Of a stretch of 36,008 nucleotides of DNA, positions 1 through 36,008 are shown one piece after another. The stretch covers positions 1 through 36,008 of the forward strand of contig JAKAKP010000122.1 of NCBI GenBank assembly GCA_021813445.1, in the 5' to 3' direction. The stretch is from Deltaproteobacteria bacterium (lineage in GTDB: Bacteria; Desulfobacterota; Desulfobaccia; Desulfobaccales; 0-14-0-80-60-11). The notes under the pieces were generated by a model that saw nothing but the letters and a program-made list of their open reading frames with translations, had not been told where the DNA came from and did no database searches. The translations under genes were made by a program, and so were the position numbers. How positions within the stretch are numbered: the stretch's first letter is position 1; every line of letters starts with the position of its first letter.

Positions 1-178
1 TCTGGGACAGGGGCACAATTTGGCGGCGGCCCGGGAGCCGGGGGACTACGGGCTCCGCGAGCAACGGCAGTGCGACTATTGCCTGGAGGAGTTCCTGGAC
101 AGCTGCACCAAGTGCGGCCGGGATTTTTGCAGCTTGCATGCCGGGGACATCGACGGGCTCTGCGGCGGGTGTATCTGA
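1..178 (+). CDS. C-terminal end of a Cys-rich, probably zinc-binding protein (partial)
   Basis: The reading frame is open from base 2 to a TGA at 176-178, and the 5' part lies outside the window. The visible 58 residues contain CDYC, then CTKCGRDFC, a following His, and a final CGGC. Such spaced Cys/His pairs usually hold one or two zinc ions in a ribbon or treble-clef fold. The function cannot be told from this fragment. A zinc ribbon at the C-terminus is common in small regulatory or nucleic-acid-binding proteins, but that is only a family-level expectation. Base composition matches the GC-rich neighbours. Confidence 0.6.
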   Translation, partial: LGQGHNLAAAREPGDYGLREQRQCDYCLEEFLDSCTKCGRDFCSLHAGDIDGLCGGCI

Positions 179-233
179 AGGTTTAGATCCTCAAGCGCGT
201 GGGTGAGCCTTATCGTGTTCTGAAAATTATGAC

Positions 234-268
234 TCACGCAAAGACGTAAAGACGCAAAGCAAGACGCG
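234..268. repeat. Intergenic ACGCAAAG short tandem repeat, copy 1
   Basis: Three consecutive near-copies of an 8-9 base unit (ACGCAAAG / ACGTAAAG) followed by CAAGACGC. A second copy of the same block lies at 6510-6546, after the DUF503 gene. The rest of 179-408 holds no convincing gene. Confidence 0.6.
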
Positions 269-408
269 CATATCCGGCGTAGGGCAGGCGTCCCCGCGCA
301 CCAAATTATCCGGCAAACGGCGGGTGTCTAAAAAGCGGACCCTGCGGCAGCCCAGGCTGGAAAGCTGGGACAACGACCTCAAGTCCTGTCCTTTCCTGGA
401 AAAACGCC

Positions 409-437
409 TTGACACCAGGCGCACATTTTTGTATAAA
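409..437 (+). promoter_or_regulatory. Sigma-70 type promoter of the tRNA-Gly gene
   Basis: A perfect -35 hexamer TTGACA (409-414) is followed after exactly 17 bases by TATAAA (432-437). The expected start near 444 is only a few bases before the mature 5' end of the tRNA at 448. Spacing and match are close to the housekeeping consensus. Confidence 0.8.
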
Positions 438-447
438 TATTTGTTGA

Positions 448-523
448 GCGGGCATAGCTCAGCTGGTAGAGTACAAGCTTCCCAAGCTTGGTGTCGCGGG
501 TTCGAATCCCGTTGCCCGCTCCA
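448..523 (+). tRNA. tRNA-Gly (anticodon CCC)
   Basis: A complete 76-base cloverleaf. The acceptor arms GCGGGCA and TGCCCGC pair perfectly. The D arm contains AGCTCAGCTGGTAGAG. The anticodon stem CAAGC/GCTTG encloses the loop TTCCCAA, giving anticodon CCC, which reads GGG glycine codons. The T arm is GCGGG-TTCGAAT-CCCGT. The 3' CCA is encoded in the DNA (521-523). GGG codons are common in this GC-rich genome, so a dedicated CCC isoacceptor makes sense. It has its own strong promoter and is followed by a candidate structured RNA. Confidence 0.96.
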
Positions 524-566
524 GCCCGGGGGGCGAGACAGGGGGCAGCTCGGTTATAAAATAGCT

Positions 567-748
567 GCTTTCCGGGAATGGTTGAGCCCGCCCGCGACCC
601 GCTTCCCCCATCGAGGGGCCGGATTGGCGTTAGGGGCGATGATCCGGCTTGCTTTGACGGGCGGAGTAAGTAGTTGCTCTGGGGTGCCCCGAGATTATAC
701 ATTTGTCTTGGATTTTCCCGGAAGTGGGCCGTGGCCCGCTTTTTTTTG
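567..748 (+). ncRNA. Candidate structured small RNA, possibly 6S-like (unverified)
   Basis: The stretch between the tRNA and the next gene has no plausible reading frame but folds well by eye. An outer stem pairs 572-579 with 716-723. Inside it 588-594 pairs with 658-664 and 618-624 with 642-648. A separate small hairpin (677-693) lies in the 3' side of the open central region. The molecule ends in a terminator hairpin with a T-run. A TATAAA hexamer at 555-560 would start transcription near 567, giving about 180 bases. Length, one long irregular hairpin, an open centre and a small 3'-side hairpin resemble 6S RNA, the RNA polymerase decoy. I could not match a diagnostic 6S sequence, so this is shape-based only. 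It could instead be trailer of the tRNA transcript. Confidence 0.35.
722..748 (+). terminator. Intrinsic terminator
   Basis: AGTGGGCC and GGCCCGCT form an 8-bp stem (one G-T pair) with a very short loop, followed at once by a run of eight T (740-747). It ends the tRNA/structured-RNA transcription unit, only about 7 bases before the ATG of the next gene. Confidence 0.75.
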
Positions 749-754
749 TTTTGT

Positions 755-1084
755 ATGCGCATCTGGGACCTAGAACCGGCGCGGCTCTGCCGCCAGCATT
801 TATTGGGGGAGCATCGGGAATTGCACGCCCTGTGGGTGATTTTAACCAAGGAGAAGACAGGCTACGCCCGGCATCCGGAGACGCGGCGCTGGCGGGGGAA
901 GCTGGCGGCCCTTTACCGGCGTCACGAAGCGCTGGTGGCGGAGATGGCCCGGCGGGGCTACCGCCATGCCACGCCGCTGGCCGCGGCCGCGGCCGTGGGC
1001 CTGGCGGAGCAAAAGGAATATACGGATACGCCCGGGGAGCAAATCCGGATTCTGCGGGCCAAAGGCTGCGGCTGCCGGGTTTAG
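755..1084 (+). CDS. Pyrimidine-dimer DNA glycosylase-like protein (T4 endonuclease V type fold)
   Basis: A 109-residue protein starting MRIWDLEPARLCRQHLLGEH. The opening W/D...L..QHLLGEHRELHALW pattern, the internal RHPETRRWRGK segment and the C-terminal KGCGCRV are those I associate with small bacterial proteins of the pyrimidine-dimer glycosylase (Pyr_excise) superfamily. That family cuts the glycosidic bond and nicks DNA at UV photoproducts. The ATG at 755 was chosen because family members begin with MR[IL]W; in-frame upstream codons run through a terminator hairpin. There is no Shine-Dalgarno sequence, only a T-rich stretch, so translation may be weak or leaderless. Enzymatic activity has not been shown for this short branch. 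The family assignment comes from pattern memory and is moderately sure. Confidence 0.65.
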   Translation: MRIWDLEPARLCRQHLLGEHRELHALWVILTKEKTGYARHPETRRWRGKLAALYRRHEALVAEMARRGYRHATPLAAAAAVGLAEQKEYTDTPGEQIRILRAKGCGCRV

Positions 1085-1094
1085 GTGAGGCAAG

Positions 1095-1469
1095 ATGACA
1101 CTGACGTTGGCGCATGGCTTGGGGTTTATTGTGTTGGGCCTGGTGGCCGGGGTCTTCAGTGGCCTCATCGGCGTAGGCGGCGGGGTCATTGTCGTGCCGG
1201 CCCTGGTCTTTATCTTCGGCCTCTCCCAGCATATGGCCGAAGGGACAACCCTGGCGCTGTTGATCCCCCCCATCGGCCTGCTGGCCGCGTGGACCTATTA
1301 CCAAGAAGGCTACGTGGACCTGCATGTCGCCGGCCTGATCTGTCTGGGCTTCTTCTTCGGCGGCCTGTTAGGGGCCAGGGTGGCCAACCATCTGAGCAAC
1401 GCGGCTTTGGAACGGGTCTTTGGCGTGGCCATGCTGCTGATTTCCCTGAAGATGATCTTCGCTAAATGA
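1095..1469 (+). CDS. TauE/SafE family permease, half-size
   Basis: A 124-residue membrane protein with about four hydrophobic segments (roughly 8-30, 33-45, 52-70, 78-95) and a final one near 105-122. The glycine-rich stretch GVFSGLIGVGGGVIVVPAL near residues 19-37 is the signature of the TauE/SafE (DUF81) anion exporter family. Members move sulfite, sulfoacetate or other organic anions. Full-length members have about 250 residues made of two such halves, so this is a single-repeat form that would have to dimerise. A GTGAGG ribosome site precedes the ATG, 10 bases after the preceding gene, suggesting co-transcription. The substrate cannot be inferred. It looks intact rather than truncated because it ends cleanly after a membrane segment. 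Confidence 0.8.
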   Translation: MTLTLAHGLGFIVLGLVAGVFSGLIGVGGGVIVVPALVFIFGLSQHMAEGTTLALLIPPIGLLAAWTYYQEGYVDLHVAGLICLGFFFGGLLGARVANHLSNAALERVFGVAMLLISLKMIFAK

Positions 1470-1612
1470 GGAATGATCCAGAGAAGGCCAAGGCAAGTCC
1501 CCGGAGGCAGGAATAATCGAGTCTTGGGGATATGAATTAGTTCCTTGTGTATACAGTTTTTGAAATCTCTCTTGCAAAAGCGGGATTTAGGGGGATTGCG
1601 AGCGCTTATAAA

Positions 1613-1657
1613 ATTCCCCCTAACCCCCCCTTTAGAAAAGGGGGGAATAAAGATATG
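1613..1657. repeat. C-rich/G-rich palindromic repeat, copy 1, carrying the rimP start
   Basis: CCCCCTAACCCCC, a short spacer, then GGGGGG followed by AATAAAGAT. The same arrangement ending in GGGGGGATAA-GATGGG recurs at 32397-32443 and 33108-33160. Here the right end supplies both the purine-rich ribosome site and the ATG of rimP. Confidence 0.7.
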
Positions 1658-2158
1658 GCAACTGCTGAGGAAATCAAACAGAAGATCGAGGAATTGGTCC
1701 AGCCATTGGCGGTGAGCCAGGGCTTGGAACTGGTGGATCTGGAACTCATGCGGGCCCGCCGCGGCCGCAGCATCCTGCGCCTGTTTCTGGACCGGCCCGG
1801 GGGCGGCATCACCATCGAGGAAATCACCCGCATCAGCCGGGTGGTGGGAGACCTGTTGGACGTACACGATCTTATCCCTGAGTCCTACCACCTGGAGGTG
1901 TCCTCGCCGGGCTTGACCCGGAAGTTGAAGAGCCCCGAGGATTACCGGCGCTATGTCGGCAGGCTGGTGCGCATCACCACCCGGCAGGCCCGGGACGGCA
2001 AACAGGTTTTCCGGGGCATTCTCCAGGGGCTGGAAAACGATGAGGTCCGTCTGCAAGAGGGCGGGGCCGTTTATCGCCTGCCGCTGCCGGAAATCGCCCG
2101 GGCGCGGCTGGACCTTGACATGAAAAATAATCTCAAGGGGGACAAAGATCTCTCATGA
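1655..2158 (+). CDS. rimP: Ribosome maturation factor RimP
   Basis: A 167-residue protein of the RimP/YhbC family, needed for late assembly of the 30S ribosomal subunit. The N-terminal alpha/beta domain (about 1-85) carries the typical LVDLEL and LRLFLDRPGGGITIEE segments and the conserved YHLEVSSPGLTRKLK (residues about 70-85). The C-terminal SH3-like domain follows (about 90-155). Length is normal. The ATG at 1655 was chosen because MATAEEIKQKIEELVQPLA matches the usual start and a GGGGGG purine tract lies 8 bases upstream; that tract belongs to a dispersed repeat. The gene overlaps nusA by 4 bases (ATGA), so the two are translationally coupled. It heads the nusA-infB cluster. Confidence 0.95.
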   Translation: MATAEEIKQKIEELVQPLAVSQGLELVDLELMRARRGRSILRLFLDRPGGGITIEEITRISRVVGDLLDVHDLIPESYHLEVSSPGLTRKLKSPEDYRRYVGRLVRITTRQARDGKQVFRGILQGLENDEVRLQEGGAVYRLPLPEIARARLDLDMKNNLKGDKDLS

Positions 2159-3420
2159 ATTTGGAACTGAGGCGGATCATCGACCAGGTAAGCCGGGATA
2201 AGGGTATAGACAAAGAACTCCTCATCGGCGCCATCAAAGACGCGATCCGGTCGGCGGCCAAGAAAAAATACGGGCCCCGGATGGATATCGAAGTGAGCTA
2301 TAAGGACGAGACCGGAGAAATCGAAGTCTTTCAATTCAAGGAAGTGGTGCCGGTGGTGACCGATCCCCACCGGGAGATCACCTTGGAGGAAGCCCGGAAA
2401 GAGGACCCGGAATGCGAAATGGGTGACAGCCTGGGCTTCCGGATGGATGCGGCCGCGTTCGGCCGCATCGCCGCCCAGAGCGCCAAACAGGTGATCATGC
2501 AGCGCATGAAGGACGCGGAGCGGGACTTGGTCTATGACGATTACAAGGACCGCAAAGGGGAGATCATCAACGGCATCGTGCAGCGCCTGGACCCCGAGGG
2601 AATCATCGTCAATCTGGGCCGCACCGAGGCCCTGCTGCCCCCTTCGGAGCAGGCCCCCCGGGAAATCTACCACAAGGGTGAGCGCATCCGGGCCTATGTC
2701 CTGGAGGTGAAACGGCAGACCCGGGGTCCCCAGATCATCCTCTCCCGCACCCATCCCCAGTTTCTGGTGGCCTTGTTTGAAACCGAGGTGCCGGAGATTT
2801 CCGAATCGGTGGTCCAGGTTATGGGCTGCGCCCGGGAGCCGGGCAGCCGCTCCAAGATTGCGGTGACCTCCCGGGATTCGGACGTGGACCCGGTGGGGGC
2901 CTGCGTGGGCCTGAAAGGGTCCAGGGTGCAAAACATCGTCCAGGAACTCCGGGGCGAGAAGATCGACATCATCCCCTGGAACCCGGACCCGGCCAAGTTT
3001 GCCACCAATGCCCTGGCCCCGGCCCAGGTGAGCCGCATCATCCTCAATAAGGGCGGCCAGAGCATGGAAGTCATCGTGCCGGACGACCAGCTGTCCCTGG
3101 CCATCGGCAAGCGGGGGCAGAACGTGCGGCTGGCCTCCCGCCTGGTGGGCTGGAAGATCGATGTCAAGAGCGAATCCAAGTACTCCAAGTCCTTGAAGGA
3201 AGGCTACCTCTCCCTGCTCAGCATCCCGGGCGTGGGGGAGATCACCGCCAATCTTTTGCATGAAGCCGGTTTTACTTCGGCCCGGGAAGTGGCGGAAACC
3301 AACCTGGACGAATTGATCCAGTCCACCGGCATCACCGAGAAGAAGGCGGCCAGCCTCATTGCCGCGGCCCAGGAGATGATCCGGGGCGGAGAAGAGGGAT
3401 CCAAATCGGAGACGGAATAG
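2155..3420 (+). CDS. nusA: Transcription termination/antitermination factor NusA
   Basis: A 421-residue NusA that binds RNA polymerase and modulates pausing, intrinsic termination and antitermination. Domains in order: N-terminal polymerase-binding domain (about 1-125), S1 domain (about 132-200, beginning GEIINGIVQRLDPEGIIVNLG), KH1 (about 230-285, with GACVGLKGSRVQNIV), KH2 (about 300-345, with AIGKRGQNVRLASRL) and one helix-hairpin-helix region (about 355-410, LLSIPGVGEITANLL). It lacks the second acidic repeat of enterobacterial NusA, as is usual outside that group. It overlaps rimP by 4 bases. No ylxR-like gene sits between it and infB, where many bacteria have one; only 75 bases separate them. 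Confidence 0.97.
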   Translation: MNLELRRIIDQVSRDKGIDKELLIGAIKDAIRSAAKKKYGPRMDIEVSYKDETGEIEVFQFKEVVPVVTDPHREITLEEARKEDPECEMGDSLGFRMDAAAFGRIAAQSAKQVIMQRMKDAERDLVYDDYKDRKGEIINGIVQRLDPEGIIVNLGRTEALLPPSEQAPREIYHKGERIRAYVLEVKRQTRGPQIILSRTHPQFLVALFETEVPEISESVVQVMGCAREPGSRSKIAVTSRDSDVDPVGACVGLKGSRVQNIVQELRGEKIDIIPWNPDPAKFATNALAPAQVSRIILNKGGQSMEVIVPDDQLSLAIGKRGQNVRLASRLVGWKIDVKSESKYSKSLKEGYLSLLSIPGVGEITANLLHEAGFTSAREVAETNLDELIQSTGITEKKAASLIAAAQEMIRGGEEGSKSETE

Positions 3421-3495
3421 TAGACCTAAAAAAATAATCAGCGTGGCTCAAGCCGCGCATCTGCGAACTAAGTTGCGGGGGATAAGGTTAATTAT

Positions 3496-6201
3496 ATGGC
3501 GAAAACCAGGATCTTAAATCTGGCTAAAGAACTCAAAGTGGATGTCAAGGTGCTCATGCAGCGCCTCAAAGAAGAGATGGGACTGCAGGTGGACAACTAT
3601 CTCAGTTCCCTGGATGAACCCACCGTGGCCCGGGTCCGCCAGGTCATGACCCAGGTGGAGGCCCAGGTGGAAGAAAAGCGCGTCGGGGATAATATCAAGC
3701 GCCGTCGCCGGGTGGCGCCGGTGGCCGCGGCCCTGCCTGTGGAAATGCCGGAAGAAGCGGCGCCGCCGCCTCCACCTCCTCCAGAGCCGGTGCCCAAGGT
3801 GCGCAAGCCCAAGGAGGCGGTGGCCCGGGTGGTATCCCTGCCGCCCAAGGAAGCGCCCCCCCCGGAAGCGGCGCCGCCAGCCCCGGCCCTAGAGCCTGCC
3901 GCACCTGAGGCGGTGGAGACCCAGGAAGCCGCGGTCCCGCAGGAGAAGCCCAAAGCGCCAGCGCCCGCGGCCCCCAAACCCGCAGCTCCCACTGACTCCG
4001 GCGCAGCCCTCAAGAGGCAAAAGGGCAAAGCCAGAAAGAAAGAGATCCCGGCCAGGATTATCAGCCTGCCCACGGAACCGGTGCCGGAACCGGCAGCGGC
4101 CGCACCCCCGCCCGCTGCTGCCCCGGCGGAAGCCAGACCCGCTCCTGCCCCCCGGCCCGGGGTGAAACTGGCGCCCGCGGCCAAACCGGCCGCGGAAGAA
4201 GAGAAAAAGGCCAAACCCAAAAAGAAGGCTAAGCGCCCGGAAACCGAAGCCGCCCGGGCCAAGCCCGTGAAAAAGCGGGAGGTGCGGGAGCGGGCCGATC
4301 TGTATGGCCTGGCCGAAGGTGAAGCCCGCTTGCCGGGCCGCCGCAAAGGCATGCGCAAGGCCATCAAGAAGGTCGGCAAGGCCGAACTCACCGTTCCCAA
4401 GGCCATCAAACGCCGGGTCAAGGTGGGCGAATCCATCACCGTGGGCGAACTGGCCAAGCGCATGGGCATCAAGTCCGGGGAGGTGATCAAGCAGCTCCTG
4501 CAAATGGGAGTGATGGCCACCATCAATTACCCCATTGACTATGATTCCGCGGTGCTGGTGGCTTCCGAATTCGGCTTTGAGGTGGAGCGGGCCACCATGA
4601 TGGAAGAGGACCTGCTGGCCATTGAGCCCCGGGAAGCCGGCGAGGCCAAACCCCGGCCCCCGGTGGTCACCATTATGGGCCACGTGGACCACGGCAAAAC
4701 CTCACTGTTGGACGCCATCCGCCAGAGTCGCATCACCGCGGCCGAAGCCGGCGGCATCACCCAGCATATCGGCGCTTACCATGTAGAACTCCCCGAAGGC
4801 CGGGGCGAAGTGGTCTTCCTGGATACGCCGGGCCACGAAGCCTTCACCGCCATGCGGGCCCGGGGCGCCCAGGTCACCGATCTGGTGGTGCTGGTGGTGG
4901 CCGCGGACGACGGGGTCATGGAACAGACCCGGGAGGCCATCAACCACGCCAAGGCCGCGGGAGTGCCCCTGGTGGTGGCCGTGAACAAGATCGACAAACC
5001 CAATGCCAACCCGGAGCGGGTCAAACGGGAACTGGCCAACGAAGGGGTGGTCTCGGAAGAATGGGGCGGCGACGTCCTCTTCACCGAGGTGTCGGCCAAA
5101 AAAGGCATCGGCATCTCCGATCTGCTGGAAAAGATCCTGCTGCAGGCTGAGGTCCTGGACCTCAAGGCCCCCCGCAAGGGCGGGGCCCAGGGACGGATCA
5201 TCGAATCCCGCCTGGATAAGGGGCGGGGCCCGGTGGGCACCGTGCTGGTGCAGCAAGGTATTTTGAAAGCCGGGGATTACTTCGTCTGCGGACCCCAGTT
5301 TGGCAAGGTGCGGGGCCTGCTCAACGACCAGGGCCAAAAAGTGGAGGAGGTCACCCCCGGTATACCCGTGGAAGTGCAGGGTTTCAGCGGCGTGCCCGAG
5401 GCCGGGGATGAGTTCCTGGTGCTGGAAGATGAGAAGAAGGCCAAGCAGATCGCCATGATGCGGCAGCAGAAGCAGAGGGAAGCCGCTTTGGCCCGCATCA
5501 GCCGGGTCAGCCTGGAAAAGCTCTATCAGCGCATCCAGGAAGGGGCCGCCAAGGAGCTGAAGATGGTGCTCAAGGGCGACGTGGCCGGCTCCATCGAAGC
5601 CCTGGCCAAGGCCCTCTCCGAACTGGGGACCAAAGAGATCAAGGTCTCCCTGATCCACCAGGGCATGGGGGAGATCACCGAGAGCGACATCATGCTGGCC
5701 TCGGCTTCCGACGCCATCGTGGTGGGCTTCAATGTCCGGGCCAACCCCAAGGCCCAGGCCCTGGCCGAACAGGAGCAGGTGGACGTCCGCTACTACGACA
5801 TCATCTATAAGCTCCTGGAAGACATCCACGCCGCTCTGGAAGGGCTGCTGGAACCGGTGGTGGAAGAGCGGGTGCAGGGCAAAGCCGAAGTGCGCCAGGT
5901 CTTTTCCATCAGCAAGGTGGGCTCCATTGCCGGTTGCATGGTCCAGGACGGCAAGGTGGAGCGGAATTCCCTGGCCCGGGTCCTGCGCAAGGGCCAGGTC
6001 CTCATCGACGGCGCCAAGATCAATTCCCTGAAGCGCTTCAAAGATGACGTGAAAGAGGTCCTGAGCGGCTATGAATGCGGCATCGGCCTGGATCGGTTCA
6101 ACGACTACCAGCCCGGGGACATTATCGAGGCCTACACCCAGGAAAAAGTGAAGGCGCTGCTGGAAACCCTGCCTTCCCGGGAAGAGAAGACGGAGGAGTA
6201 G
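3496..6201 (+). CDS. infB: Translation initiation factor IF-2
   Basis: A 901-residue initiation GTPase that brings fMet-tRNA to the 30S subunit and promotes 50S joining. A first IF2_N helix bundle is at 1-50, followed by a long Ala/Pro/Lys-rich linker (about 60-290). A second IF2_N is near 310-360, then the GTPase domain. Its motifs are clear: G1 GHVDHGKT (395-402), G3 DTPGHE (443-448) and G4 NKID (497-500). Beta-barrel domain II, domain III and the C-terminal fMet-tRNA-binding domain (about 790-890) follow. The linker is extremely GC-rich and explains the long spurious frames on the other strand. The ATG has only a weak AAGG upstream. It is followed after 6 bases by the DUF503 gene. Confidence 0.98.
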   Translation: MAKTRILNLAKELKVDVKVLMQRLKEEMGLQVDNYLSSLDEPTVARVRQVMTQVEAQVEEKRVGDNIKRRRRVAPVAAALPVEMPEEAAPPPPPPPEPVPKVRKPKEAVARVVSLPPKEAPPPEAAPPAPALEPAAPEAVETQEAAVPQEKPKAPAPAAPKPAAPTDSGAALKRQKGKARKKEIPARIISLPTEPVPEPAAAAPPPAAAPAEARPAPAPRPGVKLAPAAKPAAEEEKKAKPKKKAKRPETEAARAKPVKKREVRERADLYGLAEGEARLPGRRKGMRKAIKKVGKAELTVPKAIKRRVKVGESITVGELAKRMGIKSGEVIKQLLQMGVMATINYPIDYDSAVLVASEFGFEVERATMMEEDLLAIEPREAGEAKPRPPVVTIMGHVDHGKTSLLDAIRQSRITAAEAGGITQHIGAYHVELPEGRGEVVFLDTPGHEAFTAMRARGAQVTDLVVLVVAADDGVMEQTREAINHAKAAGVPLVVAVNKIDKPNANPERVKRELANEGVVSEEWGGDVLFTEVSAKKGIGISDLLEKILLQAEVLDLKAPRKGGAQGRIIESRLDKGRGPVGTVLVQQGILKAGDYFVCGPQFGKVRGLLNDQGQKVEEVTPGIPVEVQGFSGVPEAGDEFLVLEDEKKAKQIAMMRQQKQREAALARISRVSLEKLYQRIQEGAAKELKMVLKGDVAGSIEALAKALSELGTKEIKVSLIHQGMGEITESDIMLASASDAIVVGFNVRANPKAQALAEQEQVDVRYYDIIYKLLEDIHAALEGLLEPVVEERVQGKAEVRQVFSISKVGSIAGCMVQDGKVERNSLARVLRKGQVLIDGAKINSLKRFKDDVKEVLSGYECGIGLDRFNDYQPGDIIEAYTQEKVKALLETLPSREEKTEE

Positions 6202-6207
6202 GCCGGC

Positions 6208-6501
6208 ATGATTGTGGCCGCGGCCCACATTACTTTGCTGATCCCCGATAACAACTCGTTAAAAGGGAAACGCCAGGTCGTGCGGAGCCTCATCGAGAAG
6301 GTGCGCCACCGCTTCGGGGTCGCCATCGCCGAAGTGGACAGCCACGATCTGTGGCAGCGCGCGGAACTGGGGCTGGCGGTGGTGGGCAACGACGAGAAGG
6401 TCTTGAGCCAAACGGTGGACCGGGTGCTGCATTTCATGGAGAACCAGCACCTGGCGGAGATCATTGACTCTCACCTGGAGTTGGTGCACCTGGAGAAATG
6501 A
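6208..6501 (+). CDS. DUF503 family protein (YlxP-like)
   Basis: A 97-residue protein of the DUF503 family, found next to infB/rbfA in many bacteria. It opens with the characteristic MIVAAAHITLLIPDNNSLKGKR (LxGKR motif, residues 17-21) and later has VAIAEVDSHDLWQRAELGLAVVGND. The fold is ferredoxin-like. Related YlxP proteins have been implicated in ribosome assembly, which suits the location, but the biochemical role is not established. The GGAGGAG at the end of infB serves as ribosome site, so translation is probably coupled to infB. Confidence 0.9.
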   Translation: MIVAAAHITLLIPDNNSLKGKRQVVRSLIEKVRHRFGVAIAEVDSHDLWQRAELGLAVVGNDEKVLSQTVDRVLHFMENQHLAEIIDSHLELVHLEK

Positions 6502-6509
6502 TGCTGTCC

Positions 6510-6546
6510 TCACGCAAAGACGCAAAGGCGCAAAGCAAGGCGCAAG
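6510..6546. repeat. Intergenic ACGCAAAG short tandem repeat, copy 2
   Basis: Three near-copies of the CGCAAAG unit followed by CAAGGCGC, matching the block at 234-268. It is followed immediately by GTTCAAAG-type repeats. Confidence 0.65.
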
Positions 6547-6549
6547 AAA

Positions 6550-6583
6550 TTAGGTTCAAAGTTCAAGGTTCAAAGTTCAAAGC
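6550..6583. repeat. (GTTCAAR)n heptad repeat
   Basis: About four tandem heptads alternating GTTCAAA and GTTCAAG. The same repeat occurs at 7815-7838, 19966-19998, 20076-20102, 21273-21339, 23635-23660 and 23743-23765, always between genes. Confidence 0.75.
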
Positions 6584-6587
6584 CGGG

Positions 6588-6634
6588 AGATAGCGGTATA
6601 GCACCGGCTTCCCAGCCTGTGTGACTGCGGGCGG
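6588..6634. repeat. GATAGCGGTA...GGCTT-CCAGCCTGTG repeat, copy 1
   Basis: GATAGCGGTATAGCACCGGC followed by TTCCCAGCCTGTGTG and a GCGGGCGG block. A second, closely similar block is at 7174-7229. Both lie in the spacers flanking rbfA. Confidence 0.6.
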
Positions 6635-6694
6635 CTAAGGTATTATTTATTTTAACGGAAAACGGAAAACGAGAAACGGCAAACGGTATTTGAA

Positions 6695-7063
6695 ATGCGG
6701 GCTGGCGGCGGCAAAAGAGTGACCCGGGTGGCGGAACTGCTGAAGGAGCAGATCGCCTTGATTCTGCTCCATAAGAGCCATGACCCCCGGCTGCAAGACC
6801 TGACGATTACCGGGGTGGAGATGACCCCGGATTTGAAACAGGCCCGGGTCTTTTTTCTGCTCCGGGAAGGCGTGGACCCGGCCCAGGTGCAGGCCGCGCT
6901 GAAAAAGGGCCTGGGTTTTATCAAACAGGAACTGGCCCGGGAACATCTCCTGCGGGTGATGCCGGAGCTCTTCTTCCTGCCGGATACGGGCCTGGACCGG
7001 GCCGCGAAGCTGGAGTTGCTCTTTCAGGAGGCTAAAGGAAAATCAGAATCGCCGGACGAGTAA
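6695..7063 (+). CDS. rbfA: 30S ribosome-binding factor RbfA
   Basis: A 122-residue RbfA, a KH-fold factor that binds the 30S subunit and helps mature the 5' end of 16S rRNA. Typical features are the opening RVTRVAELLKEQIALILL, then DPRLQDLTITGVEMTPDLKQARVFF (about 28-53) and the late RVMPELFFLPDTGLDRAAKLELLF. Length is normal. The ATG has no good ribosome site; a GTG at 6719 (V9 here) is an alternative. Unusually for this cluster, a 190-base spacer full of repeats separates it from the upstream gene, so it may have its own promoter. The usual downstream DHH phosphoesterase gene (nrnA) is absent. Confidence 0.93.
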   Translation: MRAGGGKRVTRVAELLKEQIALILLHKSHDPRLQDLTITGVEMTPDLKQARVFFLLREGVDPAQVQAALKKGLGFIKQELAREHLLRVMPELFFLPDTGLDRAAKLELLFQEAKGKSESPDE

Positions 7064-7173
7064 AGTGTCGGGCGGCAGGCTCTCTGACAGGAAAATAGGA
7101 GAAACCGGTTAGAGCCGTCGATGCCTGGTCGCCGGTGATGGGGAAGTATAAAAGATAGTTCAAAGTTAGAAGA

Positions 7174-7229
7174 TAGCGGTAGCACAGGCTTTCCAGCCTG
7201 TGCAGAGCGGGCGGGGACGCCCGCCACTA
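7174..7229. repeat. GATAGCGGTA...GGCTTTCCAGCCTGTG repeat, copy 2
   Basis: Resembles 6588-6634, with GATAGCGGTAGCACAGGC then TTTCCAGCCTGTGC. It ends in a palindrome in which GGGCGGGG faces CGCCCGCC. It may form a hairpin between rbfA and the next gene. Otherwise nothing is seen in 7064-7260. Confidence 0.6.
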
Positions 7230-7271
7230 CGATGGAAAAATTACAGGTAAAGGTCGAACCGGGAGGCAAAC

Positions 7272-7778
7272 TTGCATTTAATCAGCTGGATAATGACGCT
7301 TTTACTGTTGCAGGTTCTGCCTGCGGCGGCCCAAAGCGGGGCCTTTCCCTGGAAAGCGGGGGACGCGCCGCCGCCGGTGGCGGGCATCCGGCTGGGTGAT
7401 GGCCGGCCGCGCCTGGAAGCAGTATTGGGCCGGCCTAGCGAGACGCAGCAACTGGAGAAAGACGCCTGGGCCTTTACCTACCGCAAACGGGGGGTGCAGG
7501 TGCTCTTTACGCCCCTGGACGGCGCGGCCATCATCTACTTGCTGAACCGCCGCGCCGGGGATATCGGCGGCGTGCGCCTGGGGGACATGCAGGAGGCGGT
7601 GCTGGCCCGCTGGGGCGAACCTCCAATAATCCAGGGGGACACGGCCATCTACCGGGCGGGCGCCTGGGTGGTGGTCCTGAAGCTGGACCAGAAGAACCGG
7701 GTGAAACAACTCGGCCTCGGCCGGGCCGCGGAGAAGGCGGAGACGAAGGAAGGGACGTATTACCGGAAAAACGATTAA
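7272..7778 (+). CDS. Small exported protein with two SmpA/BamE-like repeats (unknown function)
   Basis: A 168-residue protein with an N-terminal hydrophobic segment ending in AAA before QSG (about residues 8-22), which looks like a cleavable signal peptide. The mature part has two similar segments: GIRLGDGRPRLEAVLGRPSE (about 39-58) and GVRLGDMQEAVLARWGEPP (about 100-118). In both, a short helix precedes G-x-P, as in small outer-membrane proteins of the SmpA/BamE type. This is a resemblance, not an identification. The TTG start at 7272 is preceded by GGGAGG with good spacing; an ATG at 7293 would leave a shorter signal. It occupies part of the rbfA-truB gap and may be co-transcribed with them. 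Confidence 0.65.
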   Translation: MHLISWIMTLLLLQVLPAAAQSGAFPWKAGDAPPPVAGIRLGDGRPRLEAVLGRPSETQQLEKDAWAFTYRKRGVQVLFTPLDGAAIIYLLNRRAGDIGGVRLGDMQEAVLARWGEPPIIQGDTAIYRAGAWVVVLKLDQKNRVKQLGLGRAAEKAETKEGTYYRKND

Positions 7779-7782
7779 TGTG

Positions 7783-7801
7783 GGGCGGGCACTGCCCGCC
7801 G
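7783..7801. repeat. GGCGGGC/GCCCGCC palindrome
   Basis: GGCGGGCACTGCCCGCC immediately after the exported-protein gene forms a 7-bp stem. It has no T-run, so it is more likely a repeat or mRNA-stabilising hairpin than a terminator. Confidence 0.45.
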
Positions 7802-7814
7802 CCATTTGGCTAAT

Positions 7815-7838
7815 GGTTCAAGGTTCAAAGTTCAAAGT
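7815..7838. repeat. (GTTCAAR)n heptad repeat
   Basis: Three heptads GTTCAAG/GTTCAAA directly upstream of the nucleotidyltransferase gene, taking the place of a ribosome-binding site. Confidence 0.7.
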
Positions 7839-7846
7839 TGACTACT

Positions 7847-8146
7847 ATGATTAGAAAGCCTCGAGAAATATTAAAGATCATCGAGGAGAACCGGGAAACC
7901 ATCAAGGGCTTTGGGGTTCGCAGCCTGGGGTTGTTCGGGTCCGCGGCGCGGGGGGAGGCCACCGACACCAGCGATTTAGATTTTGTCGTGGAAATGGAGA
8001 ATGAGACTTTTGACTCTTATATGGACGTAAAAGAATTTTTAGAAAAATTATTTGGATGTAAGGTTGATTTGGTCATGAATGATGCCATTAAGCCGCGCTT
8101 GCGGGAACCGATATTAAAGGAAAAGGTCTATTCTATTGAGTATTAG
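7847..8146 (+). CDS. MNT-type nucleotidyltransferase (MntA-like antitoxin family)
   Basis: A 99-residue minimal nucleotidyltransferase. The signature GLFGSAARGEATDTSDLDFVV gives G31-S32 and the metal-binding pair D43 and D45, with a third acidic residue expected in CKVDLV (about 70-75). Such proteins pair with HEPN toxins: the MNT partner AMPylates HEPN and neutralises it. No HEPN gene follows here. The next gene encodes an unrelated small protein. The ATG at 7847 is chosen; a TTG at 7838 lies inside the repeat. The gene is visibly richer in A+T than its neighbours and sits where nrnA is usually found, suggesting acquisition. It could be an orphan antitoxin. Confidence 0.8.
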   Translation: MIRKPREILKIIEENRETIKGFGVRSLGLFGSAARGEATDTSDLDFVVEMENETFDSYMDVKEFLEKLFGCKVDLVMNDAIKPRLREPILKEKVYSIEY

Positions 8147-8171
8147 TGATTATGGATATAAGGGGTCCTCA

Positions 8172-8468
8172 ATGCCACCACCAATAGCACAAGATTTTCG
8201 AGATGAATTAAACAAAATATTTAATGATTTTTTAAAGATTTGCTCATACGAAAAAGCCGTTATAAATATCCCTTCTTTTGTGGAAATAAACGCAGGGGGT
8301 TTGCATAGAAGGTTGGGATATTATCCTGGTCCAGATCATAGAATGCCTGTTTGTTGTAATGTGATGAACCAATGCATGCAACCTAACGATATTATTGTTA
8401 ACCAGCCTTCAAGTGGGCAAGGGGCAAGTTTAACTATTCGTTATCAATTGCCAAGGTCTTTGTGTTGA
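8172..8468 (+). CDS. Small protein of unknown function (HRRLG-YPG-HRMPVCC motif)
   Basis: A 98-residue protein. The conserved-looking part is FVEINAGGLHRRLGYYPG, then DHRMPVCCNVMNQCM and a final GASLTIRYQLPR. I recall this pattern from small proteins or domains found near HNH nucleases and restriction genes in bacteria, but no function is known to me. The His and paired Cys residues could bind metal or be catalytic. AAGGGG upstream supports the ATG at 8172. The gene is AT-rich like the preceding nucleotidyltransferase (25 bases away) and ends 2 bases before truB, so both look like one inserted cassette. It may instead be a stand-alone housekeeping protein. Confidence 0.6.
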   Translation: MPPPIAQDFRDELNKIFNDFLKICSYEKAVINIPSFVEINAGGLHRRLGYYPGPDHRMPVCCNVMNQCMQPNDIIVNQPSSGQGASLTIRYQLPRSLC

Positions 8469-8470
8469 GA

Positions 8471-9373
8471 ATGCTCTCCGGCATCTTGCTCATCGACAAA
8501 CCCGCAGGCCCCAGCTCCTTCGACGTGGTGCGCCGGGTGCGGCGGGCCCTGAAGGTGCGGAAGGTGGGGCACGCGGGCACGCTGGACCCCTTTGCCACCG
8601 GGCTCTTGCTCCTGTGCCTGGGGGAGGCCACCAAGCTAGTGCCTTTCCTGATGCCGGAGCCCAAGACATACCGGGCGGTGGTGAAATTGGGGGAAGAAAC
8701 GGACACCCAGGACCCCACCGGCCGGGTGACCGCCACTTCCCGGGAGTTGCCGGCGCCTGCCCAGGTTTATGAGGCCGCGGCCCGGTTCGTGGGGGAGATC
8801 GAACAGACGCCCCCCATGTACTCGGCCCTGCACCATCAGGGGCAGCGCCTCTATGAACTGGCCCGCCGGGGGGAGACGGTGCCGATCAAGCCCCGGCAGG
8901 TGACGGTTTACGGGCTGCAGGTGGAGGAAGTGGCGCTCCCTCTGGTGACTCTGAGCGTGACTTGCTCCCAGGGCACCTATATCCGCACCCTGGCCGCGGA
9001 CCTGGGCCGGGTCCTGGGCTGCGGCGCCCACCTGGCGGCCTTGCGGCGGCTGGCAGTGGGGCCTTTCCGGGTGGCTGAGGCCCTGGCCCTGGAAGCTCTG
9101 GAGGAGATGCAGCGCGCAGAACTGACCGCCCGGATCATCCCCCTGGGGGATTGTCTGCCGGGATTTAAGGCCCTGGAGGTGGGGCCGGAGGCAGCACAGT
9201 ATTTGCGCCAGGGCCGCACCCTCCCCTGGCCCGGGAATCATGTAAAGCCCGGAGAGCAGGTGCGGGTTATGGCCGCGGGGGACCTGCTGGCGGTGGCCGC
9301 GGTCCGGGCGGCCGCGGACCGGCTAGAACTGGCCCCGGTACGGGTCTTTGGGACAGTGAGCAGTGAGGAGTAA
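8471..9373 (+). CDS. truB: tRNA pseudouridine(55) synthase TruB
   Basis: A 300-residue TruB, which converts U55 of the tRNA T-loop to pseudouridine. Near the N-terminus are GILLIDKPAGPSSFDVV (4-20) and the catalytic motif KVGHAGTLDPFATGLL, with the nucleophile at D39. Also present are the YSALHHQGQRLYELARRG segment and the RTLAADLG motif near 173-180. The last about 80 residues form a PUA-like domain. The ATG at 8471 gives the standard start; in-frame GTG (8462) and TTG (8465) are alternatives. The final codons (GTVSSEE and stop) are written by an AGTGAGCAGTGAG-type repeat, so the extreme C-terminus has been replaced by repeat sequence. Confidence 0.95.
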   Translation: MLSGILLIDKPAGPSSFDVVRRVRRALKVRKVGHAGTLDPFATGLLLLCLGEATKLVPFLMPEPKTYRAVVKLGEETDTQDPTGRVTATSRELPAPAQVYEAAARFVGEIEQTPPMYSALHHQGQRLYELARRGETVPIKPRQVTVYGLQVEEVALPLVTLSVTCSQGTYIRTLAADLGRVLGCGAHLAALRRLAVGPFRVAEALALEALEEMQRAELTARIIPLGDCLPGFKALEVGPEAAQYLRQGRTLPWPGNHVKPGEQVRVMAAGDLLAVAAVRAAADRLELAPVRVFGTVSSEE

Positions 9374-9380
9374 GCAGTGT
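9354..9380. repeat. AGTGAGCAGTGAGNAGTAA repeat, copy 1
   Basis: CAGTGAGCAGTGAGGAGTAA followed by GCAGTG. It supplies the truB stop codon. A longer version follows the M16 peptidase gene at 13382-13420. Confidence 0.65.
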
Positions 9381-9381
9381 A

Positions 9382-9533
9382 GGGGCGAACCTGGGAAACT
9401 GTCCCAAAACCATAATTTCTCAATATGTCATTCTGAGCGTAGCGAAGAATCTAGCATTTGCAGGCACTAGATCCTTCGCTGCGCTCAGGATGACAATAAA
9501 AGGGGTTTTGAGACAGTTTCCCGGTGTTCGCCC
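9382..9533. repeat. Large nested inverted repeat (GTCATTCTGAG family), copy 1
   Basis: The outer arms GGGCGAAC...GGGAAACTGTC-CAAAACC (from 9382) recur inverted and almost identical at about 9502-9533. The inner arms GTCATTCTGAGCG (from 9427) and CGCTCAGGATGAC (to 9494) enclose GAAGAATCTAG/CTAGATCCTTC. The 152-bp block can fold almost end to end. Related copies are at 13851-13979, 14033-14161 and 26493-26622. It fills most of the gap between truB and rpsO. No transposase is encoded. Confidence 0.8.
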
Positions 9534-9703
9534 GCCACAAAGGGCGAATACAAGATTCGCCCCTACAGAAAAAAATATCGCTGACGCGGGTGGGGTATTG
9601 CCCGTGGCAGACGGTTAAAAAAATTGGCTATCACATCAGTTACTCAGGACTGCCAGCGGTCCGCGGCAAGCTGGGAGCTGATAGCTCAAACAAGGAGGAA
9701 GTC

Positions 9704-9973
9704 GTGGCCTTAAATACGGAACAGAAACGGGAGCTCATTGACCGCTTCCGGCTCCACGAGGCGGATACCGGCTCGCCGGAAGTGCAGGTGGCCATCTTAA
9801 GCGAGAGGATCAATTATTTGACGGATCACTTCAAGTCACACGCCAAAGATCACCACTCCCGTCGGGGGCTGATCAAGCTGGTGGGTCAGCGCCGCAGGCT
9901 CCTGAACTTTTTGAAAAATAAGGATATCGAACGTTACCGGACCTTGATCGAACAATTGGGTCTGCGTAAATAG
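9704..9973 (+). CDS. rpsO: 30S ribosomal protein S15
   Basis: An 89-residue S15, the exact family length. It binds the central domain of 16S rRNA early in assembly. Recognisable segments are [21 protein letters not shown] and [22 protein letters not shown], ending in [12 protein letters not shown]. The start is the GTG at 9704, preceded by a strong AAGGAGG at the right distance; frames reaching further upstream run through repeats. It is followed by pnp after 17 bases, the classic rpsO-pnp pairing. S15 represses its own mRNA in several bacteria; the leader 9540-9703 is long enough for this, but I cannot identify the element. Confidence 0.97.
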
Positions 9974-9990
9974 GAGGCAGTTTAAATAAC

Positions 9991-12159
9991 ATGTCCAAAA
10001 TATTTAAAGTAGAAGTGGGAGGCCGGGACCTCAGCTTCGAAACGGGGCGTCTGGCCCAGCAAGCCAGCGGCTCCGTATTGGTAAGATATGGAGAGAGCGC
10101 GGTGTTGGTCACTGCCGTCATCTCCGAGGCGACGAGGGAGGGCATCGACTTTTTGCCTTTGACTTGCGATTACATGGAAAAGGCCTATGCCGCGGGCCGG
10201 GTCCCGGGGAGTTTTTTCCGCCGGGAGATCGGTCGTCCCAGTGAAAAGGAGACCCTCACTTCCCGGCTGATCGACCGCCCTTTACGGCCCTTATTTCCCA
10301 AGGGCCTGACCCGGGAGATCCAGATCATCGCCACCGTGCTCTCCGGGGACCCGGAAACCGATCCGGATATTCCGGCCCTGAACGGCGCAGCCGCGGCCCT
10401 GGAAATCTCCAACATCCCCTTTAAAGGTCCGGTGGCCGCCGTGCGGGTGGCCAAGGTGGGGGAGGAATTGGTCGTCAATCCCACCGCGGCCCAAGTGAAG
10501 GAGGCCAAGTTGAATCTCATCGTCGCCGGCGCCCCCCAGGGCCTGGTGATGGTGGAAGGAGGCGCAGCCATGGCCTCCGAAGAGGAAGTGCTGGAGGCCC
10601 TGTTCTTCGCACAGGAACAGATGCAGCCCATTTTGGCCTTGATCACCCAGATGGGCCAGGAATTCGGGCAGCCGAAAATTGAGCTCCCGGAAGGCCCGGA
10701 CTATGGGGACCTGCCCGAGAAGATCGCGGCTTTGGCCGGGGATAAAATCCTGGCCGCGGTGACTCAGCCTGAGAAGCAGGCCCGCAACCAGGCCGTGGAG
10801 CAGGTGCGGGACGAGGTCCTGGCGGCTCTGGGTGAGGACGCGGTGGGCCAGGAAAAGGAAGTGGCCGCCCTGTTCCAGGATTTGAAGAAACGCCAGGTAC
10901 GGCAATGGGTGCTCAAGGAGCAGCGCCGCATTGACGGCCGCAGCTTCAACCAGGTCCGCCCCATCAGCGGTGAAATCAATCTCTTGAGCCGGACCCACGG
11001 CTCCGCGGTCTTCACCAGGGGAGAGACCCAGGCCCTGGCCGTGGCGACCCTGGGCACCCCTTCCGATGAGCAGAAGATCGAGACCCTGATGGGAGAGACC
11101 TTCAAGTCCTTCATGCTCCATTACAACTTTCCCCCCTACTCCGTGGGCGAAGCCCGGATGCTCCGGGGGCCGGGACGCCGGGAAATCGGCCACGGCGCCC
11201 TGGCGGAACGGGCCATCTCCCAGGTGCTGCCTTCGGCAGAGGAATTTCCCTATACCATCCGGGTAGTCTCGGAAATCATGTCCTCCAACGGCTCCTCGTC
11301 CATGGCCACGGTCTGCGGCGCCTCCATGGCCCTGATGGACGCGGGGGTGCCCGTCAAGGACGCGGTGGCCGGAGTGGCCATGGGCCTCATCAAGGAAGAG
11401 GACCGGGTGGCGGTGCTCTCGGATATCCTGGGAGATGAAGACGCGTTGGGAGATATGGACTTCAAGGTGGCCGGCACCGCCGCGGGCATTACCGCCTTGC
11501 AGATGGATATCAAGATGACCGGCCTCACCCGGGAGATTATGGCCCAGGCCCTGAGCCAGGCCCGGGAAGCCCGCCTGCACATCCTGGGGAAAATGGCGGA
11601 AGTGATCGCCGCGCCCGCAGCCGGGCTCAAGGAGCATGCCCCCAAGATCATCGTGCTCACCATCAACCCCGATAAGATCCGGGAAGTCATCGGCCCCGGC
11701 GGCAAGATGGTGAAGAGCATCGTGGCGGCCACCGGCGTGAAGATCGATATCGAAGACGACGGCCGCATCCACATCTCCTCCGCGGACCAGAAGGCCGCGA
11801 ACGAAGCCATCCGCCTGATCAACGAGATCACCGCGGAGGCGGAAATCGGCAAGGTCTACCACGGCAAGGTGAAGAAGATCATGGACTTCGGCGCGTTTGT
11901 GGAGATTCTGCCGGGGACCGACGGCTTGGTGCACATCTCGGAATTGGCCCACGAGCGGGTGAAAAGCGTCACCGATGTCCTGAAAGAAGGCGACGAGTTG
12001 GATGTCAAGGTCCTGGACGTGGACCGGCAGGGGAAGATCCGTCTGTCCCGCCGGGTCCTGCTGCCGGTGCCTGAGGGTATGACCTTGCGGGAGCCGGAAA
12101 GTAGAGACAGCAGGGAGAGAAGACCCGGCCGTGGTTTTCCAAAAAAGCGTACTGACTAA
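9991..12159 (+). CDS. pnp: Polyribonucleotide nucleotidyltransferase (PNPase)
   Basis: A 722-residue trimeric 3'-to-5' phosphorolytic exoribonuclease of mRNA decay. The first RNase PH domain (about 1-145) contains FLPLTCDYMEKAYAAGRVPGSFFRREIGRP. A helical linker follows (about 240-320), then the second, catalytic RNase PH domain (about 325-550) with RTHGSAVFTRGETQ and EIMSSNGSSSMATVCG. The KH domain has GPGGK at 568-572, and the S1 domain begins at about 625 (YHGKVKKIMDFGAFVEILPGTDGLVHISEL). Length is normal. AGGAGG lies upstream at a somewhat long 13-base spacing. The 3' end overlaps the M16 peptidase gene by 29 bases. Confidence 0.98.
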   Translation: MSKIFKVEVGGRDLSFETGRLAQQASGSVLVRYGESAVLVTAVISEATREGIDFLPLTCDYMEKAYAAGRVPGSFFRREIGRPSEKETLTSRLIDRPLRPLFPKGLTREIQIIATVLSGDPETDPDIPALNGAAAALEISNIPFKGPVAAVRVAKVGEELVVNPTAAQVKEAKLNLIVAGAPQGLVMVEGGAAMASEEEVLEALFFAQEQMQPILALITQMGQEFGQPKIELPEGPDYGDLPEKIAALAGDKILAAVTQPEKQARNQAVEQVRDEVLAALGEDAVGQEKEVAALFQDLKKRQVRQWVLKEQRRIDGRSFNQVRPISGEINLLSRTHGSAVFTRGETQALAVATLGTPSDEQKIETLMGETFKSFMLHYNFPPYSVGEARMLRGPGRREIGHGALAERAISQVLPSAEEFPYTIRVVSEIMSSNGSSSMATVCGASMALMDAGVPVKDAVAGVAMGLIKEEDRVAVLSDILGDEDALGDMDFKVAGTAAGITALQMDIKMTGLTREIMAQALSQAREARLHILGKMAEVIAAPAAGLKEHAPKIIVLTINPDKIREVIGPGGKMVKSIVAATGVKIDIEDDGRIHISSADQKAANEAIRLINEITAEAEIGKVYHGKVKKIMDFGAFVEILPGTDGLVHISELAHERVKSVTDVLKEGDELDVKVLDVDRQGKIRLSRRVLLPVPEGMTLREPESRDSRERRPGRGFPKKRTD

Positions 12160-13381
12160 CGGCCTGCGGGTCGTCACCGAAGAGGACCCTCACTTCCATT
12201 CGGCGGCGGTGGGGGTTTGGCTCAACGTGGGCTCCAGGGATGAGGCGGCCGCGGAAAACGGTCTCAGCCACTTCCTGGAGCACATGGCCTTCAAGGGTAC
12301 GCCCCGGCGCAGCACCCTGGACATCGCCCGGGAGATCGATCAACTGGGCGGCACCTGTAACGCCTTCACCAGCAAGGAAAACACCTGCTTCCACGGCAAG
12401 TTTCTGGCCGAACACCTGCCCCGGGCCGTGGACCTGCTCAGCGACCTGGTGCTCCACCCCAATTACCAAGCCGAGGACCTGGAAAAGGAACGGCAGGTCA
12501 TCCTGGAAGAGATCGCGGCCCAGGATGACAATCCCGAGGATCAGGTGCAGGTGCAGTTTGCCCGGGGGTTCTGGGGGGATGACCCCTTCGGCCGCCCCAT
12601 CCTGGGGGAGGAAGACCAGATTTCCCAGGTTACCAGGACCCAATTGCTGGCTTACCGGCAGACCGCGTACCGGCCCGAAAGCACCATTGTCGCAGCCGCG
12701 GGCCGGGTTAACCATCAAGAATTACTGAAATTACTCTCCGTCCAATTCCAAGGCTTTCATAACGGCACTCTCCTGCGCCCCCGGGGCGCGGTGACCACCC
12801 ATCCCGGAGTTTACCAACAGGCCCGGGACCTGGAGCAGGTTTACGTCTGCCTGGGGACCCGGGGGCCTGCGGCCGGGGATCTTAAGCGCTACCCGGCCAC
12901 CCTCCTGCAACTGCTCCTGGGGGGGAACATGAGTTCCCGCCTCTTCCAGGTGGTGCGGGAGGAACTGGGCCTGGCCTATAATATCTACTCCTTTACGAGT
13001 TTCTTCAGCGATACCGGCCTGTTGGGCATCTGCGCCGGTGTGAGCCCCAAAAACCTGGAGAAACTGCTGGAGGTGACCTGCCAGGAACTGCAGAAATTGA
13101 AAGCCGAGGCAGTGCCGGAGGTGGAACTGCACGCGGCCAAGGAATACCTGCGGGGCTCCATCTATCTGACTGCGGAAGACTGCGATCACCGCATGATGCG
13201 CCTGGCCAAAAACGAGATTCACTTCGGCCACTACATCCCCCTGGAAGAAATCGTCCATGGCCTGCTGGCCGTGACCCAGGAGGAGATTCAGGACCTGGCC
13301 CGGGAACTCCTGAATTCCCGGAACTGGGGCTTGGCCCTCTTGGGGCCGGTGGAGGGGGAGGCTGCGGGGTTGGATTTTTAA
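12131..13381 (+). CDS. M16 family zinc metallopeptidase (processing-peptidase-like)
   Basis: A 416-residue peptidase with the inverted zinc motif HFLEH at 47-51. The third ligand E127 lies 76 residues after H51, exactly the spacing of the M16B group. The second half (about 165-410) is the inactive twin domain, with NMSSRLFQVVREELGLAYNIYSF as the substrate-binding loop. Such YmxG/PqqL-like enzymes sit after pnp in many bacteria; substrates are unknown but likely peptides or small unfolded proteins. No signal peptide is visible, so it is probably cytoplasmic. It starts with GTG inside pnp (29-base overlap), implying coupling. The dut gene often found next is missing. Confidence 0.92.
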   Translation: MVFQKSVLTNGLRVVTEEDPHFHSAAVGVWLNVGSRDEAAAENGLSHFLEHMAFKGTPRRSTLDIAREIDQLGGTCNAFTSKENTCFHGKFLAEHLPRAVDLLSDLVLHPNYQAEDLEKERQVILEEIAAQDDNPEDQVQVQFARGFWGDDPFGRPILGEEDQISQVTRTQLLAYRQTAYRPESTIVAAAGRVNHQELLKLLSVQFQGFHNGTLLRPRGAVTTHPGVYQQARDLEQVYVCLGTRGPAAGDLKRYPATLLQLLLGGNMSSRLFQVVREELGLAYNIYSFTSFFSDTGLLGICAGVSPKNLEKLLEVTCQELQKLKAEAVPEVELHAAKEYLRGSIYLTAEDCDHRMMRLAKNEIHFGHYIPLEEIVHGLLAVTQEEIQDLARELLNSRNWGLALLGPVEGEAAGLDF

Positions 13382-13420
13382 CAGTGAGCAGTGAGCAGTA
13401 AACAGTAAGAAGTGAACAGT
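13382..13420. repeat. AGTGAGCAGTGAGNAGTAA repeat, copy 2
   Basis: Tandem AGTGAGC / AGTAAAC / AGTAAGA / AGTGAAC units right after the M16 stop codon, related to the block at 9354-9380. Confidence 0.65.
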
Positions 13421-13533
13421 TCCAAACCCTTTGCTGCCGCTAAATTAAGAAAGCCCAGTGGGGCGGGCCTCCGTGCCCGCCGGGGCGCCGAGCGGCCAGA
13501 GACGGCCCCCCCACCAACGCCTCGCCGGAAAAA

Positions 13534-13571
13534 GGGGCCAAGGCTTAATGCCTTGGCCCCTAATTATTTTT
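13534..13571. terminator. Bidirectional intrinsic terminator
   Basis: GGGGCCAAGGC and GCCTTGGCCCC form a perfect 11-bp stem with a 5-base loop (13534-13560). On the plus strand it is followed by TAATTATTTTTT; on the minus strand by a TTTTT run. It can end both the pnp/M16 transcript and the opposing small gene. Confidence 0.85.
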
Positions 13572-13600
13572 TAACCAAAAACCGAAAACCCAAAACGGTA

Positions 13601-13828
13601 TCAGAAGTCCTCGTCGTCCTCCATTATGGCCTTGTTGATGAACTTATAGAGGCTGCCGATCCATTCCAGTTCGTTTTCCAGCTCCGAATTGGCGAAGATC
13701 CATTCGCCTTCCCGGTCCTTGGCGATGACCACGATCTCTTCGATGTCATCCAGGTCCTGATAGAATTTTTCGATGACCTCCTTTACAGATCGTTTGGCGC
13801 GGGCAAAAGGGATGATGTTTTTTCTCAT
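13601..13828 (-). CDS. Small acidic protein of unknown function
   Basis: A 75-residue protein starting MRKNIIPFARAKRSVKEVIE. A basic head is followed by a strongly acidic remainder and ends in MEDDEDF. I do not recognise the family. The alternating pattern EEIVVIAKDREGEWIFANS suggests a small alpha/beta fold. Support for a real gene: codon use is balanced, the frame ends just before a strong terminator in the right orientation, and the gap would otherwise be empty. An in-frame TTG six bases upstream is an alternative start; no clear ribosome site is visible. An inverted-repeat element lies directly behind its start, so its promoter must be inside or beyond that element. Confidence 0.65.
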   Translation of the reverse strand: MRKNIIPFARAKRSVKEVIEKFYQDLDDIEEIVVIAKDREGEWIFANSELENELEWIGSLYKFINKAIMEDDEDF

Positions 13829-13850
13829 GTTCAATGCGGCGGTTTGCTAT

Positions 13851-13979
13851 AAGCCAATTCAAACTTCCCTTTCTGTCATCCTGAACGCCGTGAAGGATCT
13901 CAAGCCCTCGAAAAAACGAGATCCTTCTCGGCACCCGGAAAGACCCTTCCGGGGTATTTGAAGTTTTGAAATGGCTTTT
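13851..13979. repeat. Nested inverted repeat (GTCATTCTGAG family), copy 2
   Basis: Outer arms AAGCCAATTCAAACTTC and, inverted, GAAGTTTTGAAATGGCTT. The inner arm CTGTCATCCTGAACGCC faces a degraded partner near 13930. AAGGATCTC and GAGATCCTT pair across a short loop. It is a decayed copy relative to 9382-9533. Confidence 0.65.
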
Positions 13980-14032
13980 AAAAACCGTCACCCTCCGGTG
14001 TAGAAATTTCCCTCAAGAATGCAGGGATACTA

Positions 14033-14161
14033 GAAGCCATTGCCAAACCTCTTTTCTGTCAGCCTGAACGCCGGAAGGATCTCATCGCCTCGAAAATACG
14101 AGATTCTTCGCGGCGCTCAGAATGACAAATTGGGATAATTGAAGTTTTGCAATGACTTCAA
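14033..14161. repeat. Nested inverted repeat (GTCATTCTGAG family), copy 3
   Basis: Outer arms GAAGCCATTGCCAAAC and, inverted, GTTTTGCAATGACTTC. The inner arms are CTGTCAGCCTGAACGCCG and GGCGCTCAGAATGAC. It ends 7 bases from the stop codon of the hydrolase gene. Confidence 0.7.
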
Positions 14162-14167
14162 GGCACT

Positions 14168-14983
14168 TTAATTGTTTCCTGTGCGGGTCAAAAAATCAAT
14201 GATTATTTCGTTCACCGCATCCGGGGCTTCTTCCTGGGGGGCGTGGCCCACCTCCTCGAGAGGATGGAACTGGGCTTGGGGCAGGCGGGCCTTAATCCAG
14301 GAGGCCTGGCTTACCGGCAAGATGCGATCCTGCCGCCCCCAGATGAGGAGGGTGGGCTGACGGATCTGGTGGAGCATGGCCTTGATGTCCGCCAGAGGAA
14401 AGATTTGCAACTGTTGGCAAAAACGGCGGAAGGCCAGGCGCCGCGACAGCTCCCGGAAGGGGCGGGCATAGGCAGCCTGCACCTCCGGAGTGATGAGTTC
14501 CCGGCGATGATAGGCCAGGCGCAGGCCCAGGGCGATGGTCCAGGGACCGAATAAGGCCGCGGCCAACCCTCCCAGCACCGGCAGGCGCAGGGGATAGAAG
14601 ATCATGGGCACCCGGGTGACGGCCACGGCCGGGGCCAGGAGGATGAGAGCGGCCACCCGCTCCGGGTAATCCCGGGCCAGCAGCAGGGCCAGGCTGCCCC
14701 CCAGGCTGTTGCCGGCTACGGCCACCCGCCGGAGGCCGCGCAGTTCCAGAAAATCGTGCAGGCCCCGGGTCAAGGCCTCCAGCCGGTAATCCCCGTTCCC
14801 GGGGGCGGGGGAGGAGCCGTGCCCGGGCAGGTCCGGGGCCAGCACCCGGAATTTTTCCGCCAGGCGCGCCAGGTTATGGCGGAAGGAAAAACTGGAGGCT
14901 CCGAGGCCATGGAGCAGCAAGAGGGCGGGACCATCACCCTGTTCCGTCCAGTGCCAGGTGCTGGGGTCGACTATCTGGGCCAT
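14168..14983 (-). CDS. Alpha/beta hydrolase
   Basis: A 271-residue alpha/beta hydrolase. The oxyanion segment HGLG is at 25-28, the nucleophile elbow GNSLGG puts Ser at 93, and the acid D219 lies in WGRQDRILP. The catalytic His is H247 (EEVGHAPQEEAP). DLPGHGSS at 51-58 is typical. A lid region (about 125-185) is rich in hydrophobic and basic residues. The substrate is unknown; esters, lactones or C-C bond substrates are all possible in this family. The ATG at 14983 was chosen because the conserved core begins soon after; a TTG at 15055 would add 24 residues. There is no signal peptide and no neighbour of related function. Confidence 0.88.
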   Translation of the reverse strand: MAQIVDPSTWHWTEQGDGPALLLLHGLGASSFSFRHNLARLAEKFRVLAPDLPGHGSSPAPGNGDYRLEALTRGLHDFLELRGLRRVAVAGNSLGGSLALLLARDYPERVAALILLAPAVAVTRVPMIFYPLRLPVLGGLAAALFGPWTIALGLRLAYHRRELITPEVQAAYARPFRELSRRLAFRRFCQQLQIFPLADIKAMLHQIRQPTLLIWGRQDRILPVSQASWIKARLPQAQFHPLEEVGHAPQEEAPDAVNEIIIDFLTRTGNN

Positions 14984-15055
14984 ATCCGGGACCAGGATGG
15001 AGGCATGACGGTAATTATTACATATATTTTTGATTTCAGGAGATATTTCCTGCAA

Positions 15056-15459
15056 AAAACCCCATAAGCCATTTTATAATCGACCCTAAAAGCCGTTATG
15101 GAATTATCCAGGGGGCTGCCGCCGCTCCCCACTTCCAGGTCAAGGATGGAGCTCTTTCCCCGCGGCGAATCAAGGCGGCAATTTCCGGCGGCCATTGCCA
15201 AAACCAAACAAAAGTTGCCCTTTCATTTATTTTAAATTATAGGTAAGCCGATCTTTTATTAGAGGTATAATGAAAAGGGAGGTTATGTCCTGCATAGCGG
15301 TGTGGATGGTATGATGCCTGAGAAAGATGTGGACATGGGAAAATGAAGGAGAATAGAATTTAAAGGAATGAAAAGCTACTGCCTGCAGGTGAGCAACTTT
15401 TACAATTTTCTCCCCCTTTCAACTAAATCTGGGATGGGCTCCCGCCGGAGAGTTGAAAG
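15056..15459. other. Intergenic region between hydrolase and HD-GYP gene
   Basis: About 400 bases with lower GC than the surroundings. It holds an isolated TATAAT at 15266-15271 without a good -35 box, and several short frames (for example from 15369, about 30 codons) that lack coding signs. It must contain the promoter of the HD-GYP gene and that of the divergent hydrolase; neither can be fixed by eye. Confidence 0.4.
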
Positions 15460-16743
15460 TTGAATAAGAAAAGAATTTTTGTACCATTAAATCCCAATAA
15501 ACTACGACCGGGTGAAGTAGTTAATTTCAATATCTACGTAAAATCCGATAATCCCCGGGCGGAAAAACCGGAGTATTCCCTTTTTTGCCGGCGGGGGGAG
15601 GTTTTTAATCCCGGATTGTTTGCAAAAATCAAATTTGATTCCACCCATTCGGTCTATTATCACCATAGAGATACAGAAAATGTAGATTATTATCTGAACC
15701 CTGATTTTACCTTAGTTGGGAATATCCAGTTTCTCAAGCCCCAGAAAAGGTTGGGGGCGAAGCTGGTAAAGCGTGAAGAAGTATATATACCCTTGCCTAT
15801 CAAGAACTTGCTACTGGGCGCAAAAGTTAGTTTTGATGTTTTTAAGAAAGTCAAAAGTATTAAAGCGATGGATTACAGGTACAGTCTCTTCATACCTGAA
15901 GGAGAAATCTGTCAAGCAGCTATGATCGATGACCTGATACAGAAAGGTATCCATTATGTTTACTTTCTGGAACAGGAAGAGGGTGAAGTACTTCAGTATC
16001 TCTATCATAATCTGAGTCTGATAATAAAGCACCATAAACTGCGTCTTAGCACCAAAGCAGAGCTGATTTATAATGTAGCTCTTATTTGGACGCGGCGGTT
16101 TTATTACGAGAAGTACGTCAGAACGCTGGGGGAACTGCAGGCAGGTTTTTGCTTGATTGATTATTTATTAGAAATGGTTAACCAGGACCAGCAATATCGC
16201 CTTTGGCTGCAAAGGGTACGCCGGCCTGGAGAAAAATTGCATGCCCATTGTTTAAATACCTGCATGCTGGGCATGGGCTTTACTAAGTTTCTGGGCTGGC
16301 CGGATGAACAGATCAGGGATTTCGCTCAAGGAGCCTTACTGCATGACCTGGGCATGGTGGAAGTTCCGCAGACGTTGTTGGATAAGCCGGGCCGCCTGTC
16401 AAAAATAGAAATGGACTTGATCAAGAAGCACCCCCAGGATGGTTATCTTATTCTCAGAGACTTGGCTTCTCTGTGCCCGGAGAGCATGGTCATGATCTTT
16501 CAACATCATGAGCATGGCGACGGTTCCGGGTATCCCCAGGGCATCAAGCTGGTGCAAATCAGCCCCTGGGCGCGGATTTTAAGAATAATCGATAGTTATG
16601 AAGCAATGATCTCGAATCGCAGTTGGCGGGAGAAATATAATCCTGTAGACGCGCTGCAGCAAATTCACAAGGATTGGTCGGACAGGGGCGTCTTCGATAC
16701 CAACTATCTGATAGATTTTCTTAAGTTCTTATCTGGAAAGTAA
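15460..16743 (+). CDS. HD-GYP domain protein with duplicated N-terminal module
   Basis: A 427-residue protein with a C-terminal HD-GYP domain, the class that hydrolyses cyclic di-GMP. Visible motifs are H295-D296 in LLHDLG, HPQDGY, and HHEHGDGSGYP at 349-359, so the metal and GYP residues look complete. The N-terminal half holds two copies of one module: residues about 6-85 and 108-188 share the pattern P-L...L..G..V.F..x and YSLF...GE. I do not recognise the module; it resembles the input part of other delta-proteobacterial HD-GYP proteins. The start TTG at 15460 follows GGAGAG at good spacing. A paralogue lies tail to tail at 16912-17967. It is probably cytoplasmic. Confidence 0.85.
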   Translation: MNKKRIFVPLNPNKLRPGEVVNFNIYVKSDNPRAEKPEYSLFCRRGEVFNPGLFAKIKFDSTHSVYYHHRDTENVDYYLNPDFTLVGNIQFLKPQKRLGAKLVKREEVYIPLPIKNLLLGAKVSFDVFKKVKSIKAMDYRYSLFIPEGEICQAAMIDDLIQKGIHYVYFLEQEEGEVLQYLYHNLSLIIKHHKLRLSTKAELIYNVALIWTRRFYYEKYVRTLGELQAGFCLIDYLLEMVNQDQQYRLWLQRVRRPGEKLHAHCLNTCMLGMGFTKFLGWPDEQIRDFAQGALLHDLGMVEVPQTLLDKPGRLSKIEMDLIKKHPQDGYLILRDLASLCPESMVMIFQHHEHGDGSGYPQGIKLVQISPWARILRIIDSYEAMISNRSWREKYNPVDALQQIHKDWSDRGVFDTNYLIDFLKFLSGK

Positions 16744-16840
16744 TGGCCTGGAGCAAATGCGGTCAAAAGGATGGCGTGGTCATGCTGAGCGCGGCGCGGC
16801 AGCTCAACTAAACGATTCGAAACGAAACTTCCCCCGTTTA

Positions 16841-16862
16841 AAATAACAGCTCGAGGTTATTT
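16841..16862. terminator. Weak hairpin between the convergent HD-GYP genes
   Basis: AAATAAC and GTTATTT form a 7-bp stem around an 8-base loop, midway between the two convergent stop codons. It lacks a real T-run in either direction, so termination is only possible, not shown. Nothing else is seen in 16744-16911. Confidence 0.3.
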
Positions 16863-16911
16863 CTCTGACTGTTAACCCCAATCATCCAGGGAAAGTCAGA
16901 TAAGATTCAGG

Positions 16912-17967
16912 CTAGGTGCCTTTGGCGGCCCTGGGCGCACCTGCCAGGAAGCTGAAGAACGCCTTCAGATATTGATAGTCGTAGATTTTGCCTTTCTCCC
17001 AATGCTGGCGCATAGTCCACAACGCTTCTTTGGGGGACAGAGGCGGGTGCCAGGGGCGTTCCGAGGTCAAATCCTCATAACTGTCAATGATGCGCATGAT
17101 GCGGGCCCAGGGGTGGATGGCGCTCAGTTTTATGCCCTCCGGGTAACCGGAGCCGTCGCCGTTTTCATGGTGCCGGAGCACCATCTGCAGCGCTTCCCAG
17201 GGAATGTGGGCGAAACTTTGCAACATCCGGAATCCCTCGATGGGATGCCGCTGAATCCTGGTCATATCGTCTTCATTAGGCCCTTCCGGTTTGATCAGCA
17301 ATTCCCGGGGCAAGCGGGTATAGCCGATATCATGGATCAGGGCCCCCAGGCCGAAGTTCCGGGCCTTACCCGCCGGCCACCCCAGGTAATTAACAAAGGC
17401 CAGACCCAGAAGGCAGCAATTCACGGAATGGGTGTAAATGAAAAAGTTCTGCTTGCTGAGTTCCAGTAACAGCAAGGAATTGTAGCTGACCTGTTTCACG
17501 GCTCCCAACAAGTCATCCACCAGGGATAAGGCCAGGGAAATCTGCTTGCCGGTGCGCTCCTGCTCGGCAGAAAAGAAGTGCAGGACCCAAACCTGGGTGC
17601 AATCGCAAACGAGTTGGGCTTTCTCCACTTCGCTATGGCTTTCATCCTTTAAGAAGTCACCCAGATTACCCTGGAGGTAGTCAAAGACCTGGTTCACATC
17701 CGCCAGCGAAAAATAGAGCCATTGGATATTTAATTTCTCCAGTTTCCAGAACCAATCTTCCCGGAATTTCTCCCCGGAGGCACAGCAGCGGACGATTTTA
17801 GGCTCGGTTTTCCCTTTGGCTACCGTTTTCAGAAAGAGGTCAAAGGTCACCGGTTGTCCCACCCTGATACTTCTTAAAGGCAAAGGGCCATATTGCTCCG
17901 TCTCGCTGGAGAGGATGGAAGCGAGGACTTCGCAGGAGTGCATCTGTTTTTGAAAGAAATTGGACAT
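16912..17967 (-). CDS. HD-GYP domain protein, single N-terminal module
   Basis: A 351-residue paralogue of the protein at 15460-16743. The HD-GYP domain has H180, H212-D213 (LIHDIG), HPIEGF and HHENGDGSGYP at 266-276, so it should be catalytically competent. The C-termini align well (HPWARIMRIIDSYEDLTS versus SPWARILRIIDSYEAMIS). It carries one copy of the N-terminal module (about 27-105, GPLPLRSIRVGQPVTFDLF), whereas its neighbour has two. Coding GC is higher than in the neighbour, so the pair is not a very recent duplication. The ATG at 17967 has no clear ribosome site. The genes are convergent, so they are not one operon. Confidence 0.87.
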   Translation of the reverse strand: MSNFFQKQMHSCEVLASILSSETEQYGPLPLRSIRVGQPVTFDLFLKTVAKGKTEPKIVRCCASGEKFREDWFWKLEKLNIQWLYFSLADVNQVFDYLQGNLGDFLKDESHSEVEKAQLVCDCTQVWVLHFFSAEQERTGKQISLALSLVDDLLGAVKQVSYNSLLLLELSKQNFFIYTHSVNCCLLGLAFVNYLGWPAGKARNFGLGALIHDIGYTRLPRELLIKPEGPNEDDMTRIQRHPIEGFRMLQSFAHIPWEALQMVLRHHENGDGSGYPEGIKLSAIHPWARIMRIIDSYEDLTSERPWHPPLSPKEALWTMRQHWEKGKIYDYQYLKAFFSFLAGAPRAAKGT

Positions 17968-18248
17968 ATGTTATTAGCCGGATTTCTGCGGCAGTTGGGT
18001 TTTTTCAGAAGAAATTGATTTTCGAGATTCTTATATAATTTTAATTCCCTGCCGCTTTTTTGCAAAACTAATTTCAGTCTCAGGTTAGTTCTTCTGAAAT
18101 TCTCCTACCCCCAGCATAAAAACAGAGTCACCCGCTGAAGTCTGCGAGGGGAAAAGCTGTGGGCGGGCTATTATTTGCTAACCGCGGCCAATTGCCGGCC
18201 ATAAAATTTTTTCAGCTGCTGGCTGCAAGCTACGGCCTGGCAGCTTCA

Positions 18249-19940
18249 TCATCTCTTCGGGATCAGCACCGGAAACGGGGTGCCGCGGCTAGCTTCTACA
18301 TGGATTTGGCGATGCTCATCACCCAGTTCCTCGATCAGTTCCTGGCCCCGCCGCAGCATCTGCCACACCCGCCGCCGAAAGGGCGTCTCCGGCGGCTGCG
18401 GCCGCACGGCCAACTCCCTGAAATTGGGGTAGGCCAAAACCTGCTCCCACAGTTTGACGCATTTCTCGAAGAGCTCGGGGTAGAAATAAGGCAGCTCTTC
18501 TTTACTCCCCTCCAGGAAGTCCAGGGCCTTTTGCAGCCGCCGGGTGGGGCCGATGTGCGGACCTTCCCGCTGGACCAGTTTCTCCAGGGGGTGCAATTGA
18601 TGGGCCTGGGACACGTAAGCCAGATGCTGCACCACCTCCCGGTGCAACTCCGGGTGGCGGGCAAAGGCGTCCCGATGCTCCCGGTTGAGTAGGTAGCTGT
18701 TCAACAACTTCTTGGCGGCCTCAAAGGATTCCTGGCTATAGGTGCCCAGCCGCCGCTGGTTTTTGGTGAGCCAGGCGGAAAGAAACTTAAGACGGTCTTC
18801 GTGGGTCTTGGTGGAAGCAAGGAGTTCGGCCCGCTGGTAAGAAATGGAGCCCGTGTGTTCCCCCCGGACGATGTCGGTGAGTTCCTTCAGGAAACGCTTG
18901 GTGTCCTTTAAAAGGTTCAGGCTCGTATCCCGGCTGCCGTTGACTGGGTGGATGAGCTCCTGCCTGACCACCGCCAGGGCCCGGTCCTCCAGGACATTGA
19001 AACGGTTGTATTTGTGTTGCTGGTAGGTCACTTTCAGAATTACCACCCGCCGCCGGCGGTCCACGTAAAAACCCTGGTCCCGGAGATGGGGCGCGGCTTC
19101 GCCCAGGCCCGGAGGCAGAGATATCAGGGCCACTTTTTCCACCAGAGGGTACATTTTTTGGTCGAATCCCGAGAGGCTGGTAATGGTGCGGTCCGATTGG
19201 CCCAGGACCTTGATGAGATATTGCTCTTTCAGGCGGCTTAACTTGCGGGCGAACAGGGCTGCGGACGTGCGCCGCTCCGCGGCGATGGGCAGGCCGTAAA
19301 GCTCCATGAGGAACTGGTAGACGAATTCCCGTTCCTTTTCATAGACCGCATGATCCAGCTTTTTGAATTTGCCCAGGCGGCGGCCGAAGGTCTTGAGCTC
19401 GCTATCCAAATCGGAAGGGAAAGAGGCGTACACCCCTAGCAGGCGGAAATCGCCGTTCGGGTCTTTGGCGATCACTTGCGCCCGGTCCATGTGGAAGAGG
19501 AATTGCGTCAGCTCCTGGTAATGGGCCAGGTCGGTGAGGTCTTTGCCGGCGAAAAGCTGTTTAAACGCCGGGCGCAGGTCCCGGTCCAGGTGGGGGCTGA
19601 TCCGGTCCAGATTCTCCCGGACGGCCCGCTTCCCGCCTTCTTCCAGGGTATGGAGCAGGTCGAACTGAAAAATTTCTTCCTGGTAGGCCAGAGGCCGGTT
19701 GAAGGCTACCATGCTGAAGCTGGGCAAATGCCGGTATTCCGCGAAATTCTTTTCAAAGGAGGGTAGCAGCTCCCGGATTTCAAGGATGGGATACGAGGAG
19801 TCGTAGGGGGCCAGCAGACCCTGCTGGATATGGACGTATTCCAGGAAATCCTTTAGGACGTAGCGATCCTTAATGGCCGCCCCTTGTTTGAACGCGGCCA
19901 GGGAAACCCCGCCCAGTTGGACTTCGGAGAAATATTCCAA
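18249..19940 (-). CDS. Large protein of unknown function
   Basis: A 563-residue soluble protein that I do not recognise. It has no signal peptide, no membrane segment and no familiar catalytic motif. It is rich in charged residues and appears mostly helical, especially from about residue 330 onward (KDTKRFLKELTDIVRGEH, then many Leu/Glu/Arg heptads). The middle (about 265-325, EKVALISLPPGLGEAAPHLR) looks alpha/beta with VVILKVTYQQHKYN. The start is TTG at 19940 with CAGGAA 9 bases upstream. It stands alone, flanked on both sides by 180-base spacers with repeats. A coiled-coil scaffold or nucleotide-metabolism role would be guesses. The reading frame is long, intact and GC-rich, so it is certainly a real gene. 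Confidence 0.8.
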   Translation of the reverse strand: MEYFSEVQLGGVSLAAFKQGAAIKDRYVLKDFLEYVHIQQGLLAPYDSSYPILEIRELLPSFEKNFAEYRHLPSFSMVAFNRPLAYQEEIFQFDLLHTLEEGGKRAVRENLDRISPHLDRDLRPAFKQLFAGKDLTDLAHYQELTQFLFHMDRAQVIAKDPNGDFRLLGVYASFPSDLDSELKTFGRRLGKFKKLDHAVYEKEREFVYQFLMELYGLPIAAERRTSAALFARKLSRLKEQYLIKVLGQSDRTITSLSGFDQKMYPLVEKVALISLPPGLGEAAPHLRDQGFYVDRRRRVVILKVTYQQHKYNRFNVLEDRALAVVRQELIHPVNGSRDTSLNLLKDTKRFLKELTDIVRGEHTGSISYQRAELLASTKTHEDRLKFLSAWLTKNQRRLGTYSQESFEAAKKLLNSYLLNREHRDAFARHPELHREVVQHLAYVSQAHQLHPLEKLVQREGPHIGPTRRLQKALDFLEGSKEELPYFYPELFEKCVKLWEQVLAYPNFRELAVRPQPPETPFRRRVWQMLRRGQELIEELGDEHRQIHVEASRGTPFPVLIPKR

Positions 19941-19965
19941 GATTCTTTGTTCCTGGTGTGAATTA

Positions 19966-20102
19966 GTTCAAGGTTCAAAGTTCAATGTTCAAGGTTAAAA
20001 TCCGCTGGTAAATCTTACAACCAGGTCACGGCTGTTCCGCCGCCACCTGCATCTGAAGCCAGGGTGCAACTATCATTAACCTTGAACTTTGAACCTTGAA
20101 CT
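19966..20102. repeat. Inverted pair of (GTTCAAR)n arrays
   Basis: The left array GTTCAAGGTTCAAAGTTCAA and following units (19966-19998) and its reverse complement (20076-20102) flank about 75 bases. The whole could form a hairpin with arms of roughly 27 bp between two minus-strand genes. Confidence 0.7.
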
Positions 20103-20117
20103 CGTACAGCCATCCCC

Positions 20118-21269
20118 TTAAGGCGTCAGAATAGGTTTTAATTTGCCGGCGATGAGGCCCGCGGCGTAGCGGGAACCGCGGTCATTGAAATGCACCATGT
20201 CATAGAGGTAAGCCTTATCCGGGGGCACTTCCCGGGCCAGATCGATGACCAGCACCTGGTTCTGCCGGCCGATGCGCCGGATGGTCTCGTTGAAGGCATC
20301 ATAAATCTTTTTGAAGTCCCGGTAACTGAGGCCCGTATCATTGCCGAAACGGTTGATGTAGGCCGCCACCACCGGGTCCGGATGGTCGGTGATGCGGTTG
20401 GCCTGGGTCATGAGCACCGGGGTGATGCCCCGGACCTTGCAGAGATCCACGATGCTCTGCAGGTTCATGGCGAATTCCCCGGTCAACCTGGCCTGATCCA
20501 CCTTGAGCTTCTTGCCCCGGGCCTTGGCGAATTCGTCTCCGTGCGCGGTTTCCAGCATGCTGCGCAGATTGCGGTAAGCATAATTCAGATTGGGAATCAA
20601 AATTTCCTTGAGCAGTTTTCCCAGCAATTTGGTTTTTTTCAAGGTCTCTATGGGGGCGCGGGTGGTGTTCTGACTCCAATAAGTGCCCTCATAGAGCAGG
20701 GTGCTCAGGTCGTTGATATCTTCCATGAACACCACTACCCGGGGTTTCAAGGGGATCACTTTGTTTAATAATATATCTAAGCATTGCAGAGAGTTAAGTC
20801 CAGACATGCCGCCGTTATAAGAATTGATCTTCTTGCCGGTTTCTTGCTCCAGCAAGGTGCCCACCACGTAAGGAAAGCGGTTTTCTTCATCCACGAACAT
20901 GCATTCCGTGGTGGAGCCGCCCAGAAAGACCACGCTCAAGTCCGGGTGGGCATATTTCTTGGAAGGCTTGATAAAGCCGTTGCTGTCCACATCTATCGGG
21001 TATTTTTTGGTAAAGACATTATCGGTGTAGGGCCGGTGTCCCGGGGGGAAGGGGAGCAGAATCCGGGAGCCGGGCCGGTATTCTTTCAGGCGGATATAGC
21101 GGGGCTCGGTTTCCAGGAAGACGCCGTGATGGTGGTTATAAAATTGCAGGATCTTTTCCGCAGCGCCAACGATGAGGAGAATGGCCAGGGCGGTGAACAC
21201 CGCCAGGGTCTTCTTGGGGTTCTGCTGGAACCAGTTGGGTTTTTGAATTTCGGATGTTTTGCTGGTCAT
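20118..21269 (-). CDS. Membrane-anchored SGNH/GDSL hydrolase-like protein
   Basis: A 383-residue protein. A basic N-terminus is followed by one hydrophobic segment (about 21-38), so the body lies outside the inner membrane. The body has the SGNH blocks: FLGGSTTE with Ser 119 (block I), NGGMSGLNS near 152-160 (block II Gly), EDINDL with Asn 186 (block III) and DMVHFNDRGS with D357 and H360 (block V). Such enzymes remove acyl groups from polysaccharides, peptidoglycan or lipids, and relatives occur in exopolysaccharide loci; the substrate here is unknown. The ATG at 21269 is preferred over a TTG at 21278 that lies in a repeat. Both flanks carry inverted GTTCAAA arrays, and no ribosome site is visible. 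Confidence 0.82.
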   Translation of the reverse strand: MTSKTSEIQKPNWFQQNPKKTLAVFTALAILLIVGAAEKILQFYNHHHGVFLETEPRYIRLKEYRPGSRILLPFPPGHRPYTDNVFTKKYPIDVDSNGFIKPSKKYAHPDLSVVFLGGSTTECMFVDEENRFPYVVGTLLEQETGKKINSYNGGMSGLNSLQCLDILLNKVIPLKPRVVVFMEDINDLSTLLYEGTYWSQNTTRAPIETLKKTKLLGKLLKEILIPNLNYAYRNLRSMLETAHGDEFAKARGKKLKVDQARLTGEFAMNLQSIVDLCKVRGITPVLMTQANRITDHPDPVVAAYINRFGNDTGLSYRDFKKIYDAFNETIRRIGRQNQVLVIDLAREVPPDKAYLYDMVHFNDRGSRYAAGLIAGKLKPILTP

Positions 21270-21272
21270 TTT

Positions 21273-21339
21273 GTTCAAAGTTCAAAGTTCAAAGTTCAAA
21301 GTTCGTCCAACCCCAACTTTGAACCTTGAACTTTGAACT
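21273..21339. repeat. Inverted pair of (GTTCAAA)n arrays forming a hairpin
   Basis: Four heptads GTTCAAA (21273-21304) face three and a half inverted heptads TTTGAAC/CTTGAAC (21315-21339) across a loop of about 10 bases. This predicts a hairpin of about 24 bp directly upstream of the SGNH gene and downstream of the YjbQ gene. Confidence 0.75.
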
Positions 21340-21361
21340 GTCCAAAACGAAGAATCTTTTC

Positions 21362-21760
21362 TCACCCCTCGACAACTTTCACCAGGAGCCGCCGGGAGCG
21401 GGGCCCGTCAAATTCGCAGAAAAAAATGCCCTGCCAGGTGCCCAGCACCAGGCGGCCCTTGCTCACGAACACGGTGATCTGGGGGCCGATGAGGGAGGCC
21501 TTGACATGGGCCGGGGCGTTGCCTTCCTGGTGGCGGTATGGTTCCCCATCGCTGATGAGTTTGTTCAGGACCATGAGGATGTCGGCCTTCACCGCGGGGT
21601 CGGCGTTCTCATTGATGGTCACCCCCGCGGTAGTGTGGGGCACGAAGACATGGCACAGGCCTTCGCTCACGCCGCTCTGGGACACCACCTCCTGGACCTG
21701 GCGGGTCAGGTCCAGCAGCTCGATGCGGGTATTGGTGCGCACGGACAGGGTCTGGAGCAT
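21362..21760 (-). CDS. YjbQ family protein (UPF0047; secondary thiamine-phosphate synthase type)
   Basis: A 132-residue protein of the YjbQ/UPF0047 family. Conserved segments are FVPHTTAGVTINENADP (about 40-56), the His-containing GNAPAHVKASLIGPQ (about 79-93) and RLVLGTWQGIFFCEFDGPRSRR near the end. Family members form a trimeric barrel with conserved His residues around a probable zinc site. They show weak thiamine-phosphate synthase activity in vivo, but the true function is unsettled. A strong GGAGGTGATC ribosome site directly precedes the ATG at 21760, inside the end of the upstream gene. It belongs to the pyrR-helical protein-yjbQ operon, with 2 bases between it and the preceding stop codon. 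Confidence 0.92.
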   Translation of the reverse strand: MLQTLSVRTNTRIELLDLTRQVQEVVSQSGVSEGLCHVFVPHTTAGVTINENADPAVKADILMVLNKLISDGEPYRHQEGNAPAHVKASLIGPQITVFVSKGRLVLGTWQGIFFCEFDGPRSRRLLVKVVEG

Positions 21761-21762
21761 GA

Positions 21763-22995
21763 TCACCTCCGGATGAGCAAGGATTCCGTGGGCGGGGCCA
21801 GCAGCGGGGAGGAAGAGGCCTCCTTCTGGGTCTTTTCCAGAAATTCCCAGGCCAGCCGCAGACTCTCCCAGACCAGGCCCTGGAGGAAGGGGTTCTCCCC
21901 GGCCAGAGGACCCCGGGGCGCGGCGGCCAGATCCTGGGCCGCGGCCTGGGCCAGCCGGGCCTCTGCTTCCTGGCCCCGGAGTTCCAGAAAATAAGCCATT
22001 TCCAGGAGACGGCCGCGCCATAAACCCCGGCTCTCCGGGGGGTAAAGCGCGCCGACTGCCTCAAGCACTACGTCATCCACCCGGCTCTGGCGCTGCTGGT
22101 CGGACAGGACCAGGGGGCTTTCCTGGATTTCCCGGATCTTGTTCAACCAGGGGCTGAGCTCATCCAACCCGGGCAGCCAGGATTGAAACAGGGGGTGCCG
22201 GGCCAGATCCCCGGCTTGCTGGAGCAGGTGGCTTAATTCCGGAGGACTTAATGGGGGCAGAAGGGCTTCCCGATCCGGGGCTGCCTCCGGCCTTCCCCAC
22301 TCCCGCCAGATTCTGGACTTCAAGGAGCGGTAGCGGCTGCCGCCGGGGGCTTGGGGCTGCAAAATGTCGGCCTCCTCCAGCAGGCGCACTGCATAGGCTG
22401 CCGGCGGCGCGGCCCATTCCTCCAGACCCTGCTCCCGGAAGTGGTCCCAGAATTCCTGGCGCTGCTTGCTCTTGAGGTTCAGGATGTGGCATTCCTGGAG
22501 GCCTTCCTGGTCGCTGACGCGCACCACCATGAAGTTGCCCCCCAGGACCTCCCTGGGGCCTTCCAGGACGACGTAGCGTTCGCCGTTGCCCAGGACCGGG
22601 GAGACATAGGCCAGGGTCCGGCCCGGGGTCTTAAGGGATGCGGCCTCCTCCCGGGGCAGGAGGTCCTCCGCGACTGGCACTCCCCGGGTTTTGAGGAGAT
22701 GCAGCGCCTTTTTCAGGGCTTTGCGCCGGGGTTTATCAGTGCTGGCCCCAAAAAGCGTGGCCAATAGCGCGGGCACCCCGGGATGGGCCAGGTTGCCCAG
22801 GGCCTTGAGCAGATGCAGGTCCCAGGCCTGGTCCCCGGTCCGGCCCGCGGCCATCTCTTGTAGGGTTGCCTGGTCCCGGCCCGCTTCCAGGGCCGTGGCC
22901 AGTTGCGCCATCAGGTCTTGCAGGGCCGCGGCCTGGTCCGGGGCCAGCGGTGGCAGAGTCGATACCTGGGAGGGAGATTTTTTCTGCTTGGCCAT
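21763..22995 (-). CDS. Helical protein of unknown function (HEAT-repeat-like)
   Basis: A 410-residue protein, very rich in Leu, Ala, Glu and Gln. The N-terminal third (LLKALGNLAHPGVPALLATLFG and following) resembles HEAT-type helix pairs. A central beta-containing segment (about 125-180, YVVLEGPREVLGGNFMVVRVSDQEG) and a helical C-terminal half follow. I do not know a family name or function. No membrane segment or signal peptide is present. Its ATG overlaps the pyrR stop codon by one base (TAATG) and its end sits 2 bases from yjbQ, so it is translated as part of that operon. A scaffolding or repeat-adaptor role would fit the fold, but nothing more can be said. Confidence 0.75.
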   Translation of the reverse strand: MAKQKKSPSQVSTLPPLAPDQAAALQDLMAQLATALEAGRDQATLQEMAAGRTGDQAWDLHLLKALGNLAHPGVPALLATLFGASTDKPRRKALKKALHLLKTRGVPVAEDLLPREEAASLKTPGRTLAYVSPVLGNGERYVVLEGPREVLGGNFMVVRVSDQEGLQECHILNLKSKQRQEFWDHFREQGLEEWAAPPAAYAVRLLEEADILQPQAPGGSRYRSLKSRIWREWGRPEAAPDREALLPPLSPPELSHLLQQAGDLARHPLFQSWLPGLDELSPWLNKIREIQESPLVLSDQQRQSRVDDVVLEAVGALYPPESRGLWRGRLLEMAYFLELRGQEAEARLAQAAAQDLAAAPRGPLAGENPFLQGLVWESLRLAWEFLEKTQKEASSSPLLAPPTESLLIRR

Positions 22996-23546
22996 TACCT
23001 TGCCGGCGGCCCGGACTCGATGGCTACTTCATCGGCCCGCCCCATTTCCTGGAGGTAGACATTCACCCTTTGGGCCGGGGCCAGTTTTACGGTCCGGCCG
23101 GTATAGTCCGCATGGATGGGAAGTTCCCGGCCGCCCCGGTCCACCAGCACGGCCAGCTCAATGCGCCGGGGCCGACCATAGTCGATGAGGGCGTCCAGTG
23201 CGGCCCGCACCGTGCGGCCGGTGAACAGGACGTCATCCACCAGCACCACCTCCTGACCGTCGATGGAGCCGGGCAGTTCGGTCTTGCCCACCAGGGGCTT
23301 ATGGCTGAGCTGGGTCCAGTCATCCCGGTACAGGGTGATATCCAACACCCCCACCCGCACCGACCGGGAGGTGTGCCGGCTGATCTTCTCCGCCAGCCGC
23401 TGAGCGAGAAAGGCCCCGCCGGTGCGGATGCCCACCAGCACCAGGTCCTCCAATTTTTGATGGCGGGTAAGAATCTCCTGGGTTAGGCGTTCCAGGGTGA
23501 GATCGACTTCCTGGCCGGGCATGGCTATGGTTTTCTTGGGGGTCAT
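22995..23546 (-). CDS. pyrR: Bifunctional pyr operon regulator / uracil phosphoribosyltransferase PyrR
   Basis: A 183-residue PyrR. The PRPP-binding motif VVLVDDVLFTGRTVRAAL (about 99-116) is exact, and LVGIRTGGAFLA, RVGVLDITLYRDD and LAVLVDRGGRELPIHADYTGR are all characteristic. The enzyme makes UMP from uracil and PRPP. In Bacillus-type systems it also binds pyr mRNA leaders to cause attenuation. No pyrimidine genes adjoin it here, so whether it regulates RNA in this organism is open. It is the first gene of a three-gene minus-strand operon. An upstream GGGGAAC is a weak ribosome site at a long distance. Confidence 0.95.
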   Translation of the reverse strand: MTPKKTIAMPGQEVDLTLERLTQEILTRHQKLEDLVLVGIRTGGAFLAQRLAEKISRHTSRSVRVGVLDITLYRDDWTQLSHKPLVGKTELPGSIDGQEVVLVDDVLFTGRTVRAALDALIDYGRPRRIELAVLVDRGGRELPIHADYTGRTVKLAPAQRVNVYLQEMGRADEVAIESGPPAR

Positions 23547-23634
23547 CTAACCGGGTTCCCCTTTAAATTTTGAGTATTAGAATAATAACTTAACATGCGC
23601 CTGCGGAGATGACAAGGGATTGAAGGCGTGTTCC

Positions 23635-23765
23635 AGGTTCAAGGTTCAAAGTTCAAGGTTGGGATTGCCTCTACCTGGAGCCTTTTCTATTACTGCATTG
23701 AAAGGCCAAAAGCTAGTTTTTGCAACTCTAGTGCCGAGGTATAGAACTTTGAACTTTGAATTTTA
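23635..23765. repeat. Inverted pair of (GTTCAAR)n arrays in the divergent promoter region
   Basis: The left array (23635-23660) and inverted right array (23743-23765) flank about 80 bases between the divergent pyrR and J-domain genes. The arrangement matches 19966-20102. Confidence 0.7.
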
Positions 23766-23797
23766 AACTATCTGAACCAACCGCAAGGCTGTCAAAG

Positions 23798-23827
23798 TTG
23801 GCGATCTTGCGTCCTTTCCTTTATAAT
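23798..23827 (+). promoter_or_regulatory. Promoter for a probably leaderless J-domain mRNA
   Basis: TTGGCG (23798-23803), 18 bases, then a perfect TATAAT (23822-23827). The expected transcription start, 7-8 bases later, falls on or next to the A of the ATG at 23835. There is no Shine-Dalgarno sequence. Confidence 0.55.
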
Positions 23828-23834
23828 GTCAGTC

Positions 23835-24152
23835 ATGACTTTGGAAGAAGCCCGGAAATTGCTGGGTCTAGATCTGAAGGCCACCCGCAAGGAGATTCGG
23901 GCCGCGTATCGCCGCGCCGCCCGGCGCTGGCATCCGGACCGGGCCCCGGCCCGCCGGGAAGAGGAATATCGGGAGAAGATGCAGCAAGTGAACGCCGCGT
24001 ACCAGCGGATCATCCAATTCATCGAGGAATATCGTTTCGAACTGGTGGATCGTTCATCTCCGGAGGATGTCCAGCAGTGGTGGCAGGACCGGTTCTTTTC
24101 CGGGGTGTGGACCCCCCCGCCGCCTCCGGATCCGGAGGAAGATCAAGAATGA
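23835..24152 (+). CDS. Short J-domain (DnaJ-like) co-chaperone
   Basis: A 105-residue protein consisting of little more than a J domain (about 3-65). The HPD motif is H33-P34-D35 in ARRWHPDRAP, preceded by the basic helix II KEIRAAYRRAARR. The later segment VNAAYQRIIQFIEEY is helix III. J domains stimulate the ATPase of a DnaK partner; the specific client is unknown. The acidic, Pro-rich tail (WTPPPPPDPEEDQE) follows. An upstream in-frame ATG at 23826 overlaps the promoter -10 box, so the ATG at 23835 is preferred. The stop overlaps the next ATG by 4 bases, linking it to the DUF3108 genes. Confidence 0.85.
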   Translation: MTLEEARKLLGLDLKATRKEIRAAYRRAARRWHPDRAPARREEEYREKMQQVNAAYQRIIQFIEEYRFELVDRSSPEDVQQWWQDRFFSGVWTPPPPPDPEEDQE

Positions 24153-24976
24153 TGCGGGCTATCTGGATTTTATTATTGGTTCTGGCTGCGGCCCTGGGAC
24201 CATCCGGGCCGGTGCGGGCCGCGGCCGGGAGCCCAACCATCCTGGAAGATCTGCAATACCAGGTCAGCCTGGGGATGTGGCAGGATCTGGCCCGGGTGCA
24301 CCTGCGGCTCTTCCGGGTAGAGCCGGGCCGGTTCCGGGCCGAAGTTACCGGCGCGGCCCAGGGGGCCTGGAAGATCCTGAACCGCTGGCTGCCGGAACGC
24401 TATGAGACGGAAATGGCCCTGGAAGGCGGACGCCTTAAACCCCTGGTCTTCCGGGAGGTGTTCGAGGCCCAGGGACAGCGCATTTCCAAGGAATACCGCT
24501 TCGACTACGCCGGGGAAGTCCTGGAGTCTTGGCGGGGAGTGGACGGCCGGGGACCGGTGCGGGAATGGCAAATCCCCCTGAAGGAACCGGTCTACGACCC
24601 CTTTACCTTGTTTTACAATGTGCGCCTGGGAGCCATGGGTCCTTTGAAGCCGGGCCAGGTCCTGAAAGTGGCTGCCATCCCCAACCCCGAGCCCCGGGAG
24701 ATGGTCATTAATCTGGGACAGAAGACCCGGCACAGCTGGAAGGTCATGCTCAGCGTCAAATTCAAGGGTGGCGCTGAGGAGTACGGCCCTTATTTTCTTC
24801 TCTTCACTCCCCAAAAAGTGCCCCAGACGGCCTGGATGAGGGTGTTGGGCGTGGCCAAGCTGTCCGGGGAACTGCTAAATCCCCAGGGGATCATGAAAGA
24901 CGGCATTCCGGGGGCGCCGCAACTGTCGCAGCAAAACGGAGCAAGCGGCAAACCGCCGGCCCCGGCGCTGCCTTAA
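24149..24976 (+). CDS. DUF3108 family exported protein, first of a tandem pair
   Basis: A 275-residue protein with a clear signal peptide (hydrophobic 5-18, probable cleavage at VRA-AAG near 25). The mature part has the DUF3108 pattern: ILEDLQYQVSLGMWQDLARVHL, ETEM...LKPLVFRE, KEYRFDY, and YDPFTLFYNVRLGAMGPLKPGQ. Proteins of this family are periplasmic or outer-membrane-associated beta-rich proteins, some with lipid- or polysaccharide-related neighbours; the function is unsettled. It overlaps the J-domain gene by ATGA and is followed after 3 bases by a paralogue. The C-terminus is Ala/Pro/Gln-rich and probably disordered. Confidence 0.82.
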   Translation: MMRAIWILLLVLAAALGPSGPVRAAAGSPTILEDLQYQVSLGMWQDLARVHLRLFRVEPGRFRAEVTGAAQGAWKILNRWLPERYETEMALEGGRLKPLVFREVFEAQGQRISKEYRFDYAGEVLESWRGVDGRGPVREWQIPLKEPVYDPFTLFYNVRLGAMGPLKPGQVLKVAAIPNPEPREMVINLGQKTRHSWKVMLSVKFKGGAEEYGPYFLLFTPQKVPQTAWMRVLGVAKLSGELLNPQGIMKDGIPGAPQLSQQNGASGKPPAPALP

Positions 24977-24979
24977 GTC

Positions 24980-25846
24980 ATGGATAGGGCAATAGAACTT
25001 ATGGGAGGCCTGAAAGCGGTTGGGGCAAGAGGGGTAAGGAGGCTGGCCTTCTTCCTGCTCGCACTGATCCTGGCCGGGCAGCCGGAGCTTTGCCTCCCGG
25101 TCGCGGACGCCGCGCCCCAGGAGCAGTTGCTGGAAGATCTGCAGTACCAGGTGAACGCTTGGATCTGCGGGGGCGCGGCCCGGGCCGGGATTACCCTGAA
25201 AAATACGGGGAAGGAGCGTTACCGGGCTGATCTCTGGGTGGAGCCCCTGGGGCTGCTGAAGATCATCAGCGGCAACCGCCGGGATTGCTTTCAAACCGAA
25301 ATGGTCTATCGCCAGGGCCGGATGGTCCCCCTGGTGTACCGGGAAGAAACCCGGAAACGGGGGAAACTGGGCCTCAAGGAATACCGCTTCAAGTACGACC
25401 AGGGCCGCCTGGAGTTATGGGAATATCATAAGGGCAAGGGCATGTTGCACAAGTGGGATACGGCCTTGCAGAAAGAGCCGTTCTATGATCCCCTGAGCGC
25501 GTTTTACAACTTCCGCCTGGGCGCCATGGGGCCGCCCAAGGAAGGGGAGACCCTGAAGGCCTCGGGTATTCCCTACCCGCATCCGGAGGAGATCACGGTG
25601 CGCATCGGTCCCCAGGAAGAAGCGGGCCGCAAGGTCATGGTGTCCATCATCAACCGGGTCTTTGCGAATAAGGAGGGGGTGATCTTTGTCTATTTTGACG
25701 GTATGGGGTCTCCCACCCAGGCTTGGACCAGGGTGCTGGGCGTCGGCAAAGTGGAAGGGAAGATCCTCCCGCAGAGCAAGACCTTGACCCGCCCCCTGGG
25801 GGAGGTGCTCTCCGTCCCGAATAAGCAGGTGGCGTTGCCGCAGTGA
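24980..25846 (+). CDS. DUF3108 family exported protein, second of a tandem pair
   Basis: A 288-residue paralogue of the preceding gene. After a longer N-terminal stretch with a hydrophobic segment (about 21-33) and a probable cleavage near VADAAPQ (residue about 45), it has the same order of motifs: LLEDLQYQVNAW, QTEM...MVPLVYRE, KEYRFKYD and YDPLSAFYNFRLGAMGPPKEGE. The duplication is old, since only the core motifs are well conserved. The ATG at 24980 was used; an ATG at 25001 is equally possible and would shorten the signal sequence. The pair plus the J-domain gene form one operon. A role in envelope assembly is a guess. Confidence 0.82.
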   Translation: MDRAIELMGGLKAVGARGVRRLAFFLLALILAGQPELCLPVADAAPQEQLLEDLQYQVNAWICGGAARAGITLKNTGKERYRADLWVEPLGLLKIISGNRRDCFQTEMVYRQGRMVPLVYREETRKRGKLGLKEYRFKYDQGRLELWEYHKGKGMLHKWDTALQKEPFYDPLSAFYNFRLGAMGPPKEGETLKASGIPYPHPEEITVRIGPQEEAGRKVMVSIINRVFANKEGVIFVYFDGMGSPTQAWTRVLGVGKVEGKILPQSKTLTRPLGEVLSVPNKQVALPQ

Positions 25847-25911
25847 TAGAGAAGCCTTTATCCCTGACTACTCCGGATTGCTGCCCTTTTCTCCAGTTTT
25901 CTCCCCTTGAC

Positions 25912-25940
25912 TTGAGAGGAAACGATGATTACTAGATAAT
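25912..25940 (+). promoter_or_regulatory. Promoter of candidate small RNA A
   Basis: TTGAGA (25912-25917), 17 bases, GATAAT (25935-25940). The predicted start near 25946 coincides with the first bases of the RNA's closing stem. Confidence 0.5.
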
Positions 25941-25943
25941 CAG

Positions 25944-26045
25944 AACAGCCTGAGGACCGGAAAGTCTGCTACCGGCCCCCCTGAAGCATTGCGCCTAGAA
26001 GGGGAAAAGGATGCGGGGGTGCAGTCCCGCCAGGCTGTTTTTTTC
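25944..26045 (+). ncRNA. Candidate small RNA A, about 100 bases, unidentified
   Basis: A self-contained unit in a gene-free region: promoter directly upstream, then a molecule whose ends AACAGCCTG (25944-25952) and CAGGCTGTT (26031-26039) pair perfectly over 9 bp and run into a T-run, so the closing stem is also the terminator. Inside, CCGG pairs with CCGG around AAAGTCTGCTA, and CCCCC-TGAA-GCAT pairs with ATGC-GGGGG around an A/G-rich loop (AGAAGGGGAAAAGG). This makes a multi-branched RNA. I compared it by memory with SRP, 6S, tmRNA, RNase P, TPP, cobalamin, glycine, c-di-GMP, SAM and fluoride classes. Only a faint likeness to part of the cobalamin element was seen. No reading frame of note. 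Confidence 0.5.
26031..26045 (+). terminator. 3' arm and T-run of small RNA A
   Basis: CAGGCTGTT plus five further T. The 5' arm is about 80 bases upstream at 25944-25952. Confidence 0.55.
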
Positions 26046-26051
26046 ATATCC

Positions 26052-26080
26052 AGCCATGCCGGTGTGCATGGCTTTTTTTT
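26052..26080 (+). terminator. Second, tandem intrinsic terminator
   Basis: AGCCATGC and GCATGGCT form a perfect 8-bp stem around a 6-base loop, followed by a run of T to 26080. It lies only 7 bases behind the first terminator, giving a strong transcription stop before the next unit. Confidence 0.8.
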
Positions 26081-26087
26081 GAGTCTC

Positions 26088-26172
26088 TGCGGGTTAGCGG
26101 ATTAGCGGTTCAGCGGGTTAGCGGATTGGCATTCATAACCAATGGCGAAACCGCCGAACCGCCAAACCGCTA
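26088..26172. repeat. AGCGG(T/A)TNAGCGG tandem and inverted repeat
   Basis: The 9-base units GGTTAGCGG, GATTAGCGG, GTTCAGCGG, GTTAGCGG and others are followed by inverted units AACCGCCGAACCGCCAAACC. The two halves can pair. A related block follows leuA at 35296-35320. Confidence 0.65.
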
Positions 26173-26178
26173 TAGTTC

Positions 26179-26207
26179 TTGACAGGCTTTTTTTATTAAG
26201 ATATTTT
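26179..26207 (+). promoter_or_regulatory. Promoter of candidate small RNA B
   Basis: A perfect TTGACA (26179-26184), 17 bases, TATTTT (26202-26207). The predicted start is near 26214 (AACAGC again, as in small RNA A). Confidence 0.6.
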
Positions 26208-26213
26208 AACAAC

Positions 26214-26424
26214 AGCATTTGGTGAAGGATTCTGTAAATGACATATTTCAACTTCAGCAATGGCGGGACTGAGCTGCTTCTGGTGGTAGCCGGCGTAGCT
26301 GTATGCGCCGCGGCCTGCCTGTCGGTTTCGGCTCCGGTGGGGTGGAGGAGGACCTTTCGGAAGTAGCAGCACCCCCGTAACCGAGATTCCCAGGCAGGGC
26401 CGCATGCGGCCCTGTTTTTTTTTT
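26214..26424 (+). ncRNA. Candidate structured RNA B, about 210 bases, unidentified
   Basis: Bounded by a consensus -35 promoter and a strong terminator, without a plausible reading frame. A long irregular hairpin is visible. CCTGCCTG (26314-26321) pairs with CAGGCAGG (26391-26398), TCGGTT (26322-26327) with AACCGA (26379-26384), and GGGGT (26339-26343) with ACCCC (26371-26375). The apical part is GGAGGAGGACCTTTCGGAAG then TAGCAGC. The 3' arm of the long stem overlaps the 5' arm of the terminator, so the two folds compete as in an attenuator or riboswitch. The tip faintly recalls the SRP RNA tip (AGGnCC...GGAAG...AGCAGC), but its geometry does not fit. It lies upstream of the ilv operon. Class unknown. 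Confidence 0.5.
26395..26424 (+). terminator. Intrinsic terminator of RNA B
   Basis: CAGGGCCGCATGCGGCCCTG (26395-26414) is a perfect 20-base palindrome followed by ten T. Very strong by inspection. Confidence 0.88.
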
Positions 26425-26492
26425 CGCTGCGGCCCGGGAGGCCGGCAGGTTCGCCCCGGCAGCTTTTTTCAGGCGGGCACGACCTGCAATTG

Positions 26493-26622
26493 GAGAACTC
26501 TGCAAAAGTCCTCTTATTTGTCATTCTGAGGGAGCGTAGCGACCGAAGAATCTAGTGTTAGGGACGTCTAGATTCTTCGCTTCGCTCAGAATGACATAAA
26601 AAGGGCCTTTCGCAGAGGTCTC
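26493..26622. repeat. Nested inverted repeat (GTCATTCTGAG family), copy 4
   Basis: Outer arms GAGAACTCTGCAAAAGTCC and, inverted, GGCCTTTCGCAGAGGTCTC. The inner arms are TGTCATTCTGAGGGAGCG and CGCTCAGAATGACA, with GAAGAATCTAG facing CTAGATTCTTC. It is the best-preserved inner hairpin of the four copies. Its right end abuts the ilv promoter. Confidence 0.8.
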
Positions 26623-26624
26623 AA

Positions 26625-26653
26625 TTGACAAATTTCTCACATTATTTTAGCAT
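26625..26653 (+). promoter_or_regulatory. Promoter of the DUF465-ilvB-ilvN operon
   Basis: TTGACA (26625-26630), 17 bases, TAGCAT (26648-26653). The predicted start near 26660 leaves a leader of about 34 bases before the DUF465 ATG, too short for an attenuator; any RNA-level control would have to come from read-through of RNA B. The -35 starts 3 bases after the inverted-repeat element. Confidence 0.55.
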
Positions 26654-26693
26654 TTTGTATTCAACTTTAGAAAATCAAGGCCAGAGGCAAGCC

Positions 26694-26927
26694 ATGGAAA
26701 GACAAGATTTAGAAATGATTGAGGCATGGAAGGAGCGGGATCCCGAATTGAAACGCTTCGTGGATGAACATGAGGAATACGAACGGCGGTTGGAGGAATT
26801 CAACCGCCGTCCTTACCTGACCGCGGCGGAAAGCATGGAGCGGAAGCGTCTCCAAAAACTGAAACTGGCCGGCCGGGACAGGATAGAGCAGATCCTGGCC
26901 AAATACCGCCAGAAGGAAAGCGCGTGA
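26694..26927 (+). CDS. DUF465 (YdcH-like) small coiled-coil protein
   Basis: A 77-residue, highly charged, helical protein beginning [20 protein letters not shown]. The pattern D.EL..L...H..YE.RL.E...RPYLT..E..E...L.K.KL...D.I..I matches the DUF465 family, small two-helix proteins of unknown role found next to diverse genes. A GAGG upstream at suitable spacing supports the ATG at 26694. Its stop codon overlaps the ilvB start by one base, so it is the first gene of the ilv operon. This DUF465-ilvB pairing may be functional or only positional. Confidence 0.82.
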
Positions 26928-28618
26928 TGAAGAAAATGACCGGCGCCCAGATCTTCCTGGAATGTCTCAAACGGGAAGAAGTCAAACACATCTTCGGTTA
27001 TCCCGGCGGGGTGGTTTTGGATATTTATGACGAACTCACCCGGCATCCGGAAATCAGGCACATCCTGGTGCGCCACGAGCAGGCCGCGGCCCACGCCGCG
27101 GACGGCTATGCCCGGGCTTCCTCCAAGGTGGGGGTGGCCCTGGTGACCTCGGGCCCCGGCGCCACCAACACCGTGACCGGCATCGCCTCCGCCTACATGG
27201 ACTCCATACCCATCGTGGTCTTCACCGGCCAGGTGCCCACCGCGCTCATCGGCAACGATGCCTTCCAGGAAGTGGACATCGTGGGCATCACCCGGCCCTG
27301 CACCAAGCACAACTACCTGGTCAAGGACGTCAACCAGCTCGCTTACACCATCCACGAGGCCTTTCACATCGCCCGCTCCGGCCGCCCGGGACCGGTGCTG
27401 GTGGACCTGCCCAAGGACATCATCCAGGCCCGGACGGTCCCCGAGTTCCCCAAGGAGATCAAGATCAGGAGCTACCAGCCCACTTACCATGCCAATCCCC
27501 GGCAGGTGAAACGGGCCCTGGAGATGATCATGGCCGCCAAGAAACCGGTGCTCTATACCGGCGGTGGCATCATCCTCTCAAATGCTGCGGAGGAGCTGCG
27601 GGTCTTTGCCGAAGCCATGCAGATCCCGGTCACCAGCACCCTCATGGGGCTGGGAGGCTTCCCTGGAGACAGCCCGCTGTGGATGGGGATGCTGGGCATG
27701 CATGGCACCTATTGCGCCAACATGGCGGTGTCCGAGTCAGACGTCCTCATCGCGGTGGGGGCCCGCTTCGATGACCGCATCACCGGCAAATTGTCGGAAT
27801 TTGCGCCCCACGCCAAGATCATCCACATTGACATCGATCCCAGCTCCATCAGTAAGAACGTGTCGGTGGACATCCCCATCGTCGGCGACTGCAAGGACGC
27901 CCTGCACCAGCTCTATGATTTGCTCCAGGATAAGCCTCCCAGGGATTGGGCCGAAGTCCGGGCCCAGTGGCTGGACACCGTCCATGATTGGGAGAAACGG
28001 CACCCCCTCACCTACGCCTGGAGCGACACGGTCATCAAGCCCCAGTACGTGGTGGAGAAGCTCTGGGAATTAACCAAGGGCGAGGCCTATATCACCACCG
28101 AGGTGGGGCAGAACCAGATGTGGGCCGCACAGTTTTATAAATTCAAGCGCCCCCGGCAATTGATGACCTCCGGCGGCCTGGGGGTCATGGGCTACGGCTT
28201 CCCCGCGGCCATGGGGGTGCAGATGGCCAAACCCGGGGCCACCGTCATCGATATTGCCGGGGACGGCAGTATCCAGATGAATATTCAGGAGTTGATCACG
28301 GTGGTGGAAAACGAGCTGCCGGTGAAGATCGCCATTCTGAACAACTCCTACTTGGGGATGGTGCGCCAGTGGCAGCAGTTGTTCTACGAAAAGCGTTACA
28401 GCTCCACGCCCATGCGCGCCCCCGATTTCGTCAAGCTGGCCGACGCTTACGGCGCGGTGGGCCTGCGGGCTACCAAGCCCGAGGAGGTTGTGCCCGTCAT
28501 ACAAAAAGCCCTGGAGACCCCCAAGCCGGTGATTATGGACTTCCGGGTGGAACCCGAGGAATGCGTCATGCCCATGGTGCCCGCAGGGAAGGCCATGCAC
28601 GAGATGCTGTTGGCTTAG
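26927..28618 (+). CDS. ilvB: Acetolactate synthase, large (catalytic) subunit
   Basis: A 563-residue thiamine-diphosphate enzyme that condenses pyruvate with pyruvate or 2-oxobutyrate, the first common step of valine, leucine and isoleucine synthesis. The catalytic Glu is E51 in [18 protein letters not shown], and GATN follows at about 84. The FAD-binding middle domain spans about 190-345. The ThDP/Mg motif starts with GDGS at 445-448 and ends in [14 protein letters not shown]. Length and domain order are normal. The ATG at 26927 has AAGGAA upstream; a GTG just before it is also in frame. The regulatory subunit follows after 10 bases. Confidence 0.97.
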
Positions 28619-28628
28619 GAGGGGAGAG

Positions 28629-29117
28629 ATGGAACCGCGTCACACGATTTCTGTTTGGGTGGATAATACTCCCGGAGTCCTCTCCCGGGTCACCGGCCTC
28701 TTTTCCGGCCGGGGGTTCAACATCGAGAGCCTGTGCGTGGCCGAGACCATGGACCCTGCGGTCTCCCGCATCACCATCCTCTCCACCGGGGATGAGCAGA
28801 TTATCGAGCAGATCATCAAACAGCTGCACAAGCTCATCAACGTCATCAAGGTGGTGGACCTGAGTGAACTGGACCACGTGGAGCGGGAGATGGCCCTGGT
28901 GACCGTAAAGGCGGAAGACAAGTCCCGGGCCGAAGTCCTGCGCATCGCCGACATCTTCCGCTGCCGGGTGGTGGACGTCAGCCCCCATACCTACACCCTG
29001 GAGATCACCGGCAACCACGAAAAGATCGGGGCCGTGCTCAGCTTGCTGAAGAACCACGGCATCCTGGACGAAGTGCGCACCGGCACCTTGGCGATACAGA
29101 GGTCGAAAAAGGATTGA
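28629..29117 (+). CDS. ilvN: Acetolactate synthase, small (regulatory) subunit
   Basis: A 162-residue regulatory subunit (IlvN/IlvH type). The N-terminal ACT domain (about 4-78) begins HTISVWVDNTPGVLSRVTGLFSGRGFNIESL, which binds valine and mediates feedback inhibition. The C-terminal half (about 80-160) is the ALS_ss_C domain that activates the catalytic subunit. A strong AGGAGGGGAGAG ribosome site precedes the ATG. It is translated from the same mRNA as ilvB. Confidence 0.96.
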   Translation: MEPRHTISVWVDNTPGVLSRVTGLFSGRGFNIESLCVAETMDPAVSRITILSTGDEQIIEQIIKQLHKLINVIKVVDLSELDHVEREMALVTVKAEDKSRAEVLRIADIFRCRVVDVSPHTYTLEITGNHEKIGAVLSLLKNHGILDEVRTGTLAIQRSKKD

Positions 29118-29151
29118 AGTAGGGGCGGTTCCCGCACCATTCTTCGCTAAG

Positions 29152-29706
29152 ATGATGTTTTGGGGTCGATTTAAAGATGCGGCTTGTAAAAAGTCGCCTG
29201 GACGGCACCATCGGGCGTTACTTCTGGCACTGGCGGTCCTCATATTGGGACTGACCCCGGCTTGTAATTTCAAGCTTAACGATCCCCAGAAGTTAATTCC
29301 CTTCCTCAGGGTTGAACTTCCCGGTTGGAAATTGGCGGAAGGTTATCCCCGGGCCAATCGGGTGCAAGATAAGGGGCGCTCATTTCTGCTAGCCGAAGGC
29401 CTCTTTTCTTCCGGGAAAAGCACCATCAGCGTGATTATCCGGGATGGCGAGATAGCCCCAGAAGTGGCTATATTTAAGATGTTAAAAGAAAGTGACAACG
29501 AGAAAGAATATTGCCGGAGAATCATGGTTCAGGGATTCACGGCTGTGGAAATGGTTATGAAAGAACAAAAATTCGCCTTCCTTTTCATCAAGGTAACGGA
29601 CCATTGCCTGATTACTATGAAAGCTTCAGAGATGGCGGATACAAAGGTCTTAAAGGACCTAAGCAATAAAATCGACTTGCCAAGGCTGGCGGGTATGGTC
29701 AAGTGA
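29152..29706 (+). CDS. Putative exported protein or lipoprotein of unknown function
   Basis: A 184-residue protein. A basic N-terminus (CKKSPGRHHR) is followed by a hydrophobic segment (about 22-34) and a Cys at about 38 in GLTPAC, a weak lipobox. It could therefore be a lipoprotein or a secreted protein. The mature region is mixed alpha/beta with no motif I recognise (LRVELPGWKLAEGYPRAN; later FTAVEMVMKEQKFAFLFIKVTD). Its base composition is less GC-rich than that of ilvN and ilvC, between which it sits, so it may be an insertion into an otherwise standard ilvBNC cluster. Two adjacent ATGs are possible starts; no good ribosome site is visible. Confidence 0.7.
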   Translation: MMFWGRFKDAACKKSPGRHHRALLLALAVLILGLTPACNFKLNDPQKLIPFLRVELPGWKLAEGYPRANRVQDKGRSFLLAEGLFSSGKSTISVIIRDGEIAPEVAIFKMLKESDNEKEYCRRIMVQGFTAVEMVMKEQKFAFLFIKVTDHCLITMKASEMADTKVLKDLSNKIDLPRLAGMVK

Positions 29707-29764
29707 GCCCCCTTGGGCCTACTAATAACTTATCGGCTGAACAGCCAATGAGAAAGGAAACTTC

Positions 29765-30760
29765 ATGGCGATCAAGACTTACTACGACAAGGATGCGGAT
29801 TTAAAAGTTTTAAAGGGCAAGAAAGTGGCCATCATCGGCTTCGGCTCCCAGGGCCACGCCCAGGCTCTGAACCTGCGGGATTCCGGGGTGGATGTAGTGG
29901 TGGCCGAAATGCCGGGCACCGACAACTATGAAGCCGCCAAGAAATACGGCTTCAAACCGGTGGCCGCGGCGGACGCAGCCAAGGCGGCCCAGGTGGTGCA
30001 GATACTCACCCAGGACCATGTGCAGGCCCAGCTCTATGAGAACGACCTGAAGCCCCACATGGCCGCGGGCAAGACCCTGCTCTTTTCCCACGGCTTTAAC
30101 ATCCATTTCGGCCAGATCGTGCCGGACCCCAAGGTGGACGTGGTCATGGTGGCCCCCAAGGGTCCGGGGCACCTGGTGCGCAGCGAATATGAAAAAGGCG
30201 CGGGCGTGCCCTGCCTGGTGGCCGTGGAGCAGGACGCGTCGGGCCAGGCCCTGAAGACTGCGCTGGCCTACGCCAAGGGCATCGGCGCCACCCGGGCCGG
30301 GGTCCTGGAGACCACCTTCCGGGAAGAGACGGAGACGGACCTCTTCGGCGAGCAGTGCGTGCTCTGCGGCGGAGTCTCGGAACTGGTCAAGGCCGGGTTC
30401 GACACCCTGGTGGAGGCGGGCTACGCCCCGGAGATCGCCTATTTCGAGTGTATGCACGAGCTCAAGCTCATCGTCGACCTCTTTTACCAGGGGGGCTTGA
30501 ATTACATGCGCTACTCGGTAAGCGACACCGCGGAGTTCGGCGACTACACCCGGGGCCCGCGCATCATCACCGAAGAGACCCGGGAAGAGATGCGCCAGAT
30601 TCTCTATGAGGTGCAGTCCGGCGAGTTCGCCCGGGAGTGGATCCTGGAAAACCAGGCCCGGCGGCCGGTTTTCAACGCCCTGCGGCGCCAGGAGGCGGCC
30701 CATCCTATTGAGGAAGTGGGGAAAAAGCTCCGCTCCATGATGGGCTGGCTGAAAAAATAG
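29765..30760 (+). CDS. ilvC: Ketol-acid reductoisomerase (class I)
   Basis: A 331-residue NADPH-dependent enzyme that isomerises and reduces acetolactate or acetohydroxybutyrate. The Rossmann motif [17 protein letters not shown] spans 25-41. The loop after beta-2 ([16 protein letters not shown]) lacks the usual Arg and Ser phosphate-binding residues of NADPH forms, so a relaxed or NADH preference is possible. The knotted C-terminal domain (about 183-328) carries the Mg ligands in ETDLFGEQ (Asp about 190, Glu about 194) and the substrate residues in [22 protein letters not shown] precedes the ATG. It is followed by a large terminator hairpin. Confidence 0.97.
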
Positions 30761-30772
30761 GATAGAAATTTA

Positions 30773-30832
30773 GAAAAAAGGCGGAAAGAAAATATTGGCG
30801 CGGTCCAATATTCAATCTTTTCGCCTTTTTTG
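30773..30832 (+). terminator. Nested intrinsic terminator after ilvC
   Basis: The inner stem AATATTGG/CCAATATT (30791-30812) is nested in an outer stem AAAAAGGCG...CGCCTTTTT, ending in a T-run. The symmetry allows function in both directions. Confidence 0.7.
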
Positions 30833-30856
30833 TTAAAATATTATAGATAAGAGATC

Positions 30857-31525
30857 ATGAATCCACCAAAGACGAATATTTGGGGGGCGATCGCCGCTCC
30901 TGGCTACCGTTTCATCCTGGCCGCGGGCGCGGTATTTCTCCTGGGCCTGTTTCTTAACTCCACCTGGCTGGCCCTCCTGGGTCTCCTGGGGGCCGGGTTT
31001 TTCGTTTATTTTTTCCGGGACCCCCAGCGGCCCATCCCGACAGAACCGGGCCTGATCAGTTCCCCCGCGGACGGTAAGGTGGTGCTCGTGGATGAGGTCC
31101 GGGAAGATAAATTTCTGGGAAGACCGGCCAAACGCGTGTGCATCTTTATGGACGTTTTCGACGTTCACGTGAACCGGGCGCCGGTGGCAGGGACGGTAGT
31201 CGAGTCAAAACACCGGGCCGGGCGGTTCCAGGCTGCATTCCGTCTGAACGCGGACCAGGTCAATGAGCAACAAGCCACCCTGCTGGGGACTGAAGCAGGC
31301 CCCCAGGTATTGGTGGTCCAGATCGCCGGCCTCCTGGCCCGGCGCATCATCTCTTTTGTGACGCCCGGACAGAAGCTGGAGCGGGGGGAACGCCTGGGCA
31401 TGATCTGCTTCGGCTCCCGGGTGGACCTGTACCTGCCGCCGGAGGCCGAAGTCCTGGTCAAGGTGGGGGATAAGGTCAAGGCCGGGTCCAGCGTCATCGC
31501 CCGGTGGTGGCCGGATGCCGCTTGA
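30857..31525 (+). CDS. psd: Phosphatidylserine decarboxylase proenzyme (short type)
   Basis: A 222-residue decarboxylase that makes phosphatidylethanolamine from phosphatidylserine. Two adjacent hydrophobic segments (about 17-50) anchor it in the inner membrane. The motif MICFGSRVDLYLP contains the self-cleavage site Gly186-Ser187, which yields the pyruvoyl prosthetic group at the N-terminus of the alpha chain. DVFDVHVNRAP (about 100-110) is the conserved His/Asp region of the PSD family. The short length and FGS site are typical of the PSD-A group. It is paired with pssA 48 bases downstream. Confidence 0.95.
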   Translation: MNPPKTNIWGAIAAPGYRFILAAGAVFLLGLFLNSTWLALLGLLGAGFFVYFFRDPQRPIPTEPGLISSPADGKVVLVDEVREDKFLGRPAKRVCIFMDVFDVHVNRAPVAGTVVESKHRAGRFQAAFRLNADQVNEQQATLLGTEAGPQVLVVQIAGLLARRIISFVTPGQKLERGERLGMICFGSRVDLYLPPEAEVLVKVGDKVKAGSSVIARWWPDAA

Positions 31526-31526
31526 G

Positions 31527-31554
31527 CGGCAGGGACGGCTGAGGCGCCCTGCCG
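31527..31554. other. Hairpin between psd and pssA
   Basis: CGGCAGGG and CCCTGCCG form an 8-bp stem around a 12-base loop right after the psd stop. There is no T-run, so it is more likely a processing or stabilising element than a terminator. Confidence 0.45.
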
Positions 31555-31573
31555 TAGCAGCACGGAAAAAGTC

Positions 31574-32368
31574 ATGGCTTTCCGTAAAAGACGCAAGAAA
31601 AGGGACCGACGGCGTATCCGGGGAGTGTACCTCCTTCCCAACCTGATCACCACTGCCAGCCTCTTTGCCGGTTTTTATGCCATCGTCGCGGCCATCGACG
31701 GCCGCTTCCTGGCCGCGGCCTGGGCCATCTTTGTGGCCCTGATCCTGGACGGCCTGGACGGCCGCATCGCCCGCATGACCCACAGCACTTCCAACTTCGG
31801 GGTCCAATACGATTCCCTGGCGGACCTGGTGTCCTTCGGGGTAGCCCCGGCGCTCCTGGTATATCTCTGGGCCCTGAAACCCTTCAAGCAGTTCGGCTGG
31901 GTCGCGGCCTTTTTGTTTGTGGTCTGCGGGGCCTTAAGGCTGGCACGGTTCAACGTCCAATCCGGCTCCATGGACCCCCGCTATTTCAACGGCTTCCCCA
32001 TTCCCGCGGCGGCCATGGTCATCGCCACCGCCATCGCCTTTTACTACCAGATCGGCGAATGGGCCCCGGAGAAGGATAAGTACATCCTGGTGATGATCTA
32101 TGTCCTCTCCTTCCTGATGGTCAGCAATATCAAGTACTTCAGCTTCAAGAAGGTGGAGCTGTTCAAGCGCCATCCTTTTCAGACCCTGGTGGCCGCGGTG
32201 CTCCTGTTCGTGGCGGTGGCCACCGCCCCGGAACTCATGGGGTTCCCCCTCATGGTCATCTATGCCAGCTCGGGTGTGATCAGCAGTTACATTTACTACC
32301 GCCGCCGCCAACCGCAACAGCCGGAGAAGCAGGAAGAAGAGCCGGCCCCCAAGCCCACCGGGCCTTAA
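31574..32368 (+). CDS. pssA: CDP-diacylglycerol-serine O-phosphatidyltransferase
   Basis: A 264-residue membrane enzyme that makes phosphatidylserine from CDP-diacylglycerol and serine, the step before Psd. The CDP-alcohol phosphotransferase motif D-G-x2-A-R-x8-G-x3-D-x3-D is complete in DGRIARMTHSTSNFGVQYD followed by SLAD (about 61-83). About six to eight hydrophobic segments are visible. The N-terminus is very basic (RKRRKKRDRRRIRG), typical of the family. The C-terminus is an acidic, Pro-rich tail. A GGAAAAA site precedes the ATG. With psd it gives a complete two-step route to phosphatidylethanolamine. Confidence 0.95.
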   Translation: MAFRKRRKKRDRRRIRGVYLLPNLITTASLFAGFYAIVAAIDGRFLAAAWAIFVALILDGLDGRIARMTHSTSNFGVQYDSLADLVSFGVAPALLVYLWALKPFKQFGWVAAFLFVVCGALRLARFNVQSGSMDPRYFNGFPIPAAAMVIATAIAFYYQIGEWAPEKDKYILVMIYVLSFLMVSNIKYFSFKKVELFKRHPFQTLVAAVLLFVAVATAPELMGFPLMVIYASSGVISSYIYYRRRQPQQPEKQEEEPAPKPTGP

Positions 32369-32396
32369 AGAATACGTCAACCTCCGATCGCAGCCA

Positions 32397-32443
32397 CTCC
32401 CCCCCTAACCCCCTTCCACGGAGGGGAGGGGGGATAAGAATGG
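32397..32443. repeat. C-rich/G-rich palindromic repeat, copy 2
   Basis: CCCCCCCTAACCCCC, spacer, GGGGAGGGGGGATAAGAATG. It lies downstream of pssA and could form a hairpin. It is nearly identical in layout to 33108-33160 and 1613-1657. Confidence 0.7.
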
Positions 32444-32514
32444 GCTTTTTCAAGCTGTGGGGATATTTTTGCAGATTACCAACATATAGTTACGAAGATT
32501 CGACTATGAATACC

Positions 32515-32715
32515 TAATACCGAGTTGCAATTTAACGGCAATTTTTTGTAGGGGCGGACCCATGTGTCCGCCCCTGCATCCGCAAATACCCCTGCGTAAG
32601 TTATATGATCATATGTATTTTTAGAGACCGAAGGATTGCGTTTTTGCGAACGTCCAGGGGGCACACATGGGTGCCCCCCTACAGATCCACGCCGTTAGAT
32701 TGCAACTCGGTATAA
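32515..32715. mobile_element. MITE-like element with long terminal inverted repeats, 201 bp
   Basis: The left end TAATACCGAGTTGCAATTTA (from 32515, continuing ACGGC) and the right end (32691-32715) match as inverted repeats at 23 of 25 positions. After an 8-base non-matching spacer the inverted similarity resumes: GTAGGGGCGGACCCATGTGT on the left faces its counterpart near 32655-32682 for about 30 more bases. Almost three quarters of the element is therefore arm. No protein is encoded. The flanks (TA on the left, AA on the right) give no certain target-site duplication. This is the profile of a non-autonomous miniature transposable element; no parent transposase is in the window. Confidence 0.7.
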
Positions 32716-32726
32716 GATTCGGACTT

Positions 32727-32769
32727 TTCCCCCTCCCCCTTGATGGGGGAGGGATGGGGTGGGGGTGGG
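32727..32769. repeat. CCCTCCCCCTTGATGGGGGA repeat containing the DUF559 start
   Basis: CCCCCTCCCCC faces GGGGGAGGG around TTGAT, followed by further G-rich sequence. It encodes the first residues of the DUF559 protein. Confidence 0.6.
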
Positions 32770-33168
32770 TATTTGGCCGGGGAATATGTTACTCCCGCAA
32801 AAAATCTTAGAAAATGCTCTACTGACGCCGAAAGAGTCTTATGGCGACAGCTAAGGGGGAAACAATTAGAGGGTTACAAATTTCGCCGCCAAGAACCTAT
32901 CGGCAGTTACATCGTTGATTTTGTGTGTTATTTCAAAAAGATAATTGTGGAAGTTGATGGCGGCCAACATGCCATAGATGCCGATAAGGATTTTAAAAGA
33001 GATAGCTGGTTTCGTAGGCAAGGGTTTAAGGTTTTGAGATACTGGAGCAATGAGGTATTAGCCAATACCGAGGGGGTTATCGAAACTATATTGAGAGAAC
33101 TAGGTGCTCCTCCCCTCCCCCTAACCCCCTCCTACAAGGGGAGGGGGGATAAAGATGGGCAAGCCTAA
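32743..33168 (+). CDS. DUF559 domain protein (Vsr-like endonuclease fold)
   Basis: A 141-residue protein. The DUF559 core runs from about 20 to 122: ST(D)AERVLWRQLRGKQLEGYKFRRQEPIGSYIVDF, then IIVEVDGGQHAID and RDSWFRRQGFKVLRYWSNEVLAN. The D of VDF, the E and D of VEVDG and the following Q-H match the PD-(D/E)xK active site of the Vsr/DUF559 nuclease superfamily. Members are small DNases of unclear biology, often scattered among repeats. Both ends derive from repeats: GEGWGGGG at the N-terminus and PPLPLTPSYKGRGDKDG at the C-terminus. The true start may be as late as the Val/Thr-Pro near residue 17. The gene is AT-richer than its neighbours. Confidence 0.8.
   Translation: MGEGWGGGGYLAGEYVTPAKNLRKCSTDAERVLWRQLRGKQLEGYKFRRQEPIGSYIVDFVCYFKKIIVEVDGGQHAIDADKDFKRDSWFRRQGFKVLRYWSNEVLANTEGVIETILRELGAPPLPLTPSYKGRGDKDGQA
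33108..33160. repeat. C-rich/G-rich palindromic repeat, copy 3
   Basis: CTCCCCTCCCCCTAACCCCC, spacer, GGGGAGGGGGGATAAAGATG. It overlaps the last codons of the DUF559 gene and carries the same GATAAAGATG end that provides the rimP start in copy 1. Confidence 0.7.
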
Positions 33169-33312
33169 GCAGGTTGAGAAAATACCTGCAATAATTGATA
33201 GGAGAAAGAAAATCTTCAAAAGCCAGAAAATTCAACAGTGATCTTTTTCCCCTTCCTTTCCGATTAAACTTCGTATATAAAATTATTTATCCTAAAATTT
33301 AGCGTAAACCCT

Positions 33313-33390
33313 ATGACCTCTTCACCCACTCACCGCTCTTTAGTTTTCACCCGCCAGGGGCTGGCCCTGGTTCTGCTGCTGCCTGCCTAG
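33313..33390 (+). CDS. Possible leucine-rich leader peptide upstream of leuA
   Basis: A 25-residue frame starting MTSSPTHRSL and ending in QGLALVLLLPA, with six Leu codons, five of them CTG clustered in the last ten residues. A palindrome GCCTGCCTAGGCAGGC overlaps the stop codon. A Leu-run followed by a hairpin upstream of a leucine-synthesis gene is the layout of a transcription attenuator. Against this: no ribosome site is visible, the distance to leuA is 350 bases, and a promoter-like TATAAT lies between. It could equally be a chance frame or the start of a decayed membrane-protein gene. Confidence 0.25.
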   Translation: MTSSPTHRSLVFTRQGLALVLLLPA

Positions 33391-33462
33391 GCAGGCATAT
33401 ACTTTTCCCCTAGACAATAAGGCAAAGATATTGTTTTAACTGCTTCTTTTTGAGGCAGACGG

Positions 33463-33471
33463 TGATATAAT
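33463..33471 (+). promoter_or_regulatory. Extended -10 promoter upstream of leuA
   Basis: TGATATAAT (TG-n-TATAAT, exact extended -10) with a poor -35 (TTCTTT or similar). The predicted start near 33477 gives a leader of about 265 bases to the leuA ATG. Confidence 0.45.
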
Positions 33472-33551
33472 GCCGTTGCCTTCCCTGAGAAGCCATTTTA
33501 AAATCTGTTGCGCGCGTCAAGGTGAATCAGCTAACAGGATGGGAAGTAAGG

Positions 33552-33640
33552 AAAATCCCCCCCTTTGGTAAAGGGGGCAGGGGGGATTTAACAGGCGCCC
33601 CAAAATCCCCCAAAATCCCCCTTTTTCAAAGGGGGACTTA
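33552..33640. repeat. AAATCCCCC...GGGGGATTT repeat block
   Basis: Two consecutive palindromic units: AATCCCCCCCTTTGGTAAAG with GGGGGCAGGGGGGATTT, then CAAAATCCCCCTTTTTCAAA with GGGGGA. It is related to the C/G-rich repeats elsewhere in the window and lies in the leuA leader. Confidence 0.65.
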
Positions 33641-33744
33641 AAGACCGGCCCTTCCGGCCTTTTGTTGGTTGAGAATCTTAACGCGGCCTGAAGCCGGGTT
33701 TTGAAATGGCTTGCAAGGTCCCCCAAAGGGACAAGGAGTGCCAG

Positions 33745-35295
33745 ATGCCAGACAAAGTAATTATCTTCGATACCACGCTCCGGGATGGGGAGCAGACTCC
33801 CGGGGCCAGCCTCAATGTGGACGAGAAACTCCAGATCGCCCGGAGCCTGGAGCTCCTCAACGTGGACGTCATCGAGGCGGGCTTTCCTTTTGCGTCCCGG
33901 GGTGATTTCGAGGCCGTGCGGGCGGTGGCCCGGGAGATCCGCACCCCCCAGATTGCGGGCCTGGCCCGGGCCTATGAAAAGGATATCGACGCCTGCTGGG
34001 AGGCCGTCAAAGAGGCCACCCAGCCCCGCATCCATACCTTTATCTCCACCTCCGACATCCATCTGAAATACCAGATGAAAAAGTCCCGGGAGGAGGTGCT
34101 GGAGATGGCCGCGGCCGCGGTGAAGCACGCGGCCAAATACACCAGCAACGTGGAGTTCTCGGCCATGGACGCGTCCCGGAGCGACCTGGCCTACGTGGCC
34201 CAGGTCTTCAGCGCGGCCATCGACGCGGGGGCCAAGACCCTGAACTTCCCGGACACCGTGGGCTACGGCATCCCGGAGGAGTTCGGGTCCAAGATTAAAT
34301 ACTTGATGGAGCATATCCCCAATATCCACAAGGCGGTGATCTCCGTACACTGCCACAACGATCTGGGGTTGGCCGTGGCCAACACCCTGGCCGCCATCGC
34401 CAACGGCGCCCGCCAGGTGGAAGTGACCATCAACGGCATCGGCGAGCGGGCCGGCAACGCCTCCATGGAGGAGGTGGTCATGGCCCTGGCCACCCGCAAG
34501 GACCTGTTTGCTTACTATACGGACATCGTCAGCCAGTACATCTTCCCCACCAGCCGCCTGGTGAGCAAGCTCACCGGGGTAATAGTGCAGCCCAACAAGG
34601 CCATTGTCGGGGCCAACGCCTTTGCCCACGAGTCCGGCATCCACCAGGACGCGGTGCTCAAAGAGGCCAGCACCTTCGAGATCATGACCCCCACTGCGGT
34701 GGGTATCAAGAAGAGCACCCTGCCCCTGGGCAAGCTCTCGGGCCGCCACGCCTTCAAAAAGAAGCTCCAGGACATGGGCTTTTACCTGGGCGATGAGGAA
34801 TTGAACCGGGTCTTCTACCGCTTCAAAGACCTGGCGGACCGGAAAAAAACGGTCTTCGACGAAGACTTGGTGAGCCTGGTGGAAACCGAAGTGATCTACA
34901 AGTCGGTGCCCGAGCATTTCAAGCTGGTGGAACTGGTGGTGCTCACCGGCACGACGGTCAAACCCAACGCCAATATCAAGATGGAGGTGGGGGGCGAGCT
35001 CAAGTCCTACTCCACCTTCGGGGACGGCCCCATTGACGCGACGTTTAGGGCCATCACGCACCTGGCCCAATCCAAGTGCAAGCTCCTCAAGTTCGCGGTG
35101 AGTTCCATCACCGGCGGCACCGAGGCCCTGGGGGAGGTATCCGTGCGCTTGGAGGACGAAGGCACCATAGTCACCGGCCAGGGCGTGGACCCGGACGTGG
35201 TCACCGCCAGCGCCCGGGCCTATATCAATGGCCTGAACCGGCTGAAATTCTCCAAGGAGATGGGGCCCAAGAAGGGGAAGCCAGAAGAACTGTAG
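33745..35295 (+). CDS. leuA: 2-isopropylmalate synthase
   Basis: A 516-residue enzyme condensing acetyl-CoA with 2-oxoisovalerate, the committed step of leucine synthesis. The HMGL-like TIM barrel (about 1-270) has [12 protein letters not shown] starting at D9 and the metal-binding HCHNDLG with H202 and H204. The linker [16 protein letters not shown] (about 292-307) is diagnostic. The C-terminal LeuA dimer domain (about 385-510) binds leucine for feedback inhibition and contains [27 protein letters not shown] upstream fixes the ATG at 33745. It lies 1.4 kb beyond pssA, separated by the MITE-like element and the DUF559 gene. Confidence 0.97.
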
Positions 35296-35357
35296 CGGTT
35301 CAGCGGCTTAGCGGTTTGGTTAAAAGCAATGTAGGGTGGGCATGGCCCACCCTACTA
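35296..35357. repeat. AGCGGTTCAGCGG repeat and GTAGGGTGGGC palindrome after leuA
   Basis: AGCGGTTCAGCGGCTTAGCGG matches the repeat at 26088-26172. It is followed by GTAGGGTGGGCATGGCCCAC and CCTAC, a stem of about 10 bp without a T-run. Confidence 0.6.
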
Positions 35358-35385
35358 ATAATATTACTAAGCCAGGGTTTAATTG

Positions 35386-35808
35386 ATGGAAAACATAGTA
35401 TTTTATGTTTCGCTATTGCTTGGAGTATTATTGTTATTGGTGGTAATCATCAATTTGATTAGAAACAAATATGATGGTTTTGCGGGAGTCTCGTTATTAA
35501 CGGTTGCAATGATAGTTGGGACTATATTGATTGGCATGCCTGTTTGGCCTCTGTGGAAATCGGTAGATTTTCAAGTAAAAGATTTTAGAGTAAGACTTGT
35601 AAAGGCAGAACAAGAAATTAAAGAACAAAAACTGGAATTCAAGAATATTAAAAATGCAATAGCTAATTATCAAGCTTTACATGGAATTAAACCTACAGGA
35701 ATAATTGATGATAACACATTAAATTTATTGAACAATAAAAAGAAAACAGGGAAAGAAAATTCTGGTGGAAGATGCCGCTTGGAATTCGAGCATTCAGATA
35801 ATAAATAG
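35386..35808 (+). CDS. AT-rich membrane protein with a peptidoglycan-binding-like helix motif
   Basis: A 140-residue protein. Two hydrophobic segments (about 4-24 and 33-55) are followed by a charged coiled-coil stretch (KDFRVRLVKAEQEIKEQKLE) and a segment AIANYQALHGIKPTGIIDDN that resembles the helix-turn of PG_binding_1 domains (x-Q...G....G..D..T...L). The rest is Lys-rich and probably disordered. The coding GC is about half that of leuA, a strong contrast that suggests recent arrival, which fits its position beside an insertion sequence. The ATG at 35386 is preferred over a TTG just before it; a weak AGGG lies upstream. Function unknown. Confidence 0.65.
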   Translation: MENIVFYVSLLLGVLLLLVVIINLIRNKYDGFAGVSLLTVAMIVGTILIGMPVWPLWKSVDFQVKDFRVRLVKAEQEIKEQKLEFKNIKNAIANYQALHGIKPTGIIDDNTLNLLNNKKKTGKENSGGRCRLEFEHSDNK

Positions 35809-35885
35809 TTGCATATTGATTTAATATTCATGATCTTAACGAACTTGGAATATATGCTTTCTAACAGCAGAAAGTGTGTCGCACT

Positions 35886-36008
35886 AGCAGGCTGTTGAAA
35901 AACTCTTTTCTTGATGCCCCTAAAATAACGCTGTCCATAATGCCGATAAGGTGTTATAGTCAACGATAACAATATGTTATCTGGAGGCAGCCATTATGCG
36001 CGGCAACG
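35886..36008 (+). mobile_element. Left end of an insertion sequence (cut by the window edge)
   Basis: AGCAGGCTGTTGAAAAACTC near 35886-35905 is the kind of terminal inverted repeat seen at ends of IS1182/IS5-like elements, and it is followed about 90 bases later by a transposase-like start. A GGAGG ribosome site is at 35982-35986. The right end is outside the window, so length and target duplication cannot be judged. Confidence 0.6.
35996..36008 (+). CDS. Start of a transposase gene (partial)
   Basis: ATGCGCGGCAACG encodes MRGN, the opening of a common transposase group whose members begin MRG(N/D). Only four codons are visible; the call depends on the terminal repeat and the ribosome site upstream. 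Confidence 0.45.

Follow-up and report, generated by a model that had tools for sequence, protein, structure and literature searches.

RNA B, the element at positions 26179–26424 of the window (the whole stretch of 36,008 nt that was analysed), is in all likelihood a ribosome-mediated transcription attenuator which senses valine and leucine for ilvBN-ilvC-leuA; a probability of roughly 0.8 is given to this reading. It builds on the parts of the sequence, on their conservation at the locus, and on a predicted folding switch. The kind of switch is a known one; the sequence of RNA B is unrelated to those known and belongs to no Rfam family. In the literature searched, no attenuator of this type is described for the Thermodesulfobacteriota/Desulfobaccia lineage. 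The attenuator reading makes what looked like an orphan structured RNA a regulatory circuit open to testing and would add a sequence-unrelated attenuator responding to branched-chain amino acids (BCAA) in a Thermodesulfobacteriota lineage, probably the class Desulfobaccia. The parts of the leader region are the following:

26179–26207, + strand: P1, sigma-70-like promoter of the leader; TTGACA (26179–26184), 17-nt spacer, TATTTT (26202–26207)
26225–26229, + strand: Shine-Dalgarno sequence AAGGA, as read from the sequence, 8 nt before the ATG at 26238
26238–26366, + strand: leader peptide ORF of 42 codons, MTYFNFSNGGTELLLVVAGVAVCAAACLSVSAPVGWRRTFRK and stop; frame kept in six genomes
26274–26303, + strand: control codons of the stall model, L13 L14 L15 V16 V17 .. 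V20 .. V22 (CTG CTT CTG GTG GTA .. GTA .. GTA)
26285–26319, + strand: predicted protector hairpin 1:2, 26285–26297 with 26304–26319, with internal bulges
26310–26403, + strand: core of antiterminator 2:3, 26310–26321 with 26391–26403
26324–26331/26381–26388 and 26335–26344/26370–26377, + strand: predicted extensions of antiterminator 2:3
26395–26424, + strand: intrinsic terminator 3:4, 10-bp perfectly palindromic hairpin plus T10

P1 matches the consensus at 10 of 12 positions, in agreement with the promoter proposed in an earlier note on this DNA, and its −35 and −10 boxes are found likewise in four relatives (G001, G003, G006, and G013). The palindrome and T-tract described there are also present (26395–26424); CAGGGCCGCATGCGGCCCTG is a 20-bp perfect palindrome (26395–26414), followed by ten T residues (26415–26424). 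An inverted-repeat search recovered the long stem as 26314–26340 pairing with 26372–26398. That stem and terminator share bases is real, but the overlap spans 26395–26403 and not only the four bases 26395–26398 noted before, and the antiterminator occupies nine of the ten bases of the terminator 5′ arm. The hairpin formed by 26285–26297 and 26304–26319 occupies much of segment 2 (26310–26321), and in the predicted fold the four regions match the classical attenuator segments 1, 2, 3, and 4. The Leu/Val control codons lie just 5′ of the left arm of the antiterminator; as the stretch LLLVVAGVAV precedes ilvBNC-leuA, they fit the amino acids of the downstream operon. The proposal that RNA B is an expression switch stands with regard to the competing stem and terminator, on the grounds of the folding model, conservation, and genomic context; its sensor, the leader ORF, had been overlooked.

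Translation of the leader, stalling, read-through, and a division of labour between P1 and a second promoter, P2, would combine in the following manner. The transcript from P1 would start with the 42-codon leader ORF; with charged Val-tRNA and Leu-tRNA plentiful, the ribosome would pass codons 13–22 and reach the stop at 26366, melting or covering segment 2 (26310–26321), and segments 1 and 2 could re-pair behind it. Segment 3 (26391–26403), once freed, would pair with segment 4 to give the terminator, and an RNA of ~210 nt would end at T10. When Val or Leu is short, the ribosome would stall on codons 13–20 and cover segment 1, which would let segment 2 form the long antiterminator stem with segment 3; transcription would then proceed beyond P2 into DUF465-ilvB-ilvN-ilvC-leuA, with a rise in BCAA synthesis. 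P2 would provide basal, unattenuated transcription.

The effect of a stalled ribosome was modelled by deleting all RNA as far as 13 nt beyond the position at which the A-site codon starts and then computing the probability of the terminator, an equilibrium treatment of a process, attenuation, that is kinetic. With the A site on Leu15–Val20, this probability is 0.00–0.01 in the window; it is 0.70–0.88 on codons 21–23, and 0.99 from codon 24 on. Leading-edge offsets of 9–17 nt move the edge of the switch by no more than about two codons, and temperatures of 30–60 °C have hardly any effect. The median shuffle of the leader keeps the terminator at 0.99 over the control codons, and dinucleotide shuffles as good as the real leader were obtained in 0 of 150 cases each for the window, G006, G013, and G018 (two of 150 for G021, one of 150 for G007). 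A zone of low terminator probability on Leu/Val/Ile codons is likewise predicted by the stall model for G006, G003, G001, G013, and G021, located at I10–V15 in G013 and at V16–L22 in G021. The protector hairpin, with a predicted −17.4 kcal/mol, differs in its dominance among relatives; when no ribosome is present, the terminator has a probability of 0.66 in the window and of anything between 0.001 and 0.97 in the homologues, and the hairpin is therefore not uniformly supported across them by the model, which counts against the attenuator. The folding energy of the whole RNA B is unexceptional (z = −1.56, with 14 of 200 shuffles folding as well), as is that of RNA B minus the 3′ arm of the terminator (z = −0.04); the evidence for RNA B is the switch and its conservation, not total stability.

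A DNA search detected the element in three genomes of the same genus (G001, G003, and G006) and in G013 and G021. The covariance search proposed in the earlier note recovered it in six genomes out of 29 sampled from the class, which belong to two families, and every time beside DUF465-ilvB, which bears out the location upstream of the ilv operon in the window and in relatives; within these 29 genomes nothing convincing was found elsewhere, the sole other match being one of 25 bits in G021 (E 0.006). A lack of conservation of the competing helices had been named as counting against a switch; they are retained in the relatives with the element. For the long stem, 94% of the cells of the alignment are paired, as compared to 37–52% when the alignment is slid. 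Two pairs have changes on both sides, a score that is reached by 42–67 of 500 shuffles; this covariation, another point against the attenuator, is weak because the six sequences barely vary in the core. The absence of the element from three of the seven species of the genus (G002, G004, and G005), in which the second promoter directly follows the skipping-rope RNA located upstream of RNA B, also speaks against it.

All six homologues preserve the leader reading frame, which in G013 is shortened in frame, and the L/V/A-rich stretches of the leader, to the disadvantage of the attenuator, would also fit a membrane segment. RNA B might thus be an mRNA in its own right that encodes a small membrane protein with a single span, the terminator simply ending that gene and ilv being driven by P2 alone; it has its own promoter, Shine-Dalgarno sequence, ORF, and strong terminator, ilv has its own conserved P2, and the hydrophobic stretch is followed by a basic C-terminus, WRRTFRK. 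The peptide matches no Pfam family. This alternative is nevertheless considered quite improbable: leader codons 2–12 vary between the species of the genus, mostly by non-synonymous changes, whereas codons 29–38 show no change of any kind, and the predicted helices are built from the invariant parts. The constraint would therefore be one on RNA and not on protein, and the pattern, as judged from the aligned sequences, speaks for a regulatory leader over a functional small protein. Further, the ORF is always found at ilv and without a second copy, the folding switch is centred on the Val/Leu codons and absent from shuffles, and unrelated BCAA-rich peptides occupy the same site in relatives.

Such sequence-unrelated, BCAA-rich leaders, each with a terminator, are present at this locus in G007, G009, G018, and G014. 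The leaders of G007 and G009 end in ..GSELEVVVVCQG and ..AAAAGVVVWPD, those of G018 and G014 read MKTKGRPAAILTLLLDAASRLVAVEVCGGAQRP and MKNMGHPATILTLLLDAAYLLVSVEVCVGGRRP (each followed by a stop), and each is situated ~20 nt 5′ of a GC-rich terminator. When submitted to the stall model, the terminator of G007 is lost exactly with the ribosome on V48–V51 (a VVVV run) and that of G018 while the ribosome occupies the Leu/Val region; switching is partial in G009 and is hardly present, and not clean, in G014, both of which weigh against the attenuator, and clear switching is thus predicted for two of the four. Valine codons in the leaders are skewed towards GTA, which accounts for 3/6 of them in the window, 3/6 in G007, 2/5 in G009, 2/3 in G018, and 4/4 in G014, that is, for 40–100% (binomial P 4e-6 to 5e-3, with the window genes and ilvB as the baseline of codon usage). 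GTA makes up 5% of Val codons in ten window genes, 0/41 in the window ilvB, and 0–3 of 14–47 in the ilvB stretches of 22 family genomes. RNA pairing may account for part of the preference for GTA, and rare control codons are no universal rule for attenuators (PMC1183508). This single locus has three or four unrelated types of leader, each rich in BCAA codons and in GTA, and is a natural example of attenuators that converged or were replaced. In a phylum-wide survey of 80 loci upstream of ilvB, a crude detector that would miss weaker leaders such as those of G013 and G009 gave one leader-plus-terminator match and one in the reverse-strand control, which is no sign of such leaders being common in the phylum. 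In a Desulfobacteraceae MAG (L144), what may be a hydrophobic leader ORF (..GLFIISLILIIGVLVGLIVACEAHRG..), with a terminator behind it, lies ~150–310 nt upstream of ilvB.

In the ilvGMEDA, ilvBN, and leu operons of E. coli and Salmonella, a ribosome-mediated choice between a 2:3 antiterminator and a 3:4 terminator is set by Leu/Val/Ile codons, and RNA B would, according to the folding model, use the same choice. From attenuation in these operons (PMC1183508) RNA B differs in that its control codons are spread in LLLVVAGVAV and do not form one long run, that the antiterminator arm falls within the ORF, a good way ahead of the stop, and that it has no match in Rfam. Narunsky et al. showed for Corynebacterium that a motif upstream of ilvB, identified as a structured RNA, acts in the manner of a uORF attenuator, and they proposed that ilvB is commonly attenuated in this way (PMC10272879); by analogy, RNA B fits this pattern with an unrelated sequence. 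The Corynebacterium ilvBNC attenuator (ilvB-II motif, leader MTIIRLVVVTARRLP; PMC10272879, PMC11857589) likewise has a BCAA-rich leader ORF upstream of ilvB and, like RNA B, terminator, antiterminator, and anti-antiterminator hairpins; the control codons proposed for Corynebacterium glutamicum include CUU and GUA (PMC11857589), which are also present in the leader of RNA B. However, the latter has 42 codons compared to 15, is unrelated in sequence, and stems from another phylum; its ORF starts ~30 nt past the −10 hexamer, while the Corynebacterium ORF is next to +1, and RNA B, unlike its counterpart, has a second conserved promoter after the terminator. The ilvB and ilvB-OMG RNA motifs of other bacteria, rich in BCAA codons, are also proposed uORF attenuators of ilvB (PMC10272879); RNA B matches none of the Rfam families.

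Alternative terminator and antiterminator helices upstream of ilvB would also be expected of a ligand-binding riboswitch or T-box, and certain other ilvB genes are under ppGpp riboswitch control (PMC10272879), but a conserved ORF spans the putative aptamer region of RNA B and, in the model, the position of the ribosome alone would explain switching, which leaves this a very remote prospect. The Rfam scan suggested earlier assigned RNA B to no family; up to an E of 10 only chance-level matches were obtained, with no T-box, ppGpp or other riboswitch, or ilvB motif among them. For SRP RNA and 6S RNA, candidates suggested by sequence motifs, Rfam likewise gave no support up to an E of 10. An antisense ORF (26102–26524) was also dismissed, as the homologues do not consistently have open reverse frames.

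Downstream of the terminator, the following features were assigned:

26625–26653, + strand: P2, second promoter of the ilv operon, TTGACA-17-TAGCAT
26694–26927, + strand: DUF465 small protein gene, the first after P2
26927–28618, + strand: ilvB, acetolactate synthase large subunit
28629–29117, + strand: ilvN/ilvH, acetolactate synthase small subunit
29765–30760, + strand: ilvC, ketol-acid reductoisomerase
33706–35295, + strand: probable leuA, 2-isopropylmalate synthase, as read from the sequence

Between ilvN and ilvC lies a lipoprotein-like gene (29152–29706) with a signal sequence ending in PAC and without a Pfam match. TTGACA is found 60–79 nt upstream of DUF465, and downstream of any leader terminator, in 22 of 22 family genomes; ilv could thus be transcribed without the attenuator, which is an argument against the latter. 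Usually, though not by strict definition, the sole entry to an attenuated operon is upstream of the terminator, and this is not the case here, owing to P2. As P2 is downstream of the terminator, only transcripts from P1 would be attenuated, and read-through would add to ilv expression and not be its only source. The arrangement is best read as tandem control, P2 probably being basal and P1 BCAA-responsive; the conserved P2 raises the question of what use it is to attenuate only part of transcription.

With the operon already driven by P2, the leader RNA that ends at the terminator, or its peptide, may act in trans, as the leader RNA and peptide of the Sinorhizobium trp operon reportedly do. 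RNA B might then be a small regulator whose location at ilv is historical; this is unlikely, even if its promoter and terminator are autonomous, ilv has its own P2, and the nucleotide sequence of the core is unusually constant, since what does not vary is the sequence that forms the three alternative helices. The 11-nt perfect complementarity between 26022–26032 of the skipping-rope RNA and 26261–26271 of the leader ORF is not retained in G006 or G003, and pairing of RNA A with RNA B was rejected as not conserved. A related, equally doubtful scenario is that the family repeatedly gains, loses, or swaps a self-contained promoter-leader-terminator cassette at one fixed site between the skipping-rope RNA and the invariant P2, the terminated RNA or peptide acting in trans on BCAA metabolism beyond gating read-through.

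RNA A, the other structured RNA of this region, is a skipping-rope RNA (RF02924; 25945–26038; Rfam, 43.6 bits), which is followed by its own terminator (26052–26073) and is near the ilv operon in several relatives, too. The earlier note had related it to RNA B by proximity and a common AACAGC start; the two are neighbours and nothing beyond that, the start being a hexamer not retained in relatives. Between RNA A and P1 (26086–26172) there are 8-nt tandem repeats (TTAGCGGA-like) with an inverted counterpart. A palindromic repeat (GTCATTCTGAGGGAGCG...CGCTCAGAATGAC) is located between the leader terminator and P2 (26515–26605); it was not seen at the same site in G001, G003, or G006 and has 51 matches in its own genome. 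Just 5′ of the skipping-rope RNA, two adjacent DUF3108 genes are encoded (23756–25846).
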